Source: a virus. Taken from it: 30,670 bases of DNA. The translations under genes were made by a program, and so were the position numbers. Under the pieces are notes generated by a model. It had not been told where the DNA came from. It was given only the letters and a program-made list of their open reading frames with translations, and did no database searches. Positions within the stretch are counted from its first letter, which is position 1, and each line of letters opens with the position of its first letter. Below are positions 1 to 30,670 of the stretch, in pieces. Location: positions 1 through 30,670 of IMG/VR virus record IMGVR_UViG_3300032288_001914. One strand, given 5' to 3'.

Positions 1-166
1 CACGCGCACAATTTTGGTGTGTCGAACTCGGTTTCGGTGGGCCGTGGGCGGCCCTAGGAAGGCCGTGGACGGGTCGGGGATCGGGGTCTGGTGTCGTCGT
101 CCACTGACCCCCGTTGATCGCGTCTATGGCTGTCCTAGGCCGTTTTAAAGCGTTACACTCGCCGTC
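1..166. other. left-end non-coding stretch
   Basis: No convincing gene starts here. The only clear secondary structure is a short perfect hairpin at 39-54, with arms GGGCCG and CGGCCC and a TGGG loop. Because the terminase genes follow directly and an HNH nuclease gene sits at the far end of the window, this stretch is a candidate for part of the packaging (cos) region. That is inferred from gene order only; no single-stranded end can be read from the sequence. Confidence 0.4.
131..159 (+). promoter_or_regulatory. possible promoter for a leaderless first gene
   Basis: A TACACT hexamer at 154-159 fits the actinobacterial -10 consensus TANNNT. The -35 position, about TGTCCT at 131-136, is weak. 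The ATG at 167 lies seven bases after the -10 box, where transcription would be expected to start, and no Shine-Dalgarno sequence precedes that ATG. A leaderless transcript, common in actinobacteria, is therefore plausible. Confidence 0.35.
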
Positions 167-460
167 ATGCGCCTCGGAATCTGCCGCCAATGTGCGGCCA
201 CTCTCACGGATCGCCGCGCCCACGCGGTCTACTGCTCGACCAGGTGCCGCGTCGCAGCGCACCGTGACAAGAAGGCCGGGGCCGCCGGCTCGAGGTCGGG
301 CGTCGCTGATTACAAGCGGACCGCCGACTACACGATCGCGGACTGGCGGCGAACGTGGCTTCACCAGTTGCGTCAACTCGCGGAACGGAATCAGACGACG
401 CCGACGCCGTGGTCGTTGGATCGTGAGCGCGAGCTGCGTCGCATTTTGGGTGCGTCGTGA
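167..460 (+). CDS. small zinc-finger-like protein
   Basis: 97-aa protein. The N-terminal 30 residues hold two cysteine pairs, C-x2-C (CRQC) and C-x3-C (CSTRC), followed by a basic stretch (RVAAHRDKK), a pattern seen in small zinc-binding DNA-associated proteins. The rest is rich in Arg, Trp and charged residues with no recognised domain. It overlaps the small terminase gene by 4 nt (GTGA), so it probably belongs to the packaging operon. No ribosome-binding site is visible before the ATG; translation may be leaderless. The role is unknown; assisting DNA recognition during packaging is only a guess from position. Confidence 0.7.
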   Translation: MRLGICRQCAATLTDRRAHAVYCSTRCRVAAHRDKKAGAAGSRSGVADYKRTADYTIADWRRTWLHQLRQLAERNQTTPTPWSLDRERELRRILGAS

Positions 461-915
461 CGGCCCGGAAACCGAACGAACAGCACCGCCGCGACGGAAC
501 CCTGAACGTCACGCGTCACGTCAAGGGCAAGGGGTCCGACCTCGCGCCGGCCGTGCCCGTGTTGGGGCCGGATTTCATCCTGTGGCCGGCCGATGAGGCG
601 TGGGCGTCGCTGCTCGATGAGGGGGTCGCGTGGCTTGCGCGGACGGATATCCCGAAGGCGTTGATGGTTCGGGATAGTTTGCGGGAACGTCAACGGCTAC
701 TCCCGTTCATCGACGAAGACCCGAACGCCCGGACGCAACTGCGTGCCCTAAACAAGGAGATCGCAAGTCTGTTGACGGATCTGGGTTTCGATCCGGCGTC
801 ACGGTCGCGGCTGGGTTTGGCGGAAGTGCGGGCGCAGTCGAAACTCGAGGAACTGCGGGCGCGGCGTTCGCCGACGTTGTCGGCGGCCGATCAGGTGGTC
901 GTGGTCGATGAGTAA
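457..915 (+). CDS. terS: terminase small subunit (putative)
   Basis: 152 aa, immediately before the large terminase gene and overlapping it by 8 nt. Small terminases recognise the packaging site and load DNA onto the large subunit. The C-terminal half (about residues 60-145) is predicted helical, with the patterns LRERQRLLPFIDEDPNARTQ and ALNKEIASLLTDLGFDP-SRSRLG. These resemble the C-terminal part of P27-type small terminases of actinophages, where an 'LGLTPASRSRLG'-like motif is common. The N-terminal 30 residues are polar and may be disordered. GTG start with a 4-nt overlap of the upstream stop. Identification rests on position plus the C-terminal motif. Confidence 0.8.
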   Translation: MTARKPNEQHRRDGTLNVTRHVKGKGSDLAPAVPVLGPDFILWPADEAWASLLDEGVAWLARTDIPKALMVRDSLRERQRLLPFIDEDPNARTQLRALNKEIASLLTDLGFDPASRSRLGLAEVRAQSKLEELRARRSPTLSAADQVVVVDE

Positions 916-2440
916 ATCGGCGACGGTGAAGGGATGGCCGCCTGCCCTGCTGACGCCAGTGCCAACGACGGACGTCGCCCGCGGTGATGGGGATTTGGCT
1001 ATCGAGTTCGTCGAGGCCCTGTGTGTGCAGGTGAAGGATTCGGTCGGGGGTCGCGCTGGTGAGCCGATGCAGTTGCGTGGGTGGCAGCGGAATCTGATTC
1101 GGGCGATGTATGCCCGCCGTCCTGATGGCCGCTACAGGTCGAAGATGAATCTGGTGATGCTGCCTCGGAAGTCGGGGAAGTCCGCCCTGGCCTCGAGCCT
1201 CGCCCTGTATGACCTGTTCATGGGGCCGAACGGTGGCGAGGTTTATTCGTGCGCGGTCGACAAAGACCAGGCACGGATCGTGTTCGCCACGGCCAAGGCG
1301 ATGCTGGAGCGGTCACCGGATTTGTCGGGTCAGGCGAAGGTTTATCGGGACGCGATCGTGGTTCCGACGACGGGGTCGGTTTATCGGGTGCTGTCGTCGG
1401 ACGCAGTGCGGAAGGAAGGACTGTCGCCGACGGCGGTGCATTACGACGAACTCCACGGGGCACCGACGCGGGAACTGTTCGACGTGATGTCGTTGGCGAT
1501 GGCGGCCCGGATTGATGCGAGGTTCACGGCATGGTCAACGGCGGGCACGAAGGCGGACTCGACCGGGCAGGATTCGATCTGCTACAGCCTGTGGCAGTAC
1601 GGGCGGAAGATCGCGAAACGTGAAGTCGACGATCCGACGTTCTTCATGGCGTGGTGGGGCGCAGCCGAGTCCGCTGACCATCGGGATCCCGAGGTGTGGA
1701 AACGGGCGAACCCCGCGTTCGGTGACCTGCAAGACCCCGAGGACTTCGACTCGGCGATCCGCAGGACACCCGAGGCGGAGTTTCGGACGAAGCGTTTGAA
1801 TACGTGGACGTCGTCGCAGGCGGCATGGCTTCCCGCTGGATCATGGGAAGGACTCGAGCTAGCACCGGCACCGGACCCTGATGAGGACGTCGACGTCATC
1901 CTCGGGTTCGACGGGTCGTTCAGTGGGGACGCGTCGGTCGTGGTCGGGGTCACGGTGGAGGATTCGCCGCGGATCTTCATGGTGCGGGCGTGGGAACGTC
2001 AACCCACGGACCGGGACGACTGGCGGGTCGACATCGGTCAGGTCGAGCAGACCATCATTGAGGCGTGCGGACGGTGGCGCGTGATCGAGGTCGCCTGTGA
2101 CCCGTTCCGGTGGCAGCGGTCCATCGAGGCCCTCGCCGCTGCTGGTGTTCCGGTCATCGAGTACGCGTCGACGTCACCGGCCCGCATGGTTCCGGCGTCC
2201 GCGAAGTTTTACGACGCGGTCACCAGTGGCCGGATCCGGCACGACGGCGACCCTCTCCTGGCACGTCACTTCCAGAACTGCGTCCTGAAAGTCGACCAGA
2301 AGGGTCCGCGGATTGTGAAGGAACATCGCGGCAGCCCGAGGAAGATTGATGCCGCAGTGTCTGCGGTAATGGCGCATGATCGCGCCACAATGGTGCGGGA
2401 ACTGGTGCCCGAGGTGGCGCCCGCTATCTGGGTCGTCTGA
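908..2440 (+). CDS. terL: terminase large subunit (ATPase and nuclease)
   Basis: 510 aa, the usual size for the family. The packaging motor cuts concatemeric DNA and pumps it through the portal. The ATPase half shows an atypical Walker A, PRKSGKS (residues 86-92), and a Walker B, AVHYDE (176-181), with the catalytic acidic pair. The C-terminal RNase H-like nuclease starts near residue 329 (ILGFDGSFSGD, D335 probably metal-binding), with a second acidic motif in VACDPFRW and a third near AVMAHD. ATG start at 908 overlaps the small subunit end. All key residues appear intact, so it should be functional. The best supported call in the window. Confidence 0.97.
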   Translation: MSKSATVKGWPPALLTPVPTTDVARGDGDLAIEFVEALCVQVKDSVGGRAGEPMQLRGWQRNLIRAMYARRPDGRYRSKMNLVMLPRKSGKSALASSLALYDLFMGPNGGEVYSCAVDKDQARIVFATAKAMLERSPDLSGQAKVYRDAIVVPTTGSVYRVLSSDAVRKEGLSPTAVHYDELHGAPTRELFDVMSLAMAARIDARFTAWSTAGTKADSTGQDSICYSLWQYGRKIAKREVDDPTFFMAWWGAAESADHRDPEVWKRANPAFGDLQDPEDFDSAIRRTPEAEFRTKRLNTWTSSQAAWLPAGSWEGLELAPAPDPDEDVDVILGFDGSFSGDASVVVGVTVEDSPRIFMVRAWERQPTDRDDWRVDIGQVEQTIIEACGRWRVIEVACDPFRWQRSIEALAAAGVPVIEYASTSPARMVPASAKFYDAVTSGRIRHDGDPLLARHFQNCVLKVDQKGPRIVKEHRGSPRKIDAAVSAVMAHDRATMVRELVPEVAPAIWVV

Positions 2441-2450
2441 GAGGACTGAC

Positions 2451-2606
2451 GTGAGCAAACTGCCCGTGCCGTCGATCGTTCAGATCGTGGGTGCGGTCGC
2501 GATCACGGTCGGCGTTGCCCTGATTTTCATCCCCGCTGGTGTTATCACGGGCGGTGTGTTTGCCCTGCTGATGGGCATCGCGACGGAACGAACCGACAAG
2601 GAGTAA
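2451..2606 (+). CDS. small two-helix membrane protein
   Basis: 51-aa protein from the GTG at 2451; GAGGA at 2441-2445 is a reasonable ribosome-binding site, and upstream in-frame starts would run into the terminase. Residues 8-26 (QIVGAVAITVGVALIFIPA) and 27-42 form two hydrophobic segments separated by a Pro-Ala-Gly turn, ending in a charged tail (TERTDKE). It sits between large terminase and portal, and the portal gene follows after 4 nt. Small membrane proteins in this slot occur in other actinophages, but I know of no established function. It is too far from the lysis genes to be called a holin. Confidence 0.7.
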   Translation: MSKLPVPSIVQIVGAVAITVGVALIFIPAGVITGGVFALLMGIATERTDKE

Positions 2607-2610
2607 CCGA

Positions 2611-3942
2611 ATGCTGCGCAGGTTGACCGAACGTCGGGCGTTGTCGTTTCAGACGGTGTGGGGCGCGGGTGGCGACTGGGTCGGCGGTTCGAGCTTGTCC
2701 GGTGTCCCGATTCACGGCGACAACGCGCTGAGGGTTTCGGCCGTCTACGCGTGCGTCAGGTTGTACGTCGACTGCGTGTCAACCCTGCCCGCTGACGCGT
2801 TCCTGCGGGTCGACGGTGACCGGCGCCCGTACCGACCTAAGCCGGCATGGATTGATGAACCGTCGCCGGGCATCACCCGGTCGGATCACTTCGCCCAGGT
2901 GATGGTCAGTCTGATGATCGACGGGAACTCGTTCACCCACGTCCTGAGGTCGCCGACGACTGGCGAGGTTATCGACCTCACGGTCCTGAATCCGCAGCAT
3001 GTCGAGGTGCGCCGGAACGCGGCCCGCGAAATCGAGTACGTCGTGGGTCATGGGAAGGTCATCATCCCGGCCGAGGACATGATCCACATCACCGAGATGA
3101 CGCTGCCGGGCGAGCTGCGAGGCGTGTCACGGATCGCGCAGAACCGGGAAACCCTCGGTCTGGCGCAGGCGTTGACGGAGTTCGCGGCCCGGTTCTTTGG
3201 TCAGGGGTCGATGGTGCCGGGCGTCATCGAGTGGCCGGGCACGCTCACGAAGGAACAGGCGACCGCGCTGGTCGACACGTTCGAGGCATCGCATCAGGGC
3301 CTGACTCGGTCGCATCGGCCCGCCGTGTTGCAGGGTGGCGCGAAGTTCACGACCACCGGGATCGACCCGGAGTCGTCGCAGTTGAACGCGTCCCGCCGCC
3401 AGTCCGTCGAAGATGTGGCGCGGATCTTCCGTATCCCGCCGCACATGATCGGCATCACCGAAGGCATGACATATTCGAACGTGGAGAACAACGCGATCCA
3501 GTGGGTCCGGTTCAGTGTCGTCCCGATCGTCACGAAGATCGAACAGGCATACAGCCGACTCCTGCCCGGCATCGCGTTCATGCGATTCAACCTGGACTCA
3601 CTGCTGCGCGGTGACACGTCGACCCGGTTCGCGGCCTACTCCACGGCCCTACAGTCAGGGTTCATGTCCGTGAATGAGGTCCGGCGCCTCGAGGACCTGC
3701 GGACGGTCGACGCGGGCGATGTGCTGCGGGTGCCGTTGGCGAACGTGGACCTGAACGCCGCGAACCTCGTCGAGACGGAGAAGAAGGTCACGATGGCCCG
3801 GAATCTGGTGCTCGTGGGCTATGACCCGGCCGAGGTTCTGCGTGCCCTGGGACTGCCTGATATCGAGCACACGGGCGTCCCGTCGTCCCAGTTGCAGCCC
3901 ATCGTTCAGATCAACCCGAATGATCCGGGGTCGGTCTACTAA
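2611..3942 (+). CDS. portal protein (HK97 family)
   Basis: 443 aa. The dodecameric portal forms the DNA channel at one capsid vertex and docks the terminase and connector. The N-terminal region has the family hallmark ALRVSAVYACVRLYVDCVSTLP (about residues 35-58, 'V-aCv-l-a-tva-lP'). The middle contains MIDGNSFTHVLR, MIHI and LRGVSRIAQNRE, and the clip/stem region contains VEDVARIFRIPPHMIGI plus YSNVENNAIQWVRFSV (about 265-310). These are characteristic of Phage_portal (HK97 gp3-like) proteins, and the length is normal. AAGGAG at 2599-2604 is the ribosome-binding site. It ends in a TAATG overlap with the next gene. Confidence 0.95.
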   Translation: MLRRLTERRALSFQTVWGAGGDWVGGSSLSGVPIHGDNALRVSAVYACVRLYVDCVSTLPADAFLRVDGDRRPYRPKPAWIDEPSPGITRSDHFAQVMVSLMIDGNSFTHVLRSPTTGEVIDLTVLNPQHVEVRRNAAREIEYVVGHGKVIIPAEDMIHITEMTLPGELRGVSRIAQNRETLGLAQALTEFAARFFGQGSMVPGVIEWPGTLTKEQATALVDTFEASHQGLTRSHRPAVLQGGAKFTTTGIDPESSQLNASRRQSVEDVARIFRIPPHMIGITEGMTYSNVENNAIQWVRFSVVPIVTKIEQAYSRLLPGIAFMRFNLDSLLRGDTSTRFAAYSTALQSGFMSVNEVRRLEDLRTVDAGDVLRVPLANVDLNAANLVETEKKVTMARNLVLVGYDPAEVLRALGLPDIEHTGVPSSQLQPIVQINPNDPGSVY

Positions 3943-4664
3943 TGCCGTTTACGTCGACCGCATACAACCTGACCGCGGGGTCGGCCACGGTTGTCGTCCC
4001 CCCGGACAACCAGCCGATGGCCGTCATCCTGCGCAACAATCAACCGGTCGCGGGCGCGGAAGGGTTCAGCCGTCGCGGGTACACGTTCGGGATCGCGCAG
4101 TCGTTCGACGTGCCCGCGTCGGGCACTGCATCGTTCGCGATCACGACCGGCACGCACGGTGCCCAGTTTCAGTATTACTCGATCATCACGGAGACGACAT
4201 CCGTGGATGCGTATCTGGTCGAGGGTGCAACGGTCGGCACGGCCGCAGGCACTGTTACGGCCTACAACCTAGACCGGACGTCGTCGCGTGTGCCGACGTC
4301 GGTGGTGGGTTCAGCCACATCGGTCACGGGCGGGACGATCGTGTCGGCGGAGTATTTGACGACCACGAAGCAAGCCGGGGAAACGTTCTCGTCGTTCAAG
4401 ATTTTGACGCTAGCGGCGTCGTCGGTTTATGCGATGCAGTTTGTCAATCAACAGAACCAGTCGACCACGGTGCACTTTCAACTGGGTTGGGCGGAGCAGT
4501 TCAACGGCGGGCACGATATTTACATCGGCGGCGCGGTCGGGTCTGCGTTCCGGCTGCCACCGGAAACAACGATGCAGTTGACGCTGCTGCCGTTGACGAC
4601 GTTGACGGCGACCGCGTCGCAGCCGTGCAACCTAGGTGTGTTCGTTGAGAGGGCGTGGGACTGA
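3942..4664 (+). CDS. unknown, probable virion protein
   Basis: 240 aa, not recognised. It is rich in Thr, Ser, Val, Gly and Ala, with alternating hydrophobic patterns typical of beta-sandwich folds (for example SATVVVPPDNQPMAVIL and TLLPLTTLTATAS). There are no long helices, no signal peptide and only one cysteine. It starts on the portal stop (TAATG) and ends on the protease start (TGATG), so it is translationally coupled to two head genes. Position and composition suggest a capsid decoration or fibre-like head protein, possibly the one that carries the glycans implied by the downstream glycosyltransferase; this is inference. Confidence 0.65.
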   Translation: MPFTSTAYNLTAGSATVVVPPDNQPMAVILRNNQPVAGAEGFSRRGYTFGIAQSFDVPASGTASFAITTGTHGAQFQYYSIITETTSVDAYLVEGATVGTAAGTVTAYNLDRTSSRVPTSVVGSATSVTGGTIVSAEYLTTTKQAGETFSSFKILTLAASSVYAMQFVNQQNQSTTVHFQLGWAEQFNGGHDIYIGGAVGSAFRLPPETTMQLTLLPLTTLTATASQPCNLGVFVERAWD

Positions 4665-6508
4665 TGCCGTACTTCATTACCGATCAGGCGGACGGCTGCG
4701 ACGGGTGGGCGACCGTGAAGGACGACGGCGAGGTCATCGGCTGCCATGCGGACAAGCAGGGCGCGATCGACCAGATGGTCGCAGTGTCGTTGGCTGAGGA
4801 TATGGAGCCGGGCGGGGAGCGTGCCCTACCCGATAACTATCGGCCCGCGTTGGCGGCCGACGTTCCTGATGGTCGAGCGTGCGGCAACTGCTTGTTCTAT
4901 GACGAGTCGAACGTGCAAGGCGATCGTGCCTGGTGTCAACGGTGGAGTGATTACGTCTCGGGCGCCTATTACTGCAACGCGTGGCAGGCCGACGAAGATG
5001 ACGACCGGTCGGGTAACCGGGACGCGGGTGACCCGCTCATCATCGTGTCCGACTTCGATAACACCCTGCGCATGTCGGGCGGGGATCCCAGTGTGGGCGT
5101 CATCGAGCACCTGAAGGCGGTCAACGCTCAGGGCGTGCTGGTGGTAATTGTGACGGCCCGGAACGAACGCGACCGGGACACGGTCACGGCGTGGCTGGTC
5201 GATCATGGGGTTCCGTATCACGAGGTCGTGATGAACCCCGGCGCGGGCGACCCGACCGCGTTCAAGGTGTATGTCGCGCAGGATTTGTTAGATGACTTCC
5301 AAATCGTTGAGTGGATCGACGACAACGGGGACACCAGGACCGCCTTGACGCAGCTCGGGATCCACGTCAGCCCGCCGTCGAACTATCGGTCGGCCGTGGC
5401 GGCTGGTCAGGTGCGCGACGTCGAGGCCCGTGCGGTCGATGTCCCCGGTTATGTGCGGCGGGCCGCTGCGCGGGGTTTGCAACTGCGGGCCGATGGTCGG
5501 GGTGGGGCTGGGTTGACGGATCAGACGATCCGTGAGGCCCGCGCCATGGCGAACGGCGAAATGACCGACGACAAGGTCATCAGGGCGGCGGCGTGGGCTG
5601 CGCGGCATCGTGTCGACCTCGAGGCACCAGCAAACAGTGACCCGTCGCATCCACGGTGGCCCGGTCCCGGTGCCGTCGCGCATTACCTGTGGGGCATTGA
5701 CCCGTTGAATCCGAACCCGGCCCGTAGTTGGCTGGACCGTCAGGCCGCGATTATCAGTGAACAGCAGCAGGAGGAAGGACGACTCATGCCGGGCAAGATG
5801 GAGATCCGCGCATTTACTGAGGCGATTGAGGTGCGTGCGGGTGGTGACGGGATGTCGTTCACCGGTTATGCGGCGGTGTTTGATTCCCCGTCGGAGCCGC
5901 TGCCGTTCATCGAGCGGATCGCGCCCGGCGCGTTCGCGTCCACCATCCGGTCTAAGAACAACGTTTATCTCCTGCGGAATCACGACTTCGGCTCCCCTCT
6001 CGCACGGACCCGGAACAAGTCCATGACCCTCACGGAGGACGGTCATGGTTTGCGGGTGGAGGCGAAACTGCCCGACACGACGGACGGCCGCGACCTCGCG
6101 GTGCTGCTGCGCGACGGGATCGTGGACTCAATGTCGTTCGGGTTCAGTGTCCCGAAGAACGGCGACGTGTGGTCTGAGGATGGGATGCAGCGCACTCTGC
6201 GGTCCGTCCGGCTGCATGAGGTCAGCATCGTGACGATGCCCGCCTACCGTGCGACCACGGCCTCGGTCCGGTCGATTGACCGCCTCGCCGACGTGACTGG
6301 TTTGGATCCCGACGCGATCGGGTCCGCCCTTGACGCCCTCGAAGCGGGCCAGACGTTGTCGAATGACCAGGCGGATCTGATCGGGTCGATCGTGGGCCGG
6401 TTGAAGCCTGCGGACGTCGCAGCGGCACCTGAGGCTGCGCCCGTGCCTGACCCCGCCGTTAGTCTGGATCTGCTACGGAAACGGCTGGAACTGGCCGCGA
6501 AACTGTAG
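4664..6508 (+). CDS. multidomain capsid maturation protease with HAD-phosphatase domain
   Basis: 614 aa from the ATG at 4664, which overlaps the upstream stop (TGATG); a GTG at 4655 would add three residues. Domains in order: (1) residues 1-45, a small module (ADGCDGWATVKDDGEVIGCH) seen at the front of some actinophage proteases; (2) 70-108, a Cys4 module (C73, C76, C91, C104), possibly Fe-S or zinc binding; (3) about 124-235, a HAD-type phosphatase with DFDNT (D130, D132, T134), VTAR (T164), K201 and IDDN (D219, D220); (4) about 262-362, a helical module with the SDPSHPRWPGPGAVAHYLWG pattern; (5) about 378-545, an HK97-type prohead protease with RNHD (H440), MSFGF (S491) and LHEVS. It would cut scaffold domains during capsid maturation. 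Family proteases are usually 150-250 aa; the added domains are unusual. Confidence 0.9.
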   Translation: MPYFITDQADGCDGWATVKDDGEVIGCHADKQGAIDQMVAVSLAEDMEPGGERALPDNYRPALAADVPDGRACGNCLFYDESNVQGDRAWCQRWSDYVSGAYYCNAWQADEDDDRSGNRDAGDPLIIVSDFDNTLRMSGGDPSVGVIEHLKAVNAQGVLVVIVTARNERDRDTVTAWLVDHGVPYHEVVMNPGAGDPTAFKVYVAQDLLDDFQIVEWIDDNGDTRTALTQLGIHVSPPSNYRSAVAAGQVRDVEARAVDVPGYVRRAAARGLQLRADGRGGAGLTDQTIREARAMANGEMTDDKVIRAAAWAARHRVDLEAPANSDPSHPRWPGPGAVAHYLWGIDPLNPNPARSWLDRQAAIISEQQQEEGRLMPGKMEIRAFTEAIEVRAGGDGMSFTGYAAVFDSPSEPLPFIERIAPGAFASTIRSKNNVYLLRNHDFGSPLARTRNKSMTLTEDGHGLRVEAKLPDTTDGRDLAVLLRDGIVDSMSFGFSVPKNGDVWSEDGMQRTLRSVRLHEVSIVTMPAYRATTASVRSIDRLADVTGLDPDAIGSALDALEAGQTLSNDQADLIGSIVGRLKPADVAAAPEAAPVPDPAVSLDLLRKRLELAAKL

Positions 6509-6525
6509 CCGCCCGTGCGGAGCCG

Positions 6526-6565
6526 CCGGGCATCGACTGCGCCTGTCCATCTAGTCGATACCCGG
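6526..6565 (+). promoter_or_regulatory. RNA hairpin just upstream of the capsid gene
   Basis: Arms 6526-6538 and 6553-6565 pair at 12 of 13 positions (one C-A mismatch) around a 14-nt loop. The right arm ends inside the capsid Shine-Dalgarno sequence GGAAGGA (6564-6570). It could be a processing site, a 5' stabiliser of the capsid message, or a translational control element. There is no U-tract, so it is a poor intrinsic terminator. Confidence 0.6.
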
Positions 6566-6577
6566 AAGGAAACCAAC

Positions 6578-7783
6578 ATGCAGGAATACATGAAGCGTTT
6601 GGTGGAGAAGCGCCAGAACACTTGGTCGCAGACCACTGAACTCCTTGACCGTGCGGCCGCTGAGAAGCGCGACCTGACCGCCGAGGAGACCGAAACCTAC
6701 AACCGCGCCATGGCGGACCTCGACGCGACGAAGTCCCAGATCGACGATCTGGTGGCGGCGGAGCGGCGTGAGGTTGAGATCGCCGAGTCGATGCGCGGCC
6801 TCGAGCACGTTGTCCGTCCCGCTGGTGAGGCTCGCAGCGGACAGTCTGAGCGGGACATCCTGCGCGGACTGCTCAAGGGCGAGGTCCGTTCGCACATGTT
6901 CGACGCTGAGCGTCGCGACATCACGACCGGCACCAGCAACGCACCGGTGCCGCAGACGTTCGCCGGTGCCGTCATCGACCAGGCACGCCTCGTCGGCCCG
7001 ATGCTCGACCCGAACGTGGTCACGGTCCTGAACACCACGGGCGGCGAGAACTTCGTGTTCCCGACCCTGTCCACCTGGTCGACCGCGAACAAGTTCGCCG
7101 AGGGCACCGCCATCGACGAGTCGGATCCCGGTTTCGGAAAGATGACCCTGTCGGCCTACAAGTACGCGTTCCTCGTGCAGGTGTCCCGTGAGATGGTCGA
7201 GGATTCCTCGGTCGACATCATGGGTTTCATCGCGACGCAGGCAGGCAACGCGATCGGCTACGCCGTGAACAGCAAGTTGACGCTGGGCACCGGCACGGTC
7301 GAGCCGACCGGCATCGTGGTCGCGGCTGGCACCGGGGTGACCGGTTCCACTGGTGTCACGGGCGCGTTCACGGGCGACAACCTCATCAGCCTGCTGTATT
7401 CCGTGGATGGTGCGGCCCGTCGTCTGCCCGGTTTCGGGTTCATGACGTCGGCGACGAACATCGCGGCGATCCGTAGCCTGAAGGCGTCGACCTCGGGTGA
7501 ATATTTGTTCACACCGACATTGGACGCAGCGACCCCAGATAGGCTGCTCGGGTATCCGTTGATCGAAAATCCCCATGTGGCCGGAGCAGGCACCGGGGTC
7601 AAGTCGGTCCTGTGCGGATACTTCCCGGCGTACTACGTCCGCCAGGTCGGCGGGATCCGCATCGACTCGTCCGCGGACTACGCGTTCGCGAACGACCTCG
7701 TCACGATGCGGGCCACCATCCGCGTCGACGGCAACCTGTCGCAGCAGACGCACGTCAAGGCGTTCCGCGGCGGCACTGCCTGA
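6578..7783 (+). CDS. major capsid protein (HK97 fold)
   Basis: 401 aa from the ATG at 6578, preceded by a strong GGAAGGA ribosome-binding site 7 nt upstream; an earlier in-frame GTG is ignored. The first ~85 residues are charged and helical (LVEKRQNTWSQTTELLDRAA, TAEETETYNRAMADLDATKS). This fits the coiled-coil delta (scaffold) domain that the upstream protease would remove. The remainder shows the HK97-fold pattern of Phage_capsid proteins: VPQTFAGAVID, MTLSAYKYAFLVQVSREMVEDS, FIATQAGNAIGYAVNSKLTLG, LLGYPLIENPHV and VLCGYF. It is flanked by hairpins on both sides, consistent with a very abundant message. Confidence 0.95.
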   Translation: MQEYMKRLVEKRQNTWSQTTELLDRAAAEKRDLTAEETETYNRAMADLDATKSQIDDLVAAERREVEIAESMRGLEHVVRPAGEARSGQSERDILRGLLKGEVRSHMFDAERRDITTGTSNAPVPQTFAGAVIDQARLVGPMLDPNVVTVLNTTGGENFVFPTLSTWSTANKFAEGTAIDESDPGFGKMTLSAYKYAFLVQVSREMVEDSSVDIMGFIATQAGNAIGYAVNSKLTLGTGTVEPTGIVVAAGTGVTGSTGVTGAFTGDNLISLLYSVDGAARRLPGFGFMTSATNIAAIRSLKASTSGEYLFTPTLDAATPDRLLGYPLIENPHVAGAGTGVKSVLCGYFPAYYVRQVGGIRIDSSADYAFANDLVTMRATIRVDGNLSQQTHVKAFRGGTA

Positions 7784-7793
7784 CAATGATCTC

Positions 7794-7832
7794 GGTGGGG
7801 GCGTCGTGTTTGGCGCAGGCGACGCCCCCACC
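7794..7832 (+). terminator. strong stem-loop after the capsid gene
   Basis: A perfect 13-bp GC-rich stem, GGTGGGGGCGTCG at 7794-7806 and CGACGCCCCCACC at 7820-7832, with a 13-nt loop, starting 11 nt after the capsid stop. No U-run follows, so it may be a partial terminator or a 3' stabiliser. Either would make capsid protein far more abundant than the downstream glycosyltransferase. Confidence 0.8.
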
Positions 7833-7877
7833 GGGCTACAACCCCACATAACTCCACAGCCCCGAAAGGTCCCCGCG

Positions 7878-9161
7878 ATGCCCCGTGCTGGTAATCCTTC
7901 ACAACGCACCTCACGACCTCGACCCCGCCCTAGCGCAGCTGCTCATCCGATCGGGCCACGCCCAACCGATGACCCCAGGTATCGAATCCTCATCACCTCC
8001 AACGCGCCGTGGACGGCCACCGGGTACGGGGTCCAGACCGCGCAGTTCGCAGTCCGCGCCCGATCCGACGGTCACCAGATCGCGATCGCCGCGAACTACG
8101 GCCTCGAAGGCTGCAACAGTGAGTGGGCAGGGTTCCCTGTCTTTCCCCGAGGATTCGACCAATACTCGAACGACGTAATCCCGGCGCAGATGCACGAATG
8201 GTGGACAACGTGCACCGATGAGGACGTCAAGCCTCTCCTGATGACCCTGTATGACTGCTGGGTCTACAAGGGGCCGCAGTGGTCCGACTGGCCCATCGCA
8301 TCATGGGTGCCCATCGACCACGCCCCCTGCCCGCCGGATGTGTTGAACTGGTGCAAGCGCCCGAACGTCGCCCCCATCGCGATGTCGCAGTTCGGGAAGC
8401 AGATGTTGGAGAACGTCGGCGTCGAAGCGGTTTATGTCCCTCACGCCCTCGACGGGCAGGTTTTCAAGCCGACGCCGTCACTGACGACGGACACGGGTGA
8501 GGTCGTGACGGGTCGCCAGTTGATGGGCGTCCCCGAGGATGCTCACGTCACGATGATCGCGGGCGCTAACAAGGGCATTTACCCGTCGCGGAAGAACTTC
8601 GCCGGGATGATTCTGGCGTGGCGGATCATGGCCGCGAACAACCCGGACGCTTGGCTGTATTTGCACACGGAACGGCATGGCGCGATGGGTGGGATCAATA
8701 TGGATCACCTGTTGGCGGCGTGTGATGTGCCGATGGATCGGGTCCGGTTCGTTGACCAGTACGCCTACAGGAAACCCCTGTCGTCGGAGTTTCTCGCGGC
8801 GTGCTACTCCGGGGCGGACGTGTTCATGCACTGCTCGAAGGGGGAAGGGTTCGGGGTGCAGGCGATCGAGGCGCAAGCCTGCGGCACACCGATCATCACC
8901 AGCGACTTCACGGCGATGCCGGAACTGGTCGGCGACGGCTGGGTGGTGGATGGGCAACCTGATTGGGATCCGATGCAGCAGTCGTGGTGGATTGATCCGG
9001 CGATCCCCTCGATGGTTGAGGCGTTGAAACAGTCGGCGGCCCGTGGCGTGAATCAGGTGTCGGATAAGGCGGCCGAGTTCGGGGCACGGTTCGACGCTGA
9101 CCGGGTTTTCGTTGAGCATTGGCGGCCCGCGTTGGCGCAGATCGACCGGATGCTCCCGTGA
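7878..9161 (+). CDS. glycosyltransferase (GT-B, group 1/GT4-like)
   Basis: 427 aa from the ATG at 7878 with GAAAGG at 7864-7869; longer in-frame extensions run through the hairpin and into the capsid gene and are rejected. The first ~35 residues are Pro/Arg-rich. A Rossmann-like N-terminal domain begins at YRILITSNAPWTATGYG. The C-terminal domain carries the nucleotide-sugar signature CSKGEGFGVQAIEAQACGTP (E-x7-E) followed by TSDFTAMPELVGDG, typical of GT4 retaining enzymes. Expected activity: transfer of a sugar from an NDP-sugar. The location between capsid and connector genes and the 4-nt overlap with a methyltransferase suggest glycosylation of a virion protein rather than of DNA. The acceptor and sugar are unknown. 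Confidence 0.9.
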   Translation: MPRAGNPSQRTSRPRPRPSAAAHPIGPRPTDDPRYRILITSNAPWTATGYGVQTAQFAVRARSDGHQIAIAANYGLEGCNSEWAGFPVFPRGFDQYSNDVIPAQMHEWWTTCTDEDVKPLLMTLYDCWVYKGPQWSDWPIASWVPIDHAPCPPDVLNWCKRPNVAPIAMSQFGKQMLENVGVEAVYVPHALDGQVFKPTPSLTTDTGEVVTGRQLMGVPEDAHVTMIAGANKGIYPSRKNFAGMILAWRIMAANNPDAWLYLHTERHGAMGGINMDHLLAACDVPMDRVRFVDQYAYRKPLSSEFLAACYSGADVFMHCSKGEGFGVQAIEAQACGTPIITSDFTAMPELVGDGWVVDGQPDWDPMQQSWWIDPAIPSMVEALKQSAARGVNQVSDKAAEFGARFDADRVFVEHWRPALAQIDRMLP

Positions 9162-9754
9162 ACCCGCTAGAGGCCGTAGGACGCCCGTGGATCGACGAAC
9201 GCCTGCCGCTGCTAGGTGGACGTGCGGAAGCGTTCTCGGCCCTCTGGGACGCCCTCACGGGCCTTGGGCGGCCCGTCTGCATTGTGGAGACCGGCGCGAC
9301 CCGGCAACCGGATAACTGGGCTGGTGATGGGCAGTCGACTCGGGTTTGGGATGCGCTGGTCACGGCCGTCGGTGGGGAGGTGTGGACGTGCGACATCGAC
9401 CTCGAGGCGGTCGAGGTGACCCGGTCTCTGGTGTCGGCGCGGGTGCAGGTGCATCACGGTGACAGTCTCGCCTACCTGCCTCGCCTGACCGAGTATGTCG
9501 TCAACAAGTTTGGGCAGGCCGACCTGCTGTACCTGGACTCGTATGACATCGACTGGGGAAACCCTCGCCCGTCGATGGATCATCACCGGGCCGAGCTTGA
9601 TGCGGCGTGGGGAATGTTGGGGCCGGGGTCGATCGTCGCGGTCGACGATAACCGGGACGACTGTGGGAAGGGTATGGCCGTCGGCATGGAACTGTTGCGA
9701 CGCCGGTGGCAGCCGATCATCCACACTTATGTAAGGGCATGGCGACACCCTTAG
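9158..9754 (+). CDS. class I SAM-dependent methyltransferase-like protein
   Basis: 198 aa, GTG start overlapping the glycosyltransferase stop (GTGA). Residues about 42-60 (VCIVETGATR) resemble motif I of class I methyltransferases. EVWTCDIDLEAVEVTRSLV follows (strand beta2 ending in acidic D-x-D), then VHHGDSLAYLP, DLLYLDSYDIDW and GMLGPGSIVAVDDN, which match the later Rossmann motifs. Motif I is ETGATR rather than the usual E-x-G-x-G-x-G, so the assignment is to the fold, and activity is less certain. Coupled translation with the glycosyltransferase suggests O-methylation of the added sugar, as known for some bacterial surface glycans. Confidence 0.75.
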   Translation: MNPLEAVGRPWIDERLPLLGGRAEAFSALWDALTGLGRPVCIVETGATRQPDNWAGDGQSTRVWDALVTAVGGEVWTCDIDLEAVEVTRSLVSARVQVHHGDSLAYLPRLTEYVVNKFGQADLLYLDSYDIDWGNPRPSMDHHRAELDAAWGMLGPGSIVAVDDNRDDCGKGMAVGMELLRRRWQPIIHTYVRAWRHP

Positions 9755-9761
9755 GACGGCT

Positions 9762-10376
9762 ATGGCGATCACGAACGGTTATTGCACGCTCGCGGATATG
9801 AAGGCCGCGCTGCGGATCTCAACCGATGACACGACGGACGACAGTCTGCTCGAACTCGCGGTCGAGTCGGCGTCCCGCGAGATCGACACCTACTGTGCCC
9901 GGTTCTTTTACAACGGCGGGACGGCGACCTACATTTACGCCCCGCAGCGTTACAACCTCACCTATGTGCAAGACCTCCCGGGGACGGCGGTCACGGTCGT
10001 CATCTCCACGAACGCCGACGGGGTGTTCGACACGACCCTGACCTACGGCAGCGACTACCAGTTGGAACCCCTGAATGGGCGGTCGGCTGGTGTCGCGATG
10101 CCGTACACGACGATCCGCGCCATCGGTGACTACTGGTTCCCGATGACTGAAGGCGTGGCGACGGTTCAGGTAACGGGGCTGACGGGCTGGACGGCTGTGC
10201 CGACGTCGGTGAAACAGGCGACGGTCATCACGGCGGCCCGGATCTTCAAGCGCCTCGACTCGCCCCTCGGGGTGGCGGGTTTCGGTGACATGGGCGTGAT
10301 GCGGGTCGGGCGCGGTTTGGATCCCGACGTGCAGCAGCTCGTTCAAGACTTCCGGCGTATGGAGAACATCGCCTAA
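9762..10376 (+). CDS. head-tail connector (adaptor) protein
   Basis: 204 aa. The N-terminus (YCTLADMKAALRISTDDTTDDSLLELAVESASREIDTYCARFF) is a classic helical pattern of HK97-gp6/SPP1-gp15-type adaptors, which bind below the portal. The rest is beta-rich, and the C-terminus is helical (VKQATVITAARIFKRLDSPLG and VQQLVQDFRRME). Length is somewhat above the minimal family size because of a central beta insertion. It starts 8 nt after the methyltransferase stop and overlaps the next gene by 1 nt (TAATG). Confidence 0.8.
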   Translation: MAITNGYCTLADMKAALRISTDDTTDDSLLELAVESASREIDTYCARFFYNGGTATYIYAPQRYNLTYVQDLPGTAVTVVISTNADGVFDTTLTYGSDYQLEPLNGRSAGVAMPYTTIRAIGDYWFPMTEGVATVQVTGLTGWTAVPTSVKQATVITAARIFKRLDSPLGVAGFGDMGVMRVGRGLDPDVQQLVQDFRRMENIA

Positions 10377-10780
10377 TGCCGACCGTTCAGGAACTGCGCG
10401 AGGGGCTGGCGGTGCGGCTGCGCACCATCAGCGGGCTGCGGGCTGCGTCCACTCAGCCGGACTCACCGAACCCGCCGCAAGCCATCGTGAACCTCGACTC
10501 GATCACCTACGACCAGGCATACAACCGGGGGCTGGATGAGTACCAGTTCACGATCCTCGTGTTGGCGGGCCGGGTGGCGGAGCGGACGTCACAGAATCGG
10601 CTTGAGGCGTACCTGAATCCGACGGGGTCGTCGTCGATCAAGGTCGCGATCCAAGGGGATCGCACTCTGGGCGGGAAGGCCCAGACACTTAGAGTTACCG
10701 AGGTTACGTCCTACGGGTCGATCAACGTCGGCGACGTCACATATCTGGCCGCGAACATCACCGTCGTGGTCTACGCATAA
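10376..10780 (+). CDS. tail completion / tail terminator-like protein
   Basis: 134 aa. It begins MPTVQELREGLAVRLRTISGLRA, followed by beta strands (YQFTILVLAGRVAERTSQNRLEAYL) and ends VTYLAANITVVVYA. This architecture (N-terminal helix, central sheet with an edge helix 'sqe-LdayL', terminal strand) is usual for tail-terminator and neck proteins of siphoviruses. It lies directly before the major tail protein gene, the normal position of such a gene. A head-closure role cannot be excluded, because only two small neck genes are present here. Confidence 0.65.
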   Translation: MPTVQELREGLAVRLRTISGLRAASTQPDSPNPPQAIVNLDSITYDQAYNRGLDEYQFTILVLAGRVAERTSQNRLEAYLNPTGSSSIKVAIQGDRTLGGKAQTLRVTEVTSYGSINVGDVTYLAANITVVVYA

Positions 10781-10793
10781 GAAAGGACAAAGA

Positions 10794-11207
10794 ATGGCGA
10801 AATACACGACGGACACGCACGTCATCACCTACAAGGCCGGGACAGTTTCCGGGAACGTGTCGGCGTGCGAGTTGTCCATCGAGGCAGATGAGCAGGAGAC
10901 CACGGGCTACGGCGAGTCGTGGCGGTCCCGTATCGCTGGCCTGAAGAACGCGACCATCACGATGACCTGGTATCAGGGGTTCACCGGTGGCACCGCTGAC
11001 GTCGACTATCTGCTGTGGAACGCGTTCGGGTCCACGGCTGAGATCGTCATCAAGCCGGGTACCGCAGTCGTCGGCACCGGCAACCCGACGTACACGTTCA
11101 CGGCCCTCGTGACGCAGGTGCAGCCGTTCAGCGGGCAGGTCGGCGATATCGCGACCCAGTCCGTGACGTGGCCGATCACCGGCACCGTCACCCGCGCCAC
11201 CGCCTGA
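10794..11207 (+). CDS. major tail (tube) protein
   Basis: 137 aa, preceded by GAAAGGA, a strong ribosome-binding site, as expected for an abundant protein. Composition is beta-rich with Thr, Gly and Val (VSACELSIEADEQETTGYGESW, ATITMTWYQGFTGGTADVDY). The ending FSGQVGDIATQSVTWPITGTVTR matches the 'dvatasvtlqvtG-vt' pattern of phage tail tube proteins. It is short for the family but within range. Its position immediately before the frameshifted chaperone genes strongly supports the call. Confidence 0.8.
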   Translation: MAKYTTDTHVITYKAGTVSGNVSACELSIEADEQETTGYGESWRSRIAGLKNATITMTWYQGFTGGTADVDYLLWNAFGSTAEIVIKPGTAVVGTGNPTYTFTALVTQVQPFSGQVGDIATQSVTWPITGTVTRATA

Positions 11208-11229
11208 CCCCCGGAAGGAATGCAGCCCC

Positions 11230-11517
11230 ATGCGTATCGCCCTGAAAGTCGCGTACAGCGATGGGTCCGGCGTCGATGTTGTCGCGTCGGCGCCGGACTT
11301 CATCGCCTACGAACGGAAGTTCAACCGGTCCATTGTCCGCATCGGTGACGAGGCCCGGTTTGAGGATTTGTGTTTCCTCGCGTGGACGTCACTGCGTCGC
11401 CGCCAACAGACGGCTGAAGAGTTCGACCAGTGGATCGACCGCCTTGACTCGGTCGGATATGGCGCCGAGGAGGCCGCCGACATGCCCCCTTTGGGGAGCA
11501 CTCCCAGCACTGGCTGA
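11230..11517 (+). CDS. tail assembly chaperone, short (gpG-like) form
   Basis: 95 aa, with GGAAGGA (11215-11221) before the ATG. The protein has an acidic helical C-terminal half (CFLAWTSLRRRQQTAEEFDQWIDRLDSVGY) typical of tail assembly chaperones, which coat the tape-measure protein during tail tube polymerisation. Near its end lies a double slippery sequence, so a fraction of ribosomes should switch to the -1 frame and make a longer product. It follows the major tail protein gene, the normal gpG position. Confidence 0.85.
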   Translation: MRIALKVAYSDGSGVDVVASAPDFIAYERKFNRSIVRIGDEARFEDLCFLAWTSLRRRQQTAEEFDQWIDRLDSVGYGAEEAADMPPLGSTPSTG

Positions 11518-11651
11518 TCGCCTACATCGCCTGTGAAACTGGGATCGCCCCGTCGCAACTACTAGCGGAGGATGACCGGATGCTGTTCACGATGAAGGCA
11601 TACCTGCGCTGGAAGGCGTTAGAGGCGGCTAGGGCATATGGCAACAACTAG
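11230..11651 (+). CDS. tail assembly chaperone, long frameshift (gpG-T-like) form
   Basis: After decoding CCT TTG (11488-11493), a -1 slip puts the ribosome on GGG GAG CAC from 11493. The new frame stays open to TAG at 11649-11651. The product is about 140 aa: 88 residues shared with the short form plus about 52 new residues (EHSQHWLIAYIACETGIAPS, then LLAEDDRMLFTMKAYLRWKA). The extension has no good start of its own and resembles gpT-type chaperone tails (helical, ending just before the next gene). Such frameshifting is conserved among long-tailed phages. The overlap with the next gene is 14 nt. Confidence 0.85.
11487..11496 (+). promoter_or_regulatory. -1 ribosomal frameshift slippery site (two overlapping heptamers)
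   Basis: In the zero frame the codons are CCC CCT TTG GGG. C-CCT-TTG (11487-11493) and T-TTG-GGG (11490-11496) both fit the canonical X-XXY-YYZ pattern for tandem -1 slippage. Eight codons after the first heptamer the zero frame reaches its stop (11515-11517), while the -1 frame remains open for 52 codons. Confidence 0.85.
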
Positions 11652-12213
11652 TCGCGGGTTCGAGCTGAACATAAAGAACGCTGACAGGGCGCAGAAGGCC
11701 CTGTCGATGCTTGACCAGAACGTCGAGCGTGAGGTCAACCTGGCATTGAATGCGCAGGGCCGGAAGATCCGTGACGAAGCCCGCGACCAAGTGCCCGACC
11801 GGCCGGATCAGGCCACGGGCTGGTCATCGAATGAGCCGACGCCCCGGTTCAGGTTGAACGCTAACGGGACGTGGAATCGGTCGTCGGTGTCGCCTGGTTG
11901 GCCGGCGTGGAGTGCGTCTGAGGTGAAGTCGTCGATCAAGTCGTCGCGACGGTCGTGGACGTTGACCGTGAAGATGGGCAGCCGTGCGGGATCCATTTAT
12001 GCCACGGCGTTCACGAAGACGGGCGGCCGGAACCCGCAGGGACGCGGCCTCGATGGGCGGCTGCGGGCCGTGAGTAAGTCCCGCAGGGGTGACCGGACGG
12101 GCCGTATTCTGGTCCCAGCCCTCAAGAAGCATTACCGGGCGACACTAGACGAGATCGAGGCTGGCGTGCGCCACGCCGCCCAGGTGATTGAGAGGCGAGT
12201 CAATGGCGGCTAG
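11638..12213 (+). CDS. HK97-gp10-like tail/neck protein
   Basis: 191 aa. The pattern is an N-terminal helix ending ALNAQGRKIRDEARDQVPDR, a central polar segment, SIYATAFTKTGGRNPQG, and a C-terminal helix ILVPALKKHYRATLDEIEAG. It corresponds to HK97-gp10-like proteins ('a-kivrdeAkarvP ... yA-fvEfGT ... pfl-pAl-e'). These normally sit between adaptor and tail terminator; here the gene lies between the chaperones and the tape measure, an unusual place. The ATG overlaps the frameshift product by 14 nt and the tape-measure ATG by 11 nt. The protein is strongly basic. Confidence 0.65.
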   Translation: MATTSRGFELNIKNADRAQKALSMLDQNVEREVNLALNAQGRKIRDEARDQVPDRPDQATGWSSNEPTPRFRLNANGTWNRSSVSPGWPAWSASEVKSSIKSSRRSWTLTVKMGSRAGSIYATAFTKTGGRNPQGRGLDGRLRAVSKSRRGDRTGRILVPALKKHYRATLDEIEAGVRHAAQVIERRVNGG

Positions 12214-14008
12214 GTCACGGTCCGCAGGTCTCGCGCTGGTCATCGGCACCGAATACAACGACCGTGACCTGAAGAATCTTCAGCGCGACCTCGATCGGCT
12301 GAAGTCGAAGTCACGGCAAGCCGAGGGGCCGTTCAAGAAACTCGGCAACACTCTCAAGTCGAATGCCGGCCCGGCCCTCGCGGCTGCCGGTGCCGCTGCC
12401 GGATACATGGCGATTCAAATGGGCGTCGAGGCAGTGAAGGCCGCAGCCGAGGAAGAAAAGCAACTAGCGAACCTCAGCCTGACGTTGAAGAACCTCGGCG
12501 TCGCGTTCGACATGAAAGAACTCGACGCGTTTATCCAGTCGATGCAGTTCGCCACGGGCGTCGCCGACACGGAACTACGCACGTCACTCACGTCACTGGT
12601 TCGGGCAACGCGTGACGTATCTCAAGCGCAGGATCTACTGAAACTCGCCCTCGACGTGTCCGCCGGTTCCGGCAAGTCACTGACAACTGTGACCACGGCA
12701 TTAGCGAAGGCACAAACCGGAAACTTCAGCACCCTGAAACGACTCATCCCAACGATCGACGCGACCGCCGTCGCCAGTAAGAGTTTGGACGGTGTCACGA
12801 AGTCACTGACGGACCAGTTCGGGGGAGCAGCCGCAGCTGCGGCTGAAACGTTCAGCGGCAAGGTCGCGGTGTTGGCGCAGGTCGCCGGTGAGGTGCAGGA
12901 AGCGTTCGGCGTTGGTTTCTTGAACGCATTCCTCGGCACCACGGACGTGCTCAGCACGACGGGCGATCAGATGGAGAAACTGATGGGGCAGGCCGAGGAA
13001 CTCGGCTCAACCGTCGGTGGTGTGTTGGGTTCCATCGTTGAGGCGTTGCAGTTCTTCCAAACCGCCTGGGGCGAAACCACGTTCGACATTGCGACGTTAG
13101 AACCGACGCGGGAGAACATTGAAGCGTTCGGTGGTGCGCTGGTCGCGGCTAGGTTGAATCTCGCCGATTATGCGAACGCGTGGAAAACCGCGGGGGCTAA
13201 GATCGCGGCTAATCCGATCGTGGGTGCGGTGACTGTGGTTGACCCGTATGGGGCAGCGTTGGGTGAAAGTGTTAAACCGTTCAAGAAAGTCATCCAAGGC
13301 ATCATTGATGCGGCGAACGCGGCCCGTGAGGCGGCGGATCAGGCGGGTGCTGATGCGGCTACGGCTGCGGCTGAGGCGGCCCGAAAACTGGCGGAGCAGA
13401 CGAAGCGGCGGACTGATTCGATCATCGCTGACTTGAACGCTGGTTTGGAGAAGGCGAAGGCGGCGCGTGACGAGTTCGCGTCGATCAGTCGGGACTATGT
13501 GCAGGCCGTCCGTGACGACGCGGCTATCACAACGTTCAACCCGTCCGGGCCGGTCACGTCTCGCGGCATCGAGGCCAACATTCGGCAGCGACTGGGACTC
13601 ATCAAGAAGTTCGCGGCGGCGGTCAAGTCGTTGCAGGGGAAACTGAACGGGGCCGCGTTGGCGGACATCATCGCCCAGGGGCCGGTCGCGGGTTTGCCGT
13701 ATGCGCAGGCGTTGGCGAATGACGCGGCCACGGTCGGGCGGATCAACGCGTTGCAGTCGCAGTTGGCGACTCCTGCGGGGACGATCGGTCGAATCGGTGC
13801 GGAGTTGGCTACGGGCACGACGGCCGCGAAACTCGCCGCCGCTGAGACTTTTACGAACAAGTATGTGGTGGGGAAGGACGCGATCAACATCACCGTGAAT
13901 GGGGAGTTGACTGCGGGGCAGCGTCGCCAGTTGAAGCAGGCGGTGCGGGACGCGTTGTCGGGTATTGGCCGTGAGGGTAAGAACGGGAAGGCGACGAACA
14001 TCAAATGA
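12203..14008 (+). CDS. tape measure protein
   Basis: 601 aa from the ATG at 12203; GAGAGGCGAG at 12190-12199 is the ribosome-binding site, so the TTG five codons earlier is rejected. It sets tail length. Features: N-terminal coiled coil (DLKNLQRDLDRLKSKSRQAE), an Ala/Gly-rich hydrophobic segment (AGPALAAAGAAAGYMAIQMG, about residues 53-72), long helices, a second Ala-rich coiled coil (about 370-430), and a C-terminal helical pair ending GQRRQLKQAVRDALSGIG. No lysozyme or peptidase domain is visible. At about 1.5 angstrom per residue the tail would be roughly 90 nm, short for a siphovirus. Confidence 0.9.
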   Translation: MAARSRSAGLALVIGTEYNDRDLKNLQRDLDRLKSKSRQAEGPFKKLGNTLKSNAGPALAAAGAAAGYMAIQMGVEAVKAAAEEEKQLANLSLTLKNLGVAFDMKELDAFIQSMQFATGVADTELRTSLTSLVRATRDVSQAQDLLKLALDVSAGSGKSLTTVTTALAKAQTGNFSTLKRLIPTIDATAVASKSLDGVTKSLTDQFGGAAAAAAETFSGKVAVLAQVAGEVQEAFGVGFLNAFLGTTDVLSTTGDQMEKLMGQAEELGSTVGGVLGSIVEALQFFQTAWGETTFDIATLEPTRENIEAFGGALVAARLNLADYANAWKTAGAKIAANPIVGAVTVVDPYGAALGESVKPFKKVIQGIIDAANAAREAADQAGADAATAAAEAARKLAEQTKRRTDSIIADLNAGLEKAKAARDEFASISRDYVQAVRDDAAITTFNPSGPVTSRGIEANIRQRLGLIKKFAAAVKSLQGKLNGAALADIIAQGPVAGLPYAQALANDAATVGRINALQSQLATPAGTIGRIGAELATGTTAAKLAAAETFTNKYVVGKDAINITVNGELTAGQRRQLKQAVRDALSGIGREGKNGKATNIK

Positions 14009-15516
14009 CAATCAGCACCGCAGTCCCCAACGGATACACCGCTGGTCTTGGAACTTTCAACGCCTATAACGGATCAACCGCGCTAGGAATCGGTTCAGCC
14101 GTCACGGTCGTCACCGACTCATCCAATAACACCTACATCAAAGCCACCGCAGCTAGCCCAATAGCTACCATTCTTTATGACTTAGGAAACGCGACAACTG
14201 GTGGATCGTCGATCGTTCGCATCCGTCACGGTGGGATCGTCAAAAACGGTGACGGTAACTTTGCTGGTATTCAGGTGACAAATCCGGATACAACGTACAC
14301 TATTTACGCTGCATGGTCTGGATACCCAAACACGTCGACTGCGGCCACTGTATACACAGGATGGTATGCAGCCACGACGGCATTATCTACGACGTTTGTG
14401 AATGCTACGACGTTTTATTGGCTTACAAGTTCGACGGCCGTGCGTTTGACTAAAGCGTGGATGGAATATGACCTGACGTCCACGCCAGTCGGTACGCCTG
14501 CCGTGTCTGCTGTGACAACTGATCGGCCGACCATCACATGGACGTTTTCGGATGGTGACGGCTATTCACAGGCTTCGGCTGTGGTGAAGGTCTTTTCGTC
14601 GGCGCAGTATTCTGCGGCGGGTTTTGATGCTGGAACATCGACGTCATTGTGGTCTGGCACGGTCAATGGCACAGCGGCGACGATCACTGTGGGTAGTTCG
14701 ATTGTTGTCAATGGAAACAAATATAAGCCGTTCCTGCAAGTGTTCAAGAACATCAGCCCGACGTCGATCAATGGTGCCTGGACTTCAGCGACGACAGTGT
14801 CAACGGCTACGTTTACGCCACCGAATGCGCCAACGTTGTCGGCTACATGGTCGACTGCTAATGCCCGCGTCGAGTTGACTGCCGTCGGGTCAGCGGCCCC
14901 GTATCGGATTATCGTCTTTCGTGGCACAGCTCTGGATGATCCGAACTATCAACTAATCAGGTCGGGAACGTACACCGGGGGAACATCCCAGCCGCGTGAC
15001 TACTTCGTACCGCGCTCCACGGCCGTCGTATATGGAGCCTATGTAACCACGGGCACCGTCACGCCTTTCCTACAATCTGCCGTCACCCTCGCGACCGTTA
15101 CAACCGGAACAGCGACGACATGGGAACTACGTTCAGTTGATGAGCCTTTGACATACCTCAACACGTCAGTGCCGGTGACGGCGATCTCGTTTGAGCAGTA
15201 TGAGGGGCAGACGGTTTATCGCCCGATCGGGTCGAACTATCCGGTCGTCGTCGCAGGGAACATCGGTGGGGACGACGGCACCATGACGATCACGACCACG
15301 AATCAGACCGTGTGGGATGACATCAAGGAGATCCTCGACCTACAGTCCGACCTGTATCTGGTTTCCCCGTTCGTCGATTCAACCGGACTAGCTCGACGCT
15401 GGTTCATCAGGGTCACGGGCCGGTCATGGGTTGAGTCAGGTGTCCCGGCCGCCCAGGTGCGGACCGCGACCGTGTCGTTCGTCGAGGTTGAGGCACCGGA
15501 AGTGGCGGCCGACTGA
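14005..15516 (+). CDS. minor tail protein (distal tail/tip, beta-rich)
   Basis: 503 aa, overlapping the tape measure by 4 nt (ATGA). Residues about 1-155 are Thr/Ser/Ala-rich beta sequence. About 165-285 looks like a fibronectin-III/Ig-like repeat (TDRPTITWTFSDGDGYSQAS) followed by a second one starting PNAPTLSATW. From about 375 (WELRSVDEPLTYLNTSVPV) a different domain follows that ends WFIRVTGRSWVESG, possibly a distal-tail structural domain. The first ~1.1 kb is clearly lower in GC than its neighbours: two 60-base lines (14161-14220 and 14281-14340) have 28 G+C each. This suggests exchange of an exposed, host-recognition part. No enzymatic motif is seen. Confidence 0.75.
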   Translation: MTISTAVPNGYTAGLGTFNAYNGSTALGIGSAVTVVTDSSNNTYIKATAASPIATILYDLGNATTGGSSIVRIRHGGIVKNGDGNFAGIQVTNPDTTYTIYAAWSGYPNTSTAATVYTGWYAATTALSTTFVNATTFYWLTSSTAVRLTKAWMEYDLTSTPVGTPAVSAVTTDRPTITWTFSDGDGYSQASAVVKVFSSAQYSAAGFDAGTSTSLWSGTVNGTAATITVGSSIVVNGNKYKPFLQVFKNISPTSINGAWTSATTVSTATFTPPNAPTLSATWSTANARVELTAVGSAAPYRIIVFRGTALDDPNYQLIRSGTYTGGTSQPRDYFVPRSTAVVYGAYVTTGTVTPFLQSAVTLATVTTGTATTWELRSVDEPLTYLNTSVPVTAISFEQYEGQTVYRPIGSNYPVVVAGNIGGDDGTMTITTTNQTVWDDIKEILDLQSDLYLVSPFVDSTGLARRWFIRVTGRSWVESGVPAAQVRTATVSFVEVEAPEVAAD

Positions 15517-16649
15517 TGGCCTATCCGGTGTCGGCTGACTTCCGGCCCGCCCTGATTGTCGATCATGTCGACACGGCGGTCGCGACCGTGATTGATCTTG
15601 ATGGGGCGACACTGGCGACCCTGCAAATCATGGGCGGGAACGTCACGTTCGACATTGACCGGAGTATCCGGGCCGAAGCCGGGGACCTGACCCTGATCGA
15701 CCCCGACGGGACACTGACACCCAACGACGTCGCCGACATCCTGTCACCGTTGGCTGGGAACGAGATCAAACTGGAACGCGGCATCATCTACGCCGACGGC
15801 ACCACCGAACTAGTCCCACTAGGTATCTTCGGCTTCAATCAAGTCACGGTCGACCTGGACAACTCTGGACTGACGTTGACCGTCGGCGGGTTACAGGACC
15901 GGGCGGGGCGCGTCGGCGAAGCCCGCTACACAAAGCCGTACAGCGTCGCGACGTCGACGGCCCTTGAGACTGTCATCAAGGGTTTGGTGCAGCGCGGGTG
16001 GCCTGCCGCGCCGGGTGTCGACAATCTTCCGACCACGGGGATCACGGTCACGGGCCGGTCGTGGGGTTCTGAGGGGGATGCGGATCCGTGGAATGACGCC
16101 GTCGACCTCGCCGACGCACAGGGATACCGCCTCTACTTTGACGGTAACGGCAGTCTCACGATGGAGCAGTACCAGGACCTCGCCGACCTCACTGCGACCG
16201 TCACCTACGACTCGACGAACCCGATTGTCCTGTCGATCGCCCGGACGTGGGACACGTTCAATACCTACAACGGTGTCATCGCCGTCGGTGAGGGGTCGGG
16301 GCTGCTCATCCCGTTTCAGGCGGTCGCGTGGGACGACGACCCCGCGTCGCCGACGTACTATCTGGGCGCGTTCGGGAAACGACCCCGCATCTACTCGTCG
16401 CCGAACATCCTGTCGAAGGCTGACGCCGTGAGGACCGCGAACGCGCAACTGAAGAAAACCCTAGGCGTCACCGAAACGGTGTCGTGGACTCAGATCCCCG
16501 ACCCGTCGTTGCAGGTGGGCGACGGGGTGCAGGTCACGATTGAGGCGGCCGCCGTGGACAACCTGTACCGCATCGACCGGATCGACCTGCCGTTGTCGCC
16601 GATGGATCTTATGCAGGTCACGGCCCGAGCGAAACGGATCACGGCATGA
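15516..16649 (+). CDS. minor tail protein, hub-like
   Basis: 377 aa, starting on the previous stop (TGATG) and overlapping the next gene by 4 nt. It begins MAYPVSADFRPALIVDH and has many paired strands: GNVTFDIDRSIRAEAGDLTL, FGFNQVTVDLDNSGLTLTVG, and later WTQIPDPSLQVGDGVQVTI with YRIDRIDLPLSPMDLM. This 'LTIDRSIRR...G.lTl.DpdG...P-d--d-LSP-G' type of sequence is frequent in actinophage tail-tip proteins related to DUF5047 and T4 gp27-type hub folds. The likely role is a structural ring at the tail tip joining tube and receptor-binding protein. Confidence 0.75.
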   Translation: MAYPVSADFRPALIVDHVDTAVATVIDLDGATLATLQIMGGNVTFDIDRSIRAEAGDLTLIDPDGTLTPNDVADILSPLAGNEIKLERGIIYADGTTELVPLGIFGFNQVTVDLDNSGLTLTVGGLQDRAGRVGEARYTKPYSVATSTALETVIKGLVQRGWPAAPGVDNLPTTGITVTGRSWGSEGDADPWNDAVDLADAQGYRLYFDGNGSLTMEQYQDLADLTATVTYDSTNPIVLSIARTWDTFNTYNGVIAVGEGSGLLIPFQAVAWDDDPASPTYYLGAFGKRPRIYSSPNILSKADAVRTANAQLKKTLGVTETVSWTQIPDPSLQVGDGVQVTIEAAAVDNLYRIDRIDLPLSPMDLMQVTARAKRITA

Positions 16650-17848
16650 ACGAAGCCCTACAGTTCATCCTCGACATCAATAACTACAACTCGAAGAACA
16701 AGTTCCGGCTAGGCATGGCCCGCGTCAGGTCCGTCGAAGGCGACCCCGTGTTCGGTACGGCGACGGGTCAGGCGATGATCGTGCCCGCGTCCGGAGAATG
16801 GGATGAGGATGCCGTCCCCGCCTACTATCTCGGCGAGTATCCGCCCCGACCCGGTGGTGCCTGCTGGTATGCCACCGACGGACGTGACCGGATTATCCTC
16901 GGGATGATGGCACCCGATGGGCCACCGACGGCACAGATCGCTTTGAGTGTCGCCTCAACAAGTATTCCGAACGATCCCGGTGCAGGTTCGGCGATTGCGT
17001 TGGGCAGTGTGATCGCTGACCCATGGAACATGGCTAACGGATCTGGCATTACGACGCCAATACCTGGAATGTATATTGCGACTGGGTGGCTTCAATGGAG
17101 CACTGACACCCTAGGTGGGACTGGTTACCGTCAGGTCGCTGTTTTTGCGGGTGGCACAAATATCTTGGCGACGCGTATCGCCCCCGGCACGACAACGCAG
17201 CCAAGTCAAAGCGTGACCACACCAGTGTTTTACGCCCCCGCAGGGGTGAACGTCGAAATCAGAGTTCGACAGAACCGTGGAACCGCTCAAAACGTGACAG
17301 ACGCCTCACTTTCGGTTCATTACGTTGGACGGCGTCGCACGGCAGGCGCAGGCCCGGAAGAACTTGCCGACGGGTCGTTCGAGGCCGCGGGCACGGCAGG
17401 CTGGGACTTCACCCAAACGACCGCCATCTACAGCCTGTCGTCAGTCAACCCCTATGACGGAGATTATTGCCTGCAAGGCGTCCACGGGAACGGGTCCGCG
17501 CTCACGTCCATCGTCTACGGCCCCGACAAAATCCCCGTCGTCCCCGGCGCCCAATACACCGTGTCCGCCTACGTCCGAGGTACGGCAGCGATCACGGCAT
17601 CCGGGTCCGCTGGTGTCGTCCCGTTCCTGCTGTGCGCCCCGGACGGTCTGCCTGATCCGACGGACTCGACATCCGCCACGGCCACGAACGCGTCGACCGC
17701 GTCGGTGACGACATCGTGGGCGAACATCGCCCAGGTGCAAACCATTCCCACGGGCTGCTTCACGGCCCGCGTCGGTTTGAAACTCGTCACGTCGGCCGCG
17801 AACACGGCAGCGTGGGATTTACTCTCGGTGCAGGAAAAGATCAACTAG
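16646..17848 (+). CDS. minor tail protein with C1q-like and CBM-like domains (receptor-binding candidate)
   Basis: 400 aa, overlapping the previous gene (ATGA). Residues 1-95 are a tail-attachment part (MNEALQFILDINNYNSKNKF). About 96-228 resembles a C1q/TNF-type jelly roll of phage fibres: PIPGMYIATGWLQWST, YRQVAVFAGGTNIL, FYAPAGVNVEIRVRQNRG and SLSVHYVG. About 237-400 resembles a carbohydrate-binding jelly roll (ADGSFEAAGTAGWDFTQTT, DGDYCLQG, VPGAQYTVSAYVRG). The C1q-like part is encoded by lower-GC DNA (29 of 60 bases G+C in 17041-17100). Together these point to the adhesin that contacts host surface sugar; no enzymatic site is visible. Confidence 0.75.
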   Translation: MNEALQFILDINNYNSKNKFRLGMARVRSVEGDPVFGTATGQAMIVPASGEWDEDAVPAYYLGEYPPRPGGACWYATDGRDRIILGMMAPDGPPTAQIALSVASTSIPNDPGAGSAIALGSVIADPWNMANGSGITTPIPGMYIATGWLQWSTDTLGGTGYRQVAVFAGGTNILATRIAPGTTTQPSQSVTTPVFYAPAGVNVEIRVRQNRGTAQNVTDASLSVHYVGRRRTAGAGPEELADGSFEAAGTAGWDFTQTTAIYSLSSVNPYDGDYCLQGVHGNGSALTSIVYGPDKIPVVPGAQYTVSAYVRGTAAITASGSAGVVPFLLCAPDGLPDPTDSTSATATNASTASVTTSWANIAQVQTIPTGCFTARVGLKLVTSAANTAAWDLLSVQEKIN

Positions 17849-17850
17849 CC

Positions 17851-18159
17851 ATGACTGGAGCCGTGAAAGTGACCGTTGACCTGCTCATGATCGGATCCGT
17901 CGCGGCAGCGTTCACGGCCCTCATAGCCCTGTCCATGGCCGTCAGGAAACTACTCACGGGCGCCCTACAGCGGGACATTGATGCGATCCGGTCAGAGTTG
18001 AAACCCAACGGCGGGTCAAGCCTGCGCGACGCCGTCGACCTCGTCGTCGAGCGGCAGACGTCGATCGGCCGGGAGATCCGTGACCTCAAGACCGAGCTGC
18101 ATGAACTGCGCACTAAAACAGACGATCACATCGTCTGGCACCTCAACGAGAAGGAGTAG
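17851..18159 (+). CDS. membrane protein with C-terminal coiled coil (lysis-region)
   Basis: 102 aa from the ATG at 17851, two bases after the tail-gene stop. One transmembrane helix spans about residues 8-30 (VDLLMIGSVAAAFTALIALSM). It is followed by a basic joint (VRKLLTG) and a long charged helix (LRDAVDLVVERQTSIGREIR, DLKTELHELRTKTDDH) likely to form a coiled coil. Similar one-helix proteins precede endolysin genes in many actinophages, and some resemble DUF2746. It may be a holin partner or pinholin-like regulator. The holin gene starts 4 nt downstream. Confidence 0.7.
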   Translation: MTGAVKVTVDLLMIGSVAAAFTALIALSMAVRKLLTGALQRDIDAIRSELKPNGGSSLRDAVDLVVERQTSIGREIRDLKTELHELRTKTDDHIVWHLNEKE

Positions 18160-18163
18160 CACG

Positions 18164-18379
18164 ATGGAATGGTTCGCGAAGTCTCCCATCGCCTCAGCCC
18201 TGCGCGTGTTCGTCGCCGTAGTGCTCGCGATGATCGCCGCCGACTGGACCGACGGCGGGACCATCAGTTTCGACCGGTGGCAAACATGGGTTATCGCTGG
18301 TGTCGCTGCCTGCATCCCCGTGATCGTCCGCTGGTTGAACCCGGCCGACCCGATGGGGCAGGTGTCCCGTGACCAGTAA
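18164..18379 (+). CDS. holin (putative, two membrane helices)
   Basis: 71 aa from the ATG at 18164, with AAGGAG at 18151-18156. Two hydrophobic segments: about residues 9-27 (IASALRVFVAVVLAMIAAD) and 42-58 (WVIAGVAACIPVIVRWL), with a charged C-terminus. Small size, two helices and a position just before the endolysin fit a class II holin, which would form membrane lesions and release the endolysin. The call rests on topology and context only. Confidence 0.7.
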   Translation: MEWFAKSPIASALRVFVAVVLAMIAADWTDGGTISFDRWQTWVIAGVAACIPVIVRWLNPADPMGQVSRDQ

Positions 18380-18512
18380 CCCCGACCACGTTGATGTCGA
18401 CGCGTCCGACGTCGACTGGGACCCGCCGCGCGTCGGTTTCGTGCCGACTGAAGTGATGGCCGATCCGGACCCGAAGGACGTGCAGGACGCTGACCAGGAC
18501 GCCGACGCATGA
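18369..18512 (+). CDS. tiny, very acidic protein between holin and endolysin
   Basis: 47 aa with a GTG start that overlaps the holin stop by 11 nt, and an ATGA overlap with the endolysin. Thirteen of 47 residues are Asp, with few hydrophobic residues (start TSNPDHVDVDASDVDWDPP). No domain is recognised. The double overlap argues that it is translated and couples endolysin synthesis to the holin. It may be a real small protein or mainly a coupling ORF. Confidence 0.6.
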   Translation: MTSNPDHVDVDASDVDWDPPRVGFVPTEVMADPDPKDVQDADQDADA

Positions 18513-19450
18513 CAATCAACCCGACACCGTCGCAACTGTTGGCGGCCCTGAGGGATCACGGCGTCGATGTGCGCCTGTATGCGAAGTGGGACACGATCGG
18601 CCGCGAATGGAAGAACGACGCGGACCCTAACGGCCCCGGCGGGCTGCTGGGCGTCGTGAACCATCACACGGCGAACCCGTACGCCTCGAAGACGAACCCG
18701 GCCCCGTCGCTGGAATGGGTCGCCCGCGAGTATTCACGGCCCGCCGCGAACATGCTCGTCGGGAAGACCCCCGGCAACACCTGGCTGGTGTCGGCGGGGT
18801 CGTGTTGGCATCCGGGCGACGGTGGACCGTTCCCCGGCGTCGGCATCCCACGCGCCGGCAACGTCGGCTACTGGCGACTGTTCGGCATCGAGGTCGACGA
18901 CCCCGGCGTGAAGATCGGCACCATCACGGACTACCAGATCGAACAGGTCGCCCGCATCAACGCGGCCCTATGGGATCTCTGCGAATGGCCGAACGGGAAA
19001 CGCATCATCACGCACAAGTGTTGGACCGACGGCTGCCACGGCGTGAACCCTGACGGGCCGTCACCGTTCGTCGGCCGGAAGAACGACACGATCGACGGTC
19101 CGTGGCGGGCGTTCCCCGGTAACCCTGACCCGGAGCCATACAACGCCCCGTGGTGGCGTGAGAAGGCGAAGGCGTACCGGATCAAGCCGCCGACGTGGGA
19201 CGGGACGGTGCCGCGCCTGTCGGCGGTCCAGCGGGCCGACAAGGACGGGGAGAAAAACAAAGCGGCGTGGAGGGTCGCGTGTCGCCTGTACGACCTCGGG
19301 TTCAAACTGTCCGCCCCAGTCGCGAACGGGGAACAGTCCTATCCACGGATTGCCGTCAGCAAGTTCCGGGTCGACCACGGGTGGGACGCCAAAGATGGGG
19401 CGTACACGATGAACGTTCACCGGACACTGTTCGGGATCGCGAAGGCGTGA
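18509..19450 (+). CDS. endolysin: N-acetylmuramoyl-L-alanine amidase with C-terminal binding domain
   Basis: 313 aa. Residues about 40-195 resemble the Amidase_2 (PGRP-like) zinc amidase: GVVNHHTA with the first zinc histidine, GYWRLFGIEVDD, and ITHKCWTDG followed by VGRKNDTIDG, matching the family pattern 'GHkeW..GRK-DP' with the second His and an acidic ligand. It would cut the bond between MurNAc and L-Ala. The C-terminal ~85 residues, with AVSKFRVDHGWDAKDGAYTM and a final LFGIA, resemble a degenerate peptidoglycan-binding (PG_binding_1) module. There is no signal peptide, so export should depend on the holin. No separate mycolate esterase (LysB) gene is seen. Confidence 0.9.
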   Translation: MTINPTPSQLLAALRDHGVDVRLYAKWDTIGREWKNDADPNGPGGLLGVVNHHTANPYASKTNPAPSLEWVAREYSRPAANMLVGKTPGNTWLVSAGSCWHPGDGGPFPGVGIPRAGNVGYWRLFGIEVDDPGVKIGTITDYQIEQVARINAALWDLCEWPNGKRIITHKCWTDGCHGVNPDGPSPFVGRKNDTIDGPWRAFPGNPDPEPYNAPWWREKAKAYRIKPPTWDGTVPRLSAVQRADKDGEKNKAAWRVACRLYDLGFKLSAPVANGEQSYPRIAVSKFRVDHGWDAKDGAYTMNVHRTLFGIAKA

Positions 19451-19455
19451 CGTCC

Positions 19456-19620
19456 ATGATTCTGATCGCCTGCGACGAATGCGGGACGGAGAAGATCCGT
19501 ACCCTGAAATCGGACTGGATCGACCTGGTGTCGCCACAGGGCGAGTCGATGGCGTTCTGTTCGTGGGCGTGTCTGCAATCGTTCGCAGGTTTAGAAGCGG
19601 GCAAGGCACCAGTCCCCTAG
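19456..19620 (+). CDS. small zinc-finger-like protein
   Basis: 54 aa. I chose the ATG at 19456 because GAAGG at 19441-19445 is well spaced; a GTG at 19447 overlapping the endolysin stop is the alternative. It has two cysteine pairs, CDECG and CSWAC, about 27 residues apart, a zinc-knuckle arrangement like FCS/MYM-type fingers. It is the last gene of the late operon; its stop lies inside a 20-bp palindrome. Function unknown. Confidence 0.65.
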   Translation: MILIACDECGTEKIRTLKSDWIDLVSPQGESMAFCSWACLQSFAGLEAGKAPVP

Positions 19621-19628
19621 GGGACTGG
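19609..19628. repeat. 20-bp perfect palindrome over a stop codon
   Basis: CCAGTCCCCTAGGGGACTGG is its own reverse complement and includes the TAG stop of the upstream gene (19618-19620). As RNA it could form a short hairpin, although a perfect palindrome has no free loop. As DNA it could be a protein-binding site. It is the first of three consecutive inverted repeats. Confidence 0.85.
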
Positions 19629-19634
19629 GCAGGT

Positions 19635-19668
19635 GTGGTCGCGGTCTAGGGGCTGGGCACGCGGCCAC
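19635..19668. repeat. second inverted repeat of the terminator cluster
   Basis: GTGGTCGCG (19635-19643) pairs with CGCGGCCAC (19660-19668), nine pairs including one G-U wobble, with a 16-nt loop. It lies between the palindrome and the terminator. Confidence 0.6.
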
Positions 19669-19676
19669 AGATAGGG

Positions 19677-19714
19677 GAACGCCCCCGCCGGATGGGGTCC
19701 GGGCGGGGGCGTTC
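19677..19714. terminator. bidirectional intrinsic terminator between converging operons
   Basis: GAACGCCCCCGCC (19677-19689) and GGCGGGGGCGTTC (19702-19714) form a perfect 13-bp stem with a 12-nt loop, followed on the plus strand by TCTTGT. It sits after the late operon and just after the end of the minus-strand operon (stop at 19728-19730), so it can serve both directions. Confidence 0.85.
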
Positions 19715-19727
19715 TCTTGTCCTCGAG

Positions 19728-19958
19728 CTACTTTCGACTGCGGTGAGGTTTCCCGAGGATCCGTCGGATCGTCATCCGGTTCAGGCCGAACTCGTCAGCC
19801 AACTGCACCTCACTCACGCCCAAACCATTCAGCCGGATCACGGCCGACTCCATGGCGGCCTGCGCGGCCTCGAACGTGAGCCGTGCGTCAGTCCACGCGG
19901 CGGCCGCGATGCCGGTTTCATGGTCGACCTCGACTACGACAACCCTCACCCGTGACAT
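19728..19958 (-). CDS. small helix-turn-helix DNA-binding protein
   Basis: 76 aa from the ATG at 19958; a GTG at 19949 that overlaps the upstream stop by 4 nt is an alternative start. The C-terminal 30 residues form a clear HTH, VSEVQLADEFGLNRMTIRRI, followed by a basic tail (LGKPHRSRK), as in resolvase/Hin-type HTH domains. The N-terminal part (VRVVVVEVDHETGIAAAAW) is a short beta-rich or helical section. It is the last gene of the minus-strand operon. It is the only regulator-like gene on this strand, so it could control the switch region at 20.65-21.08 kb; this is inference. Confidence 0.75.
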   Translation of the reverse strand: MSRVRVVVVEVDHETGIAAAAWTDARLTFEAAQAAMESAVIRLNGLGVSEVQLADEFGLNRMTIRRILGKPHRSRK

Positions 19959-20203
19959 GCGGCCCGCCAAATATCCCGCACCACATCCAGAGGCACCGAT
20001 TTACGGGAGCCACTGTCAGCGATGACCCGCCCGAGGTCGTGGACCGCCTTCAACGCGGCCACGTTCCGGCGCGTGTCGGATTCGAGGTAATCGGCGAGTT
20101 TCTGCTGCGCTGTGGTCGCCGCGAGGTACAGGTCGAAAATCGCGACGTCCCGGTTCGGGTTGTTCACGTCACGGGCAGCGGCCCACGTTTCGTCGATGGT
20201 CAC
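19946..20203 (-). CDS. unknown helical protein
   Basis: 85 aa, ATG at 20203 overlapping the upstream gene stop (ATGA). It is predicted almost wholly helical (DVAIFDLYLAATTAQQKLAD, RRNVAALKAVHDLGRVIADS). No known domain, signal peptide or cysteine motif is recognised; the single Cys is near the end. It is the third gene of the minus-strand operon. Confidence 0.65.
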   Translation of the reverse strand: MTIDETWAAARDVNNPNRDVAIFDLYLAATTAQQKLADYLESDTRRNVAALKAVHDLGRVIADSGSRKSVPLDVVRDIWRAACHG

Positions 20204-20496
20204 GCGACGATCCCCGCAGCCTCGATGGTGTTGAACGTCGCGGCGTCGAACTCTTCGACGATCTCGGTGAACAGGATGTCGTCGGCTGCGGCCAGTTCCC
20301 TCGCCTGGTCGATCGCGGCGGTGAGGTCGTCGACGGTGAGGTTGCCGGCGCGGAAGTCCTCGACCGCGAGGTCAACGAGGTTGACGATGGTTTCGATGAT
20401 CTGGTCACGTTCCGTGATCCAGTTGGTTTGACAGGCGAAGGTGTGGCGGCCGTCGGGGAACGCGCAGTCGTCGCAGGTGATGGTCGTGGCGCTCAT
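20200..20496 (-). CDS. unknown protein with N-terminal Cys3 motif
   Basis: 98 aa from the ATG at 20496, which overlaps the previous stop (ATGA); a longer upstream extension lacks hydrophobic structure and runs through the first gene of the operon, so it is rejected. Residues 8-20 hold CDDCAFPDGRHTFAC, possibly with a histidine as fourth metal ligand. The rest is a long acidic helical stretch (RDQIIETIVNLVDLAVEDFR, LTAAIDQARELAAADDILFT). Function unknown. Confidence 0.65.
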   Translation of the reverse strand: MSATTITCDDCAFPDGRHTFACQTNWITERDQIIETIVNLVDLAVEDFRAGNLTVDDLTAAIDQARELAAADDILFTEIVEEFDAATFNTIEAAGIVA

Positions 20497-20645
20497 GCCG
20501 CCACCTCCGTCGCCATGTAGGTGGCGGCCTTGCGTGCGGCGGTCTCGATGTCGCCGAACTCGGCGATCAGCTCGTCGATCATCCGGCCGATCAGGTCGCT
20601 GAGCGCAACTTCCTGCGCCGGGGTGATGTTCGGGGTGCTGGTCAT
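20493..20645 (-). CDS. small acidic helical protein, first gene of minus operon
   Basis: 50 aa from the ATG at 20645, with AGGAGA just upstream on the minus strand. Sequence: TPAQEVALSDLIGRMIDELI followed by AEFGDIETAARKAATYM, two amphipathic helices. It sits about 40 nt downstream of the expected transcription start of the predicted promoter. Function unknown; small leading genes of this kind are often regulators or host-takeover peptides, but nothing here proves that. Confidence 0.65.
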   Translation of the reverse strand: MTSTPNITPAQEVALSDLIGRMIDELIAEFGDIETAARKAATYMATEVAA

Positions 20646-20691
20646 TTTGGTCTCCTGTCGTCTCTGGCAGGCCCGCCCTGCCATGTCTACG

Positions 20692-20719
20692 ACTATACAC
20701 CCTCGGGGAGGATGGTCAA
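20692..20719 (-). promoter_or_regulatory. sigma70-like promoter of the minus-strand operon
   Basis: On the minus strand, TTGACC (20719-20714) and TATAGT (20697-20692) are separated by 16 nt, close to the TTGACA-N17-TATAAT consensus. The start would be near 20685, giving a 5' leader of about 40 nt before the ATG at 20645. Confidence 0.75.
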
Positions 20720-20827
20720 CACCAAACCCCGAAAAACTTTCCGTCCGTGTCATCGGTTACGCTGACGCCGCAGCCCTATCCCCTTGGGCAGCCCCCGACC
20801 GCACCCCCCGCACTGCCGTCGGGCGTA

Positions 20828-20875
20828 GACGGCCCGTAGGCCCGCGTTCACTCCTGTCCGCGCCTACGGGCCGTC
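20828..20875. repeat. perfect 14-bp inverted repeat
   Basis: GACGGCCCGTAGGC (20828-20841) and GCCTACGGGCCGTC (20862-20875) are exact reverse complements around 20 bases. It lies in the middle of the divergent intergenic region, so it is a candidate operator or an RNA hairpin (attenuator). No U-run follows on either strand. Confidence 0.8.
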
Positions 20876-20889
20876 CCATATCCCCCGAC

Positions 20890-20911
20890 GCCTCTAAACC
20901 GCCTCTAAACC
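20890..20911. repeat. two tandem 11-bp repeats
   Basis: GCCTCTAAACC occurs twice head-to-tail (20890-20900 and 20901-20911). The 11-bp period matches one helical turn, so a protein could bind both on the same DNA face. Confidence 0.75.
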
Positions 20912-21076
20912 CCGAGAAACTGGCGTGTCGGGGTTGACCAGACCCGAAACCCGGTCCACCATGGAGTCGCGGCCCACACCGCGCCTGGTTCCTCCCCAGC
21001 GGCCGGGTCGATGCAGCGGGGAACTGCACCGGCCCGGTCGGGGGACCAGGACCAACTCACGACAGGAGCAACATCC

Positions 21077-21262
21077 ATGGACATCCACGCCGTCATCATC
21101 CTCACCGGGTGCGCGTCCGGTATCGCGTTCGCCCTGGGCTACGCCTGCCGCGGCTATGTGCACCACTACAGCAGCGGCCGCCCTGAGCAGCGCGACCTCG
21201 ACGCACAGGCCGAGTACGACAATCTGCGCCGCATCTTCAACGGAAACGGAGACAACCTGTGA
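21077..21262 (+). CDS. small membrane protein
   Basis: 61 aa, first gene of the rightward early operon, ATG at 21077 with AGGAG at 21064-21068. One N-terminal transmembrane helix (about residues 5-24, AVIILTGCASGIAFALGYAC) is followed by a charged tail (SGRPEQRDLDAQAEYDNLRR). It overlaps the next gene by 4 nt (GTGA). It could anchor something at the host membrane; superinfection exclusion is one possibility. No family is recognised. Confidence 0.7.
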   Translation: MDIHAVIILTGCASGIAFALGYACRGYVHHYSSGRPEQRDLDAQAEYDNLRRIFNGNGDNL

Positions 21263-21447
21263 ACACCCAGCAGATCCTCATCGTCCTCATGGCCCTGATG
21301 TTCGTCGCGGGCGGCTGCGTCGGTCACGCCGTCGGCTACCTGCGACGCCGTGAGCAGGTCAGCATCCTGCGCCAAAACCTGCGCATCGCCTATGGGCGGA
21401 TCCGCGTGTTGGAAGTCGCGGCCCACGACGTGAGGCGGCAGGCATGA
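21259..21447 (+). CDS. small membrane protein
   Basis: 62 aa, GTG start in a 4-nt overlap. A transmembrane helix at about residues 6-27 (ILIVLMALMFVAGGCVGHAV) is followed by a basic helical tail (YLRRREQVSILRQNLRIAYG). Topology is like the preceding gene but the sequence is unrelated. Both lie directly before a secreted cell-wall enzyme gene with ATGA/GTGA coupling, so the three may act together at the envelope. Confidence 0.7.
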   Translation: MNTQQILIVLMALMFVAGGCVGHAVGYLRRREQVSILRQNLRIAYGRIRVLEVAAHDVRRQA

Positions 21448-22013
21448 CGACCCGCTGCCACCGTGGCCTGCCGGTGCTCACGTTCGCCGCTATCGTCGGC
21501 CTCACCGCGATCGCGATCACCCCCACGCCACGGGCCGCAGCGTTCCCCCTCGACGTTGACCCCGTCCCCGTCAACGCCCTCCCAGTGTCCGACCCTGACC
21601 CCGTCAGAGTCCTTAACATCCCCGAATGCGTCGACCCTCTAGTGCAACTCCTTCACGACACGGGGTGGCGCGGCGATCAGTTGCGCATCGCCTACGCCGT
21701 CGTGTGGCGCGAATCCAACGGACGACCCGACGCGATCGGGGAAGGCGGCTACGGGCTGTTCCAGTTGCAGAAGTCCGCGCACATGACGAAACCATGGTGG
21801 GACGACAACCTGCTCATGGACGACGTCTACAACGCGGCCGCCGCGTTCGAGCTGTGGCAGGACAACGGGTGGCGGCCGTGGGGACTGACGAAGGCCGGTG
21901 CCCTCGACGCCCGCGACTATCCGAACTGGTCGGCGTGGGAGATCGAAAACTGGATCATGAAGCCGTTCCATAAGTACCTGAACCAATACGACACCATCTG
22001 TAGGAAGGACTGA
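21444..22013 (+). CDS. secreted lysozyme-fold protein (SLT/resuscitation-type)
   Basis: 189 aa. Residues 1-34 look like a Sec signal peptide: basic start (TTRCHRG), hydrophobic core (VLTFAAIVGLTAIAI), and an Ala-rich cleavage region (PRAAA-F). The mature part, from about residue 66, has AYAVVWRESNGRPDAIGEGG followed by YGLFQLQ, the lysozyme-superfamily pattern in which the Glu of RES is the catalytic acid. Expected activity: cleavage of peptidoglycan glycan strands outside the membrane. It is located in the early region, away from the lysis genes, so it is probably not the main lysin. Envelope remodelling, help to lysis or exclusion of other phages are possible roles. Confidence 0.8.
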   Translation: MTTRCHRGLPVLTFAAIVGLTAIAITPTPRAAAFPLDVDPVPVNALPVSDPDPVRVLNIPECVDPLVQLLHDTGWRGDQLRIAYAVVWRESNGRPDAIGEGGYGLFQLQKSAHMTKPWWDDNLLMDDVYNAAAAFELWQDNGWRPWGLTKAGALDARDYPNWSAWEIENWIMKPFHKYLNQYDTICRKD

Positions 22014-22015
22014 AC

Positions 22016-22171
22016 ATGAGCGAGAACACGATCAAGGCCAGTGCCGCTGCGATTCGGCAGTGGGCGAAGCGCAACGGGATTCCCGTCGGGATTCGTGGCC
22101 CGATCCACGACGACGTCGTCAAGGCATACCAGCAGGCTCACGTCGTCCCTGACGGTGGCGACGATGACTGA
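22016..22171 (+). CDS. solitary Lsr2-type C-terminal DNA-binding domain
   Basis: 51 aa, ATG at 22016 after AGGAAGGA. Residues 12-42 read AIRQWAKRNGIPVGIRGPIH followed by DDVVKAYQQAH. This aligns along its length with the C-terminal DNA-binding domain of the actinobacterial nucleoid protein Lsr2 (known pattern 'iR-WAr-nG--Vs-RGRip-dvi-aY-aA'). The N-terminal oligomerisation domain of Lsr2 is absent. The RGR motif that inserts into the AT-rich minor groove is RGP here, so DNA binding may be altered. It could act against host xenogeneic silencing, or regulate phage genes. It overlaps the next gene by 8 nt. Confidence 0.85.
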   Translation: MSENTIKASAAAIRQWAKRNGIPVGIRGPIHDDVVKAYQQAHVVPDGGDDD

Positions 22172-22418
22172 CCACGACCAGTTCTGTCCATGGGTCGACG
22201 ACGACCGCCGGGGACCGCGGGACCGGTGCGCCTGGTGTGATCGTCTCGCCCTCGCCCGCGCCGACGCCACCAAAGTCGCCGACCAGATGCTTGCGCAGGC
22301 GAAGTCGTTGGCCGATGAGTCGCAGGAAGCCCTCGCGGGCGCGATCAAGATCGTCATGGAGTTGCGTGCCGACGTCATGCAGGCCGCGCAGTCGTTCGGC
22401 GTCGAGGTGAAGCCATGA
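22164..22418 (+). CDS. small Cys-containing helical protein
   Basis: 84 aa from the ATG at 22164. The N-terminus has FCPW and CAWC, giving three cysteines plus His4 as possible metal ligands. The rest is a long Ala-rich helix (LALARADATKVADQMLAQAK, ADESQEALAGAIKIVMELRA), perhaps a coiled coil. It overlaps the next gene by 4 nt. No family is recognised. Confidence 0.65.
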   Translation: MTDHDQFCPWVDDDRRGPRDRCAWCDRLALARADATKVADQMLAQAKSLADESQEALAGAIKIVMELRADVMQAAQSFGVEVKP

Positions 22419-22672
22419 CCTACGCCGTGCGCGTCAACGAAATGAAGATGACCGGCCCCGGTGATGGTTTGGATTGTTGGCGGCAAGTGTCGTGGCAATA
22501 CTCGAACGTCAACCGGCTGAAGGTTATTTACCCGACGCGGTTCGGGCGGATCCTCGACATCCCGTGCGCCAGTCGCCACGACGCTGACCAGACGTTGGCC
22601 TACCTGATCGACCTCGGGATCACGGCGAAGGCGATGCACCTCATCAGTGACCGGGAACAGGTCATCAAGTGA
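22415..22672 (+). CDS. unknown small protein
   Basis: 85 aa, with 4-nt overlaps on both sides. It has mixed alpha/beta character (VSWQYSNVNRLKVIYPTRFG, then RHDADQTLAYLIDLGI). No signal peptide, membrane helix or cysteine cluster. It is not recognised; position just before a resolvase-like nuclease suggests an early accessory role only. Confidence 0.6.
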   Translation: MTYAVRVNEMKMTGPGDGLDCWRQVSWQYSNVNRLKVIYPTRFGRILDIPCASRHDADQTLAYLIDLGITAKAMHLISDREQVIK

Positions 22673-23025
22673 GCCAGTCACGCAAGCATCGCGGATACCG
22701 CACCCAACGGGTCGCCGCGAACTACCTGACCCGCTGGTGGCCCACGGCTGAACCCGTGGGCGCCGGTCGGGCCGGGTCCGACATCATCGGCGTCCCCTTC
22801 GACATCGAAGTCAAAGCTAGGACCGGTCTCGACCTCGCCGGACTGATGAAACAACTGCGCGACCGCAGCGACGGCCGACTCGGCGTCGGACTGCTGCGCC
22901 TCAACGGACAGGGCGAACAGTCGGTCGACGACTGGGTCGCGGTCCTGAGGTTTGCTGACCTCGCCCACATCCTCGCCACGATCCACCACGTCACCGACGA
23001 CCTACCAGGAGACACGACACCGTGA
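22669..23025 (+). CDS. PD-(D/E)XK nuclease, Holliday-junction-resolvase-like
   Basis: 118 aa, GTG start. The front (SQSRKHRGYRTQRVAANYLT) is a basic helix with a conserved-looking RxxxxA pattern. It is followed by the active-site motif GSDIIGVPFDIEVKAR: D38, E47 and K49 form the D-Xn-E-X-K core of the PD-(D/E)XK fold, as in archaeal Hjc and phage resolvases. Expected role: cutting branched DNA made by recombination or replication before packaging. Size matches small resolvases. VRR-NUC-type nucleases are an alternative. Confidence 0.75.
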   Translation: MSQSRKHRGYRTQRVAANYLTRWWPTAEPVGAGRAGSDIIGVPFDIEVKARTGLDLAGLMKQLRDRSDGRLGVGLLRLNGQGEQSVDDWVAVLRFADLAHILATIHHVTDDLPGDTTP

Positions 23026-23294
23026 AACCGTGCTACCACCAAAACCCTGAAAGCCCCGACACCTGCGACGCCTGCGAACCCGAGGTTTACAGCCGCGTCA
23101 ACCGTGTCACCGTGCCGGTCGTGCAGCGGCCAGAACTGGACCGGATCCGCCGCGAGTTCCAAACTCTGGCCCATGACGCCACAGTCGACGAAGACGACCT
23201 GTTCATCCCGATGCGGGCCGCGTTGACCGTGGTCCGTGACGCCCTCGGCGACACCCCCACGGTCACCTATCGACCCCACATCGAGACACGATGA
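23022..23294 (+). CDS. small Cys-rich protein
   Basis: 90 aa, GTG start in a 4-nt overlap. The N-terminal segment KPCYHQNPESPDTCDACEPE has one Cys and a CDAC pair plus His, a possible zinc site. The remainder has two helices (RPELDRIRREFQTLAHDATV, MRAALTVVRDALGD). Function unknown; one of a cluster of small metal-motif proteins. Confidence 0.65.
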   Translation: MKPCYHQNPESPDTCDACEPEVYSRVNRVTVPVVQRPELDRIRREFQTLAHDATVDEDDLFIPMRAALTVVRDALGDTPTVTYRPHIETR

Positions 23295-23482
23295 GCGGCC
23301 CGATCCCGTCCCCGTTCAGTCACTGCCCGCAGGGTCACGACCTCACCGACCGGGCCGCATGGTTCTACGACCGCAACTCGAACCGCCAATGCCGCATCTG
23401 TCAGGCAACGGAAAACACGAAAGCGAAACGTCCCACGTTCGCACCCATGTGGGCTGACCAGTCCTCGAAGGGGGAACTGTGA
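23291..23482 (+). CDS. small zinc-ribbon-like protein
   Basis: 63 aa. HCPQGHDLTDRAAWFYDRNS followed by NRQCRICQ makes a compact zinc-ribbon: C-x2-GH at one end and C-x2-C at the other. This segment is common in actinophage HNH and HTH proteins ('CknGHelt-enty....r-CrtC'), but no nuclease core follows, so it appears to be a stand-alone finger. It overlaps both neighbours by 4 nt. Confidence 0.7.
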   Translation: MSGPIPSPFSHCPQGHDLTDRAAWFYDRNSNRQCRICQATENTKAKRPTFAPMWADQSSKGEL

Positions 23483-23664
23483 CCAATCCCGGCCCCGGCG
23501 AGTTCAGGTGCGGGGATTGCATCACGGTGAAACATCACCGCGAACTGGTCGACGTCGCCATCGACACGATCCTCGCGAAGTTGCTCGACTACGCCACGAC
23601 GTCGAGCTACGACGGCCGTGAGGCGATCCACGCGGCCGTCGCATGGGTGCGTGACCCGTGGTAG
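23479..23664 (+). CDS. small protein with CxxC motif
   Basis: 61 aa, GTG start. CGDC at residues 11-14 with two following histidines (VKHHRE) could bind metal. Then come helices (LVDVAIDTILAKLLDYAT, GREAIHAAVAWVRD). No family is recognised. It overlaps the WhiB-like gene by 7 nt. Confidence 0.6.
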   Translation: MTNPGPGEFRCGDCITVKHHRELVDVAIDTILAKLLDYATTSSYDGREAIHAAVAWVRDPW

Positions 23665-24059
23665 CGCCCGACTCCATCGGATCCTCAAACCCCGCCCCCT
23701 GTTCCCAATGTGGCGCGTGGATGCCCCGACCCCGCACCTGGCATTACGGGAAACCCACCTGCCGGGGCTGCCTCACCCGCGTTGTCGACGCGACCGTGCT
23801 CGACCGTGAATGGATGAAAGACGCGAACTGCGCCGGGACCCTGATCGACTTTTTCCCCCACATTGACCACAAGCAGGACATCAGCCTGCAAAGAACCATC
23901 TGCCGGTCCTGCCAAGTGCAAACTGAATGTCTGACCTACGCGATAAGAACACGCGAACCCCACGGCATCTGGGGTGGCATGACCCCGATGGAACGCCACA
24001 TGTTCGCCCGAACAAACCGCCTACCAACATTCACCCCGGAAGGAACCCAGCCCGAATGA
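23658..24059 (+). CDS. WhiB-family regulator with extra N-terminal zinc ribbon
   Basis: 133 aa, GTG start at 23658. Residues 15-38 form a Cys4 ribbon (CSQC...CRGC). From residue 52 a WhiB domain follows: C58 in DANCAGT, CRSC (C82, C85), C91 in TECLTYA, and the signature turn GIWGGMTPMER (103-113). The four cysteines should bind a [4Fe-4S] cluster, and WhiB proteins usually act by binding the main sigma factor. Phage WhiB-like proteins are known to alter host transcription. The N-terminal zinc-ribbon fusion makes it longer than a typical ~85-100-aa family member. The basic C-terminal tail is short. Confidence 0.9.
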   Translation: MVAPDSIGSSNPAPCSQCGAWMPRPRTWHYGKPTCRGCLTRVVDATVLDREWMKDANCAGTLIDFFPHIDHKQDISLQRTICRSCQVQTECLTYAIRTREPHGIWGGMTPMERHMFARTNRLPTFTPEGTQPE

Positions 24060-24361
24060 CCAGTCCCAGCCCCGAACCCGTCGCCGTCCCGCTCGACGAC
24101 GTCGCCCCATGGATTGACCAATACACGCAGGCCCGCGCCCAGTTGGAGATCGCGCAGGCGAATGTCGACCGGATCCGTGACATCATCCTTGACCGGCTAG
24201 GTGACGGTGAGGTCGGCACAGTCGACGGCCGCCCCCGCGTCTACTACAGGACCGTCACGTCCCGTCGGCTCGACACGGCCCGCGTGAAGGCCCACCTGGG
24301 CGCCGACTACGACCAGTGGACGACGACCACGGTGTCACGCCGCTTCGAGGTGAAGGGATGA
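24056..24361 (+). CDS. small protein resembling the tail of YqaJ-type recombination nucleases
   Basis: 101 aa, ATG in an ATGA overlap with the WhiB-like gene. Helix (PWIDQYTQARAQLEIAQANV, RIRDIILDRLGDGE) then a beta-rich part, GTVDGRPRVYYRTVTSRRLD, then TARVKAHLGADYDQWT and TTVSRRFEV. The latter matches the C-terminal accessory region seen after YqaJ-type exonucleases ('g-vdG-pv-twk-v-srrfD-kalka--pelye-ft--s-srrf-v'). There is no nuclease core here, so this is the accessory part alone, possibly binding DNA or a partner nuclease such as the product at 26521. Confidence 0.7.
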   Translation: MTSPSPEPVAVPLDDVAPWIDQYTQARAQLEIAQANVDRIRDIILDRLGDGEVGTVDGRPRVYYRTVTSRRLDTARVKAHLGADYDQWTTTTVSRRFEVKG

Positions 24362-24633
24362 GCGCCGGCAAGGACTGGGTCTGCGGTGACTGCGGGAACC
24401 GGTACGGCGACGACGTCACCGCCTGCCCGAACAAAACCCTCGACGTGAAGGGTTTGACGCTGCGGGCGCTCGACAACAGCCACGACCCCGTGTGCCCCCA
24501 GTATCGACTCCTGTGCACCTGCCCGGAATGTTTCCCCCCGGCGTGCATGTGCGCCCTCATTAAGGCCGTCCGCGCTCACGACAAGGAAGGGGTGCGTCGT
24601 GCGTTCGTCGATGCCAAACTCCAAACCAGTTAG
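24358..24633 (+). CDS. small cysteine-rich zinc protein
   Basis: 91 aa from the ATG at 24358 (ATGA overlap). Ten cysteines: CGDCGNRYGDDVTACP near the start, VCPQYRLLCTCPECFPPACM and C in the middle, enough for two zinc sites. The C-terminus is a helix (IKAVRAHDKEGVRRAFVDAK). It overlaps the next gene by 35 nt. Function unknown. Confidence 0.65.
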   Translation: MSAGKDWVCGDCGNRYGDDVTACPNKTLDVKGLTLRALDNSHDPVCPQYRLLCTCPECFPPACMCALIKAVRAHDKEGVRRAFVDAKLQTS

Positions 24634-24790
24634 CGTGCCGCCACCGGTGCAGCGATTCTGGTGGACCGTGACCTGCACCTGCGGCTGGACATATCCGGTC
24701 GCACCGCAACTCGCGCCACGCAAGGACGCCGACATGCAGGCCCGCCGCCACCGCGACACCTGCCCATACCGGACCGAGGAGGCGTCGTGA
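24599..24790 (+). CDS. small zinc-finger-like protein
   Basis: 63 aa. GTG at 24599 has a good GGAAGGGG ribosome-binding site 8 nt upstream, so I accept the long overlap with the previous gene; an ATG at 24611 is the alternative. The motif CTCGW, then a basic stretch, then a histidine-cysteine pair (RRHRDTCPY) suggests a C2HC zinc finger. Function unknown. Confidence 0.6.
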   Translation: MRSSMPNSKPVSVPPPVQRFWWTVTCTCGWTYPVAPQLAPRKDADMQARRHRDTCPYRTEEAS

Positions 24791-25011
24791 GACATGATCC
24801 GATCTGTGGCGGACCGCACGTCTATTTCTTCCCTGAGCGCCCTTGTCCCGTGTGCGCGAAGATCAAGCAGGCCCGCATCGAAGAACGGCAAGCCTGCGCG
24901 GAGGACGTCGCCAATATGCTGCGGCACCTGCCCTACGTCCCCGCGAACTCCCCAGCCGCGATCGAATGGGCCGAAAACTACATCCGCGACATTCACGACC
25001 AGGCGGACTGA
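24787..25011 (+). CDS. small CxxC protein
   Basis: 74 aa, GTG start in a 4-nt overlap. ICGGPH followed by CPVC suggests a zinc site, then a long charged helix (IKQARIEERQACAEDVANML) and a C-terminal helix. No family is recognised. Confidence 0.6.
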   Translation: MRHDPICGGPHVYFFPERPCPVCAKIKQARIEERQACAEDVANMLRHLPYVPANSPAAIEWAENYIRDIHDQAD

Positions 25012-25013
25012 CC

Positions 25014-25160
25014 ATGACTGAAGACCGGCATCGCATCATCACCGCCGTCATCGACTACCTCAACACGCTCCCCGTTGACCGTGAATGCGGATGCGACCTC
25101 GGACGCCGCTGGCCCCGCGTCATGTCCCAACTCATCGACGTGATCCGGCGGACACCATGA
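25014..25160 (+). CDS. very small unknown protein
   Basis: 48 aa, ATG two bases after the previous stop and overlapping the next start by 4 nt. The sequence MTEDRHRIITAVIDYLNTLP, then VDRECGCDLGRRWPRVMSQL, forms two helices around a C-x-C. The tight packing supports real translation; the function is unknown. Confidence 0.55.
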   Translation: MTEDRHRIITAVIDYLNTLPVDRECGCDLGRRWPRVMSQLIDVIRRTP

Positions 25161-25858
25161 CGCCCCACGGCCACTACCGCACCTATCTCGCCGGATGCCG
25201 GTGCGACATCTGCACGGGACGACTTCCGCACGGCACCGGCACCGGGTATTCGATGTGGCGATGCCGCTGCGAAGTGTGCCGCGAAGCGAACCGACGCCGG
25301 CAAGGGCAGTATGAACTGCGGCGGCATCGGGGCATCAGCCCATGGGGTGACCGTGACAAAGTTCTCGCCCACATTCGGCAGCTCGTAGCCGACGGCCTCA
25401 CCTACAACGCGATCGCGAAGGCGGGCGGCTACCGTTCCCACTCCCACATCGACCACATCCTCAGCGTCAAACAGATCACCAAGGCCACGGAACGCCGGAT
25501 CCTCGCGATTCGGCCGACACAAGTCCCGCCTGGCATGTTGATCCCCGCCATCGGTTGTCGACGCCGGTTGAAGGCACTTGCCCGAATGGGCTGGTCCTGT
25601 GACGCGATCGCCGAACGAGTCCACTGCGACCCACGGACCCTGCGCAGCATCCTCGGCGGGGATCAACAAAAAGCCCGCAAATCCGTCGTCGACAAAGTCG
25701 CCCAGTTCTACGACACCCACTCGATGACGATGGGGCCGTCGATACAGGCACGGGTTCAGGCGGAGCGGAAGCAGTGGCCGCCGCCGTTGGCGTGGGACGA
25801 TCACGACCTCGACGACCCGAAGGGGCAGGCGCGGGCGTTCGCGAGGATCAAGCGATGA
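25157..25858 (+). CDS. HTH DNA-binding protein with N-terminal Cys-rich module
   Basis: 233 aa. Residues 1-50 contain two similar halves: YLAGCRCDICTG and MWRCRCEVCREANRRR. These are short zinc-finger-like repeats that occur in actinophage DNA-binding proteins. About 75-110 is an HTH (LVADGLTYNAIAKAGGYRSH), and 138-170 is a second HTH (LARMGWSCDAIAERVHCDPR). The C-terminus is basic and polar. The two HTHs and zinc repeats suggest a sequence-specific regulator of phage or host genes. It lies between small unknown genes and the GNAT-like gene, with 4-nt overlaps on both sides. Confidence 0.8.
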   Translation: MTPHGHYRTYLAGCRCDICTGRLPHGTGTGYSMWRCRCEVCREANRRRQGQYELRRHRGISPWGDRDKVLAHIRQLVADGLTYNAIAKAGGYRSHSHIDHILSVKQITKATERRILAIRPTQVPPGMLIPAIGCRRRLKALARMGWSCDAIAERVHCDPRTLRSILGGDQQKARKSVVDKVAQFYDTHSMTMGPSIQARVQAERKQWPPPLAWDDHDLDDPKGQARAFARIKR

Positions 25859-26385
25859 ACCTCATAGTGCTGCCAATAGAGTTGAAAGAAGCGAACGCCT
25901 TCATCGCAGCGTTTCACCGCCATCACGCGCCTGTCGTCGGTGATCGCTTCAGCCTCGGCTGCGTCGATGACAATGGATTGATACATGCGGTCTGCGTCAT
26001 AGGGCGTCCAGTTGCAAGACTGGCAGGACATCCTCGCGATGTCGCCGAAGTAACACGACTGGCATCCGACGGAACACCTAACTCATGCTCCATGCTGTAC
26101 GGCGCGGCAGCTCGTGCCTGTAAGGCGATGGGATTTCGACGCCTACAGACTTACACACTGCCAGAGGAAGGCGGCGCCAGTCTGCGGGCCAGCGGATGGA
26201 TCGACGAAGGCGAAGCGGGCGGAGGGCAGTGGAAACACACCGACGGAAAAGCACGACGAACCGATCAGCCGATCGACAAGAAAACTCGATGGAGTATCAC
26301 ATTCAACAGGCAATCGCTGGACCTCATAATGCCACCAGCGTGCGATGGCCTCACGATGACGCTGTTCGATGAGGTCACATCGTGA
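25855..26385 (+). CDS. XF1762/GNAT-like protein (putative acyltransferase)
   Basis: 176 aa. LKEANAFIAAFHRHHAPVVG, GRPVARL, VAEVTRLASDGTPNSCSMLY, GAAARACKAMGFRRLQTYTL and GGASLRASGW match the XF1762-type family. These proteins have a GNAT-like fold and are encoded by many phages and mobile elements. Mom, the Mu adenine-modifying protein, also belongs to the broad GNAT group, so DNA-base or nucleotide modification is possible but unproven. The DNA is less GC-rich than its surroundings (31 of 60 bases in 25861-25920), suggesting separate acquisition. Confidence 0.8.
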   Translation: MNLIVLPIELKEANAFIAAFHRHHAPVVGDRFSLGCVDDNGLIHAVCVIGRPVARLAGHPRDVAEVTRLASDGTPNSCSMLYGAAARACKAMGFRRLQTYTLPEEGGASLRASGWIDEGEAGGGQWKHTDGKARRTDQPIDKKTRWSITFNRQSLDLIMPPACDGLTMTLFDEVTS

Positions 26386-26540
26386 ACCTAGACGCCGTCG
26401 AACATGTCCTGTATGTGATCGCCGCGTCGTTCGCGACGGGAATGCTGGTCGCCCTGCTGCTCGGTGGCCTCAAATATTGGAACGACCGCATCACAGCCTC
26501 AATACAGAAATGGCGGGAACGTGACAATCACCCTGAATGA
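26382..26540 (+). CDS. small one-helix membrane protein
   Basis: 52 aa, GTG start in the stop of the previous gene (GTGA) and overlapping the nuclease start by 20 nt. One transmembrane helix spans about residues 8-30 (HVLYVIAASFATGMLVALLL), then a charged tail (RITASIQKWRERDNHPE). No family is recognised. The topology resembles the two membrane peptides at 21.1-21.45 kb. Confidence 0.6.
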   Translation: MNLDAVEHVLYVIAASFATGMLVALLLGGLKYWNDRITASIQKWRERDNHPE

Positions 26541-27210
26541 CCTGCGCGACGTCGTCAGGCAAGCGGACGCGACGAAACCGCGATCCACGCAGACCGCGAT
26601 CGGCCCCAGTGACGCAGGGGTCGAATGCGCTCGACGCCTCGGGCACAAGATCGCCGGAACCCCGCCCGTGAACACCTCGGGGGATCCGTGGGCCGCGATC
26701 GTCGGCACCGCCGTCCACGCATGGCTCGACGCCGCGTTCACGGGCGACAGGTGGATCACCGACCGGCGCGTCACCCTGCCCGGCTACATGTCCGGAACCC
26801 TCGACCTGTACGACACCGAAACCAACACCGTCATCGACCACAAAGTCGTCGGCGCCACCAGCCTGAAACGTGCCCGCGACCACGGGCCGTCCAAGCAGTA
26901 CGTCGCCCAGGTGAACCTGTATGCCGCAGCCCTCGAAGTCGAAGGCGTCCCCGTCGACCACGTCGCCATCGCCTACTGGTCAAGATCCGGCAACCTCCGC
27001 GACGCGCACCTGTGGACCGGCCCATACGACCGAGACATCGTGAACGCGACTCTGGCGCGTCTCGACGCGATCCGCACCATCGTCGACGCCGACGGAGTAG
27101 CGTCCCTCCCCACAGCAGACAGTCATTGCCTGTTCTGCCCCCACTACCTGCCAGCCGCAACCGTGCTCACGGAAGCGTGCCCAGGACACAACCCAACCCA
27201 ACCCAAGTGA
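26521..27210 (+). CDS. Cas4/RecB-like PD-(D/E)XK exonuclease with probable Fe-S cluster
   Basis: 229 aa from the GTG at 26521. Motifs: VGTAVHAWLDAAF (H66), SGTLDLYD (D95), VIDHKVV (D106, K108) and QYVAQVNLYAAAL (Q130, Y134) form the complete RecB-type nuclease core. Four cysteines (C36; C203 and C206 in CLFC; C220) have the spacing that binds [4Fe-4S] in Cas4 and AddB. Expected function: 5'-3' resection of DNA ends for phage recombination. It is followed by an OB-fold-like ssDNA protein and the primase-helicase, the usual recombination/replication grouping. No CRISPR genes are near, so it is not a CRISPR adaptation Cas4. Confidence 0.85.
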   Translation: MTITLNDLRDVVRQADATKPRSTQTAIGPSDAGVECARRLGHKIAGTPPVNTSGDPWAAIVGTAVHAWLDAAFTGDRWITDRRVTLPGYMSGTLDLYDTETNTVIDHKVVGATSLKRARDHGPSKQYVAQVNLYAAALEVEGVPVDHVAIAYWSRSGNLRDAHLWTGPYDRDIVNATLARLDAIRTIVDADGVASLPTADSHCLFCPHYLPAATVLTEACPGHNPTQPK

Positions 27211-27224
27211 AAGGAACAGCCCCC

Positions 27225-27635
27225 ATGACCAGTGTCTGGGACGAACCGTCAATGCAAGTCGGCGGCGACTACGTCAAATTCGAGAAAGTCGGCGACACCG
27301 TCGCCGGAGTCATCATCGAAGTCACCGCGAAGCGGTGGGACGACGGCAGCATCAGCCCCCAACTGTTGCTCGACTGCGGCGACGCCACAAAGACCGTCAC
27401 GGCCGGACAAGTCCGGTTGAAGGCCGCGTTGGCGGAGCAGCGACCCGAACGTGGCGACCACGTCACCATCACCCTCACCGACATCGAACGCCGCAGCGGC
27501 GGCAAGACCCTCAAGCACTTCGAGGTCGTCGTGAAGCGCGCCGGAACCACCGCCCCAGCCCCGGAGGGGGCGGCTGGGTCAACCCCCACGGCCGCCGAAA
27601 TCGAAGCCGCGCGACGCCTCATCGGCGGCCTGTAA
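27225..27635 (+). CDS. OB-fold-like protein, putative ssDNA-binding
   Basis: 136 aa, ATG at 27225 with AAAGGA upstream. SMQVGGDYVKFEKVGDTVAG begins a beta barrel; QLLLDCGDATKTVTAGQVRL and DHVTITLTDIERRSGGKTLK continue it. The C-terminus is a flexible Pro/Ala-rich stretch followed by an acidic/aliphatic end (EIEAARRLIGGL). This is a familiar actinophage gene type between a Cas4-like nuclease and a primase. Binding of single-stranded DNA is the best guess; it is not a canonical SSB sequence. Confidence 0.7.
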   Translation: MTSVWDEPSMQVGGDYVKFEKVGDTVAGVIIEVTAKRWDDGSISPQLLLDCGDATKTVTAGQVRLKAALAEQRPERGDHVTITLTDIERRSGGKTLKHFEVVVKRAGTTAPAPEGAAGSTPTAAEIEAARRLIGGL

Positions 27636-27647
27636 CACCCCACAGAC

Positions 27648-27703
27648 CACGGCCCCGCCTAGACCTCATCCATCGGTGAGGGGAGAAGCTAGGCGGGGCC
27701 GTG
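27648..27703 (+). terminator. long hairpin between OB-fold and primase genes
   Basis: CACGGCCCCGCCTAG (27648-27662) pairs perfectly with CTAGGCGGGGCCGTG (27689-27703), a 15-bp stem. The 26-nt loop can form a second small stem, CCTCA/TGAGG (27664-27668 and 27677-27681). There is no U-run. It begins 13 nt after the OB-fold gene stop, so it could terminate or attenuate transcription before the primase gene or stabilise the upstream message. Confidence 0.8.
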
Positions 27704-27742
27704 CCAGCCCCAGCCCACTGCGCCAGCCCGAAGGGCAACACC

Positions 27743-29797
27743 GTGACACAAACCATCCAGTCACGCTACGACTGGTTCCTCGAACAACTCCGCGCCCACG
27801 GCAGCCGCGTCATCACCCGCGGCCCATCCACCGCCACCGCCCAATGCCCCGCGCACCGTGACCGCACCCCAAGCCTCGCCGTGTCCACCGGCGACACCGC
27901 GGTCGTCCTCACCTGCCACGGTGGCTGCAACCCGCAGGATGTCATGGCGGCCCTGTCGCTCACCTACGGTGACCTGTGGCCCGACGACGGTGTCACCCGC
28001 ATCGAAACCCCAGCCGTGTGGATGGCCTACGCCGAGAAGGTCCGCGACCTGAACGAACGCGCCAAACACCGCGACACGTCCAAGCCTGACCTACCGGAGA
28101 ACACGACACGGGAACACGTCACCGCCTACTGGTACGTCAACGAAGCGGACGAACTGGTCGGCGTGAAAAACCGGTACAACCTCATCAACCGGGACACCGG
28201 CGAGATCGTCGGCAAGACATTCACCCTCCACGCCGTCGTCGACGGGGAACAACGACCCACCCTCGAAGGCCACCACCTGCCCCTGTATCGCCTCGTCGAC
28301 ACGATCAGGGCCGTCGAAGTTCGCGCCCCCATCTACCTCGTCGAAGGCGAGAAAGATGCCGACAACCTCGCCGCCCACGGCCTCGCCGCCACCAGCCTCC
28401 CCGGAGGCGCCAACGACCCACTGCGACCCGACGTCCTAGCCCCACTGGCCGGTGCTGACGTTCACGTCATCGTCGACAACGACCCACCCGGACACAAACT
28501 CGCCCACCGGCTCAACAACGCCCTAACGTCGATCGGCTGCCGCACCTGGTACTGGACCGCCGCCACAGGCAAAGACGCGACCGACCACCTCGACGCCGGA
28601 CTCACCATCCACGACCTCATCCCATACCGGCTAGAAACCGGCACCAGCGACGACCAGCCCGACCCCGAGGTCAACACCGTGACCGAACCCGACACCGACC
28701 TCGAGCTGCCCCCCGTCCCCGACTCCACATGGCTCCCCCGACTCCTATCCGACCTCATCGTCGAAGCCGGCGCCGCCCCCGAACCCACCATCCTCGCCCG
28801 CACCGACGGGAAACTCGGCCTCTACCCCGGCCGCGTCAACGGACTCCTAGGTGAAGCCGAATCAGGCAAAACATGGATCGCCCTCGCCGCCTGCCGTGAA
28901 GTCATCAAGGCAGGCGGGACCATCACCTACATCGACTTCGAGGACTCCATCACCGGCATCGCCCACCGCCTCGCCACCCTCGACATCACCGGCGACGACC
29001 TCAAGCGCGTCCAATACATCAACCCCGACACCGCGATTCACGAACTCGAACGCCAACTCATGCTCAACGCGATCCACGCCCACGCCCCCGCCCTGATCGT
29101 CGCCGACGGCGTCAACGCCGGCATGACCCTCCTAGGCCTCGACATCAACTCAAACAACGACGCCACCACATTCTTCACCCGCATCCTCAAACCCCTCGCC
29201 ACCAACGGCGCCGCCGTCCTCGCCATCGACCACCTACCCAAATCCAAAGAAAACCGTGGCAAAGGCGCGATCGGTGCCCAGGCGAAACGCGCCATGATGA
29301 CCGGCGCCTGCTACACCGTGAAAGTCGAGGACCACCCAGCCCCCGGCCAAACCGGCACCCTCAGGCTGTACGTCGACAAAGACCGGCCCGGCCGGATCCG
29401 TGAACAAGCCCGAGGACGCAAAGCCCTATGGGGAATCGCCATCATCACGTCCCACACCCCGAAGGTCGCGATCCGCATCGAGCCACCCAGCCCCGACGGA
29501 CAAGACGACGACGACGAAACCCCCAACCGTGAACCCCGCCGACGACCCATCACGTTAGAGGCCCTCATGGGCCACATCGCCGAAATCGCCCACGCCAACA
29601 CCACACCCGACGGCCAACACCAACCCACCGTCGCCCGCCACATCAACACCAGACTCCGCGAAACCGGAATCTCAGCCAGCAACGACACCATCCTCAACGC
29701 CACCGACCAACTCATCCGCGACGGATACCTCGACCAGCGGAAACGGTGGATCCGCGCCTACGAAACCCCCGACACCGAACCCCGACCACGCCGATGA
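27743..29797 (+). CDS. DNA primase-helicase (Toprim plus RecA-like ATPase)
   Basis: 684 aa from the GTG at 27743, where GAAGGG lies 8 nt upstream; an earlier GTG at 27701 lies inside the hairpin and is less likely. Domains: zinc finger (C35, H38, C58, C62; CPAH and CHGGC), Toprim primase core (IYLVEGEKD with E201; IVDNDPPG with D245 and D247), and a RecA/RepA-type ATPase with Walker A GEAESGKT (370-377), Walker B LIVADG (451-456) and AIDHLPKS. The last ~95 residues look like a winged helix. It would prime and unwind DNA for host polymerase; no phage polymerase is present. It overlaps the next ORF by 4 nt. Confidence 0.95.
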   Translation: MTQTIQSRYDWFLEQLRAHGSRVITRGPSTATAQCPAHRDRTPSLAVSTGDTAVVLTCHGGCNPQDVMAALSLTYGDLWPDDGVTRIETPAVWMAYAEKVRDLNERAKHRDTSKPDLPENTTREHVTAYWYVNEADELVGVKNRYNLINRDTGEIVGKTFTLHAVVDGEQRPTLEGHHLPLYRLVDTIRAVEVRAPIYLVEGEKDADNLAAHGLAATSLPGGANDPLRPDVLAPLAGADVHVIVDNDPPGHKLAHRLNNALTSIGCRTWYWTAATGKDATDHLDAGLTIHDLIPYRLETGTSDDQPDPEVNTVTEPDTDLELPPVPDSTWLPRLLSDLIVEAGAAPEPTILARTDGKLGLYPGRVNGLLGEAESGKTWIALAACREVIKAGGTITYIDFEDSITGIAHRLATLDITGDDLKRVQYINPDTAIHELERQLMLNAIHAHAPALIVADGVNAGMTLLGLDINSNNDATTFFTRILKPLATNGAAVLAIDHLPKSKENRGKGAIGAQAKRAMMTGACYTVKVEDHPAPGQTGTLRLYVDKDRPGRIREQARGRKALWGIAIITSHTPKVAIRIEPPSPDGQDDDDETPNREPRRRPITLEALMGHIAEIAHANTTPDGQHQPTVARHINTRLRETGISASNDTILNATDQLIRDGYLDQRKRWIRAYETPDTEPRPRR

Positions 29798-29973
29798 ACC
29801 GGTGTTCCGTTCCGTGTTCCGTGACATGTTCCGCTGTTCCGGAACACCCGGAACACGTTCCCGGAACAGCGGACGGTCTCATCGCACGCGTGTTCCGGTG
29901 TTCCGTGTTCCGCGCACCTTTAGGTGCGGAACGCGGAACGGCGGAACGCACGAAGACCCGCGGAACAACATGA
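29794..29973 (+). CDS. 59-codon ORF composed mainly of GTTCC/GGAAC repeats
   Basis: 59 aa. The ATG overlaps the primase stop (ATGA) and the ORF ends on the next start (ATGA), which suggests real, coupled translation. The sequence begins MNRCSVPCSVTCSAVPEHPE and has no known domain; Cys, Val, Pro and Arg dominate because of the repeats. The DNA repeats fall in all three frames, so they are constrained as DNA rather than protein. It is either a genuine small protein overlapping an origin or a pass-through ORF that keeps ribosomes moving. Confidence 0.45.
   Translation: MNRCSVPCSVTCSAVPEHPEHVPGTADGLIARVFRCSVFRAPLGAERGTAERTKTRGTT
29804..29966. repeat. array of 16 GTTCC/GGAAC motifs, candidate replication origin
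   Basis: GTTCC starts at 29804, 29809, 29816, 29828, 29836, 29857, 29892, 29900 and 29907. GGAAC starts at 29841, 29850, 29863, 29928, 29935, 29943 and 29962. It includes a perfect 12-bp palindrome, TGTTCCGGAACA (29835-29846). Near the right end is a stem with arms CGCACC and GGTGCG and a TTTA loop (29913-29928), flanked by further inverted copies. The array lies directly after the primase-helicase gene, the typical place for iterons of a replication origin. Confidence 0.75.
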
Positions 29974-30257
29974 AACTCCCCTTCGGCCCCTGCCGAGAAT
30001 GCGGGCAGCACGTCCTCAAACTCCACGACCAAGGCCGACCCATCCGCCTCGACCCCACGCCCCTCACGGCTAAGCAGGTCGCCGCCGCCTGGCTACTGGA
30101 TCGCCCCGTCTACTGGCTCACCCCCCACGGCCCCATCCCCATCCCACCCGGCGACACCGGCCTAACCGCCCTACCCCGCCACGTCATCCACACCTGCGGA
30201 AAACCTGTGCCCAACCATCAGCCACCAGCAACGGACAACGACCTCCCCCCCTACTAG
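29970..30257 (+). CDS. small zinc-motif protein
   Basis: 95 aa, ATG in an ATGA overlap. PCRECGQHV near the start and HTCGKP near the end supply cysteines and a histidine for a possible zinc site. The middle (LHDQGRPIRLDPTPLTAKQV, VYWLTPHGPIPIPPG) is beta/proline-rich. The protein is familiar as a small conserved type near actinophage replication genes, but I cannot assign a function. Confidence 0.6.
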   Translation: MKLPFGPCRECGQHVLKLHDQGRPIRLDPTPLTAKQVAAAWLLDRPVYWLTPHGPIPIPPGDTGLTALPRHVIHTCGKPVPNHQPPATDNDLPPY

Positions 30258-30296
30258 GCCCCCGCCCCCGTCCGGCGCACAGCCGACGATGGATCC

Positions 30297-30611
30297 GTGA
30301 TCGCTCGACCTTGCCTCGACTGCGGCCGCCTCATCCCATCCGGGTCACGGTGCGAACCATGCCGAAAACAAACCGAAACCATCCGCGCCGCCAGACGCCC
30401 ACCCCGCCCCCACTACGGCGGCGACTACCGGCGTAGGGCCGCCTCCATCCGCGCCAACGCAATCACCTGCTGGTACTGCGGACAACCAGCCCGCGACGGC
30501 GACCCATGGCAAGCCGACCACCTCATCCCGGGCGACCCCGACTCCCCCCTCGCCCCAGCCCACCGCAGTTGCAACATCCGCCGCGCCCACGGCCTCCCCC
30601 CCCTGGCATGA
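30297..30611 (+). CDS. HNH endonuclease (packaging-associated type)
   Basis: 104 aa, GTG at 30297. CLDCGRLI and CEPCRK form an N-terminal zinc ribbon, followed by a basic linker. The HNH core is CWYCGQPARDGDPWQADHLI, ending APAHRSCNIRRA: the D-H pair in ADHLI, a later His (APAHR) and Asn (CNIRR) are the expected catalytic residues. Small HNH proteins next to terminase genes are needed for cos cleavage in several long-tailed phages. With the terminase at the opposite window end, this supports linear ends or a circularly joined packaging region. Confidence 0.88.
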   Translation: MIARPCLDCGRLIPSGSRCEPCRKQTETIRAARRPPRPHYGGDYRRRAASIRANAITCWYCGQPARDGDPWQADHLIPGDPDSPLAPAHRSCNIRRAHGLPPLA

Positions 30612-30627
30612 CCCCGGGAGGGGGGTC
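30610..30627. repeat. G-rich inverted repeat near the right end
   Basis: GACCCC (30610-30615) and GGGGTC (30622-30627) flank GGGAGG. It follows the HNH gene, within the last 61 bases. GC-rich repeats of this kind are often near cos sites, but no cut position can be defined. The remaining bases to 30670 hold no gene that I can support. Confidence 0.5.
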
Positions 30628-30670
30628 GAAGCGCAGGCGTGTGCAGGCTGTTCACCCCGCAGCCAAACAC

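Follow-up and report, generated by a model that had tools for sequence, protein, structure and literature searches.

A predicted Pnkp-like HAD phosphatase domain as an exchangeable part of a phage capsid protease chain

The stretch analysed here (the window) is the whole of one virus record in IMG/VR, 30,670 bases long, and its head protease gene also encodes a predicted HAD phosphatase domain. The locus raises the question of why a phosphatase should be made in the same chain as a maturation protease, and on what it would act there. The relevant features, all on the + strand, are listed below; counts out of 72 refer to the set of distinct HAD sequences described later.

908..2440, +, terminase large subunit (Pfam; context)
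2611..3942, +, portal protein (Pfam and PHROG; context)
4664..6508, +, polyprotein ORF of 614 aa with the order Cys module, HAD, helical domain, S78 prohead protease (ORF call, Pfam, PHROG and predicted model)
4664..4999, +, N-terminal module, residues 1-112, with MPYFIT..C.GWA..K.DGEVIGCH..K and then C73-x2-C76-x14-C91-x12-C104 (alignments of relatives)
4880..4975, +, four-cysteine stretch C73-C104 within the N-terminal module (alignment)
5024..5392, +, predicted HAD domain, residues ~121-243, Pnkp 3'-phosphatase-like (PHROG, model, PDB comparison and profile alignment)
5051..5065, +, HAD motif I, D130-F-D132-N-T134, nucleophile and acid/base (D130, D132 and T134 in 72/72)
5153..5161, +, HAD motif II, T164-A-R166 (position 164 T in 69 and S in 3; R166 in 72/72)
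5264..5266, +, HAD motif III, K201 (K in 72/72; faces K258 of T4 Pnkp)
5318..5323, +, HAD motif IV, D219-D220 in I218-D219-D220 (position 219 D in 49 and E in 23, position 220 N in 60 and D in 12; n = 72)
5435..5749, +, helical domain, residues ~258-362 (RGL..G..G.GL), separating the insert slot from the protease (alignments and model)
5825..6277, +, S78 prohead protease domain, residues 388-538 (PF04586, T4 gp21 fold and alignment)
6578..7783, +, HK97-type major capsid protein (ORF list and Pfam; context)

The locus and the protease chain

The genes are arranged in the order terminase, portal, a 240-aa ORF, the polyprotein and the HK97-type capsid gene, the product of which was scanned starting one codon upstream of its ATG. 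If translation began instead at the GTG at 4655, the 614-aa ORF would be longer by 3 aa. There is a WhiB gene at 23658-24056 (PF02467, E 4.3e-17) and, because a WhiB gene serves as the criterion for an actinobacterial host in PMC6802176, the host is probably an actinobacterium.

The C-terminal domain matches PF04586 with an E of 5.5e-42 (144.2 bits against a cut-off of 21) and its gene is placed between the portal and major capsid genes, a location consistent with S78 membership. The T4 capsid protease gp21 is a Foldseek PDB match to the full-chain model (E 5.4e-4). Residues H440, S491 and E519, which we take to be the protease His, Ser and Glu by analogy with HK97 gp4, are conserved in at least 90% of 50 alignment rows, and E519 is missing from the conserved-position list of a 49-row alignment. 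The maturation protease that shares a chain with the HAD domain looks intact.

At the other end of the chain, the four cysteines C73-C104 are invariant in 13/13 aligned rows, the window included, and a relative of the N-terminal Cys module is encoded by 584 IMG/VR stretches. We rejected an identity of these modules as high-potential iron-sulphur proteins, for which PF01355 was the sole match, below its cut-off (E 0.064-0.12). The original prediction had placed the HAD domain between a Cys4 module and the protease; the order is right, but the HAD and the protease are not direct neighbours, because the helical domain (residues ~258-362) intervenes. It had also regarded the chain as unusual on the grounds that proteases of the family usually have 150-250 residues. 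This does not hold for the present lineage, in which 68 complete ORFs with the Cys module and S78 and no HAD are 445-676 aa long (median 561, stop to stop), many of them bearing another insert. Long chains are thus normal here and length alone is not odd.

An artefact of gene finding or a chimeric contig can be ruled out as the source of the fusion. Among the relative loci and contigs compared with the window (designated by L-numbers), L002, a separate record, has a stretch identical to the window over 562 codons, L003, also a separate record, encodes a protein 90% identical to the polyprotein, and divergent fusions are common.

The HAD domain and its likeness to Pnkp

The landmarks originally noticed (DFDNT, VTAR, a lysine and IDDN) are all found, as D130-F-D132-N-T134, T164-A-R166, K201 and I218-D219-D220, and the span of 5000-5370 first given for the domain was right to within some eight codons (here 5024-5392). 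A pattern of the four motifs, composed after the domain had been seen, occurs a single time in a six-frame translation of the window and in 2/20000 shuffles of the protein, and so is not expected by chance. Conservation was assessed in 72 distinct HAD sequences, among them that of the window and a solo protein from L154 that resembles Pnkp. The catalytic set (DxDxT, T/S-x-R, K, D/E-D/N) is kept in 72/72, many of which share just 25-35% identity with the HAD of the window; lack of conservation of these residues among homologues, like failure of the segment to fold as a HAD (see below), had been named as grounds for giving up the prediction, and neither was borne out.

A comparison of the window with L003 gives dN/dS values of 0.093 for the HAD, 0.059 for the protease, 0.056 for the helical domain, 0.054 for the Cys module and 0.327 for the linker 236-257 (Nei-Gojobori, one pair; with dS at least 0.8 outside the Cys module these ratios are rough). 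By these codon ratios the HAD domain is evidently under purifying selection. A catalytically idle HAD, serving as a structural spacer or filler, would suit a slot that accepts unrelated inserts or none (see below). It would explain neither this selection nor a catalytic set kept throughout such divergent sequences, and we consider it very improbable.

In an AlphaFold2 model of the full 614-residue chain (49-row alignment), the HAD region folds as a HAD with a pLDDT of about 88-97 and the flanking stretches 105-119 and 244-254 have a pLDDT below 50; the pTM of 0.34 means that the domains are not placed relative to each other. The HAD domain modelled alone (52-row alignment) reaches a pLDDT of 95.3 and a pTM of 0.89. 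The predicted fold is clearly that of the HAD superfamily and, together with the conserved catalytic residues, it bears out the view that the domain looks catalytically intact.

The top Foldseek PDB match to the full-chain model is the T4 Pnkp 3'-phosphatase (E 9.7e-6). With VIA-align, the HAD model is closest to bacterial Pnkp1 (4xru; Z 18.9, rmsd 1.5 over 122) and the T4 Pnkp 3'-phosphatase (5uj0; Z 18.8, rmsd 1.6 over 119), followed by Nir2 LNS2 (Z 16.3), lipin (13.7) and the other listed HADs (at most 13.5); mammalian PNKP has a Z of only 10.9 in the same list. The family sequence profile also finds Pnkp1 (6.6e-12), T4 Pnkp (1.3e-9) and Nir2 (8.1e-7). In the profile alignment D130, D132, R166, K201, D219 and D220 face D165, D167, R213, K258, D277 and D278, the presumed functional residues of T4 Pnkp. 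PHROG 415, 'polynucleotide kinase', matches the HAD with an E of 2.2e-13. Additionally, HADs that are this small (~120 residues) and have no cap are suited to large substrates, which fits the likeness to Pnkp.

PHROG 1238, 'phosphoheptose isomerase', also matches the HAD (E 3.9e-11), and this would agree with a sugar-phosphate phosphatase that helps to decorate the capsid together with two enzymes encoded downstream of the capsid gene, a glycosyltransferase and a methyltransferase. A two-sequence glycosyltransferase profile matches in 20/23 HAD-bearing S78 loci having at least 2.6 kb downstream. However, it also matches in 24/29 loci without a HAD, showing that the linkage is not specific, and heptose bisphosphatase structures reach a Z of at most 11.2 in comparison with 18.9 for Pnkp1. 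Such a role is very improbable.

The resemblance to Pnkp has its limits. T4 Pnkp has, following motif I, a segment with R176, a residue we take to be important in that enzyme; this segment is a gap in 51/52 rows, the exception being the Pnkp-like row of L154. At the M-R of Pnkp1 and the solo phage Pnkp (M-Q in T4), the R is replaced by N, K or S in the head HADs. Because the R176 segment is missing and the M-R position is changed, the substrate may differ from that of Pnkp. All Pfam HAD models are below cut-off on the window's own HAD (PF24694, 20.4 against 27.7; PF08282, 17.0 against 20.9). Nine relatives score above the cut-off (27) of PF03767, the acid phosphatase IIIB model (L087, L116, L120, L141, L154, L158, L168, L130 and L103). 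PF25109, HAD_PNKP (cut-off 27.6), is passed by the relatives L168 (36.1) and L130 (31.4), is below cut-off in L019, L087, L103, L106, L154 and L158, and has no listing for L007, L116, L120, L122, L138, L141, L143 or the window, so that more of the scanned relatives pass PF03767 than HAD_PNKP. From the structural comparisons we infer a substrate narrower than the 'nucleotide or protein' first proposed, namely Pnkp-like polynucleotide 3'-ends. This assignment is tentative, because the R176 segment is absent and PF03767 also fits several relatives.

In a tree built on 121 columns only, one branch with 100/100 support splits the 72 head-set HADs from 10 solo polynucleotide-kinase-like rows, which comprise nine named phage records, chosen from BLAST hits rather than from a survey, and one row from L154. 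In these 72 + 10 rows the head HADs do not group with solo phage Pnkp, and on this tree they are its sister group. Carriers are intermingled on the head side, where S78 requires 11 changes (in a version of the tree with one wrong solo fragment, L179).

Carriers of the HAD domain and the insert slot

Two scans of IMG/VR, each covering up to 600 stretches, were made with HAD queries taken from head proteins, which biases the shares below toward head proteins, and many of the loci are near copies. The first used HAD-motif patterns only. The best 80 of 203 relatives were kept and a HAD ORF was found by profile in all 80. Among these best 80 of 203, the S78 protease is in the same ORF as the HAD in 54/80, and in 6/80 a Cys-HAD ORF runs off the contig end. 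Hand labels account for a further three classes. A coiled-coil ORF in scaffold position, a label given for position and look, was assigned in 9/80 (four of the nine, L116, L120, L141 and L143, were scanned; L099 and L113 end before the coiled coil). A portal-HAD-helical-MuF fusion was assigned in 4/80 (scanned in L158, with L151, L159 and L161 being near copies by sequence; two distinct HADs in all). One locus (L138) has the HAD before an XkdF-type protease. The other 6/80 are L101 and L123, which are incomplete and have a HAD resembling that of L106; L106 and L129, with a Cys-HAD gene between the protease and capsid genes; L154, with a solo HAD plus the separate Pnkp-like HAD; and L168, a Cys-HAD-helical protein with a C-terminus of no recognised kind, for which an ADP-ribosyltransferase was not supported.

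The coiled-coil ORFs had no match to a scaffold family. The ORF that follows them has a capsid-family match in two of the three loci tested (L156 and L116; not L166). The order in L156 is portal (PHROG 21), S49-type head protease (PHROG 53, PF01343), HAD with coiled coil, and capsid (PHROG 267).

The second scan had a different first row, and from its best 80 of 277 relatives 72 loci were newly fetched. S78 is in the same ORF in 61/72; six more run off the contig, four have a HAD gene beside the protease gene and one is solo on a short contig. Fifteen of the 72 are contigs already in the collection, and in the other 57 S78 is in the same ORF in 50. A search for HADs inside Peptidase_U35-type phage proteins had been proposed as a check, and the fusion does recur, in 54 of the best 80 of 203 and in 50/57.

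The fusion was also sought outside IMG/VR. Among the matches listed in four tblastn searches of isolated phages with HAD-bearing pieces (11/11, best 25/45, 25/69 and 25/30), there was no HAD-protease fusion. Polynucleotide kinase or phosphatase is the annotation of most of these matches, with a few hypothetical proteins, ATPases, HAD hydrolases or unannotated entries; the exceptions are phiPsal1, matching by the Cys module only, and a hypothetical protein of a spring phage, in the vicinity of which no head gene is annotated. A first scan of genome contigs gave no host-genome copies and a second gave six loci, one of them with a HAD (L169). HAD-protease fusions are already in public databases: in BFVD/UniProt at least five 'prohead protease' entries from uncultured Caudovirales match the HAD structurally (A0A6J5NAI8, A0A6J5S5M9, A0A6J5MQJ8, A0A6J7WPK9 and A0A6J5R419). 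They are 436-763 aa long and are listed under the protease name alone.

In Pontimonas phage phiPsal1, the nearest phage in the annotated collection, and in contig L006, the Cys module is followed by the helical domain and the slot is empty. L005 has a different domain in the same slot, DUF5824-like at 24.4 bits (cut-off 25), and L039 has a TUDOR-like domain there; the DUF5824-like module of L019 scores 31 (cut-off 25). In 80 loci found via the Cys module, the HAD is present in two (counting here L019, which bears both modules) and a DUF5824-like module in 38, and 40 loci lack both. Each of the two modules is found before or after the helical domain. As judged by these alignments, the HAD is an exchangeable domain in the N-terminal extension of the protease.

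The range of carriers bears on where the phosphatase would act. One alternative is that it acts solely while the head is being assembled, its target being either a head protein or the ends of the packaged DNA, and that it leaves along with the fragments of the protease, so that the mature virion has none. The S78 protease, the XkdF-type protease and the coiled-coil ORF between the S49-type protease and capsid genes of L156 are carriers of the kind expected, since such proteins are usually processed or expelled. However, the HAD is also carried by portal-MuF fusions, which are lasting head parts. Additionally, relatives manage without the HAD (phiPsal1, L006 and 78/80 Cys-module ORFs), showing that assembly as such does not need it. 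A role confined to assembly is therefore rather unlikely.

A second alternative is that the phosphatase is injected with the DNA as an effector of the polyvalent-protein type, its target being a nucleotide or signalling molecule used in host defence, or host metabolism, and not nucleic-acid ends. HADs of this group also occur fused to portal-MuF, and such fusions are described in PMC5512222 as carrying injected effectors, several of them nucleotide-acting. The missing Pnkp segment, the changed M-R position and the PF03767 matches in nine relatives would all allow another substrate. The closest folds, however, are polynucleotide phosphatases, and we think this alternative unlikely. PADLOC, which covers defence systems and not counter-defence, found nothing relevant in four proteins.

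In L007-L009, L106 and L129 the HAD is a gene separate from the adjacent protease gene, so that cleavage from the protease chain cannot be essential everywhere. In these loci and in L168, where HAD and protease are not one ORF, the HAD retains at least the first part of the Cys module. Because the module is kept where the HAD is off the protease ORF, we guess that it could be a procapsid address. Taken together, the data suggest that the carrier protein varies while a procapsid-internal location is likely to stay. The original prediction had the phosphatase acting inside the procapsid or, after release by cleavage, in the virion or host. The first location is supported indirectly, since the different carriers of this HAD group are proteins expected there, and the release is hypothetical; the substrate then proposed is recast here as putative polynucleotide 3'-ends.

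Proposed function and comparison with known systems

Our preferred reading, to which we give a probability of roughly 0.5, is that a working capless Pnkp-type 3'-phosphatase is an exchangeable cargo on the capsid protease chain, to be loaded, freed and directed at 3'-ends. S78 proteases are built into the procapsid, and each copy of the chain would bring one phosphatase inside. After assembly the protease would cut the flexible linkers (~105-119 and ~244-254), freeing the HAD in the capsid interior, where it would remove 3'-phosphates from the ends of the genome under packaging. Alternatively, copies exiting with the DNA would act in the next host cell, on the ends of DNA or RNA there. The 17 window proteins that were scanned, a subset of the window's ORFs, include no recognised ligase or kinase.

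A broader, less probable and tentative idea is that the capsid proteases and other procapsid-internal proteins of many uncultured phages form a general cargo loader, which would place a mobile Pnkp-like phosphatase in every head; the maturation protease would cut it free, and once ejected with the genome it would heal the 3'-phosphate ends left by host nucleases, ahead of all phage gene expression. If true, the head protease would be a delivery vehicle besides being scissors, many environmental phages would carry a nucleic-acid-end enzyme in the head, and capsid maturation would be linked with early defence evasion or genome repair. The fusion-bearing contigs would then be a ready set for reading further cargo domains.

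The enzyme most like the head HAD is T4 Pnkp (PseT) or bacterial Pnkp1 (PF25109, PHROG 415/505), with which it shares the predicted fold, DxDxT, S/T-x-R, the equivalent of K258 and an acidic motif IV. In contrast with T4 Pnkp, the head HAD has no kinase domain and no R176 segment and is located inside a head protein. Where Pnkp1 has M-R (T4, M-Q), the head HADs mostly have M-N or M-K; motif IV is mostly D/E-N rather than D-D, and the two occupy separate branches of the tree. The protease belongs with Peptidase_S78 and the HK97-type prohead proteases (PHROG 80, T4 gp21 fold) by its domain, its conserved residues and the order terminase, portal, protease, capsid. It differs from the standard S78 protease in that its N-terminus is extended by a long region of exchangeable domains, of which the HAD is one.

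Among the papers listed by searches of open-licence literature, none names a HAD-S78 protease fusion in its title or opening abstract lines. The known precedent is the polyvalent phage proteins with a C-terminal assemblin-like peptidase. According to Iyer et al. 2017 (PMC5512222), this peptidase is always C-terminal and probably processes the protein during virion assembly, and RNase (PBECR), 2H phosphoesterase, RelA/SpoT, InPase and PRTase domains are found fused to MuF or portal proteins; neither 'phosphatase' nor 'haloacid' appears in the main text of that paper. The MuF polymorphic toxins (PMC5576092) are also head proteins with an exchangeable enzyme domain, and relatives of the HAD occur in portal-MuF fusions; unlike in these toxins, the commonest HAD carrier among the loci seen is the protease. 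The chain described here resembles the polyvalent proteins of PMC5512222 in being multidomain, with several enzyme domains and a C-terminal peptidase, and differs from them in that it is the phage's own S78 head protease.

Further domains of the proteases and unusual HAD loci

The slot beside the helical domain in the N-terminal extension of the S78 proteases can hold a TUDOR-like domain (PF11160), which is represented by two matched stretches in the second of these relatives' contigs:
L039, within 105-1871, TUDOR-like domain
L173, within 3730-5682, TUDOR-like domain (two stretches)

A DUF5824-like module with the motif DQI.GSD...AVYRRG.GAYS.SHRPG lies either before or after the helical domain:
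L005, within 1342-3216, DUF5824-like module (also in L013, L015, L034, L083 and others)
This module is a further mobile, cargo-like domain besides the HAD.

Two relatives carry HADs in other arrangements:
L168, 3325-4998, Cys-HAD-helical protein behind a portal-like gene
L154, 3986-4381 and 6075-6509, two HADs, one solo and one Pnkp-like
The C-terminal 259 aa of the L168 protein contain no S78 protease and gave no clear match. The L154 contig combines two kinds of HAD: the solo one falls among the head HADs, and the other is Pnkp-like.

Genes downstream of the capsid gene, replication genes and host

Behind the capsid gene of the window there are two ORFs, and glycosyltransferase and methyltransferase genes have the same location in the Pontimonas phage phiPsal1:
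7575-9161, glycosyltransferase (PF00534, PF13692)
9119-9754, methyltransferase (PF13578)
A glycosyltransferase match is present in 44 of the 52 S78 loci with sufficient downstream sequence.

Further genes of the window are:
23658-24056, WhiB-like transcription factor (PF02467, E 4.3e-17)
26464-27210, PD-(D/E)XK-like nuclease (Pfam match under the cut-off)
27701-29797, Toprim/RecA-like replication protein
The WhiB-like gene points to an actinobacterial host.

Four-cysteine modules

Modules with the spacing C-x2-C...C...C-x2-W are found within:
window, 4880-4975
L007, 5872-7149
Comparison of the Cys modules with PF01355 gave E values of 0.064 (L087) and 0.12 (L007), both matches under the cut-off. 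The spacing in the window and L007 is reminiscent of that of high-potential iron-sulphur proteins.

Follow-up and report, generated by a model that had tools for sequence, protein, structure and literature searches.

A dense array of the short word GTTCC/GGAAC was found directly behind the gene of a primase-helicase in the window, that is, the whole analysed stretch of 30,670 nucleotides of an actinobacterial phage (IMG/VR virus record IMGVR_UViG_3300032288_001914). In 122 of 136 loci encoding homologous primase-helicases (from viral contigs, named phages and actinobacterial genomes, with relatives counted), repeats form an array at the 3′ end of the helicase gene that exceeds everything else in the locus in density. 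The array is a real and widespread cis element. It is probably an iteron-type origin of replication, or a crr-like part of one, which would be read by the C-terminal domain of the primase-helicase itself.

Repeat array of the window

The sequence-only reading had reported sixteen copies of the word in 163 bp, split nine to seven between the two directions, and a recount gave the same figures. On the + strand GTTCC starts at 29804, 29809, 29816, 29828, 29836, 29857, 29892, 29900 and 29907, and its − strand positions are 29841, 29850, 29863, 29928, 29935, 29943 and 29962. The start-to-start spacings of the words are 5, 7, 12, 8, 5, 9, 7, 6, 29, 8, 7, 21, 7, 8 and 19 bp, and a longer form of the word is TGTTCCG/CGGAACA. 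GTTCC was found 106 times in the whole window against 85 expected, an enrichment so slight that the clustering is what counts. By density the array is the top cluster of 5-, 6- and 7-mers in the window; outside it, any 5-mer together with its complement reaches at most 8 copies per 163-bp stretch, and 200 dinucleotide shuffles of the window gave at most 15 and on average 9.6 copies of any 5-mer per 163 bp against the 16 observed. No second word cluster was seen in the 30,670-bp window.

The perfect 12-bp palindrome and the larger imperfect hairpin claimed earlier are both present (Table 1). The palindrome, TGTTCCGGAACA, consists of two words head to head. The arms of the long inverted repeat (29887–29913 and 29926–29952) are 81% complementary and enclose a central hairpin, CGCACC-TTTA-GGTGCG, at 29913–29928. 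As expected from inverted words flanking a hairpin, the single-stranded array folds far more stably than shuffled sequences (z = −6.5). A search of Rfam gave no credible match, and blastn of the array against phages returned chance matches only.

Table 1. Coordinates of the array and of the surrounding features in the window.
Feature	Position	Strand	Remark
Primase-helicase	27701..29797	+	Toprim (Pfam Toprim_2) and RecA-fold helicase (Pfam AAA_25), with C-terminal winged-helix-like domain
Winged-helix-like C-terminal domain of primase-helicase	29555..29794	+	Proposed reader of the words
59-codon open frame through the array	29794..29973	+	ATGA overlap with each neighbouring gene
GTTCC/GGAAC array, 16 words, direct and inverted	29804..29966	.	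Proposed binding array (origin) of the primase-helicase
Perfect 12-bp palindrome, two words head to head	29835..29846	.	
Long imperfect inverted repeat: three words, hairpin, three inverted words	29887..29952	.	
Small Cys-rich (zinc-ribbon-like) protein gene	29970..30257	+	
HNH gene	30297-30611		After the Cys-rich gene

The helicase part of the protein matches Pfam AAA_25 and RecA, its best Foldseek matches are RecA and KaiC, and it is not of the SF3/D5 (AAA+) type. The 59-codon frame coupled to both neighbours was found as described earlier, and another reading frame, beginning at GTG 29802, also crosses the array into the next gene. A gene for a CxxC protein comes after the array in many relatives. 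A scan of window genes next to the array revealed no RepC-like iteron-binding protein. Two further window genes should be mentioned: the protein encoded at 25774–26385 strongly matches a PHROG of Mom-like DNA modification proteins (7e-35), and a Cys-rich protein at 23658–24059 resembles, as judged by eye, an actinobacterial WhiB-type regulator.

Arrays behind homologous helicases

Since a search for related loci with the window helicase alone found none, an alignment query was needed. The first set of helicases was collected by the P-loop region alone and was therefore blind to repeats; it takes in the window, contig L043 and three named phages, and dereplicates to 23 clade-by-word units. For every locus, copies of one 6-mer between the end of the helicase core and just past the stop codon were scored against any other 200-bp window of the locus. 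The helicase-end segment ranked top in 76 of these 84 loci, and a second collection made with other seed sequences added 38 positives among 43 new loci, with the array starting inside the helicase ORF in 18 and 14 loci, respectively. Eight of nine genome contigs were also positive, most of them from Actinomycetota (for example Streptomonospora, Actinomadura, Nocardioides, Phycicoccus, Serinicoccus). About 20 loci had first been scored as lacking an array, and in most of these it was found inside the helicase ORF. No array was present behind the helicase homologues of Streptomyces phage KimJongPhill, Dulem virus 38 and Nocardia L290.

The arrays lie just past the helicase stop codon or within the last helicase codons, and the words vary by lineage (CTCGTCC, ACCCTTTCCC, CCGATCC, TTGACC, CTGAACC and others). 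Among named phages, Microcystis phage MinS1 has CTCGTCC, Streptomyces phage Dagobah TGAACC and Microbacterium phage Hendrix TTCTCAG. The arrays are laid out alike: several direct words are separated by a spacer from one or two more, after which come, in most cases, a small GC hairpin with a short loop (often CCCC-TTTA-GGGG) and then inverted words. The succession of word, hairpin and inverted word seen in the long inverted repeat of the window was found again in many relatives. L220 and its relatives carry the array within the helicase gene, between −149 and −38 relative to the stop codon. There it encodes the C-terminus of the protein (LTDLTD...APPYKGGRSVKSV), and the coding sequence doubles as the DNA element.

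The GTTCC word itself recurs in more distant settings. A 14-base exact-word scan of viral contigs, of which the other matches were mostly chance, yielded three AT-richer contigs (L013, L035 and L043) with a ten-copy GTTCC/GGAAC array directly after a PrimPol-AAA_25 helicase gene and followed by a Cys-rich gene; the array of L035 is incomplete at the contig end. The helicase cores of these contigs are only about one third identical to that of the window. Arrays of GTTCC type were also observed after or near more distant primase-helicases in L157 (3657–3826, PrimPol-AAA_25) and L151 (2490–2617, CHC2-AAA_25), and some genes away from a CHC2-Toprim-DnaB primase-helicase in L168 (3033–3175), which suggests wider or convergent use. 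The GTTCC-rich contigs L141, L148, L152, L173 and L174 were set aside as ordinary tandem repeats. Perfect tandem GGAACAC or GTTCCGG octamers occur in L015 (3456–3496), L173 (5878–5932), L141, L148 and L152, which are unrelated contigs and offer no helicase context; as far as seen, these too are ordinary tandem repeats.

Constraint on the DNA and on the peptide

Arrays of relatives that are 74–98% identical differ by substitutions spread 118:120:131 over first, second and third codon positions in the spanning frame. Of the 21 indels between related arrays, 19 have a length that three does not divide. In the control, the final 150 bases of the helicase gene, the spread was 183:122:512. It is therefore the DNA that is kept. 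Comparison of relatives, one of the checks proposed earlier, showed that the word spacing is conserved while the peptide drifts; between L195 and L237, for example, the words stay in register and the longest frames lie in different phases. The idea of an origin overlapping a gene finds no support on the side of the gene: among relatives the 59-codon frame bears no mark of protein constraint.

An early impression that the arrays lie mostly outside ORFs was corrected by a systematic count, in which open frames spanning the array proved common: they were present in 26 of 31 dereplicated arrays located after the helicase stop, against 17.1 expected from shuffles. As in the window, many of these frames terminate at the point where the following (Cys-rich) gene has its start codon. 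The open frame may be a translated leader. It should also be noted that a hypothetical protein annotated in GenBank for MinS1 (UIU47017.1; L263, MZ923504.1, 297–491) occupies exactly the site of the CTCGTCC array and is unlikely to be a genuine gene.

The C-terminal domain of the helicase and the words

The C-terminal half of the window helicase was modelled as a RecA-type core (Foldseek: RecA, KaiC) followed by a three-helix domain with a wing. The predicted helices lie near 29555–29596, 29630–29662 and 29681–29719, with the wing after them. Sub-threshold Pfam matches of related C-terminal domains were mostly to winged-helix families, and on the model and these matches the domain is termed winged-helix-like. 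Modelled in isolation, the domain gave a poor model and no significant Foldseek match.

Association between residues and words was assessed over the 23 clade-by-word units with core identity regressed out. For segments picked after looser tries (a whole-domain correlation and a sliding-window scan), units with the same word were found to share residues in helix 2 (p = 0.0004), in the N-terminal half of helix 3 (p = 0.0005) and in the wing (p = 0.016), while helix 1 and the rest of helix 3 showed no word association in this test (p about 0.67). Core windows reached p < 0.05 in 3 of 28 cases, which is near chance, and core identity was alike for same-word and different-word pairs (0.51 and 0.52). 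Of the looser tries, the plain whole-domain correlation did not separate the C-terminal domain from the core, and in the sliding-window scan the window on helix 3 came no higher than 27th among 338. An independent set gave p = 0.003 for the wing, 0.022 for helix 2, 0.019 for helix 1 and 0.068 for the N-terminal part of helix 3, with 2 of 27 core windows. This second result is weaker yet consistent; it again supports the domain as a whole and lends less support to the detail of helix 3.

Single comparisons point in the same direction. L252 and L195 have cores that are 93% identical and C-terminal domains that are 32% identical, and their words differ (GAACC in L252, GTTCC in L195). L195 and L237, with cores 73% and C-terminal domains 72% identical, share the same word. 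One freshwater clade combines CTCGTCC with VEK...KAEWVR, ACCCTTTCCC with VIK...KTEWV(L/M) and AGTTCCC with VIK...RREWV(L/I). Joint inheritance by recombination contributes to these swaps of word and domain, because the DNA of the C-terminal domain and the array physically adjoin and can share a tract. Such tracts fail to explain the agreement between words and residues in unrelated lineages.

The sequence of the Cys-rich neighbour showed no association with the word in a comparison that had little power (12 units, p = 0.83). The sequence-only reading had proposed an origin or iteron region, perhaps bound by a phage protein, and this is still the best reading of the array. Of the two proteins that it named for footprinting, the nearby zinc protein and the primase-helicase, the second is favoured: by these sequence associations, the C-terminal winged-helix-like domain of the primase-helicase is the likely binder of the words.

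Replication signals

Within 150 bp of the arrays the density of DnaA boxes is 0.481 per kb, compared with 0.027 per kb elsewhere, an 18-fold difference; the boxes beside arrays come from about four lineages. Judged as an iteron-type plasmid origin, the window has the clustered repeats beside a cognate replication-protein gene and has neither an exact DnaA box nor, at 1-kb resolution, an AT-rich stretch (63% GC over 29001–30000). A turn of the GC skew close to the array was seen in the window and in several GC-rich relatives (L190, L191, L193 and Dagobah), whereas low-GC contigs showed none there.

Comparison with known systems

The alpha protein of phage P4 is likewise a primase-helicase fusion, with crr directly 3′ of its gene. 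The C-terminal part of alpha recognises the type 1 repeats, and its helicase is of the SF3 type, in contrast to the RecA-fold AAA_25 helicase described here. P4 also differs in having a separate ori with the same words 2 kb upstream of alpha; nothing of this kind was seen in the window. In the GenBank annotation (NC_001609), crr is a region required in cis for replication, with ten 8-bp words in both orientations.

The origin of the SaPIs consists of short iterons directly downstream of rep that are read by the C-terminal domain of Rep, and Cch2 of SCCmec binds direct repeats downstream of its own gene (PMC7581432). The SaPI origin resembles the present array in lying directly downstream of the helicase gene, whereas SaPI5 Rep and Cch2 are D5/Primase_Cterm-type helicases and the phage protein has a RecA fold with a Toprim primase. 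The array would work like P4 crr or a SaPI origin, but its helicase is not of the SF3/D5 type and it is therefore classed as a variant, not a member.

Plasmid pRN1 encodes a primase-helicase, ORF904, with a C-terminal winged helix, and its origin of about 100 bp lies in the 166 bp downstream of the gene; a stem-loop in this origin is needed and is conserved though its sequence is not (PMC4234260). The likeness lies in the winged-helix or winged-helix-like C-terminus and in the downstream position of the origin, which is putative in the phage. Unlike the phage, pRN1 lacks iterons, and its helicase, of the SF3 type, is paired with a primase of the archaeo-eukaryotic kind. Nearest to the present helicase by family is RepA of RSF1010, which shares the RecA fold (AAA_25/RepA). 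The RSF1010 oriV has iterons and stem-loops for priming, and its iterons are read by a separate protein, RepC (PMC4234260, PMC8965321), whereas the reading domain is seemingly fused to the helicase here. Lambda O and the replisome organisers of the lactococcal phages Tuc2009 and TP901-1 bind repeats in or beside their own genes (PMC8965321), a similar placement, but these proteins are not helicases. A literature search, largely confined to papers open without subscription, found no paper on the present arrays.

Alternative explanations

The array could be an operator, at which the primase-helicase or another regulator binds the words and controls transcription of the replication genes, with the hairpin as attenuator or terminator and replication starting elsewhere. 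The two orientations of the words and the palindrome suit a regulator, the hairpin looks like the stem of a terminator (in P4, alpha and crr are separated by one), and the putative DNA binding of the helicase domain would fit equally well. This reading is nevertheless unlikely: the array is found where the helicase gene ends and not at a promoter, in many loci it is inside the coding end, the window hairpin has no T run, and the DnaA boxes beside several arrays favour replication. A partition-like site, or another kind of site specific to each phage, at which the helicase or a protein encoded nearby would act in recombination, segregation or superinfection control and not in initiation, is very unlikely. 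No partition ATPase was seen beside the array in the loci read and the associated protein is the primase-helicase, although any function of an array-binding helicase would yield the same linkage and co-variation. A packaging (pac/cos) site for the small terminase, placed between the replication and packaging modules, is highly improbable. HNH genes follow the array within a few kb, and in some contigs (L243, L151) terminase-like genes as well, but the array goes with the helicase and not with the terminase, and its words track the C-terminal domain of the helicase. Other genes come next in L205, the terminase gene of Dagobah lies at 1.8 kb and its array at 38.5 kb, and in MinS1 the two are about 5–7 kb apart on the circle.

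That the region is simply a small protein-coding gene with chance codon repeats, coupled to both neighbours, is scarcely credible. The ATGA-coupled 59-codon frame, the excess of spanning frames and the GenBank annotation in MinS1 speak for such a gene, but the even codon positions and frameshifting indels refute it as the sole explanation, L195 and L237 are open in different frames, and the 59-codon product has no family match. A neutral microsatellite arising from slippage is likewise extremely improbable, even though the words are short and near-tandem and GTTCC octamer tandems occur in unrelated contigs, as the words stand in both orientations, with uneven spacing conserved in relatives, at a fixed place behind the helicase in many diverged phages, and change in a coordinated way throughout a lineage.

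Proposed mechanism

If the array is an iteron-type origin, several copies of the primase-helicase would bind the TGTTCCG words through the winged-helix-like C-terminal domain, and this binding would concentrate the helicase, a ring-forming protein of RecA fold (AAA_25/RepA-like), on the DNA immediately behind its gene. The duplex would then open at the array, possibly aided if the hairpin at its centre is extruded, and initial primers would be made by the Toprim primase to which the helicase is attached. Elsewhere in the family, words and reading domain would have diverged jointly from lineage to lineage, and every phage would thereby have acquired a replicon specificity of its own.

It is quite possible, and is put forward tentatively, that these phages represent a large undescribed class of phage replicon in which the primase-helicase, of RecA fold (RepA/AAA_25), recognises the origin by itself and works without an additional initiator or loader. 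The winged-helix domain and the words would have co-diverged by swaps and point changes, leaving a partly readable code from residue to word that sets origin use between co-infecting phages.

Implications

If this reading is true, origins would be assigned to many actinobacterial and freshwater phages for which the start of replication is unknown, and the 3′ end of the primase-helicase gene would provide a simple rule for finding them. For annotation, the hypothetical protein on the MinS1 array probably calls for correction. The design of an initiator-helicase that recognises its own origin, known for the SF3 type, would be extended to the RecA-fold family. The repeated concerted changes of word and domain form a natural data set for the code of DNA recognition by winged-helix domains and for the replicon specificity of phages.
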